From positions 1 to 51,232 of the forward strand of contig JAAXHO010000169.1 of NCBI GenBank assembly GCA_012270795.1: a stretch of DNA of 51,232 nt, given 5' to 3'. Made by a program: the position numbers and the translations under genes. Shown in pieces: positions 1-51,232 of the stretch; position 1 is the stretch's first letter, and each line of letters begins with the position of its first letter. The notes beneath the pieces are model-generated. The model did no database searches, had not been told where the DNA came from, and was given only the letters and a program-made list of their open reading frames with translations. The DNA is from Candidatus Poribacteria bacterium. GTDB lineage: Bacteria; Poribacteria; WGA-4E; WGA-3G.

Positions 1-57
1 AGTAATTAGCACAAGTCGTTATTATACAATTATATGATTTCTAATACAAGCAGATTC

Positions 58-144
58 TTACATACGTTCAAAGAACTTAACCTCGCGAACTTTAGCACCT
101 TTCAATGGTGTGCGAACTTCATAGGCATAGTCGTTTTCATTAGT
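58..144 (-). repeat. Duplicated 3' tail of the adjacent lipoprotein gene, behind its stop codon
   Basis: Directly after the stop codon of the lipoprotein gene the same frame stays open for 28 codons, ending at a TAA at 58-60. The encoded peptide contains VRTPLKGAKVREVKFFERM, which closely parallels the lipoprotein's own C-terminus IRIPLTGASIREVKFYGKQ. It therefore looks like a diverged copy of the last beta strands of the same domain, cut off by the in-frame TAA. It may be a duplication relic or the end of an older, longer protein. No start codon or RBS of its own was seen. Confidence 0.6.
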
Positions 145-789
145 TTATTGTTTTCCATAGAATTTAACCTCCCGAATTGAAGCACCAGTGAGCGGTATGC
201 GAATTCGTGCGTCTTTGTCTTTTAGTCTTTGCTGCGGTTGTTTTTGATGCTTCACTTTTTCTGGTAGTATCTCTCTTACAGCGTTTTGCTTATCCTCGAT
301 TCCATCTGCTGCCAACTGTAGGTAGAGAATTTCACGATTGATTTGTATTCTCATGGGTTGCTTATTCTCTAATGTTGTATGAAGTTTATCGTGAACCACG
401 TCAAATGATGTGTCAAAATTTGGTGGGTCTTCCATAGTTGTCATGAGTGCTAAATTGGGGACACGAGATTCAGGATATATCTCTATGTATGAGACATAAG
501 TCGGAGATTTCAGCTTAATAACTGCAAATGTACGACGGCTACCTTCAACATGCGTTATATATTTTCGTGTACCACCACTAACAGGATTTCCATCATAGAA
601 TGTTTGATAACCTTTTTCAAGGTGACCATGAATAGCGAAAGCACTTGCAGTTTCTAAGTTACCATCAACAAATTCAGGATTAGTCTCACAAGTAAGTTGT
701 GAAGGAACAATTTCAAAGGTGGGTTGGTTCAGAACAGCACATCCAATTATACCGATAAGTAAGAGAGAAAAAAGGGTTAAAATTCTCAT
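145..789 (-). CDS. Lipoprotein with discoidin-like (F5/8 type C) fold, hypothetical
   Basis: A 214-residue protein with a type II signal peptide: a short basic start, a hydrophobic run and the lipobox IIGC, giving a lipidated Cys at residue 17. The mature part starts with a pattern common in F5/8-type-C domains: a VDGNLET segment, a central IKLKSPTYVSYIEIYPES strand pair and a terminal IREVKFYG strand. Such domains usually bind carbohydrate or surface ligands, but none can be named here. A GGAG element lies 7 nt before the ATG. The gene is monocistronic as far as can be seen. A diverged duplicate of its last 20 codons lies beyond the stop in the same frame. Domain assignment is by pattern only. 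Confidence 0.7.
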   Translation of the reverse strand: MRILTLFSLLLIGIIGCAVLNQPTFEIVPSQLTCETNPEFVDGNLETASAFAIHGHLEKGYQTFYDGNPVSGGTRKYITHVEGSRRTFAVIKLKSPTYVSYIEIYPESRVPNLALMTTMEDPPNFDTSFDVVHDKLHTTLENKQPMRIQINREILYLQLAADGIEDKQNAVREILPEKVKHQKQPQQRLKDKDARIRIPLTGASIREVKFYGKQ

Positions 790-855
790 GTGTTTTCTCC
801 GTTTATTGCAAAAAGTATTTGCATTTAGGTTAAAATATAAATCTTGAATTTTAGT

Positions 856-1911
856 TCATGGAAATAGTGTAGATGGAATATCAACATTATATCTTTTGGC
901 CGCTTTCAATAACTTTTCCCATGTAGGTTCTTCTATTGGAATACCATCTTTTAATCGTTTTTCACGAGTTCGTTGTTCAAAGTCACCAGGTAGATAGATT
1001 TCGTCAACGCCCGGTAACCTTGCTGAGGACTTAACCCATTCCACAAGATATTCAATTTCCTGTTCATAATCTTTCAAATCGATAAAGTCCTTAATATTAA
1101 TGGCAAACATCACGATTCCACTTGCTCCTCGGGTAGGTTTCTCGCGACTACAACCTGCCCAAGAGAGTCCACCTGCAATTGCATCTATCATAACACCGAG
1201 CCCGAAACCTTTGTGTCCAAATTGGAACCCACCGAGAGGTATCACCGCTGTATCTTGTGGTCTTTCACGAAACACATTCGGGTCTGTAATTGCATTCCCT
1301 GAAGCATCTATCATCCAGCCTTCAGGAATCGGTTCACCACGTGCAGCTTGTACAAGAAACTTTCCACCAGCTACCACGCTAAGCGTCATATCTAATAACA
1401 AAGGTTCACCATTTGCCCGAGGCACTGAAATTGCGATTGGATTCGGTGGAAGTCTTCTGGAGGTTCCCCCGTGAGGATGCATGAACCTACCACCCCCATT
1501 CAATAAGACAATGCCGATCATTCCTGCGCGTGCTGCAATTGGTGGATATTCTCCCATCCGACCCGCATGCCCACACCTATGCAGTCCCACTACACCAATG
1601 GTGCATGTTTCCGCTTTTTTGACCGCTAGCTCCATGCCTCTACGTGCTGCCACCATACCAAGCGCGCCGTTCACATTAATTACGGTAGCTGCCCCACTCT
1701 TTTTTACAATCTCCATTTTATCCGATGCTGGTCCATTTGCCATTCCACCGATGTAGTTGGTAGCGTTTATAACACCGTGTGAATCGTGTCCTGCTAAATT
1801 TGAGTCAACCACATGGTCACTGACAACGCGCGCATCTTCTTCAGTTCCTCCTGCTCCTTTATATATGTTGTAAACAAACTTTCTCAATACAGTGTGGGAC
1901 ACTATCGGCAT
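856..1911 (-). CDS. Malate/L-lactate dehydrogenase family oxidoreductase (LDH2 fold)
   Basis: A 351-residue NAD(P)H-dependent oxidoreductase of the LDH2/MDG1 family, which includes ureidoglycolate, 2,3-diketogulonate and delta1-piperideine/pyrroline-2-carboxylate reductases. The diagnostic N-terminal catalytic motif GHDSHGV (His45) is present, as are the GHAGRMGEY segment and the glycine-rich GFGLGVMIDAIAGGLSW stretch. Length is normal for the family. An AGGAG box sits 5 nt before the ATG. The substrate cannot be read from sequence. Members of this family also reduce delta1-pyrroline-2-carboxylate, but nothing links this gene directly to the operon at 37-39 kb. A PhyH dioxygenase gene lies just upstream on the same strand, about 80 bp away. 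Confidence 0.9.
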   Translation of the reverse strand: MPIVSHTVLRKFVYNIYKGAGGTEEDARVVSDHVVDSNLAGHDSHGVINATNYIGGMANGPASDKMEIVKKSGAATVINVNGALGMVAARRGMELAVKKAETCTIGVVGLHRCGHAGRMGEYPPIAARAGMIGIVLLNGGGRFMHPHGGTSRRLPPNPIAISVPRANGEPLLLDMTLSVVAGGKFLVQAARGEPIPEGWMIDASGNAITDPNVFRERPQDTAVIPLGGFQFGHKGFGLGVMIDAIAGGLSWAGCSREKPTRGASGIVMFAINIKDFIDLKDYEQEIEYLVEWVKSSARLPGVDEIYLPGDFEQRTREKRLKDGIPIEEPTWEKLLKAAKRYNVDIPSTLFP

Positions 1912-1991
1912 ATTATCTCCTGAATATAACTAATGTTGTTAGTGAGTTTAAGTATAGCATAATCTCACAGAATACGCAACGGAACAAGCTA

Positions 1992-2804
1992 TTAATCAAT
2001 TTTATGAAAGCCCGTTTCAGTTCTAAACCAGTTCTGTCCTTGGTCTGGATCCCGGAAGGGGATGTTCCTTCCTAATAACTGTCGTAGAATATCACTTTCA
2101 TTGGATAAAGTATCATCGTTCAACTGTCTTGGCATATCCTCTTGTGGATAAATTACTGAACGATTGTACATTCCAAGCAAACCGACTCGCGATCTATCAG
2201 TAGAATTTGGTAAACATTGATGCCAGATAGCACCGTTTGTAAATAGAATTGACCCCTTTGGTGCGGTTGCAACACACATCTCAAGTCCTTCTGCTTCCCC
2301 CAATTTTGGTCTACGTAGTGTACTATGGGAACCAGCAATACAGGCAGTTGCTCCATTGTCTGCGGTGAAATCATCTAACATCCACACAGTTTGCCCCGTT
2401 AGAAATCCCGTTGGATATGGTTCCTGCATTGACCAATAAGGATAGTCTACATGCCATCCACCTGCTGGTGCCCCTGGTCCGACAATGTTTGCAGTGAATG
2501 TAGATGCAATTACATCCTCCCCAAGCGTCCGTTTCCATACTGCTACCACAGTTGGATGTTGAATGAGTTTTCGGAAAATCGGTGATTTCCCAACTATTGC
2601 CCAAACTCGCCGGATTTTACCATTTCCATAAGTATGGTCACGACCGTTTGCAATGTCTTCATCAACTAATTCCAAAATTACTTCACGTGTTTCATCTGCT
2701 TCTTGAGCGGAAATTACATTCTCAATAATATGGAAACCGATCTCGCGTAGATCGCGTTCAACGGAATCAAGTTGTTCTGAATTCAATGCAGATTTAATTT
2801 GCAT
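1992..2804 (-). CDS. Phytanoyl-CoA dioxygenase (PhyH) family protein
   Basis: A 270-residue Fe(II)/2-oxoglutarate-dependent dioxygenase. The iron ligands are visible as the HVD pair (His118, Asp120) in GGWHVDYPYW and a distal His195 in IWHQCLPN. Arg205, in the following DRSR, is the likely 2-oxoglutarate carboxylate ligand. The double-stranded beta-helix segments ACIAGSH and GSILFTNGAIWH lie at the expected spacing. The family hydroxylates many small molecules, and the substrate here is unknown. A clear AGGAG lies 6 nt before the ATG. It is probably in the same transcription unit as, or near, the downstream LDH2 gene. Confidence 0.92.
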   Translation of the reverse strand: MQIKSALNSEQLDSVERDLREIGFHIIENVISAQEADETREVILELVDEDIANGRDHTYGNGKIRRVWAIVGKSPIFRKLIQHPTVVAVWKRTLGEDVIASTFTANIVGPGAPAGGWHVDYPYWSMQEPYPTGFLTGQTVWMLDDFTADNGATACIAGSHSTLRRPKLGEAEGLEMCVATAPKGSILFTNGAIWHQCLPNSTDRSRVGLLGMYNRSVIYPQEDMPRQLNDDTLSNESDILRQLLGRNIPFRDPDQGQNWFRTETGFHKID

Positions 2805-2884
2805 GTATTGCTCCTATTGAGTGTATGATGGTAATTTACATTTTTTCCCTTATAATATCAAGAAGATTCTCTTACAATGAAGTA

Positions 2885-3510
2885 GCATATCCATCAAGAT
2901 CAAAGGTATTCAATTGTCCAGTTTTTTCAAATATACTATACCATTTCTAATTCAGAGGCATTCAATTGTCAAAATGTGCTTTTGTAGGAGAGAGTCTTTC
3001 AACCTCAATTTTGCTTCTTCTGAAGGCAGGGAATTTCTCGGGTTTTGAATTCTGTCCTGATCATGCAAATTTTTAGTTGTTTTTTTTGTGATTTTTGCAT
3101 TTTTTTCAAAAGTGTTTTCGATTTTGTCGTAGTATGGGTTTATGGAGGTTTTATGAATTTGCAAAATTTTGAAAAAAACAACTAAATTCGTTTTTTTGTC
3201 ATTTTTTTGTGTTTTGTTTTCTGTTTTGAGAACAATAGAAATCATGTATAATCTATTGGGTTTCTATTGTTGAAATGTCTTCCAACAAAGAGACATCGTG
3301 ACAATTGAATTCCTTTGGTTATGTGTATCTTTTCCGTGTATTCCGGGGAATGCCATTGGGCGAATGCGCTTGGTAGAATACGCGTAGGGTATTCTACATG
3401 ATTCGCCATGATTCATACCGTTGATTTGGTGAAATCCGCGAATTCCGAGATTCTGAACCCAAAACCGCAGAACCCGACAATTGAATTCCATCAAGATAAA
3501 AATAATTTGA
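2885..3510. repeat. Gene-free composite repeat region with ATTCAATTGTC termini
   Basis: This 0.6 kb stretch holds no convincing gene. It is bounded by inverted copies of ATTCAATTGTC (2908-2919 and 2957-2970 on one side; 3299-3313 and 3476-3489 on the other). Outside these lies a direct repeat CCATCAAGAT (about 2891 and 3488). Between them is a low-complexity T-rich segment (about 3065-3240). At 3340-3435 lies a palindromic stretch whose reverse strand reads AAATCAACGGTATGAAT and ends in GCATTCCCCGG, the same words seen in the repeats at 6.4 kb and 33.25 kb. It looks like nested insertions of short non-coding elements. Frames open across it are repeat translations, not genes. Confidence 0.65.
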
Positions 3511-3654
3511 CTTATGCTATTTTAGCATGTAAAATATACATCAAATTCTAATTGTCTTTAGGAAATAAGCGAGATTTTTTATGTAAATGAGTCTCAATAT
3601 CATAGAACAACTCATTGATGTTTAAAACCCTATAATTCAAAAGAGGAGATGTAA

Positions 3655-4665
3655 ATGTTTTATAACCGAACCGTTTTGTCCAATTACTTATTGCTTGTTT
3701 TGCTATTCCTAACTACCATCACTACGGTGAATGCGGAAACGATCACACTCTATTCTGGTAGAAGTAAGAGTCTTATTGAACCGATTATACAGCAGTTTGA
3801 AAAAGAAACAGGAATTGAAGTCAAAGTAAGCTATGCTAATACCACTCAGTTAGCAGCTAAACTCCGGACCGAGGGTGAAAAGAGTCCTGCATCTCTTTTT
3901 TGGGCGCAGGATGCAGGAGCTCTTGGTTCTGTCAGTAAAAACAAATTGTTCACAAAACTACCGGAATCTATCCTCAACAAAGTTCCAAAAACATTCCGAC
4001 AATCCGATGGGTACTGGGTCGCCACGAGTGGCAGAGCGCGAGTCTTAGCCTATTCCCCTGAACGCATTACTGAAGACGCACTACCTGAAAGTATATTTGA
4101 ATTAACAGAACCGAAGTGGAAAGGAAAGGTTGGTTGGGCACCACTTAACGCCTCCTTCCAAGCGTTTGTAACTGCTTTACGTGCACAAGTTGGAGAGGAA
4201 CGCGCAGAAAAATGGCTACGTGATATGAAAGAAAACGGTGCAAAAGCATATCCTAAGAATACACCGATTATTGAGGCACTCGCTGCAGGAGAGATTGACC
4301 TCGGTTTGCCAAACCATTACTATCTGTTCCGTTTTAAGAAAAGTGATTCAAAATATCCCGTAGACCAGGTCTTCTTCAAAGCAAACGACCCCGGAAACCT
4401 TGTTAACATTGCGGGGATAGGATTGTTGAATAGCAGTGAAAACAAAGAAACTGCACTTAAGTTCATTGAATTTCTCCTCTCATCTAAAGCACAGCAATAC
4501 TTCGTCAGTGAGGTATTTGAGTATCCTGTGACTGAAGGTGTAATCCCTAATCCGAAATTATTGCCTTTAGAAGAATTGCTAAAATTAGTTCCAAAATTCA
4601 ATCTAAATGAGATGGACGATCTTGAAGGAACAATCAAACTTCTTCGTCGCGTTGATATTTTGTAG
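3655..4665 (+). CDS. fbpA: Iron(III) ABC transporter substrate-binding protein (FbpA/FutA type)
   Basis: A 336-residue periplasmic iron-binding protein with a signal peptide (cleavage after about residue 27, VNA|ETITLYSGR). The family signature ITLYSGRSKSLIEPII opens the mature protein. The twin tyrosines that bind ferric iron are seen in NHYYLFR (Tyr222-Tyr223), and WKGKVGWAPLNASFQAF and NPGN-like NDPGNLVNIAGIGLL are typical. The RBS GAGGAG precedes the ATG by 6 nt. The two-domain permease follows about 190 bp downstream, so the pair forms an iron importer. No ATP-binding subunit is present in the window. Confidence 0.93.
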   Translation: MFYNRTVLSNYLLLVLLFLTTITTVNAETITLYSGRSKSLIEPIIQQFEKETGIEVKVSYANTTQLAAKLRTEGEKSPASLFWAQDAGALGSVSKNKLFTKLPESILNKVPKTFRQSDGYWVATSGRARVLAYSPERITEDALPESIFELTEPKWKGKVGWAPLNASFQAFVTALRAQVGEERAEKWLRDMKENGAKAYPKNTPIIEALAAGEIDLGLPNHYYLFRFKKSDSKYPVDQVFFKANDPGNLVNIAGIGLLNSSENKETALKFIEFLLSSKAQQYFVSEVFEYPVTEGVIPNPKLLPLEELLKLVPKFNLNEMDDLEGTIKLLRRVDIL

Positions 4666-4681
4666 ACAAGTGTTCAAAGGG

Positions 4682-4777
4682 ATTGCAGCCTTATTGAGGT
4701 GAATCATCAGCCGTGCTATCTTCTGTAGCATAATCTGGCAGATTGTGCATTGCAGCCTTATTGAGGTGAATCATCAA
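4682..4777 (+). repeat. Pair of 28-bp direct repeats between iron binding protein and permease genes
   Basis: The segment ATTGCAGCCTTATTGAGG plus TGAATCATCA occurs twice, at about 4682-4709 and 4750-4777, 68 bp apart. The second copy carries GAGGTG followed by AATCATCA, immediately upstream of the permease reading frame. Recombination between the copies, or slippage duplication, may explain the disturbed 5' end of the permease gene. Confidence 0.75.
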
Positions 4778-4853
4778 CACACAACGAACCTTAATCAGCG
4801 TTGGGCAGAGATGGTACATCTACATCCCAGTAATCTTTACTGCAATCTGTGGG

Positions 4854-6323
4854 TTGATACCGTTAGTATATCTGGTTACTAAAGCATTTGATGTAGAAGG
4901 AACAATTCTCGTTGAGAATTTGTTTCGCATGAGAAATGTAAAACTATTTCTTAATACACTTTTGCTGACGGTGGGCGTACTCATACTGGATATCCTATTA
5001 GCAACCCCTGCTGCTTGGTTGACTACACATGCACACCTCCGAGGAAAACGTGTTTTCAGTGTTCTTTGTACATTACCGTTGGCAATCCCTGGCTATGTGA
5101 TGGCTTATGCCCTCCTTGCACTCGGTGGGAATCATGGCATAATTGCATCACTTTTTGGTAAGAGCATGCCGCGTCTTAACGGTTATTGGGGATCCTTAAT
5201 CGCACTCTCCTTTTACACAAGTCCCTATCTTTTTCTAAACTTGCGAACAGCACTGATGGGGCTTGATCCGAATCTTGAAGAATCAGCAAGAAGTCTTGGA
5301 TACCGTCAGTGGCGTGTTATAATTCATGTTATTCTACCCCAACTACGTCCTGCATTTTATGCATCAGGATTACTCATCAGTTTGCATGTACTGGGTGACT
5401 TCGGTGTGGTCTCTTTGATGCGATATGAGACCTTTAGTTATGCACTCTTCCTTGAATATAACGCAGCATTTGACTATAATTATGCTGCGTGGCTCGGATT
5501 AATTCTACTTGGATTTACCGGTTGTCTGCTCTTTCTTGAAACGAGATTATTGGGTAAAGTTCTCCTGCATAGAGCGGGACACGGTACGACACGTCATAGA
5601 ACGCCTTTGCCCTTGAGAAAATGGAAAACGGTAGGTTACCTTTATCTATGTATTTTGTTTTTTGTAACTGTAGGAATACCAGCATTAACTGTGTCCTTGT
5701 GGGTATTCAAAGGGTTTGAAGTCTCAGCACTTAATGATCTGTTCGAATCACTGATAGGTTCTATCGGTGTAGCGGTACCATCTGCAGTGTGCTGTGCAGT
5801 CTTAGCAATTCCTTTTGCTTATGTTAGTGTGCGTTATTCTTCACGTTTGTCTGATATATTAGCTCGGATTCCTTATGTAGTCTATGCAATTCCCCCGCTT
5901 GCATTTGCCCTATCAATTATCTTTTTTGTTGGAAGTTATAACACCATTATTGTTCTAATCGTAGCGTGTATCCTACATTTCCTTGCCGAAGCAATAGGTC
6001 CTGTGCGTAGTTCTCTATATCAAGCCTCACCACATTTGGAAGAAGCAGCACGTTCATTGGGTTGTTCACCTGTGCAAGCATTCTTTAGATCTATTGTGCC
6101 ACTGCTCACCCCCAGTGTGTTGACCGCTATGACACTTGTTTTTCTTGCGACGATGAAAGAATTACCACTGACAGTTCTCCTTCGACCCGTCGAATATGAA
6201 ACCTTAGCTGTGAATGTCTGGGATTACACGGGTGAAGCGATGTTTGCTCAAGCAGCACCGTATGCTCTTCTAATCCTACTGTCTTCTGCAGTATTCATCG
6301 GTTCCCTTACCCGTACAGAGTAG
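4854..6323 (+). CDS. fbpB: Iron(III) ABC transporter permease, two fused transmembrane domains (FbpB type)
   Basis: An integral membrane protein with about 12 hydrophobic segments and two copies of the ABC-permease EAA loop: EESARSLGYRQWRVI (first half) and EEAARSLGCSPVQAFF (second half). This is the tandem-duplicated architecture of ferric-iron permeases, which partner the preceding binding protein. The start is uncertain. The first usable codon, TTG at 4854, falls inside the first membrane helix. The same frame stays open upstream to about 4770 (encoding GQRWYIYIPVIFTAICG) but has no ATG, GTG or TTG. A GTG at 4766 with a GAGG-like RBS is in another frame and would join this one if one base were removed, for example from the GGG at 4803-4805. 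No ATPase gene follows. Confidence 0.88.
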   Translation: MIPLVYLVTKAFDVEGTILVENLFRMRNVKLFLNTLLLTVGVLILDILLATPAAWLTTHAHLRGKRVFSVLCTLPLAIPGYVMAYALLALGGNHGIIASLFGKSMPRLNGYWGSLIALSFYTSPYLFLNLRTALMGLDPNLEESARSLGYRQWRVIIHVILPQLRPAFYASGLLISLHVLGDFGVVSLMRYETFSYALFLEYNAAFDYNYAAWLGLILLGFTGCLLFLETRLLGKVLLHRAGHGTTRHRTPLPLRKWKTVGYLYLCILFFVTVGIPALTVSLWVFKGFEVSALNDLFESLIGSIGVAVPSAVCCAVLAIPFAYVSVRYSSRLSDILARIPYVVYAIPPLAFALSIIFFVGSYNTIIVLIVACILHFLAEAIGPVRSSLYQASPHLEEAARSLGCSPVQAFFRSIVPLLTPSVLTAMTLVFLATMKELPLTVLLRPVEYETLAVNVWDYTGEAMFAQAAPYALLILLSSAVFIGSLTRTE

Positions 6324-6397
6324 GAATTGACACAATTTTTCAAGGTTATGTAGTTTTAAGGATTATCCGTTGATGAGTGTTACTGGATGTTTATATC

Positions 6398-6507
6398 GTA
6401 GGTCCAAATCAACGGTATGAATGCCTTATGGCATTCCCCGGGTAGAGCGAAGCGAAACCCGACAGGAACGAAACGTGTCGGGTTTCGCTTCGCTCTACCC
6501 GACCTAC
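6398..6507. repeat. Palindromic repeat, GGTAGAGC family
   Basis: Perfect 25-bp arms at 6440-6464 and 6476-6500 (GGGTAGAGCGAAGCG... and its complement) are preceded by AATCAACGGTATGAATGCC and a small GCATTCCCCGG hairpin. An outer GTAGGTC/GACCTAC pair surrounds them. A related copy at 33.2-33.5 kb is interrupted by another element. It lies behind the permease gene and could act as its terminator. The rest of the 6324-6900 gap holds a second palindrome (6591-6672) and AT-rich sequence without a gene. Confidence 0.8.
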
Positions 6508-6590
6508 AGATGGTTATTGAAATGTGAAAAAATATAGCAGAAAAACCTAAAACTATGGTAAATTATACAATTAATTCTACATTCTGAGTT

Positions 6591-6672
6591 GTAGGAGCGA
6601 CCTCCTGGTCGCGACCGGGAAGTCGTTCCTACAGAAGAGCCCGCACGGTCGCGACCAGGAGGTCGCTCCTAC
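6591..6672. repeat. Palindromic repeat, GTAGGAGCGACCTCC family (double unit)
   Basis: Perfect 27-bp arms lie at 6591-6617 and 6646-6672, reading GTAGGAGCGACCTCCTGG followed by TCGCGACCG and its complement. A third half-unit ending in GTCGTTCCTAC sits between them, so two hairpin units are fused. A single unit of the same family is found at 21292-21335. GC content is far above the surrounding AT-rich sequence, typical of a dispersed REP-like element. Confidence 0.82.
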
Positions 6673-6900
6673 AGAAGAGGTGTATAATTATTTCAATAAT
6701 TCACCATAAATAAACCTGACAATTTTCCAACAATTCTTACGTATTTTTGTCTAATTCTGATATAATACGGAATAGAAATTTGGTTTTTTTGACAGAAATA
6801 TAGTTGTATTGATTTATACGCAAATCTGTTTCTGAACACTATATGAGTGACAAAAATCCCATCTACTGGTTATAATTGAAGAAAAAATGGAATATATATT

Positions 6901-7551
6901 TTGTTAGACTTTATTACGTTTCCGTCGGTGATCTCGCTTGGTGAGAATGCCCTTAGAATCCTCCTCTCTTTTACACTGGGTGTATTTATTGTATTAATCT
7001 ATCAATGGACACATGCAAAAGGGCCACAGAAATCTTTTACGGATACACTCATTATCTTGTGTATGTTGATATCAGTGGTGATGGTTATCATCGGTGATAG
7101 TATAGCTCGCGCCTTCAGTCTTGTCGGGGCTCTTTCTATAATTCGTTTTCGCACTGCAATTCAAGACCCACGTGACATCGGATTTGTTTTTTATGCGTTA
7201 GCTGCAGGAATGGCAGTAGGTGCTGGAAGTCCAACCGTTGCCATCCTTGCAACATTCCTAATCGGTATCATAATACTTTGCATTTATCATTGGCATCAAC
7301 ATTTTGCAAAAGACAATGAATTTCTACTTGAGTTTTGTCTGCCGCCCAATGAAATATCGGAACAGGTGTATCGCCCCATTTTTAACAAATATGTTATACA
7401 AGAACGCTTAACTGACAAACGTATCAAAAAATCCCAATTAGTGGAACTGAACTTTCGGATAAAATTGGCGAAACCCGAAGCTTGGATTGCTTTTTTTAAT
7501 GAGTTGTCAAAAAATGATTACATTTCAGATGTAAAATTAGATAGAGAGTGA
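6901..7551 (+). CDS. DUF4956 family membrane protein
   Basis: A 216-residue protein with four hydrophobic segments in the first 140 residues and a soluble C-terminal tail of about 75 residues. The family hallmark FSLVGALSIIRFRTAIQDPRD follows the second helix, and the glycine-rich AAGMAVGAGSPTVA follows it. DUF4956 proteins often neighbour VTC-type polyphosphate polymerase and CotH genes. Here CotH follows directly, while no VTC gene is present. The start is taken as TTG at 6901, since no ATG exists in frame before the conserved region. The RBS is weak, so the start is uncertain. Molecular function is unknown. Confidence 0.85.
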   Translation: MLDFITFPSVISLGENALRILLSFTLGVFIVLIYQWTHAKGPQKSFTDTLIILCMLISVVMVIIGDSIARAFSLVGALSIIRFRTAIQDPRDIGFVFYALAAGMAVGAGSPTVAILATFLIGIIILCIYHWHQHFAKDNEFLLEFCLPPNEISEQVYRPIFNKYVIQERLTDKRIKKSQLVELNFRIKLAKPEAWIAFFNELSKNDYISDVKLDRE

Positions 7552-7612
7552 AAATACGAACAATACTCAAAACTTGTTGTCTAATATTGAGAAAACTTTG
7601 AAGGAGAAAACC

Positions 7613-10129
7613 ATGAAACGGACTAAATTTATTCTTTTGATTATAATTTTTATCTGCTTATCAACTTATGCTTCTGCACAAAATAGGAATTCAACAGCAC
7701 TTACAGAGGAACAAAAGCGGTTTGACCTTGATGACAACGGAATACTCACCCCTGATGAAGATCAATTAATGCTTCAAGTAACAACTTTAGAGATATTTAC
7801 AGATGAAAAACTGACACGTGAAGAAATTAAAAACCTTGACAATAGTGGTAATAATAGGGGATTTGGGGGACCCCCCGGTTTTGGTGGTGGACCTCCACAA
7901 GGTTTTGATAGAGGTGGTCCGCCGCAAGGCGTTGATAGGGGTGGCCCGCCACAAGGTCGCCGTGGTGGACCTCGCGCCCCTGAAAAAATAGTTGCCCGTT
8001 TTGATACAAATAAAGATGGAAAACTTATAGGAGATGAACGTCAAGCCGCTCTTGCATCAAGAGGAAGAGCATATAATCCAGAACAACGCGCTGGAACACC
8101 AACCGGTAATATCCAAGATGATGTCAAAGCAAGCTTGAATGCAAAACCAGAAAACTCACCTGATTTCTATGATGCTGGCACACTACGAACACTCTATCTG
8201 CGATTCCCAGATGAAAATTGGTATGCACAACTCAATGCATTCTATCGTACCGATGTTGAAGTACCCGCTGAACTGGTCGTAGATGGGAAGGTTTATTCAG
8301 AGATTGGTGTCAGATTCCGAGGTACATCCTCATATTTCACTGTTGAATCTGAGAAAAAGTCATTCAACTTAGCGATTGATTATGGTGATGACAGTCAACG
8401 TTTGTTTGGATATAAGACACTCAATTTGCTCAATGGACACGTTGATACCTCCTTTGTGAGAGAAGTGCTTTTCAACCGCATTGCAAGAGACTATATGCCA
8501 GCAATGAAAACGAACTTTGTAAAATTAGTAATCAACGGAGAAAGCTGGGGGATTTATATAAATCTACAGCAATACAACAAAGATTTTTTGGCTGAATGGT
8601 TTGGAACACGAGACGGTGTCCGTTGGAAAATAGGTCCAGGGGGCGGTGCATTAACATATCTTGGGAAGGAAATATCACAGTATGAACAGACATATCAACT
8701 AAAAACTGCTAATGTTGAAAACCCGTGGGAAAAGTTGATTTCACTGACTGAGCTGCTTGATTCAAAAACATCTGACGAAGAATTAGTCGCAAAATTACCT
8801 GAACTGTTTAACATCGACCAGGCATTGTGGCAACTTGCTGTCTCAAACGTCTTTATGGACGACGATGGTTATATACATAAAGGTGGCGATTATTCAATCT
8901 ATCAAGATGTCAATGATAGATTTCATCTTATCTCACACGACAACAACGAGACATTCAGATTCGGTCGTGAAAGACGTGGCGGTCCAGGTGGTAGAGGGCC
9001 CGGAGGATGGTCATGGGGAGAATTAACTTCTGGCATGGTCTCTCCCACGACACATAGCGAAAACGAAATGAGACCAGTTATTAGCAGGCTTCTCAGTGTG
9101 CCAGAATGGAAAGCAAGATATATTGCACACGTCCGAACAGTAGTAGATGAATGGCTTGATTGGGAAGTATTGCAGCCAATTATCAACGAATATCATGCAC
9201 TCATAGATACTGAGATACAACAAGATGACAAGAAATTATATAGTTACCAAGATTTTCAGGCAAGTGCTGATGGACAAGCAGGTAGACGTTCCTCAAGTCT
9301 AAAGCAGTTTGTAACACAAAGACGGGAGTTTCTCCTCAATCATCAGGAAATAACCAAACCAGTTCCAAAGATTCTTTCTGTTTCAACGCCTAAGAACCCC
9401 TTACAAGGTCAACCCGTTGAAATATCAACTGAAATAGAGAAAACAGTTGACCCAGATTCAGTTTTACTGTACTATGGAACTGATCGTTACAAGCTGTTTA
9501 AACATATTGAGATGGTAAAGAAAGGAAATGAATATAAAGGAACCATTCCTGCATTTTCAGCGGGAACAAATGTATATTACTATGTTGAAGCAAACACAGT
9601 TAAAACTCACGGAACAACAACATTTTCACCAGCACGTGCAGAATTTGGCGCATCACAATATACCGTCACAACTCCACGCGCCCAAAACTCTGATGTTGTA
9701 ATTAACGAACTCATGCCCGCAAATACAAGCAGTATCGTCGATCCCCAAGGAGAACATGAAGATTGGTTGGAATTACACAACACAACAGATAAACCGGTGT
9801 TGCTTACAGGAATGTACCTTACTGATAAAACAGACAATCTTAAGAAATGGAAGTTCCCAGAGAACACAACGATACCGCCAAAGGGATACCTACTCGTTTG
9901 GTTGGATGAAGATGGGAAAGCAACAGAAGGGTTACATGCAAACTTCAAATTATCACGTAATGGTGAAACTGTTTTGCTTGTGGATAGTGATGCACGTGGA
10001 AATCAGATTCTTGACGCAATAACTTTTGGAAAGTCTGAAAACGATAGGGCAATAGGGCGGTTTCCTAATGCCTCCGGCAATTTCCAACAGGTCCAGATGA
10101 CACCCGGTGAAAAAAATAAGTTACAGTAA
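7613..10129 (+). CDS. CotH kinase-like secreted protein with EF-hands and C-terminal lamin-tail domain
   Basis: An 838-residue secreted protein. The ATG at 7613 is chosen because AAGGAG lies 6 nt upstream and a clean signal peptide follows (cleavage after ASA, about residue 22). Order of parts: an EF-hand-like loop at about residues 38-50 (DLDDNGILTPDE); a glycine/proline-rich linker with GGPPQG repeats at 84-120; a second EF-hand loop at about 130-142 (DTNKDGKLIGDE); a CotH domain at about 170-520 with VRFRGTSSY, KSFNL and the ATP/metal-site-like SHDNNETFRFG; and a lamin-tail domain from about residue 696 (VINELMPANTSS). CotH proteins phosphorylate secreted proteins in Bacillus spores; the target here is unknown. 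It follows the DUF4956 gene by about 60 nt, a pairing seen in many genomes. Confidence 0.88.
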   Translation: MKRTKFILLIIIFICLSTYASAQNRNSTALTEEQKRFDLDDNGILTPDEDQLMLQVTTLEIFTDEKLTREEIKNLDNSGNNRGFGGPPGFGGGPPQGFDRGGPPQGVDRGGPPQGRRGGPRAPEKIVARFDTNKDGKLIGDERQAALASRGRAYNPEQRAGTPTGNIQDDVKASLNAKPENSPDFYDAGTLRTLYLRFPDENWYAQLNAFYRTDVEVPAELVVDGKVYSEIGVRFRGTSSYFTVESEKKSFNLAIDYGDDSQRLFGYKTLNLLNGHVDTSFVREVLFNRIARDYMPAMKTNFVKLVINGESWGIYINLQQYNKDFLAEWFGTRDGVRWKIGPGGGALTYLGKEISQYEQTYQLKTANVENPWEKLISLTELLDSKTSDEELVAKLPELFNIDQALWQLAVSNVFMDDDGYIHKGGDYSIYQDVNDRFHLISHDNNETFRFGRERRGGPGGRGPGGWSWGELTSGMVSPTTHSENEMRPVISRLLSVPEWKARYIAHVRTVVDEWLDWEVLQPIINEYHALIDTEIQQDDKKLYSYQDFQASADGQAGRRSSSLKQFVTQRREFLLNHQEITKPVPKILSVSTPKNPLQGQPVEISTEIEKTVDPDSVLLYYGTDRYKLFKHIEMVKKGNEYKGTIPAFSAGTNVYYYVEANTVKTHGTTTFSPARAEFGASQYTVTTPRAQNSDVVINELMPANTSSIVDPQGEHEDWLELHNTTDKPVLLTGMYLTDKTDNLKKWKFPENTTIPPKGYLLVWLDEDGKATEGLHANFKLSRNGETVLLVDSDARGNQILDAITFGKSENDRAIGRFPNASGNFQQVQMTPGEKNKLQ

Positions 10130-10161
10130 ATTCCTATTAACGGAAAACTCCAGAAAAAAAT

Positions 10162-10189
10162 GAACCTTTTTATCAATCTTTTGTCTAAA
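10162..10189 (+). promoter_or_regulatory. Candidate ECF-type promoter upstream of the sigma factor gene
   Basis: GAACCT at 10162-10167 and TCTAAA at 10184-10189 are separated by 16 nt. This resembles the extracytoplasmic-function promoter pattern (GAAC -35, TCTA-like -10). It lies about 50 nt before the sigma factor start, as expected for autoregulation. No experimental support. Confidence 0.45.
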
Positions 10190-10241
10190 CGGTTTAAAGA
10201 AAAAACTCTTTGTGGAACTCTCTTTTATTCTGGAGGAATTA

Positions 10242-10862
10242 ATGTCCGTTAAGACACTTACCACAGATATGGAAACTTTTTCGGATATAATCCAAGTGGA
10301 AGATTTTGACACTCAGCAGGAACGTGAACTCATACTACGTTGTCAAGAACGGGATACAGACGCAATGGGCACCTTAATTGTGCAGTACCAGCATTGGGTC
10401 TACAACATAGCTTATGGCATACTTGGACACCATCAAGACGCGCAGGACGCAGCACAAGACGCTTTCGTATCCGTTTGGGAAAACATACACAAATTTCAGT
10501 TCAGATCACGTTTCTCTACATGGCTGTACCGAATTGTCAGAAATAAATGTCTAAATGTAATTGACCAACGGAAACGAAGAAAAACTGATCCGATGGAGAT
10601 TGATGATTCCCAGCCTTGGGTACCACTTGATACTGTGACACCGGAGCAGGAAGCACTACGAAATGAACAAAGTGAAATTCTCCATACCGCATTGGGTAAA
10701 CTCAAGGAGAGTTATAGAACTATCTTAATCCTTCGCGAACTACGAGAACTCTCTTATGAAGAAATCGCTGAAGTCCTTGATTGTACACTCGGCCGCGTAA
10801 AATCCAGATTACATGAAGCGAGAAAAGCATTAAAAGCTGAACTTGAACGAATAGATTGGTAG
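10242..10862 (+). CDS. RNA polymerase sigma factor, ECF (sigma-70 family, RpoE-like)
   Basis: A 206-residue ECF sigma factor. The ATG at 10242 is preferred over an upstream GTG because TGGAGGAATTA supplies an ideal RBS. Region 2 is seen in YNIAYGILGHHQDAQDAAQD followed by FVSVWENIHKFQFRSRFSTWLYRIVRNKCLN. Region 4 is seen in LRELRELSYEEIAEVLDCTLGRVKSRLHEAR, a helix-turn-helix. It directs transcription of its own regulon, probably envelope stress genes. An anti-sigma factor and an RseB-like protein follow in the same direction. A candidate self-dependent promoter lies upstream at 10162-10189. Confidence 0.95.
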   Translation: MSVKTLTTDMETFSDIIQVEDFDTQQERELILRCQERDTDAMGTLIVQYQHWVYNIAYGILGHHQDAQDAAQDAFVSVWENIHKFQFRSRFSTWLYRIVRNKCLNVIDQRKRRKTDPMEIDDSQPWVPLDTVTPEQEALRNEQSEILHTALGKLKESYRTILILRELRELSYEEIAEVLDCTLGRVKSRLHEARKALKAELERIDW

Positions 10863-10958
10863 AAATGTTTGGTCTGTTAACAGTAGATTAAATTTTAACC
10901 CTTATGGCTATAATGTGTTTTACATTGTTAGTCGTTAACTATAAGTTGGTTTAGAAAT

Positions 10959-11471
10959 ATGAAACATCAACGAATACAGAAACATATTTCAGCATATTTA
11001 GATGATGAATTAGCTCCTGAACTGCGTAGTAAGGTTGGCGACCATCTTCGTTCTTGTCAAGAATGTTCTGAGATGTTGGCAACTTTTCAACAAAACCGAC
11101 AGATGATTGCTGCGCTACAACACCCAGTCCCATCAATGAAACATGTAGTTTTGGCAAAAATTCGTGAAACGAATACCACTTCGTGGGAAAGGTTTGTCCA
11201 CGTTTTCAAACGTTGGGTATTTCGTCCATTTACTGTTGGCACTACAGCGTTTTCAACCATCTGTATCATTGTTGCGTTCTACTTCCTTACGTCCTCACCC
11301 GCTCCGCAGTATGACGAACTCCTTGATTACTACTATGGAATTCACACAGAAGAGGTAGCGAACAATCCTTTGAAATCAAATATCGCTATTCCAATAAGTG
11401 ATACGGCTACTTATATTGAAGAAAATGGTGATAATACTGAGGTATTTCTTAATTTGTATTTAGGTGAATAA
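10959..11471 (+). CDS. Membrane-anchored zinc-binding anti-sigma factor
   Basis: A 170-residue protein. The N-terminal ZAS domain has the H-x3-C-x2-C signature (His29, Cys33, Cys36 in DHLRSCQEC) that holds zinc and clamps an ECF sigma. One transmembrane helix is predicted at about residues 91-111 (TVGTTAFSTICIIVAFYFL), followed by a 60-residue periplasmic tail. It lies 96 nt behind the ECF sigma gene and is certainly its partner by context. The tail would be the sensor or protease target, possibly with the next gene product. Confidence 0.92.
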   Translation: MKHQRIQKHISAYLDDELAPELRSKVGDHLRSCQECSEMLATFQQNRQMIAALQHPVPSMKHVVLAKIRETNTTSWERFVHVFKRWVFRPFTVGTTAFSTICIIVAFYFLTSSPAPQYDELLDYYYGIHTEEVANNPLKSNIAIPISDTATYIEENGDNTEVFLNLYLGE

Positions 11472-11506
11472 ACTATCAGTGATGATTCTACTTCTGTGGT
11501 GAACTC

Positions 11507-12547
11507 ATGCAAATAAAAACTATATACATGTCTACATGCTTATCATTATCGCTTGCTTTCTTTGCATCAACTACTATATCCGCGGATGTTACTAAGTTAC
11601 AACAGATCGCAGATGCTGAAAGAGATGTGGCTTATATAGGTCTCCGCCTTAGAACTTATGTTAGCTCCAACGGCTCACGGACGTTGGAAGAAATAGTAGT
11701 CCACAATACTGCTAAAAACTCATTCTATAAGGTGGAATCTGTCCTTGGACAACACAAACCTTCTGAAAATGATAATAAACCAGACAACCAAAATAGGGAT
11801 ACTGATAGAAACAGAGATGATCGCAGAAGAAGAGGAAGAGAATTCCGATGGGAACGCCAGAGAAGTCAGTTCACTACAAAGGAAATTGAACTCGTCGCAC
11901 AGAATTATGAATTAGAACATACACGATGGGGAGAAAAAATTGCAGGATATGAGACAGATATCTTAATCATAAAACCCAAATTCCCAGGTAGACCTTCAAA
12001 ACACATTTATTTTGCACGGAAAAACGGGGTTATCCTAAAAGTACAAGACTTTGATGCCGATGGTATCTTTAGAAGGATGTTTGTTTACACACGCATCAGT
12101 TTTGATGCAAAAGTAGTACAAAACAAATGGAATGCTATCAAAAAAGATATTCATACAAATCCCAGGAATAACAGAAACATCACACTCGCTGAAGCAAAAA
12201 AAATCCTAAAGAAAAAACCTATCCAACCGAAATTTATACCAAAAGGATTCCAACTTCAGAATATAGAAAAACATCAATATAGAGATAGTCACCCAATCCA
12301 GTTTAAATACACAGATGGCATGTTGGAGTTCAGGATTATTGAAGTTACGGGGGATATACCCCGCCGTGATAGAGGATCTCCTGTAATAAAAATAGGGCAT
12401 ACAGACGTACACAAATTCCAACGTGGACCCACTACTGCATTCGGTTGGGAAACTTCTGACATCCGCTTTCTGCTAATTGGCACACTGCCAGCAACCGAAT
12501 TGCAGAAAGTTGTGGAATCAATTATACATGTAGCAGAACAGAAGTAG
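11507..12547 (+). CDS. RseB/LolA-like periplasmic protein of the sigma operon
   Basis: A 346-residue exported protein (signal peptide to about residue 26, TISA). The layout, an N-terminal LolA-like beta half (YIGLRLRTYVSS, then a KPKFPGRPSKHIYFARKNG segment) and a C-terminal half starting near KPIQPKFIPKGFQL, matches MucB/RseB-type negative regulators. In Gammaproteobacteria these bind the anti-sigma periplasmic domain and lipids or lipoproteins. A charged insert rich in Asp, Asn and Arg (about residues 82-112) is unusual. It starts 35 nt after the anti-sigma gene and so forms a three-gene regulatory operon. RseB identity is by fold pattern and context; the percent identity is likely low. Confidence 0.7.
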   Translation: MQIKTIYMSTCLSLSLAFFASTTISADVTKLQQIADAERDVAYIGLRLRTYVSSNGSRTLEEIVVHNTAKNSFYKVESVLGQHKPSENDNKPDNQNRDTDRNRDDRRRRGREFRWERQRSQFTTKEIELVAQNYELEHTRWGEKIAGYETDILIIKPKFPGRPSKHIYFARKNGVILKVQDFDADGIFRRMFVYTRISFDAKVVQNKWNAIKKDIHTNPRNNRNITLAEAKKILKKKPIQPKFIPKGFQLQNIEKHQYRDSHPIQFKYTDGMLEFRIIEVTGDIPRRDRGSPVIKIGHTDVHKFQRGPTTAFGWETSDIRFLLIGTLPATELQKVVESIIHVAEQK

Positions 12548-12574
12548 TGAACTCTTGATAGACTTTATCCGGAA

Positions 12575-12828
12575 ACTTTAAATAAATCCAAATACACATT
12601 AAACTTATTGGAAATCACAATACAGAAACACTAAAAATACGACTAACTCCCCGAAAACCATATATACTATATACAATACAAATTACAGAACATGATCACC
12701 CAAAAAACGCTAAAAAAAACCGTACCAAAAACGATAAAAAAAATAATCCAAAAACACCTCGAAAAACACCGATCAACCCTTATACACACTGGCCGCATAA
12801 CCAATTAACAAAACCGTACCAAAAACCG
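12575..12828 (+). repeat. G-poor, A/C-rich repeat ending in AAAACCGTACC words
   Basis: The gap 12548-12903 holds no gene. It is a strongly G-poor segment with several AAAACCGTACC words (about 12717, 12810 and 12831) and the stretch GCATAACCAATTAACAAAAC (from 12796). The window's last 220 bp (51008-51232) carry a diverged copy that includes ACTGGACGCATAACGAATTA. Both have the same strand composition, so they belong to one dispersed repeat family. Confidence 0.65.
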
Positions 12829-12857
12829 AAAAAACCGTACCATACGGTACGGTTTTT
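12829..12857. terminator. Bidirectional intrinsic terminator, AAAACCGTACC hairpin
   Basis: AAAACCGTACC (12831-12841) pairs with GGTACGGTTTT (12846-12856) around an ATAC loop. An A-run precedes it and a T-run follows, so it would terminate transcription from either side. It closes the sigma-factor operon and shares its word with the repeat in front of it. Confidence 0.7.
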
Positions 12858-12875
12858 AAAAGGAGCGAATTATTG

Positions 12876-12881
12876 TATAAT
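12876..12881 (+). promoter_or_regulatory. Candidate -10 box (TATAAT) of the dienelactone hydrolase gene
   Basis: A perfect TATAAT lies 22 nt before the start codon, just behind the terminator hairpin. The -35 position falls in the T-run of the hairpin and is poor. AAAGGAG follows as the RBS. Confidence 0.4.
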
Positions 12882-12903
12882 CTACCAGAATAAAGGAGAA
12901 ATT

Positions 12904-13713
12904 ATGACATACAAAGGCATTTTCATTTTAGTTATCTTTACTTTAAGCCTATTTTCAATAAGCAACGCAGACGCTGACAGAATAAAAGAGGAATTAGAAA
13001 AATCACCCCGTCACGGAGAGTGGGTTAAAATCACTGCAGCCGATGAGCACGTTGTCAACGCATTTATTGTTTTTCCTGAGGTAAAAGAACCCGCAACAGC
13101 AATCATTGTTATCCACGAGATTTTTGGTTTGACCGACTGGATACGCCTCGTAGCTGATAAACTTGCAGCTGATGGATATGTCGCGATATGTCCCGACCTA
13201 CTTTCGGGTATGGGGCCAGAGGGTGGTGGTACTGACAGTTTTGAATCTGGCGATGATGCACGAAAGGCAATACGAAATCTAACGCCAAAACGTGTTAACA
13301 CCGATCTTGATGCGGTACGCAAGTATGTGCAAGAATTACCATCAACAAACGACAAAGTTGCTGTTTCTGGTTTCTGTTGGGGTGGGGCAAGAACATTCAG
13401 TTATGCAGTACATTCTGACAAAATCGTTGGTGCTTTTGTGTTTTACGGTTCCGCACCAGCAGTAGAGGATGTCCCAAAAATTACCGCCCCCGTCTACGGC
13501 TTTTATGGCGAAAGCGATAATCGCATCAATGCAACCATTGATGCGACAAAAAAAGCTGCTGATGACGCAAAAGTAACCTATGAACCCGTGATTTATGAAG
13601 GCGTAGGGCACGCATTTCTAAGACGCGGCATGGACGAAAATGCAAACGAGGCACAGAAAGCTGCTGTCAAATCAGCATGGCAACGATGGATAAAACTTCT
13701 TGGCAAACTATAA
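12904..13713 (+). CDS. Dienelactone hydrolase family protein, exported
   Basis: A 269-residue alpha/beta hydrolase with an N-terminal signal peptide (cleavage near residue 22). The dienelactone-hydrolase triad is visible: Cys158 in GFCWGG, Asp205 in YGESDNR and His236 in GVGHAF. The cysteine nucleophile, instead of serine, is typical of this family. The conserved HEIFGLTDWI and AICPDLL segments precede it. Many DLH-like proteins are exported hydrolases of unknown substrate. It is monocistronic, with its own promoter-like sequence and an AAAGGAG RBS, and is convergent with the ThuA gene. Confidence 0.92.
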   Translation: MTYKGIFILVIFTLSLFSISNADADRIKEELEKSPRHGEWVKITAADEHVVNAFIVFPEVKEPATAIIVIHEIFGLTDWIRLVADKLAADGYVAICPDLLSGMGPEGGGTDSFESGDDARKAIRNLTPKRVNTDLDAVRKYVQELPSTNDKVAVSGFCWGGARTFSYAVHSDKIVGAFVFYGSAPAVEDVPKITAPVYGFYGESDNRINATIDATKKAADDAKVTYEPVIYEGVGHAFLRRGMDENANEAQKAAVKSAWQRWIKLLGKL

Positions 13714-13736
13714 GTATGCTATTGAATGTAGTGTCA

Positions 13737-13790
13737 GTGTTTTCCTAACGGTATTTACAACGTCTGTAAATAAAACAGTTAGGAAAACAC
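13737..13790. terminator. Bidirectional terminator between convergent genes
   Basis: GTGTTTTCCTAAC (13737-13749) pairs with GTTAGGAAAACAC (13778-13790). A nested TATTTACA/TGTAAATA hairpin (13752-13772) lies inside. It sits between the convergent hydrolase and ThuA genes. Confidence 0.75.
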
Positions 13791-13807
13791 ACATAACTGG
13801 ATTGATC

Positions 13808-14743
13808 CTACAACGCATGATCCGAAGGTTTTAGTCCTTTCTTAAACGTCCCAAAACCGAAGAAAGTCGCATCATAATCGCCAACATAGTCAACAACACT
13901 TTCATCAGGAATGGAATCTTCCATCTCCATACACCAATAGCACCCGTTAACGAGTAGACGTCTAAGTCCTTCACTTTCCAGATCAACGGATGCCCCCATT
14001 GTCGTATTGAAGATGCGTGACGTATGTCCGGTTTCTCCCGTATACGTTTTTATCCACGCCATTGGCATGGTCACAGCATCCGGTTTTGGAGCATCGGTCG
14101 GTTCCATACCAACTAAAACCTGTCCGTGCACTAACACTTGAGCATCCCCAGTCAATTCCTTTATACCATATACATCCGATGGACCCCATATATCTGAAAC
14201 ACCCTTTAGAATAGAATGATCCTGCATTCCTTCATCAATTACACCGCGTGCACTCTCTTTACCGTGATGTCCATGATGATTGATCCACGTTTCACCAAGA
14301 ACCTGTCGTCCATATCCACCATCAAATTCTCTACTGTTGAAACTGTATTTCGCATAAGGACTGTCAAGGTTTTGTTTATAGTTAAAAGCATGTGTCGCTG
14401 TGCGCAACCCCATCACCGGTTTACCCGCGTTTGTATAATCCACAATGTATTTCATCTGTTCGTCAGGCAACTCACGGAAACGGGTGAACAATACCATCAT
14501 ATCTGCATCTTCAAGTTGATGTAGCCCGGGTATATTGTGTTGATTATTTGGATCAATCTCTCCAGTGTCAGGATCAATTGCAAATAATACGACACAACGG
14601 AAACCGTGATGTGTTGCTAACACTTTACCTAACATTGGCAACGCTTCTTCAGAGCGATACTCCTCGTCACCACTTACCAATACAATCTGTTTGCCCTTAC
14701 CGGGCCCCTCTTTTCCTTCGTAAACAACCCATTCATTACTCAT
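13808..14743 (-). CDS. ThuA domain-containing protein
   Basis: A 311-residue protein of the ThuA-like family, which has a class I glutamine amidotransferase-like fold. Family features are KQIVLVSGDEEYRSEEALPML at the N-terminus, LEDADMMVLFTRFRELPDEQM in the middle and GLRTATHAFNY. A histidine cluster HHGHHGKES follows, then DHSILKGVSDIW. ThuA was named from trehalose utilisation, but most homologues are annotated only as putative sugar-related proteins. No signal peptide is seen. GGAG lies 11 nt before the ATG. It is monocistronic. Confidence 0.88.
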   Translation of the reverse strand: MSNEWVVYEGKEGPGKGKQIVLVSGDEEYRSEEALPMLGKVLATHHGFRCVVLFAIDPDTGEIDPNNQHNIPGLHQLEDADMMVLFTRFRELPDEQMKYIVDYTNAGKPVMGLRTATHAFNYKQNLDSPYAKYSFNSREFDGGYGRQVLGETWINHHGHHGKESARGVIDEGMQDHSILKGVSDIWGPSDVYGIKELTGDAQVLVHGQVLVGMEPTDAPKPDAVTMPMAWIKTYTGETGHTSRIFNTTMGASVDLESEGLRRLLVNGCYWCMEMEDSIPDESVVDYVGDYDATFFGFGTFKKGLKPSDHAL

Positions 14744-14827
14744 CTATAGTTATTCTCCAAATCATAAATTTATAGTTTCAGTATATCATAATTCATGTAA
14801 ATAGTCATGTTGAATATTTTCAGCGGG

Positions 14828-15057
14828 TGTGTAAAGTTGTTTTCACTTTTCTGAACCAGGATTTTCAGGATTACCAGATTTTCAGGATTACCTTATCACG
14901 GCTTTTTGATGCGGATTGATGTCAACTTTGCGAATAAAACCTGTTGAGGTAAATCCTGAAAATCTGGTAATCCTGAAAATCCTGGTTCAGAAAAGTGAAA
15001 ACAACTTTACTCACAATTCATGCCAAAAACTTTACACACCCTAAAGTTTTTGGCATG
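14828..15057. repeat. Large palindromic repeat, AATCCTGAAAATCCTG family, with terminal hairpin
   Basis: Outer arms TGTAAAGTTGTTTTCACTT and its complement enclose CTGAACCAGGATTTTCAGG and the matching CCTGAAAATCCTGGTTCAG. The centre is a non-palindromic core that reads GCTTTTTGATGCGGATTGAT. The same core and arms recur, in the same orientation, at 50703-50902. At the right edge CATGCCAAAAACTTTA (15019-15034) and TAAAGTTTTTGGCATG (15042-15057) form a perfect 16-bp hairpin. It fills most of the gap 14744-15228, which holds no gene. Confidence 0.85.
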
Positions 15058-15079
15058 TTATAGTGAAATATGATATAAT
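15050..15079 (+). promoter_or_regulatory. Candidate sigma-70 promoter
   Basis: TTGGCA (15050-15055) and TATAAT (15074-15079) are spaced by 18 nt, close to consensus. The -35 box lies inside the terminal hairpin of the neighbouring repeat, so the repeat may have brought the promoter. It would drive the gene at 15229 with a leader of about 145 nt. Confidence 0.5.
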
Positions 15080-15228
15080 AGAAAAATAGCAAGATGCTAC
15101 TATTTAGGTTCAATGAAGGAGAGCAGAGACACATCTCGTTAGAAGTGAGATATGTCGGAAACAAATCAAGCACACGACAGAAGTATGCTGACTTGGGTGT
15201 AACTGTCTTTTTTAAAATAGCCTGAAAA

Positions 15229-16638
15229 ATGTTAAATTATGGACTCGTAAGCACCGCAATCGCAGAAGATCGACAACAACTACGAGAAGGGATGCAACTA
15301 TTAGCAAAAATTGCACACAAATACAGTATTCCCATTACATGGGCAATTACTGCTGATTCGGTACAATCGTTGTCTAATGATCTGACTAAATGGCATACAG
15401 AATTTGGTGATAATATTCTAATGATGTTAGATATCAAATCAATATGGGATACAAATCTATCATCACTCACAGGAGAAACTACACAGGAACAATCCAATGA
15501 CAACAAATACATAAATATGCTGCAGTCGTCAATCCCTTTTGAAGTCATGGCTGAACATCTGGTAAAAATGCGACAAGTTATACCACAACATATAAAGTCT
15601 GAATGGAAAAAAGTTGAAAGAGCAATGGGTTGGGTTGAACCGAGTGTTGTTGGGGCAGAATTCAAAATTAATGTATTAGTACATGCACTTGAACAAATAG
15701 GTTTCAAAGGTCTATGGGGGTATCGTTGGGATGCACGCGACTCAACGGCAGAGGGAGATCGAGGGTGTCCATTCGGTTTTTTTTATCCCTCCGCAGAACA
15801 GCATAATTTCAGTGCGTCAGCTGCCGGAAGTATTGCCGGTATACCCTATCAAACTGATTCACACTTCCAAAAGAAAGAAGACAATCTAAGGGCATCACTA
15901 ATAAACGGGACTATAACACAGAATTTTGAAAGGTATGTAGATAATGCAAAGTGGAATCGATGGCTAAGTTATGTCAAGCATATCAATGCTCTTGATGTGC
16001 CACAGTTAGGTCAAGAAACGTTAACAATGCTTGAGGAATATTTTGCACAAGTAGCAAGCAATGAAAACACCAAAAGGCTTACACTCTCGGATATGGTTGA
16101 CGACTATTGGACAACATGCCAGCAAACAGAACCGACTTTTGTTATCGTAAATTCCTCGGATTCTCATAAAAACGATGATTCAAATGTTTCTATTGGGACT
16201 GAGCATACTGATGAAAATGCAACACAGATGATAGAAACAAAAAGGGAGTTCTGCTACTACGACACAGAATGCCAATTCACTTTTGTTGAAGGAACAATGG
16301 AACCCGTTGAAATGAAAAACTATATTTCTCCACCAGTAAGGGAAAATGTTGGGGTCAGTCCTTTAGAACAGGCTGCTTCACTCCACGGTATAGAATACTA
16401 TTTGCCTAAGGTTGAAAACTTCAACCCTCAACGCAGGCGATCGCGCTTACATATAACATTTTCTATTGAATCAACTAAAGCAATGCCTTACGGTATAACA
16501 GTTTGGGGTAATCATATCGGATTGCAATTAGATCAACATAATGCAAAAGAGGTAAAATGGGTAGATAAATACCTACTTTTTATTAGACTCACATTAGAGG
16601 CAGGAAATAACGAATTTGAAGTTGTCCTAACTATTTAA
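15229..16638 (+). CDS. Hypothetical protein, possibly polysaccharide-deacetylase-like N-terminal half
   Basis: A 469-residue protein with no signal peptide, not confidently recognised. The N-terminus (MLNYGLVSTAIAEDRQQL, then SIPITWAITADSV and GDNILMMLDI) follows the strand pattern of NodB-type or GH57-like catalytic barrels. In these a short strand with a T-W-A or T-F-F motif follows the first helix, but the canonical metal-binding DD and HxxxH motifs are not evident. A GLWGYRWDARDST segment lies near residue 162. The C-terminal 90 residues (RSRLHITFSIESTKAMPYGI and onwards) look like a beta-sandwich. The start codon has only a weak RBS. A good promoter candidate lies at 15050-15079. Confidence 0.55.
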   Translation: MLNYGLVSTAIAEDRQQLREGMQLLAKIAHKYSIPITWAITADSVQSLSNDLTKWHTEFGDNILMMLDIKSIWDTNLSSLTGETTQEQSNDNKYINMLQSSIPFEVMAEHLVKMRQVIPQHIKSEWKKVERAMGWVEPSVVGAEFKINVLVHALEQIGFKGLWGYRWDARDSTAEGDRGCPFGFFYPSAEQHNFSASAAGSIAGIPYQTDSHFQKKEDNLRASLINGTITQNFERYVDNAKWNRWLSYVKHINALDVPQLGQETLTMLEEYFAQVASNENTKRLTLSDMVDDYWTTCQQTEPTFVIVNSSDSHKNDDSNVSIGTEHTDENATQMIETKREFCYYDTECQFTFVEGTMEPVEMKNYISPPVRENVGVSPLEQAASLHGIEYYLPKVENFNPQRRRSRLHITFSIESTKAMPYGITVWGNHIGLQLDQHNAKEVKWVDKYLLFIRLTLEAGNNEFEVVLTI

Positions 16639-16680
16639 AATTTGACAATTATAGTGACATTTAGAATTAAAGAGACCTTT

Positions 16681-16740
16681 TTGTAGCGTAAACTTCCAGT
16701 TTGCGCACCGATATGCACAAACTGGAAGTTTATGCTACAA
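16681..16740. repeat. Palindromic repeat, TTGTAGC..AACTTCCAGTTTG family
   Basis: Arms of 27 nt at 16681-16707 and 16714-16740 (TTGTAGCGTAAACTTCCAG and its near complement, two mismatches) surround a CCGATA loop. It lies just behind the gene ending at 16638 and could terminate it. Otherwise the gap up to 16936 holds only AT-rich sequence. Confidence 0.75.
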
Positions 16741-16936
16741 CACCGCTGGCAGATGCGGTTTCCTAACCGAATACCAGATTAATTCTAAAGTCTACTATAC
16801 TATTATGAAAACATAAATAACAAATTGTGTTAGTAATCAAGTGCTTAACCATCCTGACAAAAAAGTGAAAATAGTAGACCATAAATGAACTAACACAACA
16901 CATAAATAATGATACGTTGTATTCTTGGAGGAGAAT

Positions 16937-18166
16937 ATGGGAAAAGTTTTAGGTTTAAAATGTAGAGAGTGTGATCGTGAGTATCCGAAGGAACCGTTAC
17001 ATGTTTGCGAATTTTGCTTCGGACCGTTAGGGGTTAACTATGACTATGAAGTAATTCATAAGTCTATCTCCAGAGAATCTATTGAAAAAGGACCTGAAAG
17101 TTTATGGAGGTATGTTGATCTGTTACCTATTGATGGAGAACCAACTGACGGACTCAATTCTGGATTCACACCTTTAATTCGCGCAAAAAATCTTGGGGAT
17201 GCACTCGGAGTCAAAGAGTTATATGTAAAAGACGATTCTGTGTGTCATCCAACACTGTCTTTCAAAGACCGTGTTGTATCCATCGCTTTGAGCAAATCAA
17301 AGGAATTTGATTTTGATACTGTCTCTTGTGCTTCAACCGGTAATTTGGCAAATGCAGTCGCTGCACACGCTGCTGTCGCAAATTTGAATTGTTATATATT
17401 TATTCCAGCAGACTTAGAGTTGGGTAAGGTAAGAGCATCACAGGTATTCGCACCAACAGTCGTAGGTATTATGGGTACCTACGATGAAGTAAACCGTCTG
17501 TGCAGTGAAATCGCGGGGTTTTATCCATGGGCATTTGTAAATATCAATATCAGACCCTATTATGCGGAGGGTTCAAAAACACTCTGTTTTGAACTTATTG
17601 AACAACTCGGTTGGGAAGCACCAGACCACATTATCGCACCCGCAGCAGGCGGATCCCTCATCACGAAAATCGGTAAAGCACTAAAAGAATTTCATCTGTT
17701 AGACTTAATTGACAAACCAAATACAAAAATACACGTAGCACAAGCAGAGGGTTGTGGTCCAATTGTCAATACTTACAAAGATAATAGCGATTTCGTTAAT
17801 CCAGTAAAACCTGACACAATTGCAAAATCCCTTGCAATTGGAAATCCCGCAGATGGTATTTATGCTGTAGATACTGTCAGAAACTCTGGTGGAGTCGGGG
17901 AACATGCAACAGATGATGAAATCGTCGAAGCCATTAAACTCCTTGCTGCAACTGAAGGTATCTTCACAGAAACTGCAGGAGGAGTCACACTTGCCGTCAC
18001 AAAAAAACTGATTGACGATGGACATATCAAACGAGATGAGCGAGTTGTTGTTGCTATCACAGGAAACGGATTCAAAACGATTGAAGCTCTTGAGAACAAA
18101 ATGGATGAACCTCACATAATTGCACCACAACTCAACGCATTTCGTAAACTAATGGCAAACTTATGA
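16937..18166 (+). CDS. thrC: Threonine synthase
   Basis: A 409-residue PLP enzyme converting O-phosphohomoserine to threonine. The ATG at 16937 is chosen because GGAGGAGAAT lies directly upstream. A four-cysteine N-terminal knuckle (Cys9, 12, 24, 27 in CRECDREYPKEPLHVCEFC) precedes the PLP fold, as in the archaeal/plant-like short threonine synthases. The PLP lysine is Lys110 in HPTLSFKDRVV, and the CASTGNLANAVAAHAA and PAAGGSLITKIG phosphate-binding loops are present. It is monocistronic, with the Uma2 gene about 50 bp behind it. Confidence 0.93.
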   Translation: MGKVLGLKCRECDREYPKEPLHVCEFCFGPLGVNYDYEVIHKSISRESIEKGPESLWRYVDLLPIDGEPTDGLNSGFTPLIRAKNLGDALGVKELYVKDDSVCHPTLSFKDRVVSIALSKSKEFDFDTVSCASTGNLANAVAAHAAVANLNCYIFIPADLELGKVRASQVFAPTVVGIMGTYDEVNRLCSEIAGFYPWAFVNINIRPYYAEGSKTLCFELIEQLGWEAPDHIIAPAAGGSLITKIGKALKEFHLLDLIDKPNTKIHVAQAEGCGPIVNTYKDNSDFVNPVKPDTIAKSLAIGNPADGIYAVDTVRNSGGVGEHATDDEIVEAIKLLAATEGIFTETAGGVTLAVTKKLIDDGHIKRDERVVVAITGNGFKTIEALENKMDEPHIIAPQLNAFRKLMANL

Positions 18167-18213
18167 CAATGGGTTTAATGTAACTTAGTCTTTTCCTATA
18201 GCAGAGGTAGAAA

Positions 18214-18780
18214 ATGATGCAAATAGCAATGCAAGAACTGCAACAACATTTATCTCCACAGCACACATCAATGACGTTAGAGGAATTCCTTGAGAATGAT
18301 GTGGAAGGATTTGAATACGTTAAAGGAGAATTAATTCCGATGGCAGCCGCATCAATACGACATGGTGAAATTGGACTAAACCTCATTTGGCACCTACAAG
18401 ACTATGTCCGAGAACATAAAATTGGACGCTTGTATTCTTTAGAAACTTCGTTTAAGGTAGGAGAACGTGTATTGAAACCTGATATTGCTTATGTTTCAAA
18501 TGAACGAATAAGCGGTGACAAAGAAAAAGGTTTCACCATACCACCAGACCTTGCGATAGAAGTTGTTTCCCCATCAGATATACAGTCACAAGTCACTGCA
18601 AAAGCACTTGCTTATTTGGAGGCTGGAACACCTCTTGTTTGGGTAATTGATCCCGTTTCATACACAGTGACTGTATATAAATCTAAAACGGACATCAAAA
18701 TACTCACACAAGAAGATACACTCACTGGAGACAATGTAGTACCCGGGTTTTCCTGCCCTGTTGAACTATTGTTTGAGTAG
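18214..18780 (+). CDS. Uma2 family endonuclease-like protein (DUF820)
   Basis: A 188-residue protein of the Uma2/DUF820 family with a PD-(D/E)XK-like core. PDIAYVSNERIS supplies the Asp, DLAIEVVSPSD the Glu, and the trailing KALAYLEAGTPLVWVIDP is characteristic. Families of this kind are massively expanded in cyanobacteria and Poribacteria-like genomes; their biological role is unclear. AGAGGTAG precedes the ATG. The TAG stop overlaps by one base with the GTG start of the RecD2 helicase (TAGTG), so the two are translationally coupled. Confidence 0.9.
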   Translation: MMQIAMQELQQHLSPQHTSMTLEEFLENDVEGFEYVKGELIPMAAASIRHGEIGLNLIWHLQDYVREHKIGRLYSLETSFKVGERVLKPDIAYVSNERISGDKEKGFTIPPDLAIEVVSPSDIQSQVTAKALAYLEAGTPLVWVIDPVSYTVTVYKSKTDIKILTQEDTLTGDNVVPGFSCPVELLFE

Positions 18781-21095
18781 TGGAAAACAACATGGAAACA
18801 CTAAACGGTATTCTTGAACGAATAGTTTTTGAAAATCCTGAGTCAGGTTTTACAATCGGGAGATTTTCTGCACGTGATCATGCGGAATTAATCACAATTG
18901 TAGGAAACCTTGCATCTGTCAATCCAGGAGAAAGTCTATTACTCAGCGGCGAGTGGGTGAACAACCCAAAATACGGAAGACAGTTTCAGATTGAGAAGTA
19001 CGAGACTATACAGCCAGCAAATGTACTTGGAATAAGGAAGTACCTTGGCTCAGGTCTAATAAAAGGCATAGGTCCAAAAATGGCAGCACGAATCGTCAGC
19101 AGATTCGGTTTGGATACAATTGATGTCATAGAACAGCAACCCCAAAAATTGGGGAGTGTTCCTGGTATCGGCAGCAAACGTGTGAAAATGATAAAACAAG
19201 CCTGGGAGGATCAACGTGAAATCAAGAACGTCATGTTATTCCTACAATCCCACAATGTAAGTACTGCTCATGCAACAAAAATTTACAAGACATATCAAAA
19301 TGACTCAATACCTATCGTTAAAGAAAACCCATATCGTCTCGCAGATGAAATATACGGTATTGGGTTCGTCACGGCAGATACAATTGCACAAAAACTGGGT
19401 ATACATAGAGATGATCCACATCGGGTTCAGGCTGGAATCAAGTATGTACTTAGCCAAAAAGCTGATGAGGGGCACGTCTTCCAACATGCAGATGAACTGA
19501 TTGATGCTTGTGAAAATATATTAGAACAAGAGACGCAGGTAATTGAAATGGGTATTCTTGCACTCACACAAAAAGAGGAGGTTGTCCTTTCATCAGAGGA
19601 CGGAACAGTTGAGTTTATTGCTGAACAAGACATAGTAAACGAATGGCTTAAAAGCGAATCAGAAAACAGATTAACAGATGAACAGACAAAATATATTGAC
19701 ATTATTGATGAAACCGAAAACCGACCTGAATATCAGTTGTCTGAACAAGTTTCAACAACACTTGAAAAAAGTGCAATCTATCTTTCTCCATTCTACTATG
19801 CAGAAATAGGAGTGGCAAATCAATTTAAGCGACTGTTGTCAAATACCAAGCAGGAAGCCATCAAATTTGATGTCAACGTTTCGTTGGGGCAATTGGAGAA
19901 TGAGATGGACATCCAATTTGCACCACAGCAGCGGGAAGCAATTTATACTGCCCTAACAGAACGCGCAATGATACTCACTGGCGGACCAGGGACTGGCAAG
20001 ACAACCACAACACTTGGCATGATTCGTTTGTTTGAAGAACTAAACATGAGTATTCTTCTCGCAGCTCCAACCGGACGTGCTGCAAAACGACTCAGTGAAA
20101 CTACCGGCAAAGAAGCAAAAACAATACATCGCCTCCTTGAGTTTTCTTTTCAAGATAATGGATTTAAACGCAATCGACAGAACCCATTAGTCGCAGATGT
20201 GGTGATAGTAGATGAAATGTCAATGGTTGACCTTGTGTTAATGAACAGATTTATGCAGGCGATCCCAACAAGTGCTACTGTTATCCTCATTGGAGATACT
20301 GACCAACTGCCATCAGTTGGTGCTGGAAATGTTCTCAATGGATTGATTAAATCAAGAAAGATACCTGTTGTCAAACTTACAGAAATCTTCAGGCAAGCTC
20401 AACAAAGTATGATTGTGACAAATGCCCATCTGATAAATACTGGAGATTTTCCTAAGCTGTCCGGTTCAAGCGATAGAAACTTTTTCTTTATTGAAGTGGA
20501 AGATCCAGAAATTTGCGTAGACCAAATTACATCTCTAATTTCGGATAGATTACCCAAACACTATAACTATCATTCAATAGACGACATCCAACTACTATGT
20601 CCAATGCGTAAAGGCACTCTCGGTTCAGAAAACCTAAATAAATGTCTACAAGATATATTAAATCCGAATACCGAACAAGCTGTCCGAGGCTGGCAGGCTT
20701 TTCGTAGCGGGGACAAGGTAATGCAGGTCCGTAATAACTACGACTACGATGTATTTAACGGTGATATTGGTCGGATAATCGGAATTGATCAAGTTGAAAA
20801 ACAGGTCAATGTCAGGTTCCCAGATAAACAGGTTACCTATGATATGGCTGACTTAAACGAACTGGTTTTAGCGTATGCAACGACTATCCACAAGGCACAA
20901 GGCAGTGAATACCCCGCAGTTGTCATTCCCTTACACACACAACATTACATTATGTTACAAAGAAATCTACTTTATACAGGCATCACGCGTGCCAAAGAAC
21001 TTGTTGTGATAGTCGGAACAAAACAAGCACTTGGAATCTGTATACGAAACAATAGAGTGATGCAACGTAATAGTTACCTTGAACAACGTCTTTAA
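18780..21095 (+). CDS. recD2: RecD2-type ATP-dependent DNA helicase
   Basis: A 771-residue SF1B helicase of the RecD2 family (stand-alone, without RecBC), which unwinds DNA 5' to 3' in repair. The N-terminal OB-like and HhH region includes LGSGLIKGIGPKMAARIV and GSVPGIGSKRVKMI. The helicase core contains Walker A GGPGTGKTTTT, Walker B VVIVDEMSMVD, QLPSVGAGNVL, AYATTIHKAQGSEYP and LLYTGITRAKELV. The start is taken as GTG at 18780, overlapping the Uma2 stop; ATG 18792, four codons inside, is the alternative. Length is close to the family norm (about 720-780). Confidence 0.95.
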   Translation: MENNMETLNGILERIVFENPESGFTIGRFSARDHAELITIVGNLASVNPGESLLLSGEWVNNPKYGRQFQIEKYETIQPANVLGIRKYLGSGLIKGIGPKMAARIVSRFGLDTIDVIEQQPQKLGSVPGIGSKRVKMIKQAWEDQREIKNVMLFLQSHNVSTAHATKIYKTYQNDSIPIVKENPYRLADEIYGIGFVTADTIAQKLGIHRDDPHRVQAGIKYVLSQKADEGHVFQHADELIDACENILEQETQVIEMGILALTQKEEVVLSSEDGTVEFIAEQDIVNEWLKSESENRLTDEQTKYIDIIDETENRPEYQLSEQVSTTLEKSAIYLSPFYYAEIGVANQFKRLLSNTKQEAIKFDVNVSLGQLENEMDIQFAPQQREAIYTALTERAMILTGGPGTGKTTTTLGMIRLFEELNMSILLAAPTGRAAKRLSETTGKEAKTIHRLLEFSFQDNGFKRNRQNPLVADVVIVDEMSMVDLVLMNRFMQAIPTSATVILIGDTDQLPSVGAGNVLNGLIKSRKIPVVKLTEIFRQAQQSMIVTNAHLINTGDFPKLSGSSDRNFFFIEVEDPEICVDQITSLISDRLPKHYNYHSIDDIQLLCPMRKGTLGSENLNKCLQDILNPNTEQAVRGWQAFRSGDKVMQVRNNYDYDVFNGDIGRIIGIDQVEKQVNVRFPDKQVTYDMADLNELVLAYATTIHKAQGSEYPAVVIPLHTQHYIMLQRNLLYTGITRAKELVVIVGTKQALGICIRNNRVMQRNSYLEQRL

Positions 21096-21125
21096 AAGTA
21101 AAAATACAACCTATCTCATAAATCG

Positions 21126-21335
21126 TAGGGGGGTTCTAACCCCGATTTACCTGACACACGATTCGGTGAATTTGGACAAAATTGCATTTATGAGATACGC
21201 TGTAGTTAGATATAGAATATAATACCAATTCAAATTAATATTGTCCCATTAAGGAATTCCACTTTTATTGCTGGTTGGGGGACCTCTCTTCGGTAGGAGC
21301 GACCTCCCGGTCGCGACCAGGAGGTCGCTCCTACC
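21126..21335. repeat. Intergenic repeats: GGGGTTCTAACCCCGATTT fragment and GTAGGAGCGACCTCC palindrome
   Basis: The gap 21096-21472 holds no gene. Near 21126 lies a half-palindrome, GGGGGGTTCTAACCCCGATTT-like, related to the arms of the elements at 33.3 and 36.3 kb. At 21292-21307 and 21320-21335 are the 16-bp arms GGTAGGAGCGACCTCC and complement around a CGGTCGCGACCA centre, one unit of the family also seen at 6591-6672. Confidence 0.75.
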
Positions 21336-21472
21336 AGAACATTTTGACAAATGGCATCTTATTTTTTAGAAATGGTATAAGTTCATTAACATCAATCCTC
21401 AACTTACAATCAGAATGATTTCCTGTATAAAAATACCGGAATCACAACAACTCTATAGTTATAGGAGATATT

Positions 21473-23023
21473 ATGAAATTAGCAGTAATGGTTCTTATTA
21501 GCGTACTAATTCTATCACAAAGTTCCGCACTGGCAGAGGTTAAACTTCCTCGTATTTTTGGGAACAATATGGTGCTGCAACGAGAAATGCCTGTACCGGT
21601 TTGGGGTTGGGCAGATGCAGAAGAAGAAATTAAAATTGCATTAGTCAGAGATGATGGGGAAGTTATTTATAGGAATACCACGGTTGCTGATGAGAAAGGG
21701 AATTGGAAATTCTCCATGCCAGCCACAGAAGCAGGTGGACCTTATAGACTCACAATTGTTGGAAGTGACACTAAGAAAGTAACAAATACTATTGAATTCA
21801 CTAATATCCTTTTTGGTGAAGTATGGGTATGTTCTGGACAATCAAACATGGCGTGGGGTGTCCACACCTCAAATAACAGTCAGGAAGAAATCGCAGCCGC
21901 TGATTATCCAAATATCCGTTTGTTTCATATACCAAAAGAATGCTCTGGTCTACCATCACCGGATGTGAATGCTGAATGGCGACCCACCTCTCCAGATTCT
22001 GTCAGACACTTTTCTGCTGTAGCTTACTTTTTTGGCAGACATGTTCACAAGGAAATCGGTGTGCCAATTGGACTTATTAACGCCTCTTGGGGCGGCACTC
22101 GTATTGAAGCGTGGACAGCACCAGAAGGTTTTGATTTGGTTCTCGCACTTACATCAATTGCCGAGGAAATCAAAGACATCAATAGAAACTACCGCAATCG
22201 GCTTCCAGAAAAGATGAAAGAGATGGAAGAATGGATAGCAGAAACACGGGAAGCTTTAGAAAACGATAGTATCATCTATGAGATGCCAATAATTCACCAC
22301 CCTTTGAATCCTCAAGGTAGACCCACTGCGATATATAACAACATGATTTATCCGCTTGTTCCTTATGCTATTCGTGGCGCGCTTTGGTATCAAGGTGAAT
22401 CAAATATGAAAGAAGGTATGGCTTATTACGAAAAGATGAAAGCCTTGATAAAAGGTTGGCGTGAAATTTGGAATCAGGGGGATTTCCCATTTTATTTTGT
22501 CCAACTTTGTCCCTGGGGTGGCTATGACAGAAATGATCCGACCCACTTACCAAGAATATGGGAAGCACAAACTGCCACATTGGAACTACCAAATACCGGT
22601 ATGGTGGTTACAACCGACATCGGCAACGTCCGAGATATACATCCAAGAAATAAACAGGATGTTGGTCTAAGACTTGCTCTATGGGCTCTTGCGAAAACGT
22701 ACAACAAAACCGATATTGTCTACTCCGGCCCGCTATTCAAGGGAGGAGACGTTGAAGGTGATAAGATTCGCATCAGGTTTGACCATGTAGGTAGTGGACT
22801 GGTATCACGAGATAATGAACCACTTTCCTGGTTTCAAATTGCAGGGGAAGATAAGCAGTTTGTGGATGCACTCGCAGTCGTTGATGGCGATACTGTGGTA
22901 GTGTCAAGTGATGAAGTTGAATCACCAGTTGCAGTACGGTTCGGTTGGAATCAGATCGCTGAACCAAACCTTATGAATAAAGAGGGCCTTCCTGCATCTC
23001 CATTCCGCACGGATTCGTGGTAG
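21473..23023 (+). CDS. Sialate O-acetylesterase family protein (SGNH hydrolase)
   Basis: A 516-residue exported esterase (signal peptide to about Ala21). The family pattern is clear: LPRIFGNNMVLQREMPVPVWG at the mature N-terminus, EVWVCSGQSNMAWG with the nucleophile Ser124, GLINASWGGTRIEAWTAP, then GALWYQGESNM and a terminal-region histidine after DIGNVRDIHPRNK. In animals and Bacteroides such enzymes remove O-acetyl groups from sialic acid; bacterial homologues may act on other acetylated glycans. TAGGAG precedes the ATG by 6 nt. It is monocistronic, between palindromes and a terminator. Confidence 0.93.
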   Translation: MKLAVMVLISVLILSQSSALAEVKLPRIFGNNMVLQREMPVPVWGWADAEEEIKIALVRDDGEVIYRNTTVADEKGNWKFSMPATEAGGPYRLTIVGSDTKKVTNTIEFTNILFGEVWVCSGQSNMAWGVHTSNNSQEEIAAADYPNIRLFHIPKECSGLPSPDVNAEWRPTSPDSVRHFSAVAYFFGRHVHKEIGVPIGLINASWGGTRIEAWTAPEGFDLVLALTSIAEEIKDINRNYRNRLPEKMKEMEEWIAETREALENDSIIYEMPIIHHPLNPQGRPTAIYNNMIYPLVPYAIRGALWYQGESNMKEGMAYYEKMKALIKGWREIWNQGDFPFYFVQLCPWGGYDRNDPTHLPRIWEAQTATLELPNTGMVVTTDIGNVRDIHPRNKQDVGLRLALWALAKTYNKTDIVYSGPLFKGGDVEGDKIRIRFDHVGSGLVSRDNEPLSWFQIAGEDKQFVDALAVVDGDTVVVSSDEVESPVAVRFGWNQIAEPNLMNKEGLPASPFRTDSW

Positions 23024-23042
23024 GATTTCTATTTTATTCTAC

Positions 23043-23101
23043 TTTTGTGTCCAATTTCAAATACGGTTTATAAGAACCATATTCTAAAATTGGACACAAA
23101 A
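23043..23101. terminator. Bidirectional terminator between esterase and TPR genes
   Basis: TTTTGTGTCCAATTT (23043-23057) pairs with AAATTGGACACAAAA (23087-23101). A GGTT/AACC inner stem lies in the loop. It separates convergent genes. Confidence 0.75.
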
Positions 23102-23137
23102 CACATAACCATTAAGATTGAATATGTCTTAATTCCC

Positions 23138-26100
23138 TTAATTCCCTGCTATTTTCAAATCATTAAATGGATTTCCTTCCAAATCCGTAATACGTAGATA
23201 GAATCCCCATGGTGAAGACTCATTGCAGACTTTGACGAGGATAGTATTTTTGCCTTGAGTGAGAGTCACAGGTATTGTGCGTCGATCAATTACGGCACCT
23301 CGTGTTCTTCTGTGTGCATATACTTTCTTGCCATTCAACCAAACTTTACCTTGGTCATCGGAGTCAAATCGGATGTGTGCATTACGTTCTTCGGGTGATG
23401 AGATCGTAATAGCTGCATAGGCGGTATACCAGTTCTCTTCTTTACCGAAATCAAAGAAACCATCAACAACAACATCCCCACTTGGTATCCAACCTATTTC
23501 TCCAGTGACACCATCGTATTTCGCAGTTAGGTCAATCTGAGTTTCTTCCTCAGGTATATAAGCAGTATTATAGCCGACACCTTTCGTGTTATCAAAGAGG
23601 CCAATTGTTGCCCATGAGGTTTCAGGTAAAAAGCCTGTTTTCAATACGAGTGATTTTGCCTTTTCGGTCATTCCTAAATCCAAGCAAAACTTTGCCATTG
23701 ACATGTTATTTTCTAACTGATTTCCGACATTTTCAGGTATCAGTTCAAACAATTTACCCATCATCTCAAGGTATTTTTCTTTGTCTTTTGCTTGTTTATG
23801 TATTTGAGAGACACGGGTAAGTAGATAGCCGACTTCTGTTTCTCCCTGTGAATGTCCAGATTGATTTAGGAGTCCCAGACTACGTTGAAATTGTTCCAAT
23901 GCCTTATCATATTCTTCGTTTGCAAGATATGCATGGCCTAATGTGGAAATATAAACGGAATTTGGTCGTGTTTCAGCTGCCTTTTTTGCAAGTTCTAAAG
24001 CAAAATCCAGCATTACGAACTCATTAAGCAGTTCTTCAGCAAGCACAAAATAGTGCTCAGCATGATGTCTTTGCTCGGGTTCATTAGAAAGAATTTCAAA
24101 CCACTTTTTGTAAGCATCCAGAGCCTTTTTTTCATCATCAGACTCTAAATAATTGTCACCTAACATCTTGTGTAATAAGGGACTGTTTGCCTTTTTGGTA
24201 GCAAGTTCTTTAAGAATATTGAGTCGTTTTTCAATATTTTCATTTCCTTTGTATAAATCTAAAATTGCTTGAACGGCTAAGTCATGTTCTGATGGTTTTA
24301 GGGATGCTGTTAGGGCTTGTCTATACACAGCTTCAGCTTTTGTTTGCTTGTTTTGTCGTTTATATATTGTTGCTAAAGCGGTATAGAGTTCGTAAGCAGT
24401 TGTTTCAAGGGTAATTGCTTTTTCATAGGCTGCAGCAGCTTTTTCTAAACGTTCCTGTACATTGGTTGTATTTGACTGCTCATATAATTCTGCGACTTTT
24501 TTGTGCCATTGTGCTTGCTTCGGTTGAAGTTCGCCAATCTTTTCGTACTGAGTTATTGCCATATCAAGTTTACCACTTAGTTCGTAGTTCTGTGCAAGTG
24601 CGAGTCGCGCATCAACACTATTGGGATTTTCTTCAACCTTCTTAATCTGTTCAGGAAGTTGTTTCTCATATAGTTTTCCTTCCTGATATGCACGTTTTAT
24701 TGCTTCTTCTGCATTTTTCTTTTTGGATGCATTACGTGATATTTTCTTTAAATCCTGATAAGCTTCCGCTGCAACTTCATACTCTTTTATTGCAAATGCA
24801 CTTTTACCTATTAGGTCATATAGGATTTCTTCTTCCGTTCTATCCCTGCCTCCGTGAGAATGTGTGCTTTTAGCTGTTACTGCTTGTTTAAAAATGTCTA
24901 TTGCAGATGTGTACAATCTACTATCATAACATATCGTTCCAATTGCACAGAGGAACCAGAAGTCTTGTTTTTTGTTGCTTGATGAAAAGACTGAATCACC
25001 CTGCTCTAACAGTTTATTTGATTGTTCCAACTTCCCACTATTTTTGAATACGGCAGCTGCATAATAATATGCACGTATATTACTTGGGTCTGCTTTGCTG
25101 AGGGCAAGGTATGTTTCTCCTGCTTTCTCATGGTCATCAGTTTTTCTATATATCTCTGCGACGATTGCGAGACTATCAGTATCGTTAGTATTCTTTTCCA
25201 GTTTTGCAGTAAAATGAGTTTTTAGAAAATCAAGTTTTTCTTGAGTTTTAAATGCATTTATTAAGGTATCTCGTGGTTTATCCTCTCCAAAACTAATCAT
25301 GAATTTGTTTGAGGAATAACTCGCAGAAGTTCCGGATGATGTATTCTGTTTCATGGATTCATATAGTTGAATGGCTGCATCATTGTCATTTCCCCTCACA
25401 TACAACCGCATCAATTCTCTGTGGATATTATCCATTTCATAACTTCTTGTAGTCATGTCGATTGCTTTCTTATAGGCACTGATAGCTTTTTCAGATTCGC
25501 CCTTATTGCTATAATAGCGTGCGAGTTCTGTTTGCATAGCAAAAGAAAGCGTATTGTTCTTTTCAGCTTCCTGTAGTTTCTCCTCCAATTTTCCTTGACG
25601 ACGATAGATATTTATCAGTTGACGTTCAATATCCTGCTGCATATATTGATGGGTTGTCATCTTAAGAGCTTTTTCATAGGACTTTGCAGCTTCATCTAAT
25701 TTGCCCTGATTATAGTAGTTACGGGCAATATCTCTTTGCATATCAAAGCTGAGTGTGCCTTTCTTTTCAGCTTCCTTAAGAAATTCATCAAGTTTTCCTT
25801 GTTGACGGTAAACATCCATGATTTGTCGTTGAATATTCTGTTGTTCTCCTCCGGGTCTTGCGTATTGTAAAGCAGCATTGAAAGATTTCTTTGCATCCTC
25901 CCAATTCTTCTTACGCATATATTGTTGAGCTAATTCCTGATGAACGCTTGCATTTTCAGGTGTAAGTTCAAGTGCTTTTTTATATGTTTCTATAGCTTTA
26001 TCGGTCTGATTGTTGCTTCCGTAGAGTCTTGCAAGTCGAGCGTAATGAACACCTGTATCGGTATCTTTTTGAACATAATCTTGAGCGAGTTTTATCGCTT

Positions 26101-27871
26101 CAGTGTATCTTCCTGCCCTTTGATATGCGTTGATGATCCCATCTTTATATTTCGTATTTTCAGGGTCTACCTCAACCAGTGCTTTCCAAGTTTCTATAGC
26201 TTTATCGTGTTGGTTTTGACGTGAATAGAGGCTGGCAAGTTGTGAGCGCGATTCAAGGTCTTCGGGCAACACCTTGGCTATCTGCTCGTATATCTGAATT
26301 GCCTCTGGTATCTGATTTTGCCGCCTGTGTTCTTGTGCCAATGAACGTTGGAGAGGAATGTTCATTCGCGTTGCAGCTGGGTTCTTATTTTGATTTGTTG
26401 TGGAACCACCCCGCTTTTGTTGAATTGTCATTAATTGTTTTTGAGCGTTTTCACGATAATACTGCTGTGAATTTAGGTCATTCATCACCTCTGTCAATAG
26501 TACTTCTGCTTCGTCCCACATTTCGTATTGCATGTAGGTTCGTGCAATATTCTCTTTTTCATAATAAGACGGTGCGCCGGTGCGCCGCATCTGTCGTTGA
26601 ATTCCCATTTTTTGGATGAATTCTTTTGCTTTATCTTTATCCCCTTTTCTTGCATAAGCATCACCAAGTTTACGATATGTATCCGAAAGCTGCCAAGAGT
26701 AGTTCGGATCAATTTCTTCAGTTGCTGCTGTTAATATTCGAATTTCACGATCAATATCATTCTTCTCTCTATATGTATCCGCAATGGTATTTAACCATTG
26801 GGATCTGTTTTGAGTAGATATATTTTCAAGGAGTACGTTAACAAAAGAGTCCGAACCCTCTAAATCTCCCAACACAATTTTCCCAATTGCCACTAAATAA
26901 AGTAGAGAAGGTTCAATTTCATCATCGTTGATCTGTTCCTCGGACTTTACAGTATAGGTTTTTATACTGTCCAGTGCTTCATTGTATTGTGAGAGATGGA
27001 TTAATATTCCGACCTGTTGAGCATAACCTACATCCTTTAATTTTTCCTGCAAGAGTTTGATTGCCTTCTCCCGTTCACCTATTTCTGCATAAACACTTGC
27101 CAAACTTCGTGATACGTCATACGTTTCATTCTCTAACATTTTTTCATAGATTTCAATAGCTGCCTTTGGTTTTTCACTACTTCTGCACCTTTCGGCTGCA
27201 CTCGTTGCAAACTGGAATATTCTTGAATTATGATTTTTGTCACTTTCAATTAATTCTTTGACTATGGAGACTAATTTATCAACTTCATTTGCCTCCGTAA
27301 AAGCTCTCAATATTTCCCAATAATTATAGTAGATGTTTTGAAAATTACTACTTTCTTTCATCAGAATGACATATTGAGATACTGCTTTTTTGGATTGTCC
27401 ATTTCGCTGCAACATCTGTGCATATCTATTCCTTATATTGTAATCTTTAGGTCGTAGTTTGAGTGCAGCCTCATACGCAGTTGAAGCCTTCTGGATCTGA
27501 TTTCTGTTTTCATAGAATGAGGCTAATTTTAGATGAGCTTGTATGGAATTTGGATTTTTCTTTACTGCCTCTTCTAATTTCGTCGCGGGGTTAATAGTAG
27601 GTGCTGAACGATTGGCAAGTCTAGCTGCTTGTTGTATGCTATAATAAGATATTGTTTGACCGTAGCGATTGCGTTGGTTGGAAAAACGTAAAGCTCGGGA
27701 TGCAATACGTGCTGCATCTTGTCCACGTCCGAGGTTGTCTAAATGTTGACTTAATTGTGCGAGAAAATTAGCGTCGCGTTCTCTCATTGCTAAAGTCATT
27801 GTTTTTTGTGCAACCGCAATTGCCGACTGTGTTAAACCTGACTGTTGAAGTTTTTGGGACAACTGATACAA
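23138..27871 (-). CDS. TPR protein, C-terminal part, ending in a jelly-roll-like domain
   Basis: About 1,577 residues, mostly tetratricopeptide repeats of 34 residues (for example SIQAHLKLASFYENRNQIQ, then KASTAYEAALKLRPKDY). The last 150 residues form a separate beta-rich domain: WATIGLFDNTKGVGYNTAYIP, GEIGWIPSGD, AHIRFDSDDQGKVWLNGKKV and KNTILVKVCNESSPWGFYLRI. It resembles a carbohydrate-binding jelly roll often attached to large exported proteins. The apparent TTG start is not credible: the frame is open upstream, and CTELYQLSQKLQQSG joins VGVR of the preceding frame if one G is added at 27874-27875. It is best read as the C-terminal section of one huge gene covering 23138-32141. Confidence 0.85.
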   Translation of the reverse strand: MYQLSQKLQQSGLTQSAIAVAQKTMTLAMRERDANFLAQLSQHLDNLGRGQDAARIASRALRFSNQRNRYGQTISYYSIQQAARLANRSAPTINPATKLEEAVKKNPNSIQAHLKLASFYENRNQIQKASTAYEAALKLRPKDYNIRNRYAQMLQRNGQSKKAVSQYVILMKESSNFQNIYYNYWEILRAFTEANEVDKLVSIVKELIESDKNHNSRIFQFATSAAERCRSSEKPKAAIEIYEKMLENETYDVSRSLASVYAEIGEREKAIKLLQEKLKDVGYAQQVGILIHLSQYNEALDSIKTYTVKSEEQINDDEIEPSLLYLVAIGKIVLGDLEGSDSFVNVLLENISTQNRSQWLNTIADTYREKNDIDREIRILTAATEEIDPNYSWQLSDTYRKLGDAYARKGDKDKAKEFIQKMGIQRQMRRTGAPSYYEKENIARTYMQYEMWDEAEVLLTEVMNDLNSQQYYRENAQKQLMTIQQKRGGSTTNQNKNPAATRMNIPLQRSLAQEHRRQNQIPEAIQIYEQIAKVLPEDLESRSQLASLYSRQNQHDKAIETWKALVEVDPENTKYKDGIINAYQRAGRYTEAIKLAQDYVQKDTDTGVHYARLARLYGSNNQTDKAIETYKKALELTPENASVHQELAQQYMRKKNWEDAKKSFNAALQYARPGGEQQNIQRQIMDVYRQQGKLDEFLKEAEKKGTLSFDMQRDIARNYYNQGKLDEAAKSYEKALKMTTHQYMQQDIERQLINIYRRQGKLEEKLQEAEKNNTLSFAMQTELARYYSNKGESEKAISAYKKAIDMTTRSYEMDNIHRELMRLYVRGNDNDAAIQLYESMKQNTSSGTSASYSSNKFMISFGEDKPRDTLINAFKTQEKLDFLKTHFTAKLEKNTNDTDSLAIVAEIYRKTDDHEKAGETYLALSKADPSNIRAYYYAAAVFKNSGKLEQSNKLLEQGDSVFSSSNKKQDFWFLCAIGTICYDSRLYTSAIDIFKQAVTAKSTHSHGGRDRTEEEILYDLIGKSAFAIKEYEVAAEAYQDLKKISRNASKKKNAEEAIKRAYQEGKLYEKQLPEQIKKVEENPNSVDARLALAQNYELSGKLDMAITQYEKIGELQPKQAQWHKKVAELYEQSNTTNVQERLEKAAAAYEKAITLETTAYELYTALATIYKRQNKQTKAEAVYRQALTASLKPSEHDLAVQAILDLYKGNENIEKRLNILKELATKKANSPLLHKMLGDNYLESDDEKKALDAYKKWFEILSNEPEQRHHAEHYFVLAEELLNEFVMLDFALELAKKAAETRPNSVYISTLGHAYLANEEYDKALEQFQRSLGLLNQSGHSQGETEVGYLLTRVSQIHKQAKDKEKYLEMMGKLFELIPENVGNQLENNMSMAKFCLDLGMTEKAKSLVLKTGFLPETSWATIGLFDNTKGVGYNTAYIPEEETQIDLTAKYDGVTGEIGWIPSGDVVVDGFFDFGKEENWYTAYAAITISSPEERNAHIRFDSDDQGKVWLNGKKVYAHRRTRGAVIDRRTIPVTLTQGKNTILVKVCNESSPWGFYLRITDLEGNPFNDLKIAGN

Positions 27872-29277
27872 CTCCGTACACCTACTGGTGAACTTAGTAT
27901 TTTCGTTATCATCTCTCTAACTGTTAATGAATCACCAATATGTACAGCGATTTGTATTGTTAAATCATAGTATTGTTGTCGATTTCTTGGGTCATTTTCA
28001 GTAAGTTCCTTTAGCAGAGATAATGCGGTTTTATGTTCCCCTGAATGTATTGAAACAAATAAAGCATTTTTTTTGAGAGTCAGGTCCTCTGGAAATTCCT
28101 TCTGTAACTCTGCAAGAATTTTATGTGACCCCTCACGTTTATTTTCCCACCAAGAAAAGTAACTGATAGCCAAAGCAGGAAAGATACGGTCTTTACCTTT
28201 AGCAGAATCCAGATCAGATTGAAATACATCATATAATTTTTGATGTTGATTTATAACCCAATATTCGTTGAAGACTCTTTGTAGATACTGCAAACGGCTT
28301 GAGTCATAATATGTTGTAGGAGATGGGAAAGTGTACTGCGGCGAACTATATCCACTATAAGAGTAATTTGAACGACCCAGTGTCGTAGTTCGGCGCGGGT
28401 TTACCTTACGTGGTTTTGAACTATCAAAATATTTCTTATGGAATGCGACAGCCTCGTCAATTTTACCTTCTTTAAGATACCAACGCGCAAGAACGTTGTA
28501 AATGCCTGAAGATGGTGGTTTTGTAGATGTTGACTGAAATTCGTCTAAAATTTTCTTTGCGTCATCAATTTTTCCAAAATCTACGTACAAAGAAACTAAC
28601 CGATATGCAGTTATGTCATTAATAACTAAATCATCTTTTAGTCCGTTAAACAATTTTTCGGCATCTTTAGTTCGTGCTTGAGAACGAAAGCTTGTTATAG
28701 TTTCTATTATGTAAACCTGTCGACTTTCTGGTGTCATCCATGACATTCTGTCAAGTTGTTCCATAAATTTCTCAAGATCCAAGTCCGTTTCTGATAGTAG
28801 TTTCTCCATCTGCAAAGTTAGATATTCAGGTTTATTCGGAGATGCAGCAATGAGTCTTTCGGTAATTTGTTGACTTTTTTCATGGTTTCTATTTAGGATA
28901 TAAAGTTGTGCCAGTAACTCAAGTGTTTGGGTATCTTTTGGATTCTTGGCAGCATTTTCCTCATATTGTGCAACAAACTCATCATGTTTTCCTTTCTCTT
29001 TCATGATAAAGTTTAGCTGTACAAGTGCCCCAGCTTGTGCTTCTTCAAAGTTTCTCGGATTCCAGTCCTGTCTTTGACTATACATATAGTCCGGACGAAT
29101 TCTATGCAATAAATTGGCTGCCATATTAAGTTTGATTCTAAAAGCAAACGGGTTATTGTTAACCGGTGCAGAAATCTGTGTGACTAAAGGCGAATTGGAT
29201 GAAGCAGAAGCGGGACTTGTTGCTTTATTAGAGGCACTGCCTAAACTTGGATCATCCGGGGCATTTCTAAGATACGT
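27832..29277 (-). CDS. TPR protein, middle part (own frame between two frame breaks)
   Basis: About 480 residues of TPR sequence (GALVQLNFIMKEKGKHDEF, TLELLAQLYILNRNHEKS, IYNVLARWYLKEGKID). No true start is found. The frame is open well upstream of the ATG at 29124, through a low-complexity Ser/Ala/Asn linker (SLGSASNKATSPASASSNS, then PLVTQISAPVNNNPF), into the last codons of the N-terminal segment. The junction there reads naturally as HFT + YLRNAPDDPS if one base is added near 29275. At its other end it shifts into the C-terminal section at about 27874. It is therefore listed as part of one disrupted gene rather than a separate protein. Confidence 0.75.
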   Translation of the reverse strand, partial: TYLRNAPDDPSLGSASNKATSPASASSNSPLVTQISAPVNNNPFAFRIKLNMAANLLHRIRPDYMYSQRQDWNPRNFEEAQAGALVQLNFIMKEKGKHDEFVAQYEENAAKNPKDTQTLELLAQLYILNRNHEKSQQITERLIAASPNKPEYLTLQMEKLLSETDLDLEKFMEQLDRMSWMTPESRQVYIIETITSFRSQARTKDAEKLFNGLKDDLVINDITAYRLVSLYVDFGKIDDAKKILDEFQSTSTKPPSSGIYNVLARWYLKEGKIDEAVAFHKKYFDSSKPRKVNPRRTTTLGRSNYSYSGYSSPQYTFPSPTTYYDSSRLQYLQRVFNEYWVINQHQKLYDVFQSDLDSAKGKDRIFPALAISYFSWWENKREGSHKILAELQKEFPEDLTLKKNALFVSIHSGEHKTALSLLKELTENDPRNRQQYYDLTIQIAVHIGDSLTVREMITKILSSPVGVRSCISCPKNFNSQV

Positions 29278-32141
29278 GTAAAGTGTGGTATCGCTCGATC
29301 CGGTTCGTTAATTTCAACCAGTTTAGCACCGATTTTATAGAGTTGAATATGTGTGTCAGGGCCTTTTACTTTCTGAGCTGCATTGTCTAAAGCAAATAAT
29401 CCCTCTTCTGTCAAGCCGTGTAGTATCAAGAGATTAGCGAGTTTTATTTCAGCATCAAAAGTCTGGTTTTTTGCATGAAGCACTTGGGACCAGGCTTGTA
29501 TTGCCTCCTGTTCACGTCCAGCATCAAACAACAATTGCCCAAGTCTCTGTTTATGGACGGGGTCAGGTGCGGATTTTACAAGTTGTTGTTGGTAATTCAA
29601 TGCTTCTTGCGTATCACCGAGGTCTAAACTTATTTCAACAAGCTGGTATAACAGTTCTGGGTTTTCTCGTTGTCTATCTAATGCTCGCGCAAGTTGGAAT
29701 CTGGCACTCGTAAGGTCTCCTTCATCGTGATATATTTGTGCAAGTGCTAAAGTCGGAGCGATTGCAGATGCATTGGCTCTTAACAACTGCTTTAGTTTTT
29801 CTTCCATTTCCTCACGTCTACCTAAATCATAATAGGCGTTCATGAGAGGTTTAACGTAATTGAGTCTGTCATTTACATTGTCACTGAGTTCCCAGCATTT
29901 CCAGTATTGTGCAATTGCCTGGCGCGTGTTTCCGGCAAGGTTGTGAACAGCAGCAAGTTCCATACGTATGTCAATTGCATCCGGACGCAAACGAATGGCT
30001 TGTTTGTAACTTTCCGCAGCAGATTCATAGTCATCGGATTGTTTCGCGATTTGTGCAAGCAACTGATGTCCTTCAGGATTTCGTGGACTATGCGCTATTA
30101 CCTGTTTTGCAGCCTCAGTTGCTTTTTCAAAATCCAAACCTTTAAGATGCGAGTTTGCAATTTTAGAATAGTATTCCCTTGCATTTGTGTTATCTATCTC
30201 CGTTAAGTGTTCGTAAATGTTAATTGCATTATCGCTTCTACCTTGTTTAACATATATCTCTGCAGTCCACCTATTGATCGTTACATCATTCGGTTGGAGT
30301 TCTTTAGCCTTTAACAATATTTCAAGAGCGTAGGTCGTATTCCCTAACTTCAGATACATTTTTGTAAGACGTTTTAAGTTTGCGAATCGGTTTTCAGCAG
30401 TTAAGTCGGGTTTTTCAAGTTCCAGTTCAACAGCTTCAATTTTCTCTACAAGTGTCCCTTGACGACGATAGAGCTCAATACGTTGTGAGTCCATCTGGTC
30501 CGCGAAAAACGGATTCGGTGCAAGTTTCATGGCTTCAGTAAATTCTTTGAGTGCGTCATCAAATTGTTTATTGCTCATCAATCGTTTTGCTAAAGCTTCG
30601 CGATAACGATAGGTGTCAGGCATCAATTCAACAGCTTTTTTACTGGCTTCAATAGTCTCATCGGTATATGCCTTAGTTTCTAACAAACGTGCTAATCGGT
30701 CATAGTTCTCAGCAGTACTTTTCGCATCAGCCACCATCAGCTTCCATGTCTCAATTGCCTTTTCGCGATTCCCTTGTCGGAAGTAGTATTCTCCAAAGAA
30801 CTCAATGAAATCAAGGTTCATGGGTGCCAGTGAGATAGCCTTTTGATATGCGGTGACAGCATCTTCTGTCCATTCGTGATCTGTGTAGACTTCTGCAAGG
30901 ATAAGGCGTGTGCTTGGGTTAGTCGGATCACGATCAATCATTCTTTGGTAGATACTCTTAGCTTTATCAGTATTTTCAAGTTGTACATACAATTTACCGA
31001 GTTCCCGATATATTCCATAATCATCAGGATGTTGTTCGCTTAGGATTTCATATTCGGCAGCAGCCTCCGCATATTTTTCTGAATTACGGTACGCCTCAAT
31101 TAGGTTTAGACGTAGACCTGTGTCTGTCGGGGCAAGTTCCAAACCTTTTTTATAAGAATTGATACCCTCATCCTGCTGCTGGTTTTCAACATAAGCTGAT
31201 GCAAGCAACCCGTATATTTCTGGGTCATTTGGTCTTTTTTCAAGTTTTCCTTGATAATAGGTAATAAGTTCCTGCCAATTTGCATCAGCAGAATATATTG
31301 CTATGATGCGTTGTTGTAGATCTTTCCTGAGCCAATTGCCAGACGTAGTTAAAGTTAATGCGTCATCATAAGCATCCCGAGCTTTTTCATACGCACCGGT
31401 CGCTTCGTGAATCTTACCGATTTCTCGAAGACTAAGGCATTTCCTATACGTGTCGTCCTTTTTTATTTCTATAATTGCTTGATATTGAGCGATTGCTTGT
31501 TGAAATAATTCTTGTTCACGGAAAAGGTCAGCCAGTTCAATACGGGCAAAGATGTTCTGCGGGTCAAGTTCAGAAATCTTTCCCCATGTCTGAATTGCTT
31601 CATCTAACATATCACGGTTGTAATAGGCATAACCTAAAGCCTTGTAAATTTCCGTTAATTCTTCTGGGGAGATAGTTTGCGTTTTTTCAGATAATGTCGC
31701 GGCTTGTGATAATTCTTTTATTGCTTCATCATGTTTGCGTAGTGTCACACAGAATTGTCCCAAAGCGAAATGTGCATAGTAATCATTTTGTGCAAGGGTA
31801 ACTGCTTTCTGATATGCCGCAAGTGCTTCTTCATCTTTACCAAGCCGTTTGTAAACATGTCCTAATATTAGTTGAAGGTTGGCGTTGTTAGGTTTTGCTT
31901 CAACTTGACTCTGATAATCAGTCAGCATTGCTTCCAAGCCATCCCCTTCAAGGTATAACTGATATAACCTATCAAAGGTACTGCCTTCCTTCGGTTTCTG
32001 ATTTAGCATCAGCTTGTACCGTTCAATTATTTTCTCGTCGCTGGTTATATCTTGGGCAAGGACTACTCCAGAATTTGACACAAGAAAAAACGACAGGAGT
32101 AAAATGCAAAAAGCAATTTTGATCTTTTTCAGACTATACAT
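29241..32141 (-). CDS. TPR protein, N-terminal part with signal peptide
   Basis: 966 residues in this frame. A signal peptide (MYSLKKIKIAFCILLLSFF, cleavage after VVLA about residue 29) places the protein outside the cytoplasm. About 25 consecutive TPR units follow, for example LGHVYKRLGKDEEALAAYQK and LAEVYTDHEWTEDAVTAYQK. GGAGGT lies in front of the ATG. The frame ends in an atypical RILEMPRMIQV, just where the next frame takes over. With one base added there and one at 27874, the three frames form a single exported protein of about 3,000 residues. TPR arrays act as scaffolds for protein complexes; no enzyme domain is seen. Confidence 0.87.
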   Translation of the reverse strand: MYSLKKIKIAFCILLLSFFLVSNSGVVLAQDITSDEKIIERYKLMLNQKPKEGSTFDRLYQLYLEGDGLEAMLTDYQSQVEAKPNNANLQLILGHVYKRLGKDEEALAAYQKAVTLAQNDYYAHFALGQFCVTLRKHDEAIKELSQAATLSEKTQTISPEELTEIYKALGYAYYNRDMLDEAIQTWGKISELDPQNIFARIELADLFREQELFQQAIAQYQAIIEIKKDDTYRKCLSLREIGKIHEATGAYEKARDAYDDALTLTTSGNWLRKDLQQRIIAIYSADANWQELITYYQGKLEKRPNDPEIYGLLASAYVENQQQDEGINSYKKGLELAPTDTGLRLNLIEAYRNSEKYAEAAAEYEILSEQHPDDYGIYRELGKLYVQLENTDKAKSIYQRMIDRDPTNPSTRLILAEVYTDHEWTEDAVTAYQKAISLAPMNLDFIEFFGEYYFRQGNREKAIETWKLMVADAKSTAENYDRLARLLETKAYTDETIEASKKAVELMPDTYRYREALAKRLMSNKQFDDALKEFTEAMKLAPNPFFADQMDSQRIELYRRQGTLVEKIEAVELELEKPDLTAENRFANLKRLTKMYLKLGNTTYALEILLKAKELQPNDVTINRWTAEIYVKQGRSDNAINIYEHLTEIDNTNAREYYSKIANSHLKGLDFEKATEAAKQVIAHSPRNPEGHQLLAQIAKQSDDYESAAESYKQAIRLRPDAIDIRMELAAVHNLAGNTRQAIAQYWKCWELSDNVNDRLNYVKPLMNAYYDLGRREEMEEKLKQLLRANASAIAPTLALAQIYHDEGDLTSARFQLARALDRQRENPELLYQLVEISLDLGDTQEALNYQQQLVKSAPDPVHKQRLGQLLFDAGREQEAIQAWSQVLHAKNQTFDAEIKLANLLILHGLTEEGLFALDNAAQKVKGPDTHIQLYKIGAKLVEINEPDRAIPHFTRILEMPRMIQV

Positions 32142-32339
32142 CGTTGTTATACCTCCATAGGTCAGAAATTATTCTAATTGGACTTAGGGAAAACTTTTCA
32201 TTGTCCTATTCTTAGTTGGTTAGGGATCATTCATTCTTCCAAACTTATGTAATTCTTACAATTATTAGAGAAGTTGTTATGGGAAAGATAGTTAAACTTT
32301 GTTTCATCATTCACTGCAAAATGGCATATACATCATAAT

Positions 32340-33143
32340 TTAACCGAGAGACGCAAGTGTGAAAGTATCGTGAAACCAACCTGTGCAATTGCTATGAACA
32401 TATATGATGTCGTTAACAATGATACGTTGATTATTCGGAAATTTTTCTATCAAATCATGTCCACGTAGAAATCGTCCATCATATCTTCTAAAGAAGACGG
32501 TGCGTCCCCCTTCTTCAATATATACCTCACACATCTCTCCACCATGTTCAGCGTCAATATCGGGATCTAAAATCCTTAGACAATGGAATGTATTACCTTC
32601 TATCGTAACATCATAAGTTCCCGCGCCTAATCCCACCCCATCAGTGATTTTGTATGAGCCATCTGATTGCAATTCGTAACGTCCATCATCAACGATTCTA
32701 CGTTTGCACGGTCCACCCCACTGTTCTTCAAACCATTCGTCCCCAATTGTATTGAAGATCCGCTTACCGTCAATAGTATTGACGACAGCGATCCATCTTG
32801 TATGGATTTCATCAATGGCCACGTACATCAAATCTGGTGAGGGAGGCCACTCTTTTGCAAGCCATTCATTAAACTGGATTTCAACACAGTCAATGTCACG
32901 TATAATGGCGGGCATGGTAGGAATCATCTGAGTTACAGCGTCTAATTTATGTGTTTCGCCATCGTAATCCGCCCACATATAGGTTTCATCCATTTTGGGG
33001 ATAGCAAACCACCACTGCAACTCCTGACAATCAACTTCATATATCCGATCAGAACTTTCAACTATCTTTACATCGGGACGCGTAGGTGGAAATGGGTGGT
33101 TTATTATCTCTCCAGCATGTTTTATTGAAAACTTTGTATCCAT
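32340..33143 (-). CDS. Hypothetical protein, unrecognised
   Basis: A 267-residue protein with no signal peptide and no family recognised. The ATG at 33143 is preferred. A longer frame opens at 33239, but its extra 32 codons (MGFTALYPTYGRKAKKYLE) are largely a translation of the palindromic repeat next door. Notable features are a tryptophan-rich segment (QELQWWFAIPKMDETYMW), NEWLAKEWPPSPDLMYVAIDE, HTRWIAVVNTIDGKRIF, a GAGTYDVTIEGNTFHCLRI strand set and a C-terminal IIYVHSNCTGWFHDTF. The alternating pattern suggests a mostly beta, calycin-like fold; this is a guess. It lies between the giant TPR gene and the repair/biotin genes on the same strand. Confidence 0.6.
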   Translation of the reverse strand: MDTKFSIKHAGEIINHPFPPTRPDVKIVESSDRIYEVDCQELQWWFAIPKMDETYMWADYDGETHKLDAVTQMIPTMPAIIRDIDCVEIQFNEWLAKEWPPSPDLMYVAIDEIHTRWIAVVNTIDGKRIFNTIGDEWFEEQWGGPCKRRIVDDGRYELQSDGSYKITDGVGLGAGTYDVTIEGNTFHCLRILDPDIDAEHGGEMCEVYIEEGGRTVFFRRYDGRFLRGHDLIEKFPNNQRIIVNDIIYVHSNCTGWFHDTFTLASLG

Positions 33144-33209
33144 ATTTTTCTCAAACTTTGCCTTGCTTTCAAGTAATACCAATTCTAAGTATTTTTTTGC
33201 CTTTCTTCC

Positions 33210-33478
33210 GTAGGTCGGGTAGAGCGCAGTGAAACCCATAAATCAACGGTATGAATGCTATATAGCATTCCCCGGGTGTCAATTTAAGAAATGAACCTCT
33301 TGTTGGAGGGGTTTCTAACCCCGATTTTATGCCATTCCACTCTGCTATCGGGGTTAGAAACCCCTCCAACAAGAGGGAAATAGGGTAGAGTAGCTCCTAA
33401 TTGACACCTATGGGTAGAGCTTGGGAAACCCGACACGTTTCGTTCCTGTCGGGTTTCCCAAGCTCTACCCGACCTACA
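33210..33478. repeat. Nested palindromes: GGTAGAGC element interrupted by a GTGTCAATT element
   Basis: Outer arms GTAGGTCGGGTAGAGC and GCTCTACCCGACCTAC lie at 33210-33225 and 33463-33478, with AATCAACGGTATGAATGC and GCATTCCCCGG inside as in the copy at 6.4 kb. Between CCCCGG and GGGTAGAGC sits a second palindrome of about 134 bp. Its ends GGTGTCAATT (33275-33284) and AATTGACACC (33399-33408) enclose CCTCTTGTTGGAGGGG..., whose core TTGTTGGAGGGGTTTCTAAC recurs at 36.3 kb. The copy at 6.4 kb lacks this insert, so it marks a jump of one element into another. There is no gene between 33240 and 33503. Confidence 0.85.
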
Positions 33479-33503
33479 GATGGTTATCCCAACCTGCAGA
33501 AAA

Positions 33504-34190
33504 CTAAATAACCCTGGACAGATTTTTTCTGAAAAAAGTGCAATTTGCTTGCAAGCTACATGCAATACATTGTGGTGTTTTTTTACACACTCTTGCACCA
33601 TGACGAACAATCAATGTATGGTATTCATTGAAAAGATCAACATTGTGTGAAAGGTTATCCATGAATAATGCACGGAGCCTTTCATAGTGAAAGTTTCCTT
33701 CAACCCATCCCAATCGACTGATAAGTCTATAAGTATATGTATCAACGACAAAGCTCGGTTTTTCAGCTGCATAGAGAATGATTGAATCTGCCGTTTCCGG
33801 TCCAACACCGTAAATGGAAAGCAACTCATCACGTAGTTCAGGTACATCCTGTTTAAACATCACTTGCATTGGTCGTTTCATAATATGTTTAACATAGGCA
33901 CGTACCTTTTTTGTCTTCATTTTATAATATCCAGATGGTCTGAGCAGTTCTTCTAATTCATCTTGACTGATTGCATGAATTTGTTCTGGAGTGAAGACAT
34001 CAGCGGTTTTGAGGTTGTCTATCGCTTTCTCAACATTTCGCCATGCAGTTGCTTGTGTTAAGATAGCACCGAGGGCAACTTCAAATGGTGTGTCAGCTGG
34101 CCACCATCTCAAAGTACCATGCTGTGTTTTGAGTAAGTGATATAGACTCAAAAGTTTCTTTTTAAGATTTTCCTCTAAAATAATTCGCAT
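33504..34190 (-). CDS. Endonuclease III-like DNA glycosylase (HhH-GPD, [4Fe-4S])
   Basis: A 228-residue base-excision-repair protein. The helix-hairpin-helix is in LLSIYGVGPETADSIILYAA, and the catalytic Asp follows in FVVDTYTYRLISRLG. The GALLTQ-like AILTQATAWRNVEKAI segment is typical. Four cysteines near the C-terminus (CKKTPQCIACSLQANC, spacing 5-2-5) hold the iron-sulfur cluster; the first gap is one residue shorter than the 6-2-5 spacing of E. coli Nth. It belongs to the endonuclease III-related family found in thermophiles and archaea rather than to classical Nth. It is last in a likely pyrK-bioB-nth operon, 36 nt after bioB. Confidence 0.9.
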   Translation of the reverse strand: MRIILEENLKKKLLSLYHLLKTQHGTLRWWPADTPFEVALGAILTQATAWRNVEKAIDNLKTADVFTPEQIHAISQDELEELLRPSGYYKMKTKKVRAYVKHIMKRPMQVMFKQDVPELRDELLSIYGVGPETADSIILYAAEKPSFVVDTYTYRLISRLGWVEGNFHYERLRALFMDNLSHNVDLFNEYHTLIVRHGARVCKKTPQCIACSLQANCTFFRKNLSRVI

Positions 34191-34226
34191 ATCAGAAAGT
34201 ATTCTTACTCACAATTGGGAATCTTA

Positions 34227-35306
34227 TTATGTATTGGCTTCCATGTTCGGACGAAGTACTTCTAATTTTTTCAGTAGTACATTCTTCTTTGCATTCTGAT
34301 TTTGATGCATGAAGTCTGAAATATCGCCATTCGTTTCTATAGTAAATCCCGCATCTTCTATCATCTGTAGCGTACGTGACGCTTCACTGCCATTCGCATT
34401 GAGATATCCATCTAAAAACATGGAATTTGCTGGGTAGAGTGCCATTACCTCCATACCACGTAGATGATGTTCTCGACCTGCTGCTATACGGACTTCTGCA
34501 CTCGGATTTTGGAACCGGAACAAACATAACACACGCAGGCAATAATCAGGTGTTAATGTTTGCGTATCCTTTAACATAGTTCCATCAATCGGAAGGAAAA
34601 AATTGACGGGAATAGATGCCACCTCAAGTCTGCGAAGTTCTTTTGCTACCTCAATTAAGTCCTCGTTTGTCTCACCCATCCCAACAATGACACCTGAACA
34701 ACAGGCAAGTCCAGCAGTTTGTGCTGCCCGTAACGTGTTCATTCTATCCTGATAAGTATGTGTAGTGCAAATATTTGGATAATGGGATTCAGATGTGTTG
34801 AGATTATGATTTAACCGATCAAGACCTGCTGCTTTCAAAGTCTGCGCAGCAGATTCATCAATCAACCCCACAGACAGACACACTTCAATTGGGTAACGTG
34901 ATTTTACTTTTTGCACTATTTCTGCCAACTGTGTCACGCGTTTTCTGTTTGGACCACGACCACTCATCACGATGCAGTAACGATACGCACCGGATTGATA
35001 GGCGCGTTCTGCTTCTGCAAGTATTTCGGAATCAGGTTTTAATGTATAGGTGTCAAGGTCTGTTGATGCAGTTTTCGCTTGAACGCAGTAGTGGCAATCT
35101 TCAGGACATTTACCATTTTGTGCGTTATTGAGTATATGCAGTTGGACAGTCTTTTGAAAATATGTTTTTCGCACTTGATATGCTGCATCTAATAGCGGTA
35201 GCAATTCCACTTCTGTAGAAGATAATATCTTTTCACAGCAATCGTCTGTAAGTAGTTCACCATCAAGGCTTGTCGTTATTAGTTTTTGGTAGAATTTCGG
35301 TTTCAT
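34227..35306 (-). CDS. bioB: Biotin synthase
   Basis: A 359-residue radical SAM enzyme that inserts sulfur into dethiobiotin. The radical-SAM cysteines are Cys67, Cys71 and Cys74 in GKCPEDCHYC. Further hallmarks are HNLNTSESHYPNICTTHTYQDR, GMGETNEDLIEVAKELR and the substrate and [2Fe-2S] region AAGREHHLRGME. Length is normal. It starts 26 nt behind pyrK and precedes the endonuclease III-like gene, so it is probably cotranscribed. No other biotin-pathway gene lies in the window. Confidence 0.96.
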   Translation of the reverse strand: MKPKFYQKLITTSLDGELLTDDCCEKILSSTEVELLPLLDAAYQVRKTYFQKTVQLHILNNAQNGKCPEDCHYCVQAKTASTDLDTYTLKPDSEILAEAERAYQSGAYRYCIVMSGRGPNRKRVTQLAEIVQKVKSRYPIEVCLSVGLIDESAAQTLKAAGLDRLNHNLNTSESHYPNICTTHTYQDRMNTLRAAQTAGLACCSGVIVGMGETNEDLIEVAKELRRLEVASIPVNFFLPIDGTMLKDTQTLTPDYCLRVLCLFRFQNPSAEVRIAAGREHHLRGMEVMALYPANSMFLDGYLNANGSEASRTLQMIEDAGFTIETNGDISDFMHQNQNAKKNVLLKKLEVLRPNMEANT

Positions 35307-35332
35307 TTTAGTTTATTCTATTCTTCAGTTTT

Positions 35333-36130
35333 CTATATTTCCCAAGCGATGTCTGTCGCATTAAAAACGGGACCTTCTGTGCATACCCGTTGATATTCAA
35401 TGAGATTGTCATCAATTCGGACCGGGCAAACACATCCGAGACACACTCCCATAGCACACCCCATTCGATTCTCCATAGCAACTTGTGTTGGAACACCGAA
35501 TTCGCTTGTAATCTTTGTGACAGTAGCAAGCATGGCATGTGGGCCGCACGCATAGATAACTGGATTGTTCAAGTCGTTTTGATGTAGAATTTCAGTTAGA
35601 ATCTCCGTAACAAATCCGTGGTGCCCAATGCTTCCATCATCTGTTGCGATATGTACAGTAACCCCGATTTCCCTCAAATCCTCAATACTGAGCAATCGCC
35701 TGTGATGTTGTGCGCCGACTAATCCGATTGTTAGAATGTTTTGTTTCCGCAATTCCGTAGCAAGCAACATTAGGGAAGCGATACCCGCACCCCCGCCTAC
35801 TAAAATAGCAGGTTTAGGTGTGTTTGTTATGTCAAACGTATTACCAAGCGGTCCCAACACTTGTAGTGGAGCACCTATCTGCATCTCCGATAACCGCTGC
35901 GTTCCTTCACCTATGACCTGATAGAGCATAGTAATTTCATGTCCATCAATTGTATAGACTGTAAAAGGGCGGCGAAGTAAAAGTCCGCCTCCATTTAATA
36001 AAAGAACATGAACAAATTGCCCTGGCTGTGCATAGTTTGCAATCTCAGCACACTTACAACGTAGCAAGTAATGATCTTCTGCGACTTCCTCGTTTGAGAG
36101 GATAGTTGTATGTGTATCATAAGTATTCAT
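35333..36130 (-). CDS. pyrK: Dihydroorotate dehydrogenase electron transfer subunit
   Basis: A 265-residue FAD and [2Fe-2S] protein that passes electrons between NAD and dihydroorotate dehydrogenase (PyrD type 1B). The FAD-binding RRPFTVY, the NAD-binding GGGAGIASLMLLATELR and the ATDDGSIGHHGFVTEIL segment are all present. The cluster cysteines are in MGCAMGVCLGCVC plus the later VCTEGPVF. The partner gene pyrD is not in the window; here the gene heads a transcription unit with biotin synthase. A PyrK homologue serving another flavoprotein is possible. Confidence 0.93.
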   Translation of the reverse strand: MNTYDTHTTILSNEEVAEDHYLLRCKCAEIANYAQPGQFVHVLLLNGGGLLLRRPFTVYTIDGHEITMLYQVIGEGTQRLSEMQIGAPLQVLGPLGNTFDITNTPKPAILVGGGAGIASLMLLATELRKQNILTIGLVGAQHHRRLLSIEDLREIGVTVHIATDDGSIGHHGFVTEILTEILHQNDLNNPVIYACGPHAMLATVTKITSEFGVPTQVAMENRMGCAMGVCLGCVCPVRIDDNLIEYQRVCTEGPVFNATDIAWEI

Positions 36131-36264
36131 AAATTTATGATATTTAGAAGAACAAATTGGATTTTGGATTTAGGTATGCTATACTATATCAGACCTTTTA
36201 ATTATGTTTTATTATACCATTGCATGAATGGAAACACAAGAAAAAAGAAGGGACATCTTAGAAG

Positions 36265-36383
36265 CATTCAATTGTCACCCAGCATTATTGTTGGAGGGGT
36301 TTCTAACCCCGATTTGAGATATACAGCAGCATAAATCGGGGTTAGAAACCCCTCCAACAATAATGCTGGGTGACAATTGAATG
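36265..36383. repeat. MITE-like perfect palindrome with CATTCAATTGTC ends
   Basis: Two perfect 51-bp arms, 36265-36315 and 36333-36383, surround a 17-nt loop. The ends read CATTCAATTGTCACCCAGC and its complement, and the inner part contains TTGTTGGAGGGGTTTCTAAC. The end word also occurs at 2.9-3.5 kb and the inner core at 33.3 kb. No coding capacity. It lies between divergent pyrK and the lipoprotein gene and could affect both. Confidence 0.88.
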
Positions 36384-36447
36384 TCTCTACATACCTTATA
36401 GTCTTGTAGGAGCATCTTGATATGTTATAATTAAAGGAGAATTATCA

Positions 36448-37296
36448 GTGCGAAAATACCAATTGTTAGTTATTGCCATTCTATTTGGTTGGACGGTTAC
36501 CTTTACCAGTTGCAATAAAATGTATGAAGTGGAGACACCTATTGTTCCGAATGCAGAATCGGCAGAACAGGAATCATCAGACACTATACCAGTTGAACCT
36601 ATAGACGGTACAGTAGATGTTTTGATTTATATCGGAAAAACCTTGTGGATAGACCAAGATGATGCAGAAAATGAAGCAGAAATGACGAAATTCCTTTTAG
36701 AATTAGAAAGTATCCAAGTGGAGATTACGGAAAGTAAGGAATCTGTTAAAGACTGGATGCTTAAAACAACTGCCAACGGGGTTGTGAATGTTTGTATCCT
36801 CTACGGTGTATTACCTTCGACAATCTATCCCTCTGGAAATGCACAACCCGATGGTTCTGTTGCTGAAAACTGGATTGAATCCAAAGATGGTGATACGATT
36901 TTGAATCAAGCGGATTATTTTGGGTATAACAGTTCAGAAGGTAAAGCCAACGAACGTGGTGCTATGCAGAACCTTATGGACCTCCCTGAAATTGAGATTA
37001 ATGTATATGAACACAACGTAGACATGTTTGTTACAGCAGAAGGTAGTAGGTTAGCCCCAAGTATGATTCATTTTAGATCTGACAGACCTTTTCCTTTAGA
37101 TCAGCTTGGAAATGAATGGTTTGCTGAAAAAATACTTGCAAGCGATACTGGAACTCCTCAGGCAACCTTAGCAGATCCAGTCATTGTGCGCGATGGGGAT
37201 CGTGGAAGATTAGCGATTGTCTTTCAAACAGTACATAAAGATGATCCGAAAGCCGAAGTTGCTGCACAGATAATCACCTATCTCTTAACTCAATAG
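36448..37296 (+). CDS. Hypothetical lipoprotein, possibly amidotransferase-like fold
   Basis: A 282-residue lipoprotein starting at GTG 36448, with AAAGGAG upstream. The signal peptide ends in the lipobox FTSC (Cys22). A Glu/Ser-rich linker follows, then a domain that starts VDVLIYIGKTLWIDQDDAENE and continues with a VNVCILYGVLPSTIYP strand. The strand order and a later LDQLGNEWFAEKIL resemble the ThuA/DUF4350-like class of Rossmann-type domains, but no catalytic residues can be pointed out. The last part (DRGRLAIVFQTVHKDDPKAE) is conserved-looking. Function unknown. Confidence 0.7.
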   Translation: MRKYQLLVIAILFGWTVTFTSCNKMYEVETPIVPNAESAEQESSDTIPVEPIDGTVDVLIYIGKTLWIDQDDAENEAEMTKFLLELESIQVEITESKESVKDWMLKTTANGVVNVCILYGVLPSTIYPSGNAQPDGSVAENWIESKDGDTILNQADYFGYNSSEGKANERGAMQNLMDLPEIEINVYEHNVDMFVTAEGSRLAPSMIHFRSDRPFPLDQLGNEWFAEKILASDTGTPQATLADPVIVRDGDRGRLAIVFQTVHKDDPKAEVAAQIITYLLTQ

Positions 37297-37352
37297 GATC
37301 AAGTAGATTGTCTATACAAGACCCTAACCTCAGAATAGGCTGTGGTCGCTTA

Positions 37353-38324
37353 TCATTGAAGCATATCAATGATAGTGCCTAGATCTTTTGCTTCTGCTTC
37401 GGAAAGAACTGCAGATGCTGCAACGGCATCTTGTACTGCAACGCCTACCGATTTGAAGAACGTGATTTCATCGTCGGATTGACGTCCCTGTTTATCCCCG
37501 TTGATGATTTCCCCAATTTCAGCATCTACATTAGCATTGGGTATAATCAGGTCTCCCGCTTCTTCTAAGCAGTCTTTCCGCGAGTCTACAACAATGCGGT
37601 TCGCCCGCCTAATTGTTGTCGTATCTACTTCCCGTTTTTCTGGCACAAATGTGCCGACGGCTGTGATATGTGTGCCTGGTTTTAGATCATTGCCATCAAA
37701 AAGTGGTGTGGCAGATGTTGTAGCGCAAAGAACAATATCAGCATCTGCTACTACCTCTTGCGGTGTAGAAACGATGTCAACTTCAGGGACATCTTTCCAC
37801 CACTCCGAAATCTCAGGGGCGAGTTGTTCTGCTGAGGCGTGTGTGCGACTGATAAGGTTGACATGTTCAATGTCTCTTACTGCCATCACCGCCTGCAATT
37901 GTGCTCTTGCCTGTACACCTGCTCCGAACAGACCCACCGTTTTTGCGTCTTTCCGTGCAAGTATATCTACTGCTACGCCACCACCCGCCCCTGTGCGAAT
38001 TGCAGTCAGACTGGTCCCATCCATGAATGCTTCGGGGGCACCGGTTTCTGGGTCAAGGACCAAGACTGTTGCGGTAATTCGGGGTAAGTTTAAGTCTGGA
38101 TTGTCGTCATAAACGGAAACTACTTTGATACCGAATTCACTACGTTCAGGGAGATATGCAGGCATGACAAGTGTAATGCCTTTGTCGGTGGAGAGGTGTT
38201 GTCGGGGTGGCATGACCACTGTGCCAGCAGAAAGTTGACTGTAAGCGTCCCGCATCGCATCAATGGCTTTGGGCATAGGTAAGGCTGCTCGGACATCGGC
38301 AGCAGTAAGGATTCTGATTTCCAT
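37353..38324 (-). CDS. Ornithine cyclodeaminase/mu-crystallin family protein, likely delta1-pyrroline-2-carboxylate reductase
   Basis: A 323-residue NAD(P)-binding protein. The ATG at 38324 is chosen because it follows the preceding gene's stop by 4 nt and has an AGGTGG-like RBS. The nucleotide loop TVGLFGAGVQARAQL and the family segments MPPRQHLSTDKGITLVMPAY and AFMDGTSLTAIRTGAGGGVAVDIL are clear. Many members of this family are not cyclodeaminases but ketimine reductases. The upstream neighbour resembles cis-3-hydroxyproline dehydratases, whose product is delta1-pyrroline-2-carboxylate, so reduction to proline is the best context-based guess. Alanine dehydrogenase-like activity is the alternative. 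Confidence 0.88.
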   Translation of the reverse strand: MEIRILTAADVRAALPMPKAIDAMRDAYSQLSAGTVVMPPRQHLSTDKGITLVMPAYLPERSEFGIKVVSVYDDNPDLNLPRITATVLVLDPETGAPEAFMDGTSLTAIRTGAGGGVAVDILARKDAKTVGLFGAGVQARAQLQAVMAVRDIEHVNLISRTHASAEQLAPEISEWWKDVPEVDIVSTPQEVVADADIVLCATTSATPLFDGNDLKPGTHITAVGTFVPEKREVDTTTIRRANRIVVDSRKDCLEEAGDLIIPNANVDAEIGEIINGDKQGRQSDDEITFFKSVGVAVQDAVAASAVLSEAEAKDLGTIIDMLQ

Positions 38325-38328
38325 ACTC

Positions 38329-39432
38329 TTATTCCACCTGAACAACAGCATCACCTAACACATCCATATCTGGAATAATTCCCAAACCGGGTTGCGTTGA
38401 CGCTGCCATTTTGCCGTTAACTCGTTGTGGCGCACCTTCTACTGTACTGACGGTGACATAACTGTTGAAATCGGTCGCTGTGAAAAGAAATTCAGTTGGT
38501 GTGCTGTGTGCAAGGTGGGCAATTGCTGCGGTTGTGATGTCGCCCCCCCAACTATCTTCAATCGTCATCGCAATGCCAAGTTCAACACAAAGGTCTCTTG
38601 CAAGTTTAGCTTTGGTCAGGCCACCGAATTTGCTAATCTTGATATTGACAACATCCATTGCTCGATCGGCATGACCGCGTAACAACGCATGAATGCTATC
38701 GATCGTCTCATCAAGCACAAAGGGGTGATCTGTCCGTTCACGAATGGCAAGGCATTCTTCGTAGGAGAGGCAGGGTTGTTCAATGTAGACATCTACATCG
38801 CGGACACCGCGTATAACACGGGCGGCTTGGTGCATCAACCAACCTGTGTTAGCATCAGCTATTAGGACATCCCTCAATTCCATTAAATCTGAAACCGCAT
38901 GGATACGATCAATATCGGTGTTCGGATCTCCACCCACTTTCAACTGGAATTTGCGATACCCTTCTGCACGATAGGTGGCGACCTTTTCTGCCATCTCGTC
39001 AGGGGATTGTTGAGAAATTGCCCTATAAAGCATAAAATCCTCTCCATACCTACCACCGAGAAGTGTACATATAGATTGGTTAGAAGCTTTGCCGAGAATA
39101 TCCCAACACGCGATGTCAATTCCCGATTTCACGTACGGATGTCCCTTGAGTGCTGTATCCATGCGTTGATTGAGCGGAAGGAGTTGTGTCGGGTTTTCGC
39201 CGATAAGGTGCGGTGCAAGTTCAGCAATGCCAGTGCGGACGCCTGTTGAGTATGCGGGAAGATAAAACGACCCCAGCGGACAAACCTCACCATAACCAGT
39301 AATGCCTGCATCCGTTTCAACAGCAACAATAGTGCTATCAAAAACGGATACAGATTTTCCACCGGACCATTTGTAGCTGCCTTCATGTAGCGGCAGGTCA
39401 ACCTGATATGCTTTAATTGAACGAATTTTCAC
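38329..39432 (-). CDS. Mandelate racemase/muconate lactonizing enzyme family protein, cis-3-hydroxyproline dehydratase/HpbD-like
   Basis: A 367-residue enolase-superfamily enzyme; GTG 39432 is chosen because GGAG lies just upstream and the protein then starts [15 protein letters not shown]. The barrel residues are in place: Lys165 in KFQLKVGG, metal ligands Asp193 (ADAN), Glu219 (IEQP) and Asp241 (LDET), and Lys265 in [29 protein letters not shown] and [13 protein letters not shown] match, as I recall them, enzymes acting on proline betaine and cis-3-hydroxy-L-proline. The next gene is an OCD-like reductase, the known pathway partner. The product would be delta1-pyrroline-2-carboxylate. Subgroup assignment is from memory and needs an alignment. 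Confidence 0.87.
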
Positions 39433-39553
39433 ATAAACTCCAAACGTAAAAACAGATAAGGGTTTCAACTCCAATAATACTTTTGTCCTATCATCCGATA
39501 ATAAATTCTGGCGAATGATTGACTAACGATAAAGGTATCCGCCACCAGACTTG

Positions 39554-40108
39554 CTAACTCATAGAAGGATGCAACGTAAAAATCACACCTTGAGGATTAA
39601 TTTGTTTCCAACTGGACCTGCTTACTTGTTCCCATTGGGAAGGGTTGAGTTGACGAAGATAGACTCCTTCAACATATACTATTTGGTAAATATGGTGTCT
39701 TCCTTTATCATCATCTACTTTGCGATAAGGTATAGATAAAAAGTTTGCCCTATCCTCATTTAGATATTCTGTCATATCCTTAAAGTTCCCTTCAAATCGC
39801 CCTAACCGATGTCCTGATAATACAAGGTGTGGTTTCTTTTCATCACCAGATTTTATCTGTTTAATCTCACCAGATTTGATTTGTAACGGATAGACTACAC
39901 CATTCACGCGAACTCGGATATCTGCTTGATCATCATGTCCTCCTTCCTGCCAAGTAGCATGATGACCTGCTGTACTATCTGCTTGAATGGATTTAAATAC
40001 AAGTTCCTCTAATTCCCAACCTGAACAACGTCCACCATCAAATAGGTCATGATATTTTTCCAAATATTGTCGTAATGTCTGTTCCATTCTTGCTGTTAAT
40101 CGGTACAT
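39554..40108 (-). CDS. Putative type II restriction endonuclease (second of locus)
   Basis: A 184-residue protein with no named family match from memory. GHDDQADIRVRVNGVVYPLQ followed directly by IKSG fits the PD-(D/E)XK nuclease layout: Asp in QADIRV, then QIK in the next strand. Its ATG lies inside the 3' end of the methyltransferase gene (13-nt overlap), so the two are translated together. The position in a four-gene block with two DNA methyltransferases supports a restriction role. Alternatively it could be a DNA-binding accessory protein. Confidence 0.7.
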   Translation of the reverse strand: MYRLTARMEQTLRQYLEKYHDLFDGGRCSGWELEELVFKSIQADSTAGHHATWQEGGHDDQADIRVRVNGVVYPLQIKSGEIKQIKSGDEKKPHLVLSGHRLGRFEGNFKDMTEYLNEDRANFLSIPYRKVDDDKGRHHIYQIVYVEGVYLRQLNPSQWEQVSRSSWKQINPQGVIFTLHPSMS

Positions 40109-41049
40109 TTATTATTCCATACTTTCGCTGCGTTTTCAAAGAGTTTAAGTATTATCTGATCTTTACGTTCATATTCCAACCACTTCATTGCAAAATCGGC
40201 AAATTCTGGATTCATCTCAATGCCTAAATATTCAATTCTCAATGCTTGTGCCACGACACATTCAGAACCCGAACCAGCAAACGGCACAAGTACTCTGCCA
40301 TCTGCACCATTGATACGAGATAGGATGAGTCGTCTCGTTAATTCCATCGGTTTTTGAGTCGGATGCTTCAATATATCGTGATCACGGTGTTCAGATAGAT
40401 CAGCAGGCGGAAAAATTTGAGACTCACATGTTCTACAAACAAACCATCTTTCAGCACGCCCTGCACCACCTGCTAAAGCCGGAATTTTGATAACATCTCT
40501 CGGCAAAACACCATTTTTATGTGCGTTGTAGATTGTTATTTTACCTGGTGAACCGTAGCGAGAAGGCGTATCTTTTCGGACTTTGCCTGCAGCATTCTTT
40601 AAGAAGTTCTCGGTATAAGGTTCTCTAATTTGGTCTATCTCCAAATTGGTGCGCGGCATATCCGGTTTCCATAGACACAAAATTGCTTCATGTGACCTTT
40701 GCCAAAACTTCAATGATGGCACTGTTTTATTGGTGTAATGCCACACCAACCAACGTTGCTCGTGGATAGGAAAACGGACTGATATTCTTGCAATAATTTC
40801 TGGGAAACCATATAAATAAAGCAAGCCATCATCTGTGAGGAGTTGAAGACAATCTTTTATCCATGATTCTGCCCATTCAACATAATTGTCAATCGGCATC
40901 ACTTCGGGATCATTCCCGAAATCCTTCCCGATGTTGTAGGGCGGATCAGCGATAATCACCTGATACTGCTTGCCAGTCTTGATTAACTGTGGCAATATTT
41001 TTGTTGTATCGTCAACTATAATAGTGTTAGTGAACGTATCTGCCTTCAT
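40096..41049 (-). CDS. DNA methyltransferase, DPPY type (N6-adenine likely)
   Basis: A 317-residue beta-class methyltransferase. Catalytic motif IV DPPY is at residues 35-38 (IIADPPYNIG), and the AdoMet-binding motif I is at the C-terminal side in VPFAGSGSECVVAQALR with GIEMNPEFADFA. An internal zinc-ribbon-like pair WFVCRTCESQIFPP (about residues 203-216) is uncommon, and HPTQKPMELTRRLI is a standard family segment. DPPY usually means N6-adenine, but N4-cytosine cannot be excluded. It lies 59 nt behind the other methyltransferase and overlaps the nuclease gene that follows. Confidence 0.92.
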   Translation of the reverse strand: MKADTFTNTIIVDDTTKILPQLIKTGKQYQVIIADPPYNIGKDFGNDPEVMPIDNYVEWAESWIKDCLQLLTDDGLLYLYGFPEIIARISVRFPIHEQRWLVWHYTNKTVPSLKFWQRSHEAILCLWKPDMPRTNLEIDQIREPYTENFLKNAAGKVRKDTPSRYGSPGKITIYNAHKNGVLPRDVIKIPALAGGAGRAERWFVCRTCESQIFPPADLSEHRDHDILKHPTQKPMELTRRLILSRINGADGRVLVPFAGSGSECVVAQALRIEYLGIEMNPEFADFAMKWLEYERKDQIILKLFENAAKVWNNKCTD

Positions 41050-41108
41050 GTTTTGTTCCGAATGACGTAGATTGGTAGTGCACTATCAAAACTCAATTTT
41101 TTATGTTA

Positions 41109-42047
41109 TTATTGTTCAAAGAGAGTCGGTTGAGCTATTTTGCTTTCGTTATCTGTGTCGCGATATTTTCCCACATGCTTGCCTTTCGTTTTACGTTCCT
41201 TAAAAGTTCCTTTCACATGATGCAACCCTTGTTCCTCTCGTATTTTTGACATTTCTCCAGGAGCATTATTCAATCTTTCACACGTCATTTCAATATATGC
41301 CTCGCTCCTGTCAATACCTATATATTTATGTCCTAATAATTTTGCTGCAACTGCAGTCGTGCCACTACCAATGTAAGGATCTAATACAATGCCTTGTGTC
41401 TCTGATTCCAAGATTGAAATTATCACACGAGCAGGTAACCAGAGGGGAAACGGAGCAGGATGCCGATTTTTTCTACCATCTTCAGGTACACCACGCCATA
41501 TGGATGTCAACTTAGCATCGCAGGATCTTAATTCTTTGCCAATTAGTTTCTTTCCTATGGGTTTATACAACCAATAAATGCGTTCTTCTACTTGCCAGAA
41601 ACGCCATCCACGTATGTTACCTGCGATCATTCTATCCCAAATGATTTCCTGCTTTACTGTCCACTCTGTTTTGCGCAACCAGTCCATCGGATGATACATG
41701 TTACCCCTATCCCAACGTATTTTGTGATTGTAGAAAAACGACCCACCAGGAGCAGTTACACGATAAATCTCATTCAGGACATTTACTTGGTTCTGTTGAT
41801 ACTCGGGTTCAGGTAAAGCATCTTTGTAGACATCATAAACCACATTTTTAACAAGCCATCCTTTATGTTTTTCTTGTTTGTTATAAGGAGGTGAAGTCAT
41901 ACCAACATTGACGACATCATTATCTATTTTACCCAGAATGCTGAGAACGTCGCCTTCAATGAGTTTGCCTTCTCCGAGTGTGTCCGCTGTAATTTGCTTA
42001 CTCTCCAGCAAGTTGCCTTTAAGGTGATGTTGGTCAGTAATATTCAT
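41109..42047 (-). CDS. DNA methyltransferase, SPPY type (N4-cytosine likely)
   Basis: A 312-residue beta-class methyltransferase. Motif IV TSPPY (residues 51-55) is typical of N4-cytosine methylation, and motif I is in LDPYIGSGTTAVAAKLLGHKYIGID. KIRWDRGNMYHPMDW and YWLYKPIGKKL fill the variable region. A basic tail (HHVKGTFKERKTKGKHVGKY) follows. The ATG overlaps the stop of the upstream restriction gene (ATGA), so they are coupled. The pair probably modifies and cuts the same site. Confidence 0.93.
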   Translation of the reverse strand: MNITDQHHLKGNLLESKQITADTLGEGKLIEGDVLSILGKIDNDVVNVGMTSPPYNKQEKHKGWLVKNVVYDVYKDALPEPEYQQNQVNVLNEIYRVTAPGGSFFYNHKIRWDRGNMYHPMDWLRKTEWTVKQEIIWDRMIAGNIRGWRFWQVEERIYWLYKPIGKKLIGKELRSCDAKLTSIWRGVPEDGRKNRHPAPFPLWLPARVIISILESETQGIVLDPYIGSGTTAVAAKLLGHKYIGIDRSEAYIEMTCERLNNAPGEMSKIREEQGLHHVKGTFKERKTKGKHVGKYRDTDNESKIAQPTLFEQ

Positions 42048-42711
42048 TCTGCTATCTCCATTAAATAATTGAAGAAGGGTCCAGTTATGTGCGGCTGCGC
42101 TTTAGTGAGTTCCTGCTTAGACTCGATATAAATTGTTTTCAGGCTCTCTGCATCCTTGTAATGCTTAAACATAAAGGAGGCACTTCGTAGATACCGACTC
42201 TTAATATCGCCATTCGGAAATTTGTCTTCAAGTTGTTCTCGCAATCGGGATGTGAAAACTGGTTCGTTGAAACTAAATTCGAATATATAAATGAGACGGC
42301 CATCAACAAAACCAGCAGCCAGCATGTTGGGGTTTTCTTTTTGATGTCTTTCGAACTTTCCCCATCTGTAATCTGTGAAATTGCCCCCGCCATCTAACTT
42401 ACTAGGTGACTTTGCAGTGGAATCTGATCGAATATTACGTGGTTTGATTTCGCATTCTTCCAACATACCTGTAAGCGTATTATGTCGGAAACCGTTATAA
42501 CCTAACTTTTCTGAACGGGTTGATACCCGGCTACTTCAGCTACAACTAACTCACGCACAGCAGAAGAGTTCAAGTCGTTGTAATAGGTCGTGAGAAGGTC
42601 CAAAAGTATTGCTACCAGATTGTCTTTAGATTTACCGAGCAGTCCAGTAGTAATTTCGGCGTGTTCCTTTGTAGCATAATCTATGATAAGTTGTAAAAGG
42701 TCCTTATTCAT
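42044..42711 (-). pseudogene. Putative type II restriction endonuclease (first of locus), broken by one frame shift
   Basis: Two frames belong together. The N-terminal 64 residues (MNKDLLQLIIDYATKEHAE..., from 42711) run to VVAEVAG. The downstream frame is open from there as VSTRSEKLGYNGFRHNTLTG followed by MLEECEIKPRN and so on to the stop at 42044. Adding one G to the GGG at 42526-42528 gives VAG-VSTRSEKLGYNG without a break and a protein of about 222 residues. EECEIKPRN contains an E-x-K nuclease-like strand. The intact gene would overlap the SPPY methyltransferase start. It may be a sequencing error rather than a real pseudogene; if real, the methyltransferase would be left without this partner. 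Confidence 0.7.
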
Positions 42712-42825
42712 ACAATAATCACTTCATGTTTTGTTCCGATTATTTCATTCCGTATTGCCCGATTTATCAACCCAATTCATCTCTAAATTGAACGTGTATT
42801 CTTTTCAGTGGATACAGTCCAAATG

Positions 42826-43557
42826 TCAGTTACCGCTTCTTGGTACTTGTTCAATGATACGGTCTGCGAGTTTGGAAAATGGTAAACTTTGGAGGTAAAC
42901 AGTTCCAGTTCCCTGTAAAGTTGCAAGGAAGAGTCCTTCGCCACCAAAGAACATTGACTTTAAACCTTTGACCATTTCAATGTCATAATCTATGCCAGAT
43001 GTGAATGCTACCAGACAACCCGTGTCAATGCGGAGTGTCTCATTGACAAGTTCTTTTTTGATGACTGTTCCACCCGCATGCACAAAAGCCATGCCATCGC
43101 CGCGTAATAATTGTAGGATGAAACCTTCACCACCGAAAAAGCCCGCGCCGAGTCTACGTGAGAATGCAATGCTCAATTCAGTGCCAAGTGCAGCACATAA
43201 GAATGCATCCTTCTGGCAGGTGAGTTGTCCACCTATTTCTGACAGATCAACAGGGATAATGTGTCCTGGATATGGTGCTGCAAATGCAACACGTCTCTTA
43301 TTGCTCCCGGAGTTCGTAAAGTGCGTCATAAATAGCGATTCACCAGTGAGTGCACGTTTTCCTGCACCGAGGAGTTTACCCATCAAACCTCCTCCATCAC
43401 CAGAACCATCTCCCATTTTTGACTCATAAGTAATGTCATCTTCCATCCAGTTCATAGCACCTGCTTCCGCTATGATGGTCTCACCTAAGTCAAGTTCAAC
43501 CTCAACGACTTGCATGTCGTTTCCAAAAATTTCATAATCTACTTCGTGGCTTTGCAT
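42826..43557 (-). CDS. AIM24 family protein (TIGR00266-like)
   Basis: A 243-residue protein. The ATG at 43557 has AAAGGAG 8 nt upstream and begins [16 protein letters not shown], the normal start of the family. The glycine-rich trimeric beta-prism core shows in [42 protein letters not shown], the duplicated [15 protein letters not shown] and [15 protein letters not shown], and ends in [10 protein letters not shown]. The yeast homologue Aim24 affects mitochondrial inner-membrane organisation; bacterial members have no settled role. It is the last gene of the block behind the two selenoprotein genes but is separated by about 150 bp, so cotranscription is uncertain. Confidence 0.93.
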
Positions 43558-43706
43558 TGTTGTAACTCCTTTCAAAATAATGTATGAATTATGATACAGC
43601 AGCAGATGTAAAACTTACTAAACACTTGATATTGCAATTAATTTCCTACTGATATGATAACAAATATTGTGAAAAAATCAAGAAAAATCTGAGGGTATTT
43701 CCAACA

Positions 43707-45278
43707 TCATTTATTGAAATTCAAATCTTTTGGCTCTACAGATATTTTTGCGTGAAAAGCGTTTATGTTTCCCTTACCGCTAAACCAAGTGCCTGTTGCA
43801 CCTAAATTAAAGACTCTACCCTCGTCAAAAGGATAGCATATTTTTCCTCTCTGCCCTGATGGGATATCCCATACGGATGTTAGTGCTTGGGTAGGAATAC
43901 CTTTTGTAGGTAATTCGGTATCGCCATCAAACAGATCAAATGACCCGCCAGATTTGGCACTCCCCATCCGAATATCGATCGTAAGTGTTCCACCATTTTC
44001 AAAAGCTGTGGCATCAATTGTAATGACATTATAATCTTGATCGCCGTATTTTGGTGCGCGAAGAATGTGTAAAACCTCTTGCTCAAAATTTTCTTCATTG
44101 AGGGTTACATTTGCTCCAGTCAATAGCGGATCCGATATATTTTCATCAAATCCAGGAAATTTTGCATCTAAGGAGTCGTTCAGAAATGTAAGGTAGGCAT
44201 CCTCTTGTGGAATATCCTTTTGCGAACAGTCATCAAAGAAATCATTAAGTGGAAGTTTTCCCATCACATCAAATTCTGGGGAAATCACTAAACAATCTAC
44301 TGGTGAACCTTCTGTCCATCCGTCCATGATGGCTTTTGCTAAGGGATCTGTAATGTTAAATGTTTTGTCTTCTCGTTCGCGTCTTTTAGCTATTGGCTCG
44401 CGTAAACTGGGAGTACGTCCTAATTCGGCATTGGTTACCCAAATATTGATAAAGTTTTCATTTAGGAATTCAATGATTTGGTTATCAGAGAGGACAACTG
44501 CCCTCAATTCTTTGCCGCTCCCTCAGCATGCCTCGTCGGCTAATGGACCATTTATTGAGATTACATGAATGAGCTTAACCTCTTGTTCAGCTATCTCTAC
44601 TGCTTGATCTGGAGGCACCCAGTTAATTTGTTCTGACTTGTAGAAACAGAGAATAAGTGCGTGTTTTGCTGCTTCTTGTGCAATTGACATGGTAAATTCT
44701 ACACCTTCAGGTTGTGTGCCTGCATAAAGTTCTATTTGGGGACAGAAACCGATGTCCGTACAGCCTATCGTATCCCATCCAACATCGAAATTCAGTGTCG
44801 TTTCAGGCACGTGCGTCTGAAAGCGGACGATTTTATCTTTGGTTCGGTCGATGACGAGATGACCAGCAAACTGAGACGGTGTGAACCAACCACCCTTTAG
44901 AGCAAATTCTGCATAAATGCGAAACACAATGTCGGCAAATTCACCATTGTAAGCGCGTAGACATGCCCACAGACCTTGTGAGTCTTCTGCATCCATTTCC
45001 AGGCGTGGATCGGGATGAAGTTGCCTTAGCAATGTGAGCACACCTTCTTTTTCAATCTCCCAACATTCACCCACCGAAACCGATTCTGATGGGAGAAATG
45101 CTTGAAAAACGGAGGTAGGATATTGCTTTTCCGGTTCAACGACATGCAGGTTCGCCAATTCGTCCCACTCCACGTGGAAGTTGTATTGTGTGTATTCAAT
45201 CGGTGCGATGAACCCTTTGACGTTGACTTCTGCGTCGCTGTTGAGATTAAGTGCGATTTTGTTTCCTAAAGTTTTCAT
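43707..45278 (-). CDS. Selenoprotein N-like protein, copy A (Sec at residue 252, in-frame TGA)
   Basis: One gene of 523 residues read through a TGA at 44523-44525 as selenocysteine. Residues 1-251 end in NGPLADEAC; then U252 and GSGKELRAVVLSDNQIIEFL continue in the same frame. This matches the animal SELENON site (DDQSCUGSGRTLRETVL, LNESFISTW). More SELENON-like segments are FTPSQFAGHLVIDR, VPETTLNFDVGWDTIG, DIGFCPQIEL before the Sec and SPVDCLVISPEFDVMGKL after it. About 130 residues at the C-terminus form a beta-rich extension (TAFENGGTLTIDIRMGSA, VFNLGATGTWFSGKG). No signal peptide, EF-hand or membrane helix is seen, unlike vertebrate SELENON. ATG 45278 lies 1 nt behind the stop of copy B, with GGAG inside that gene's end. 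A hairpin candidate follows the TGA. Confidence 0.88.
44490..44507 (-). promoter_or_regulatory. Candidate bacterial SECIS hairpin of copy A
   Basis: On the mRNA, 18 nt after the UGA, GAGG (44505-44502) can pair with CCUC (44493-44490) around the loop GCAGUUGU. A shifted register pairs GAGGG with CUCUC. Distance, short stem and a G at the loop start fit the loose bacterial SECIS pattern for SelB binding. The segment differs from that of copy B by one base only. Confidence 0.6.
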
Positions 45279-45279
45279 T

Positions 45280-46799
45280 TTAATTCTCCTCTACAGAAAT
45301 TTTTGCAAGGAATGCGTTAGTACACATTTCGCCTTCATCCCAATAGCCAGAAGCTCCTAACCTAAAACGTTGCCCTCGGTCAAAACGGTGTATCATCTGC
45401 AATGTATCATCGGGTTCCCCCATGTTCCAGTAAGCGCATCTTTTGGTTCTTCTTCATCTATGGAAAGTTCGCCATCCTCTTCAAATAGATAAAACTCGCC
45501 GTCACCACCAGCCCTACCGATTCTAATATCAATGGTGAGTGTTCCGCCGTTTTCAAAAGACGTGACATCAATCACGACAACAGTGTAATCTAAATAACCG
45601 ACAGTTGGTGTCCGAAAAACGTCCAGCACTTCCTCAACAGGATGCTCACGGGTAAGAACAATGTTTCCCAATCCGGGCTGTTTTCCTTTCAAGGAATCCT
45701 TGAGAAATAGGTGGTAATATTTTGCTGGAGAGGTATTATCCCTCGTGAGTTCATTGAACTGTTGTTTACCCATCAGTTCAAATTCGGGTGATATAACGAA
45801 GGAATCCATCGGCGAACCTTTTCTTGATCCGGTATTCCATCCCCTCATGATGGCTTGTGCCAAAGCGTGAGTTGTATCAAACGGCCTGCCTTCGCGCTCA
45901 CATCTTTTGGCAATCGGTTCCCGTAAACGACGGACACGTCCCAATTCAGAGTGGGGGACCCATGTGTTAATGAAATGTTCGTTCAAAAATTCAATAATTT
46001 CGTCTCTTGAGAGGACACCTGCCCTCAGACCTTTGCCACTCGCTCAGCAGGACTCATCGAAAAGCGGTCCATCTAATGTGACTACGTGGATCGGTTTCTG
46101 CTGTGCCGGTGCCATCTCCAAAGCCTCCTCCAGCGATACCCAGTTAATGTGCTGAACCTTATAGAAACACGATATCAGTGCGTGTTCGGCTTCTTCTTGT
46201 GTGATTGACGCGGTGAATTCGACATCGTGAGGTGGTGTACCTGTGCAGAGTTCCATTTGAGGACAATAGCCGATCTCGGATCCGATTGTATCCCAATAAG
46301 CATCAAAATTCAGTGTACCATTAGGCACCTGCATCTGAAAGAATATGATTTTTTCTTTGATTCGGTCAATAACGAGATGGCCAGCAAACTGGGAAGGTGT
46401 GAACCTCCCACCCTCTATGACAAATTCCGCATGGATGCGAAAGGTGATGTCCACGACTTCATTGCTGCAAGCACGCAGACATGCCCACAAGCCATACGAA
46501 TCTCCGTTATTGATGTCCAAATCCAATCTCGGTTTCGAATTAAGTTGTCTCAGTAATCCCAGAACACCCGCCTCAATTTGCCAGCAATCACCCACCGAAA
46601 CCGGTTCCGATGGAAGAAATGCCTGAAAAATGGATGCGGCATGTTGCTTCTCTGGTTCAGCGACTCGCAAATTTGCCAATGCATCCCACTCTATATGGAA
46701 GTTGTATTGCGTGTATTCAATCGGTGCGATGCAGCCTGTGACAGACACTTCTGCATCACCGTCAAGATTAAGTGTGACTTTATCAGATAAAGTCCTCAA
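45280..46799 (-). CDS. Selenoprotein N-like protein, copy B (Sec at residue 252, in-frame TGA; one frame break near the 3' end)
   Basis: A paralogue of copy A with the same geometry: 251 residues ending in DGPLFDESC, TGA at 46044-46046 read as U252, then ASGKGLRAGVLSRDEIIEFL and FINTWVPHSELGR. FTPSQFAGHLVIDR, NFDAYWDTIGSEIGYCPQMEL and SPMDSFVISPEFELMGK align with copy A and SELENON. The present frame stops early at 45393 (GNPMIHCR). One G added to the run at 45417-45421 restores EPDDTLQMIHRFDRGQRFRL, GASGYW and a terminal KISVEEN, matching the end of copy A, with TAA at 45280-45282. Corrected length is 506. The start is TTG 46799 with GGAG 7 nt upstream. The conserved TGA in both copies argues for recoding, not decay. 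Confidence 0.85.
46008..46027 (-). promoter_or_regulatory. Candidate bacterial SECIS hairpin of copy B
   Basis: GAGG (46026-46023) pairs with CCUC (46014-46011) around GCAGGUGU, starting 18 nt after the UGA. Alternatively UGAGGG pairs with CUCUCA as a 6-bp stem with an 8-nt loop. The apical GGU resembles known bacterial SECIS loops. Position and sequence are shared with copy A. Confidence 0.62.
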
Positions 46800-46800
46800 A

Positions 46801-46824
46801 TTAATTCTCCACTATAGAAATTTT
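46801..46824 (-). repeat. Remnant of a third selenoprotein-N-like gene 3' end
   Basis: Directly in front of copy B, the minus strand reads KISIVEN-stop. The 25 bp from 46801 match the tail of copy B (KISVEEN-stop at 45280) in 23 positions. It brings with it the GGAG that serves as the RBS of copy B. It marks the junction of a tandem duplication or of a lost further copy. Confidence 0.6.
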
Positions 46825-46920
46825 TTATTCATCTATACACATTTTCGGATGCAGTTTTGCGAATTATTGTGGAGAAGTAAAACAGGTTCTAAAGATAGAC
46901 ACTGATTAAAACTGACATAA

Positions 46921-47616
46921 CTATGCTAATTCAAGGACGATAGCAAATAATTCCGAGATTTCACCAATAACGATGCCTTGCCAGTTTTCAACGTCTGGTC
47001 TATGTTTGTCGTAGACATCAGTTAAATCAACACGTTTCAAAATTGGTTGCATTCCGACTGAGGCAGCACCTGTCAATTCTTCGCTACTGCCATCACCGAC
47101 ATAGACGCATTCCTCTGGTTTGACTTTCAATCGTTCACAGGCTATCTCGTAAATGCGGGGCGCAGGTTTTTTGATCCGTTCCTCACAGGAAAAGACAGAG
47201 GCATCAATGTATTGTGCTAATTCGGATTGGGGGAAAAGCATTGGAACAGAGGAGTTACAGTTCGTGATAAGTCCAAGAAGCAACCCGCCACGCTTAAGGC
47301 GATCTAAACCATCTAACACCTCAGGTTCGGGAATTAGGGAAGTCTTTGTAAAATCGTTTCCCAGAGCAACTATCTTCTCAATTTGAGTTCTATCTACTTT
47401 AATATTTAAACGACGACCTATCTCTGCTATGTTCTGTTCAACAGTAAGATTTCCTAAAGATCTGTCCTTAATTGTTTCTGCCTTTATCTGCCAGAATTTT
47501 GTGTATGGCGCATCAAGGACTTTTGCCATCTGAACTTGGACATGGTCATACGCTTTACGACTAAAATTTCCTACCAATGTACCGTACAGGTCAAATATGA
47601 TGGCTTTGTATGACAT
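46921..47616 (-). CDS. HAD superfamily hydrolase
   Basis: A 231-residue phosphatase-like protein. Motif I is FDLYGTLVG (near residue 9), motif II is LITNCNSS, the motif III lysine is in ERIKKPAPRIYEIA, and motif IV is YVGDGSSEE. In motif I the usual D-x-D is D-L-Y, so the second Asp, which acts as acid/base in phosphatases, is replaced by Tyr. This is common in haloacid dehalogenase-type members. It starts 2 nt behind leuD and so belongs to the leucine operon. Its substrate is unknown. Confidence 0.9.
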   Translation of the reverse strand: MSYKAIIFDLYGTLVGNFSRKAYDHVQVQMAKVLDAPYTKFWQIKAETIKDRSLGNLTVEQNIAEIGRRLNIKVDRTQIEKIVALGNDFTKTSLIPEPEVLDGLDRLKRGGLLLGLITNCNSSVPMLFPQSELAQYIDASVFSCEERIKKPAPRIYEIACERLKVKPEECVYVGDGSSEELTGAASVGMQPILKRVDLTDVYDKHRPDVENWQGIVIGEISELFAIVLELA

Positions 47617-47618
47617 TT

Positions 47619-48206
47619 TTAAGCGGTCCTGTTTTCATACGCAGCAATGTCCGTTTCATACTGCAAAGTCCAACCAATCTCATCAAGTCCATTTAGCAGA
47701 CAGTACTTCTCAAAGTCACCGATTTCATAGGTGTGTGCGGTTCCATCAGGACAAATAACTGATTGCTCCTCTAAATCTACCATTAACCGATACCCTTCGG
47801 TGTCGTGTGCTTCTTGACTAAGCGATGCGATAACGTCAGCAGGCAAGGCGATAGGCAGGATGCCGTTTTTATAACAATTATTGCGGAAGATATCAGCAAA
47901 CGATGGGGCAAGAATCGCTTTAAAACCATACTGCTGCAATGCCCATGGGGCATGTTCGCGAGAGCTGCCACAACCGAAGTTTGCACCTGCAATTAGGATA
48001 CTCGCGCCTGCATAGCGTGGGTGATTCAGCACAAATTCTGGGTTCGGGTCGCCATTTTCAAGGTAACGCCAATCGTAAAATAAAAATTCACCGAAGCCTG
48101 TCCGCTCAATCCGTTTCAGGAATTGTTTTGGGATAATCTGGTCGGTGTCAACGTTAATTCGGTCAAGTGGGACAACAAGTCCAACGTGTTCTTTGAATGC
48201 TTCCAT
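47619..48206 (-). CDS. leuD: 3-isopropylmalate dehydratase small subunit
   Basis: The 195-residue small subunit of isopropylmalate isomerase in leucine biosynthesis. Family segments are [42 protein letters not shown] and [20 protein letters not shown]. Length is normal. GAGG precedes the ATG. It follows leuC by 14 nt and is followed by the HAD gene after 2 nt. Confidence 0.96.
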
Positions 48207-48220
48207 TTTTGTTTCCTCAA

Positions 48221-49627
48221 TTAAGGTGAAAATTCTCGAATATCCACGAAATGTCCCGTGACTGCGGTTGCAGCAGCCATCTGTGGACTGACAAGATGTG
48301 TGCGTCCACCTTTACCCTGTCTGCCTTCAAAATTCCGGTTTGATGTGCTTGCACAACGTTGCCCTGGCATCAGGATATCAGGGTTCATACCGAGACACAT
48401 ACTACAACCTGCTTCGCGCCATTCAAAACCAGCAGAGCGGAATATATCGTCAAGTCCCTCTGCTTCCGCTTGCCGTTTGACCGCTTGCGAACCGGGGACA
48501 ACCATTGCGTTGACGGTATCTGCGACTTTTCTGCCTTTCACAACCTCGGCTGCAGCGCGTAAATCACTGATACGGGAGTTCGTGCAACTGCCGATGAAAA
48601 CCCTATCCACAGCAATATCCGTCATTGGCGTACCGGGTTGGAGGTCCATATATTCCAAGGCATGTTCTGCGGCACGTTTTTCGTCGGTTGTGTCCATGTC
48701 CACTGGATTTGGCACGCGTCCTGTTACATCGGTCACCATACCAGGATTTGTGCCCCATGTCACCTGTGGTGCTATATCCGCTGCGTCAAGTGTTAGCGTG
48801 CGATCATAATTCGCTCCCTCATCAGTCGGGAGTTGTTTCCAACGTTCAACTGCTGCATCAAAATCTTCACCCTTCGGAGCGAAACGTTTGCCAGCGAGGT
48901 ATTGGTATGTTTTGTCGTCAGGGGCGATCATACCTGCGCGTGCCCCCGCTTCAATAGACATATTACAAACCGTCATCCGTTCTTCAATGCTAAGGGATCG
49001 GATCGTGGAACCTGTATATTCAACCACAGCACCGTTGCCGCCATCTATGCCGATATGTCCGATAATAGAGAGGATAATGTCTTTCGCAGTTACGCCGTAA
49101 GGCAGTGTGCCATCAACCCGTATCTCAAAGGTTTCCGACTTGTGTTGCAAGAGGCACTGGGTGGCAAGGACATGCTCAATCTCACTTGTGCCGATGCCGA
49201 ATGCCAGCGCACCGAGCGCACCGTGTGTTGAGGTGTGGCTATCCCCACACACAATCGTCTTTCCGGGCTGGGTGATGCCCAGTTCTGGTCCGATGACGTG
49301 GACAATGCCCTGCTCAGGACTGTTGATGTCGTAGAGTGGAATATCAAACTCAGCGCAATTTTGTGCAAGTGTTTCCATCTGTTTCGCTGCGATCAGGTCT
49401 TTGATCGGCAGACTTCTATCCGTTGTCGGCACGTTGTGATCCATTGTAGCGAATGTGAGTTCGGGACGGCGCACCTTTCGGTTGTTGAGCCTTAGTCCCT
49501 CAAATGCTTGTGGGGATGTCACTTCGTGCACAAGGTGTGTGTCAATATAGAGAATCGGCACCTCATCTGCGGAGGCGCGTACGAGATGCGTCTCCCATAT
49601 TTTTTCGTACATTGTTTGTGTTTTCAT
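48221..49627 (-). CDS. leuC: 3-isopropylmalate dehydratase large subunit
   Basis: The 468-residue large subunit with the aconitase-type [4Fe-4S] cluster. Ligand motifs are [10 protein letters not shown] and [37 protein letters not shown] and [19 protein letters not shown] complete the signature. Together with leuD it isomerises 2-isopropylmalate to 3-isopropylmalate. AAGGAACAG precedes the ATG. It is the first gene of leuC-leuD-HAD. Immediately upstream is a truncated gene fragment, so the original leader may have been replaced. Confidence 0.97.
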
Positions 49628-49639
49628 GTTTTTCTGTTC

Positions 49640-49805
49640 CTTCTAACTCGTAATGTTTATGATAAATACGACGCGCAAATTTCCCCTGACAACGGACAAT
49701 TTCAAACCCTTTTGCTTCTAAATAGGGATAAACATGCCGATTTCGATAATTGTAGGAGGCTTTTGTGATCTGATCGTAACTGGAATCAATAGCAAGGATT
49801 TTCAA
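49640..49805 (-). pseudogene. Truncated gene fragment upstream of leuC
   Basis: The frame starting at TTG 49805 reads like a genuine protein start, MKILAIDSSYDQITKASYNY, then VYPYLEAKGFEIVRCQGKFARRIY. It breaks off at about 49655 and runs into the leuC leader. The rest of the gene is missing. The complete family is not recognised. Probably a deletion remnant. Confidence 0.55.
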
Positions 49806-49850
49806 GTCAATGTGTCGTTTTTAGCGGGATGGCGTTCTCATTTTTTGGTG

Positions 49851-49955
49851 TTATAACTCTTTTTCACTTGCACGTTCGATCAAACGTTCAATCATTCGCT
49901 GCTCGACCTCAATTAAAGTGCATCCTAATGAAATTTTACGTTCAACTTTGGTAAT
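49851..49955 (-). pseudogene. Short gene-end remnant
   Basis: The minus strand encodes TKVERKISLGCTLIEVEQRM, IERLIERASEKEL and a stop. There is no start; the upstream side abuts the palindromes at 49957-50007. The helix-like pattern recalls the DNA-binding end of response regulators, but this is a weak guess. Confidence 0.3.
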
Positions 49956-49956
49956 C

Positions 49957-50007
49957 GTAGGGGCGAGGTTCCTCGTCCCGTAGGGTTGGGAAACCCAACC
50001 CTACGGG
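49957..50007. repeat. Double palindrome GGGGCGAGGTTCCTCG / CCCGTAGGGTTGGG
   Basis: Perfect 14-bp arms at 49977-49990 and 49994-50007 (CCCGTAGGGTTGGG and complement, AAA loop) are preceded by a smaller imperfect hairpin GGGCGAGG/CCTCGTCC (49961-49978). GC-rich in AT-rich surroundings. It lies just behind the Rpn-like gene and may terminate it. Confidence 0.75.
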
Positions 50008-50035
50008 ACACATTCCCGATTTTAATTGTCAAATT

Positions 50036-50615
50036 TCATTTTGACTTTATGGAGGAACGTATATCAATTTCCTCTAAACTTTTCGCAGACATAGCTTGCT
50101 CTAATAGCGTGTCAAGGAGCGATAGGTTATGGATATTGCTGATTTCACGTGAGAGGGTACTGGCACGTTCTGAAATCGGAACTCCAGGAGTTTGAGGACC
50201 GCGTCCTGTTTACCTTCTGCTCTGCCCTCTGTTTTGCCTTGTTCAATGCCTTCTGCTTTGCCTTGTTCAATGAGAAATTCGGCTGTTGTCTGTGCCATCG
50301 CTTCTAACTCCTTATGGTCTTGAATATGTTCTCTGATAATATCTACTAACATATCGCGCTCGTTAAGAGGACGCCGATGGATTATCAACTGCACAAAATA
50401 CCGGAGGGCCTCCGAAACTTGCGGGGCGAAATCCTCGTCTGCTAACGCTAAATGCGACACGGCATCCGATATGTGACCCTGTTGAAGTCAAGAAACACCT
50501 CTATGTCGGGTGCAATGATTTGCACTAACCCGCGGACATATTCCCCATCTTGAAGCATACGTCTTAGACTACGGTCAGGGAAATGTTCTATCTGCGCATC
50601 TTGTTTCTTTTGCAT
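50036..50615 (-). pseudogene. Rpn/PD-(D/E)XK transposase-like protein fragment set, two frame breaks
   Basis: Three overlapping frames make one protein of about 193 residues. Frame 1 (from ATG 50615) reads MQKKQDAQIEHFPDRSLRRM and LVQIIAPDIEVFLDFNRVTY. Frame 2 reads DAVSHLALADEDFAPQVSEA, LRYFVQLIIHRRPLNERDML and a repetitive EQGKAEGIEQGKTEGRAEGK. Frame 3 ends ISERASTLSREISNIHNL, LDTLLEQAMSAKSLEEIDI. One base added near 50466 (giving TYRDAVSHL) and one near 50177 restores it. The EGK-rich linker and the C-terminal helices are typical of Rpn-type proteins, but the N-terminal nuclease core is short, so the gene may be 5'-truncated as well. Confidence 0.6.
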
Positions 50616-50702
50616 AGATGTCTATACTTTACAATAGTGGAAGAAAAACCGTTTTGCATAGTGTAACATAGAAATGCCGAAAAATCAACGCAGAAACGTT
50701 TC

Positions 50703-50902
50703 ATGGGTTTGTAAAGTTTTTGGCATGAATTATGAGTAAAGTTATTTTCACTTGTCTGAACCAGGATTTTCAGGATTTACAGATTACCAGGATTACCTTA
50801 TCAAGGCTTTTTGATGCGGATTGATGTCAACTTTGGGAATAAAACCTGTTGAGGTAAATCCTGAAAATCCTGAAAATCCTGAAAATCCTGGTTCAGACAG
50901 AA
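50703..50902. repeat. Second copy of the AATCCTGAAAATCCTG palindromic repeat
   Basis: It has the same orientation and core as the copy at 14828-15057: TGTAAAGTTTTTGGCATGAA on the left, CTGAACCAGGATTTTCAGG, then GCTTTTTGATGCGGATTGAT, and CCTGAAAATCCTGGTTCAG on the right. The right arm contains extra tandem AATCCTGAA units (three in a row). The gap 50616-51232 holds no gene. Confidence 0.85.
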
Positions 50903-51007
50903 TCACGGAAGGCGCAGAGGGTACTTTCCACGATTCCGAACCCAAATCCGATCTATCAGCCGATAACCCACTGCTGAAAGCCATTGGATATATATTGGAA
51001 ATCCCAA

Positions 51008-51232
51008 TAAACAGACACACAAAAAACTACAAAATACATTAAAAATCACTTATAATATATACGAATAATCACACAACAAGAACGCTATGCAAAACCAAAA
51101 AGCAACACAAAAAACACAAACAAAAAAACCGTACCAAAATTCGACAAAAATTGCACCAAAAAAATACTAAAAAAACTCCCATGAAGCTTTATGAAAACTG
51201 GACGCATAACGAATTAACAAAACCGTACCGTA
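51008..51232 (+). repeat. Copy of the G-poor AAAACCGTACC repeat, cut by the window end
   Basis: G-poor sequence with AAAACCGTACC words near 51126 and 51220, and ACTGGACGCATAACGAATTA, matching 12575-12828. The window ends in what would be the terminal hairpin. Confidence 0.65.

Follow-up and report, generated by a model that had tools for sequence, protein, structure and literature searches.

The window analysed here, a stretch of 51,232 nucleotides, is contig C127 of a draft genome (5.18 Mb over 298 contigs) that comes from a member of Candidatus Poribacteria, the phylum known best from marine sponges. Three consecutive open reading frames on its reverse strand (Table 1) raise the question of whether they are separate genes or pieces of a single one and, in the latter case, what a TPR protein some 3,000 residues long might do outside the cytoplasm.

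Table 1. Features of the giant TPR gene and of its immediate surroundings in the window
Feature	Position	Strand	Basis
First frame, 966 aa, ATG start	29241-32141	-	ORF
Middle frame, about 480 residues	about 27835-29280	-	ORF
Third frame, 1,577 aa from TTG	23138-27871	-	ORF
Predicted signal peptide, residues 1-29	32055..32141	-	hydrophobic core 3-21
Conserved N-terminal TPR solenoid, residues 30 to about 961	29259..32054	-	Pfam TPR families and model
Variable Ser/Ala/Asn-rich linker, start of middle frame	29135..29258	-	visible in translation
Middle TPR-like region	27876..29134	-	TPR_19 and others; collinear with intact paralogues
C-terminal TPR region	23642..27871	-	Pfam TPR families; 84-86% to the orthologue's two contigs
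C-terminal jelly-roll domain (CTD), last ~165 residues	23141..23641	-	structure prediction
First break, seven-base shortfall at short tandem repeat	29241..29280	-	comparison with G013 orthologue
Second break, one-base shortfall	27870..27880	-	comparison with G013 orthologue
Upstream neighbour, about 275-300 aa	32340..33239	-	no Pfam/NCBIfam match
Convergent SASA-type acetylesterase, downstream	21473..23023	+	family scan

Three frames of a single gene

The first-pass annotation had joined the three frames into a single exported TPR protein with a length near 3,000 residues; this is borne out by relatives that align with them as single frames. The same genome has two intact paralogues (contigs C194 and C222) that run uninterrupted over 3,126 and 3,396 codons, and all three window frames are collinear with both of them (tblastn). 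For example, residues 1-965 of the paralogue L010 match the first frame at 62%, residues 1014-1409 the middle frame at 38%, and residues 1413-2523 and 2739-3181 the third frame at 34-40%. The nearest orthologue (L033, genome G013), which is 92% identical to the window in the first part, is a single frame of 1,820 codons spanning both junctions until its contig ends, and the remainder lies on a second contig at 84%.

Translation signals are unevenly distributed over the three frames. A Shine-Dalgarno-like GGAGG is present only before the first one; the middle frame is open far upstream of its first ATG (position 29124, 430 aa from there), before which none of the four Shine-Dalgarno-like motifs tested was found. 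The TTG of the third frame is preceded by GGAG, which would suit three separate genes, but the relatives consist of single frames and the nearest orthologue lacks the junctions, so that separate genes or programmed frameshifting are very improbable and, as far as tested, refuted by the intact orthologue and paralogues. No homologue encoded by three genes with starts at these points was seen. The three frames are thus almost certainly one gene, interrupted by two frame-shifting losses, whose product would be an exported TPR protein of ~3,000 residues.

Architecture of the predicted protein

The hydrophobic core of the first frame agrees with the signal peptide already proposed for this protein; cleavage is presumably before the QD at residue 30, following the usual cleavage rule, and Q30 is invariant in 12 of 12 aligned family members. 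The N-terminal solenoid is predicted to comprise 54 helices (mean pLDDT 89.2, pTM 0.53), with a mean column identity of 73% across 26 sequences. Units of 34 residues scoring over the Pfam cut-off and helical hairpins in the model place it among the TPR solenoids. A simple profile (threshold 25) recovers 22, 3 and 22 units in the three frames, far above the means of 0.2, 0.15 and 0.65 in shuffled sequences (n=20), in line with the several dozen units initially described, and the Ser/Ala/Asn linker is visible where the middle frame starts. The TPR region that follows this linker is much less conserved (34-40% identity to the paralogues), and identity to the orthologue is 73.5% in the middle part versus 92.5% in the first part.

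The CTD was also recognized at first reading as jelly-roll-like, and structure prediction confirms it (mean pLDDT 88.9 for a 378-aa piece). The model superposes on the sugar-binding domain of a GH2 beta-glucuronidase over 126 residues (Z 11.3, rmsd 2.6 Angstrom), a fold related to GH2 and PA14 jelly rolls; the Pfam matches, Glyco_hydro_2_N (E 1e-4) and PA14, are both below cut-off, and a sequence search of solved structures gave at best E 0.21. Unlike GH2 proteins, the CTD has no attached catalytic domain. It therefore resembles a glycosidase sugar-binding domain in its modelled fold, which is the basis for a putative sugar-binding role.

Two further structural leads were not retained. Conservation of the concave groove, a possible hint of a peptide ligand, shows no clear excess (maximal-residue frequency of 0.745 at concave helix-A versus 0.704 at outer helix-B positions), and no groove stands out, which counts against the arm proposed below. 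A Foldseek search with the N-terminal model returned generic TPR scaffolds, such as Ski3, IFT-A and Ctr9 subunits, whose TM scores are low (0.15-0.26 by query length), and no specific structural relative.

A family of giant TPR proteins in one order of Poribacteria

With the first frame as query, matches at E 1e-50 or better were found in 20 of 39 related genomes, and most of the full-length ones sit in open frames of 2,900-3,700 codons. Such a size had been regarded as rare for extracytoplasmic TPR proteins; it is not rare in this lineage, since 56 of 70 ORFs that bear the N-terminal domain and are uncut by the locus end measure 2,805-3,676 aa (the 70 include the window frame itself, and overlapping loci are counted more than once). 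Every one of the 64 named loci that carry the N-terminal domain belongs to Candidatus Poribacteria, in a scan based on two short peptide patterns that reaches fairly close relatives only. The family is present in 38 of 84 Poribacteria genomes and 5 of 21 genera, all from one order, and in none of the 12 genomes outside that order. Within the reach of these scans, it therefore appears to be found only in Poribacteria.

The window protein has the conserved 930-residue N-terminal solenoid that defines the family. A tree of 62 rows, from which duplicates were removed on the basis of the last 300 residues and in which at least one gene (L080/L139) still appears twice, contains several old paralogue groups. 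The window copy clusters with the operon-adjacent members L081, L091 and L104 (13-row clade, support 1.0). The paralogues differ at their tips: a LamG domain is inserted in L009 (E 5e-26), and L010 bears a second jelly roll. The jelly-roll form of ~3,000 residues described at first stands, with the amendment that a real shorter form of 1,925-1,967 aa also exists, which has a conserved end and no jelly roll and precedes a full-length copy in several loci. Short members of about 1,930-1,967 aa were located 3-202 bases before the full-length copy in L073 (5402-11185), L081 (3886-9786) and L091 (5348-11179). Moreover, short genes of about 708-729 aa, coding for a signal peptide, LamG, TPR and the same jelly roll, trail the giant in several genomes, and not in the window.

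Origin of the frame losses

Over the 5.5 kb that can be aligned at the DNA level with the G013 orthologue (87.8% identity), the window copy shows exactly two frame-shifting indels, all others summing to multiples of three. The two one-base corrections initially proposed are therefore right for the second break; the first is a shortfall of seven bases, with the same effect on the frame. The uninterrupted frame typical of the family is intact in the relatives and broken by these two losses in the window copy.

It is close to an even chance, if slightly below it, that this copy is truly a pseudogene and so a dead member of a family whose paralogues live on, which would be compatible with the functional explanation given below. 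Two independent frame losses, one of them at a tandem repeat as slippage predicts, argue for it, as do the seven of seven neighbouring genes at 32.3 to 39.5 kb that are unbroken with respect to the same relative (G013), and the other family members of genome G000 (contigs C284 and C132) that are also broken. However, no in-frame stop is present within any piece, and codon usage is still constrained in every one of them and on both sides of both breaks, with dN/dS values against the orthologue of 0.12 (first piece), 0.33 (middle piece) and 0.27 and 0.18 (last piece, in two parts), so that the downstream pieces were translated as protein for most of their history. Another frame-shifted gene in the window, near 45.4 kb, also speaks against a pseudogene, and makes an assembly error possible. 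The gene may be dead in its own genome, where the broken copy is the operon-type one and two other subfamilies and the operon itself are intact.

The gene near 45.4 kb belongs to a duplicated pair (43.7-45.3 and 45.3-46.8 kb), in which the second copy of the larger gene (45262-46028) is broken across two frames. The same genome holds other members of the LamG-TPR-jelly-roll group, in L128 (4639-7990) and L130 (5994-6503), that are also split over frames.

Linkage with a Bat-like operon

In other genomes, the giant gene is followed on the same strand by an operon coding for P505, MoxR (AAA_3), DUF58, BatA-N/VWA and VWA/GATase-like proteins. P505 is a membrane protein of 505 aa with three hydrophobic segments and no family match; the BatA-like and VWA/GATase proteins harbor DxSxS motifs, with two N-terminal and one C-terminal hydrophobic segments. 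Among the 84 genomes, which are not independent of each other, the giant and P505 are both present in 37, the giant alone in one (G053), P505 alone in one (G033), and neither in 45; this count leaves out P505 matches weaker than E 1e-130, namely those in G032, G031 and G035 and second copies in G028, G030, G033 and G034. All 38 genomes with a giant also carry the P505/MoxR/DUF58/BatA-like/VWA-GATase operon (P505 in 37), and the BatA-like protein, present in 38 of 38, is otherwise confined to G033 and a partial match in G038. In G033 a contig start truncates a giant-like C-terminal piece, and in G053 the MoxR is truncated in the same way, so that both exceptions may be assembly limits. The agreement also holds within lineages: genus g1 has 12 genomes with both and 6 with neither, genus g2 19 with both, one with the giant only and 18 with neither, and families f2/f4 have 6 with both, one with P505 only and 4 with neither. 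The upstream 299-aa gene, used as a control, agrees far more loosely with the giant (29 with both, 9 with the giant only, 13 with the neighbour only).

Of the 37 genomes with giant and P505 together, 27 had their gene gaps computed; the other 10 have the two genes on separate contigs, far apart or not computed. In 23 of these 27 same-contig pairs the giant lies less than 2 kb upstream on the same strand, with an estimated gap of 13-1,629 bases, and in the remaining 4 the gap is 9-12 kb. The family is therefore inherited with, and usually directly upstream of, the Bat-like operon, as co-occurrence and gene order show. Part of this co-occurrence may reflect the loss of one linked block and not a functional need.

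The adjacency to MoxR/DUF58/BatA-type genes seen for orthologues in other genomes is absent for the window copy, whose genome has a complete operon on another contig (C251), unlinked to the giant. That the giant is not beside the operon in G000, G013 and G003 counts against its being a part of the encoded machine, as does the persistence of the MoxR of this clade in four genus-g1 genomes that have no giant (G002, G008, G010 and G014). Exported-looking WD40 or LRR-WD40 proteins of about 690-1,026 aa adjoin MoxR in giant-less genomes (L134 5083-12948, L135 6128-11403).

Other neighbouring genes

The upstream neighbour is conserved, lying beside the giant elsewhere in the genus as well. Its protein is 58-91% identical across one Poribacteria family and is encoded in single copy in nearly all carrier genomes; it was discarded as a partner, since it occurs in 13 giant-less genomes and is absent from 9 that have the giant. 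The SASA-type acetylesterase was not seen beside the giant family in the other loci searched. In addition, proteins starting like an ECF sigma factor were labelled by eye in L127 (10674-13748), L130 (2752-6036) and L153 (9733-12792), one of which adjoins a LamG-TPR-jelly-roll gene. Those of L127 and L130 appear, by the same by-eye labels, to continue to a hydrophobic segment and WD40-like repeats, a fusion that from its sequence could be a membrane-tethered regulator.

Comparison with known systems

The closest likeness is to the Bat (Bacteroides aerotolerance) and MoxR-DUF58-VWA operons, in which a MoxR AAA+ protein, DUF58, BatA-N/VWA and an exported TPR protein are encoded together. In contrast to BatC and BatE, the poribacterial TPR partner has 3,000-3,700 aa and a jelly-roll (and LamG) tip, and the operon includes P505 and VWA/GATase; no BatD was matched by Pfam in the subset of ORFs scanned among the poribacterial operon proteins. 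The giant may work like a Bat TPR partner, a likeness made up of generic TPR units and gene context; it is not assigned to BatC/BatE, because the window copy has no linkage to the operon in its own genome. The MoxR-vWA-beta-propeller ternary conflict system was rejected, the operon MoxR scoring 207 bits with AAA_3 versus 47 bits with bpMoxR, and the PADLOC defence models gave no match at 1e-5.

The best NCBIfam match of the giant is another TPR-repeat protein, the PEP-CTERM protein PrsT (TIGR02917); this assignment was rejected as well, the score of 240.4 bits being below the curated cut-off of 312.2, and the window protein is about three times the length of the PrsT model. The eukaryote-like repeat proteins reported for sponge Poribacteria (Kamke et al. 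2014, PMC3909097) are likewise TPR-rich and bear signal peptides; that article, in its account of these domains, counts TPR domains and does not describe the length, architecture or operon link of the giant family. Literature searches found nothing for giant genes, bacteria and TPR combined; for Poribacteria, none of the matches listed concerns giant proteins by title, the only match with LamG concerns Pseudovibrio, and the only one with MoxR is by its title a ribosomal-protein phylogeny. New here are the family, its near-strict link with a Bat-like operon, and the window copy as an interrupted member of the operon type.

Possible function

That its relatives go together with an operon for a cell-envelope ATPase points to the giant as an arm of this machine on the outside. 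The joint reading of one interrupted gene whose product would serve a Bat-like MoxR/VWA machine as its extracytoplasmic TPR arm is somewhat better than evenly probable. The cytoplasmic MoxR would remodel or load the VWA membrane proteins of the operon, whose metal-site VWA domains would face the periplasm. The giant would leave the cytoplasm through Sec, its conserved first solenoid would dock on the P505/VWA membrane assembly, and its variable second solenoid would carry the jelly-roll tip (in paralogues also LamG) towards an envelope or surface glycan; tandem paralogues with different tips could provide several outside arms for one machine. The Bat literature describes the Borrelia protein BB0173 as having three TM helices and a periplasmic VWA domain (PMC5700661), proposes the TPR parts of Bat operons as scaffolds or assemblers of complexes (PMC3557215), and postulates an action of MoxR on the VWA metal site (PMC3557215, PMC5700661), the function of Bat itself being presented as still elusive (PMC3557215). 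Regarding the cell-surface or periplasmic scaffold suggested at first, the scaffold part fits, and the periplasmic reading now draws on the linkage with the Bat-like MoxR/VWA operon.

Two other functions were considered. The giant could be a eukaryote-like cell-surface protein for contact with the sponge host, a TPR stalk whose LamG and jelly-roll tips bind host matrix glycans, with the operon acting as a mere neighbour or an export aid. The LamG domains of the paralogues and the jelly-roll CTD are in favour of this, together with the duplicated paralogues with swapped tips and the frequent signal peptides of poribacterial TPR proteins, discussed as candidates for host interaction (PMC3909097). 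However, it is rather unlikely, given the near-perfect link to an inner-membrane MoxR/VWA operon and the fact that the conserved end is the N-terminal solenoid and not the tip; moreover, neither an outer-membrane anchor nor a sorting signal turned up in the family scans run. A role as TPR scaffold in the synthesis or export of polysaccharides, as for PelB/BcsC/PgaA/PrsT, would agree with the identity of the best NCBIfam matches (PrsT with 240 bits, PgaA and BcsC) and with a CTD that is sugar-binding-like in its predicted fold, but these matches are all under the curated cut-offs (240 of 312 bits for PrsT, 58 of 858 for BcsC), no porin barrel was matched, and no synthase or export gene is present among the operon genes scanned, which makes this role improbable. 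By analogy with Bat, the giant would be a periplasmic or surface TPR arm of a poribacterial machine. The data show the integrity of the gene in relatives, its anatomy, the co-occurrence and the gene order; export, docking, ligand and purpose are inferred.

Significance

Bat operons occur in several phyla. We tentatively propose, with more doubt than confidence, that one order of Poribacteria has a Bat-like machine with arms of 3,000-3,700 residues, a conserved docking solenoid and exchangeable glycan-binding tips distributed over tandem paralogues, gained or lost as a set. A giant TPR part with one strongly conserved end and an almost perfect tie to the operon offers a sharp handle on what a Bat-like machine holds outside the cytoplasm, and gives the eukaryote-like repeat proteins described for sponge symbionts a concrete protein family. 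If the proposal is true, an ATPase-driven envelope machine with very long outside arms would exist in one Poribacteria order.
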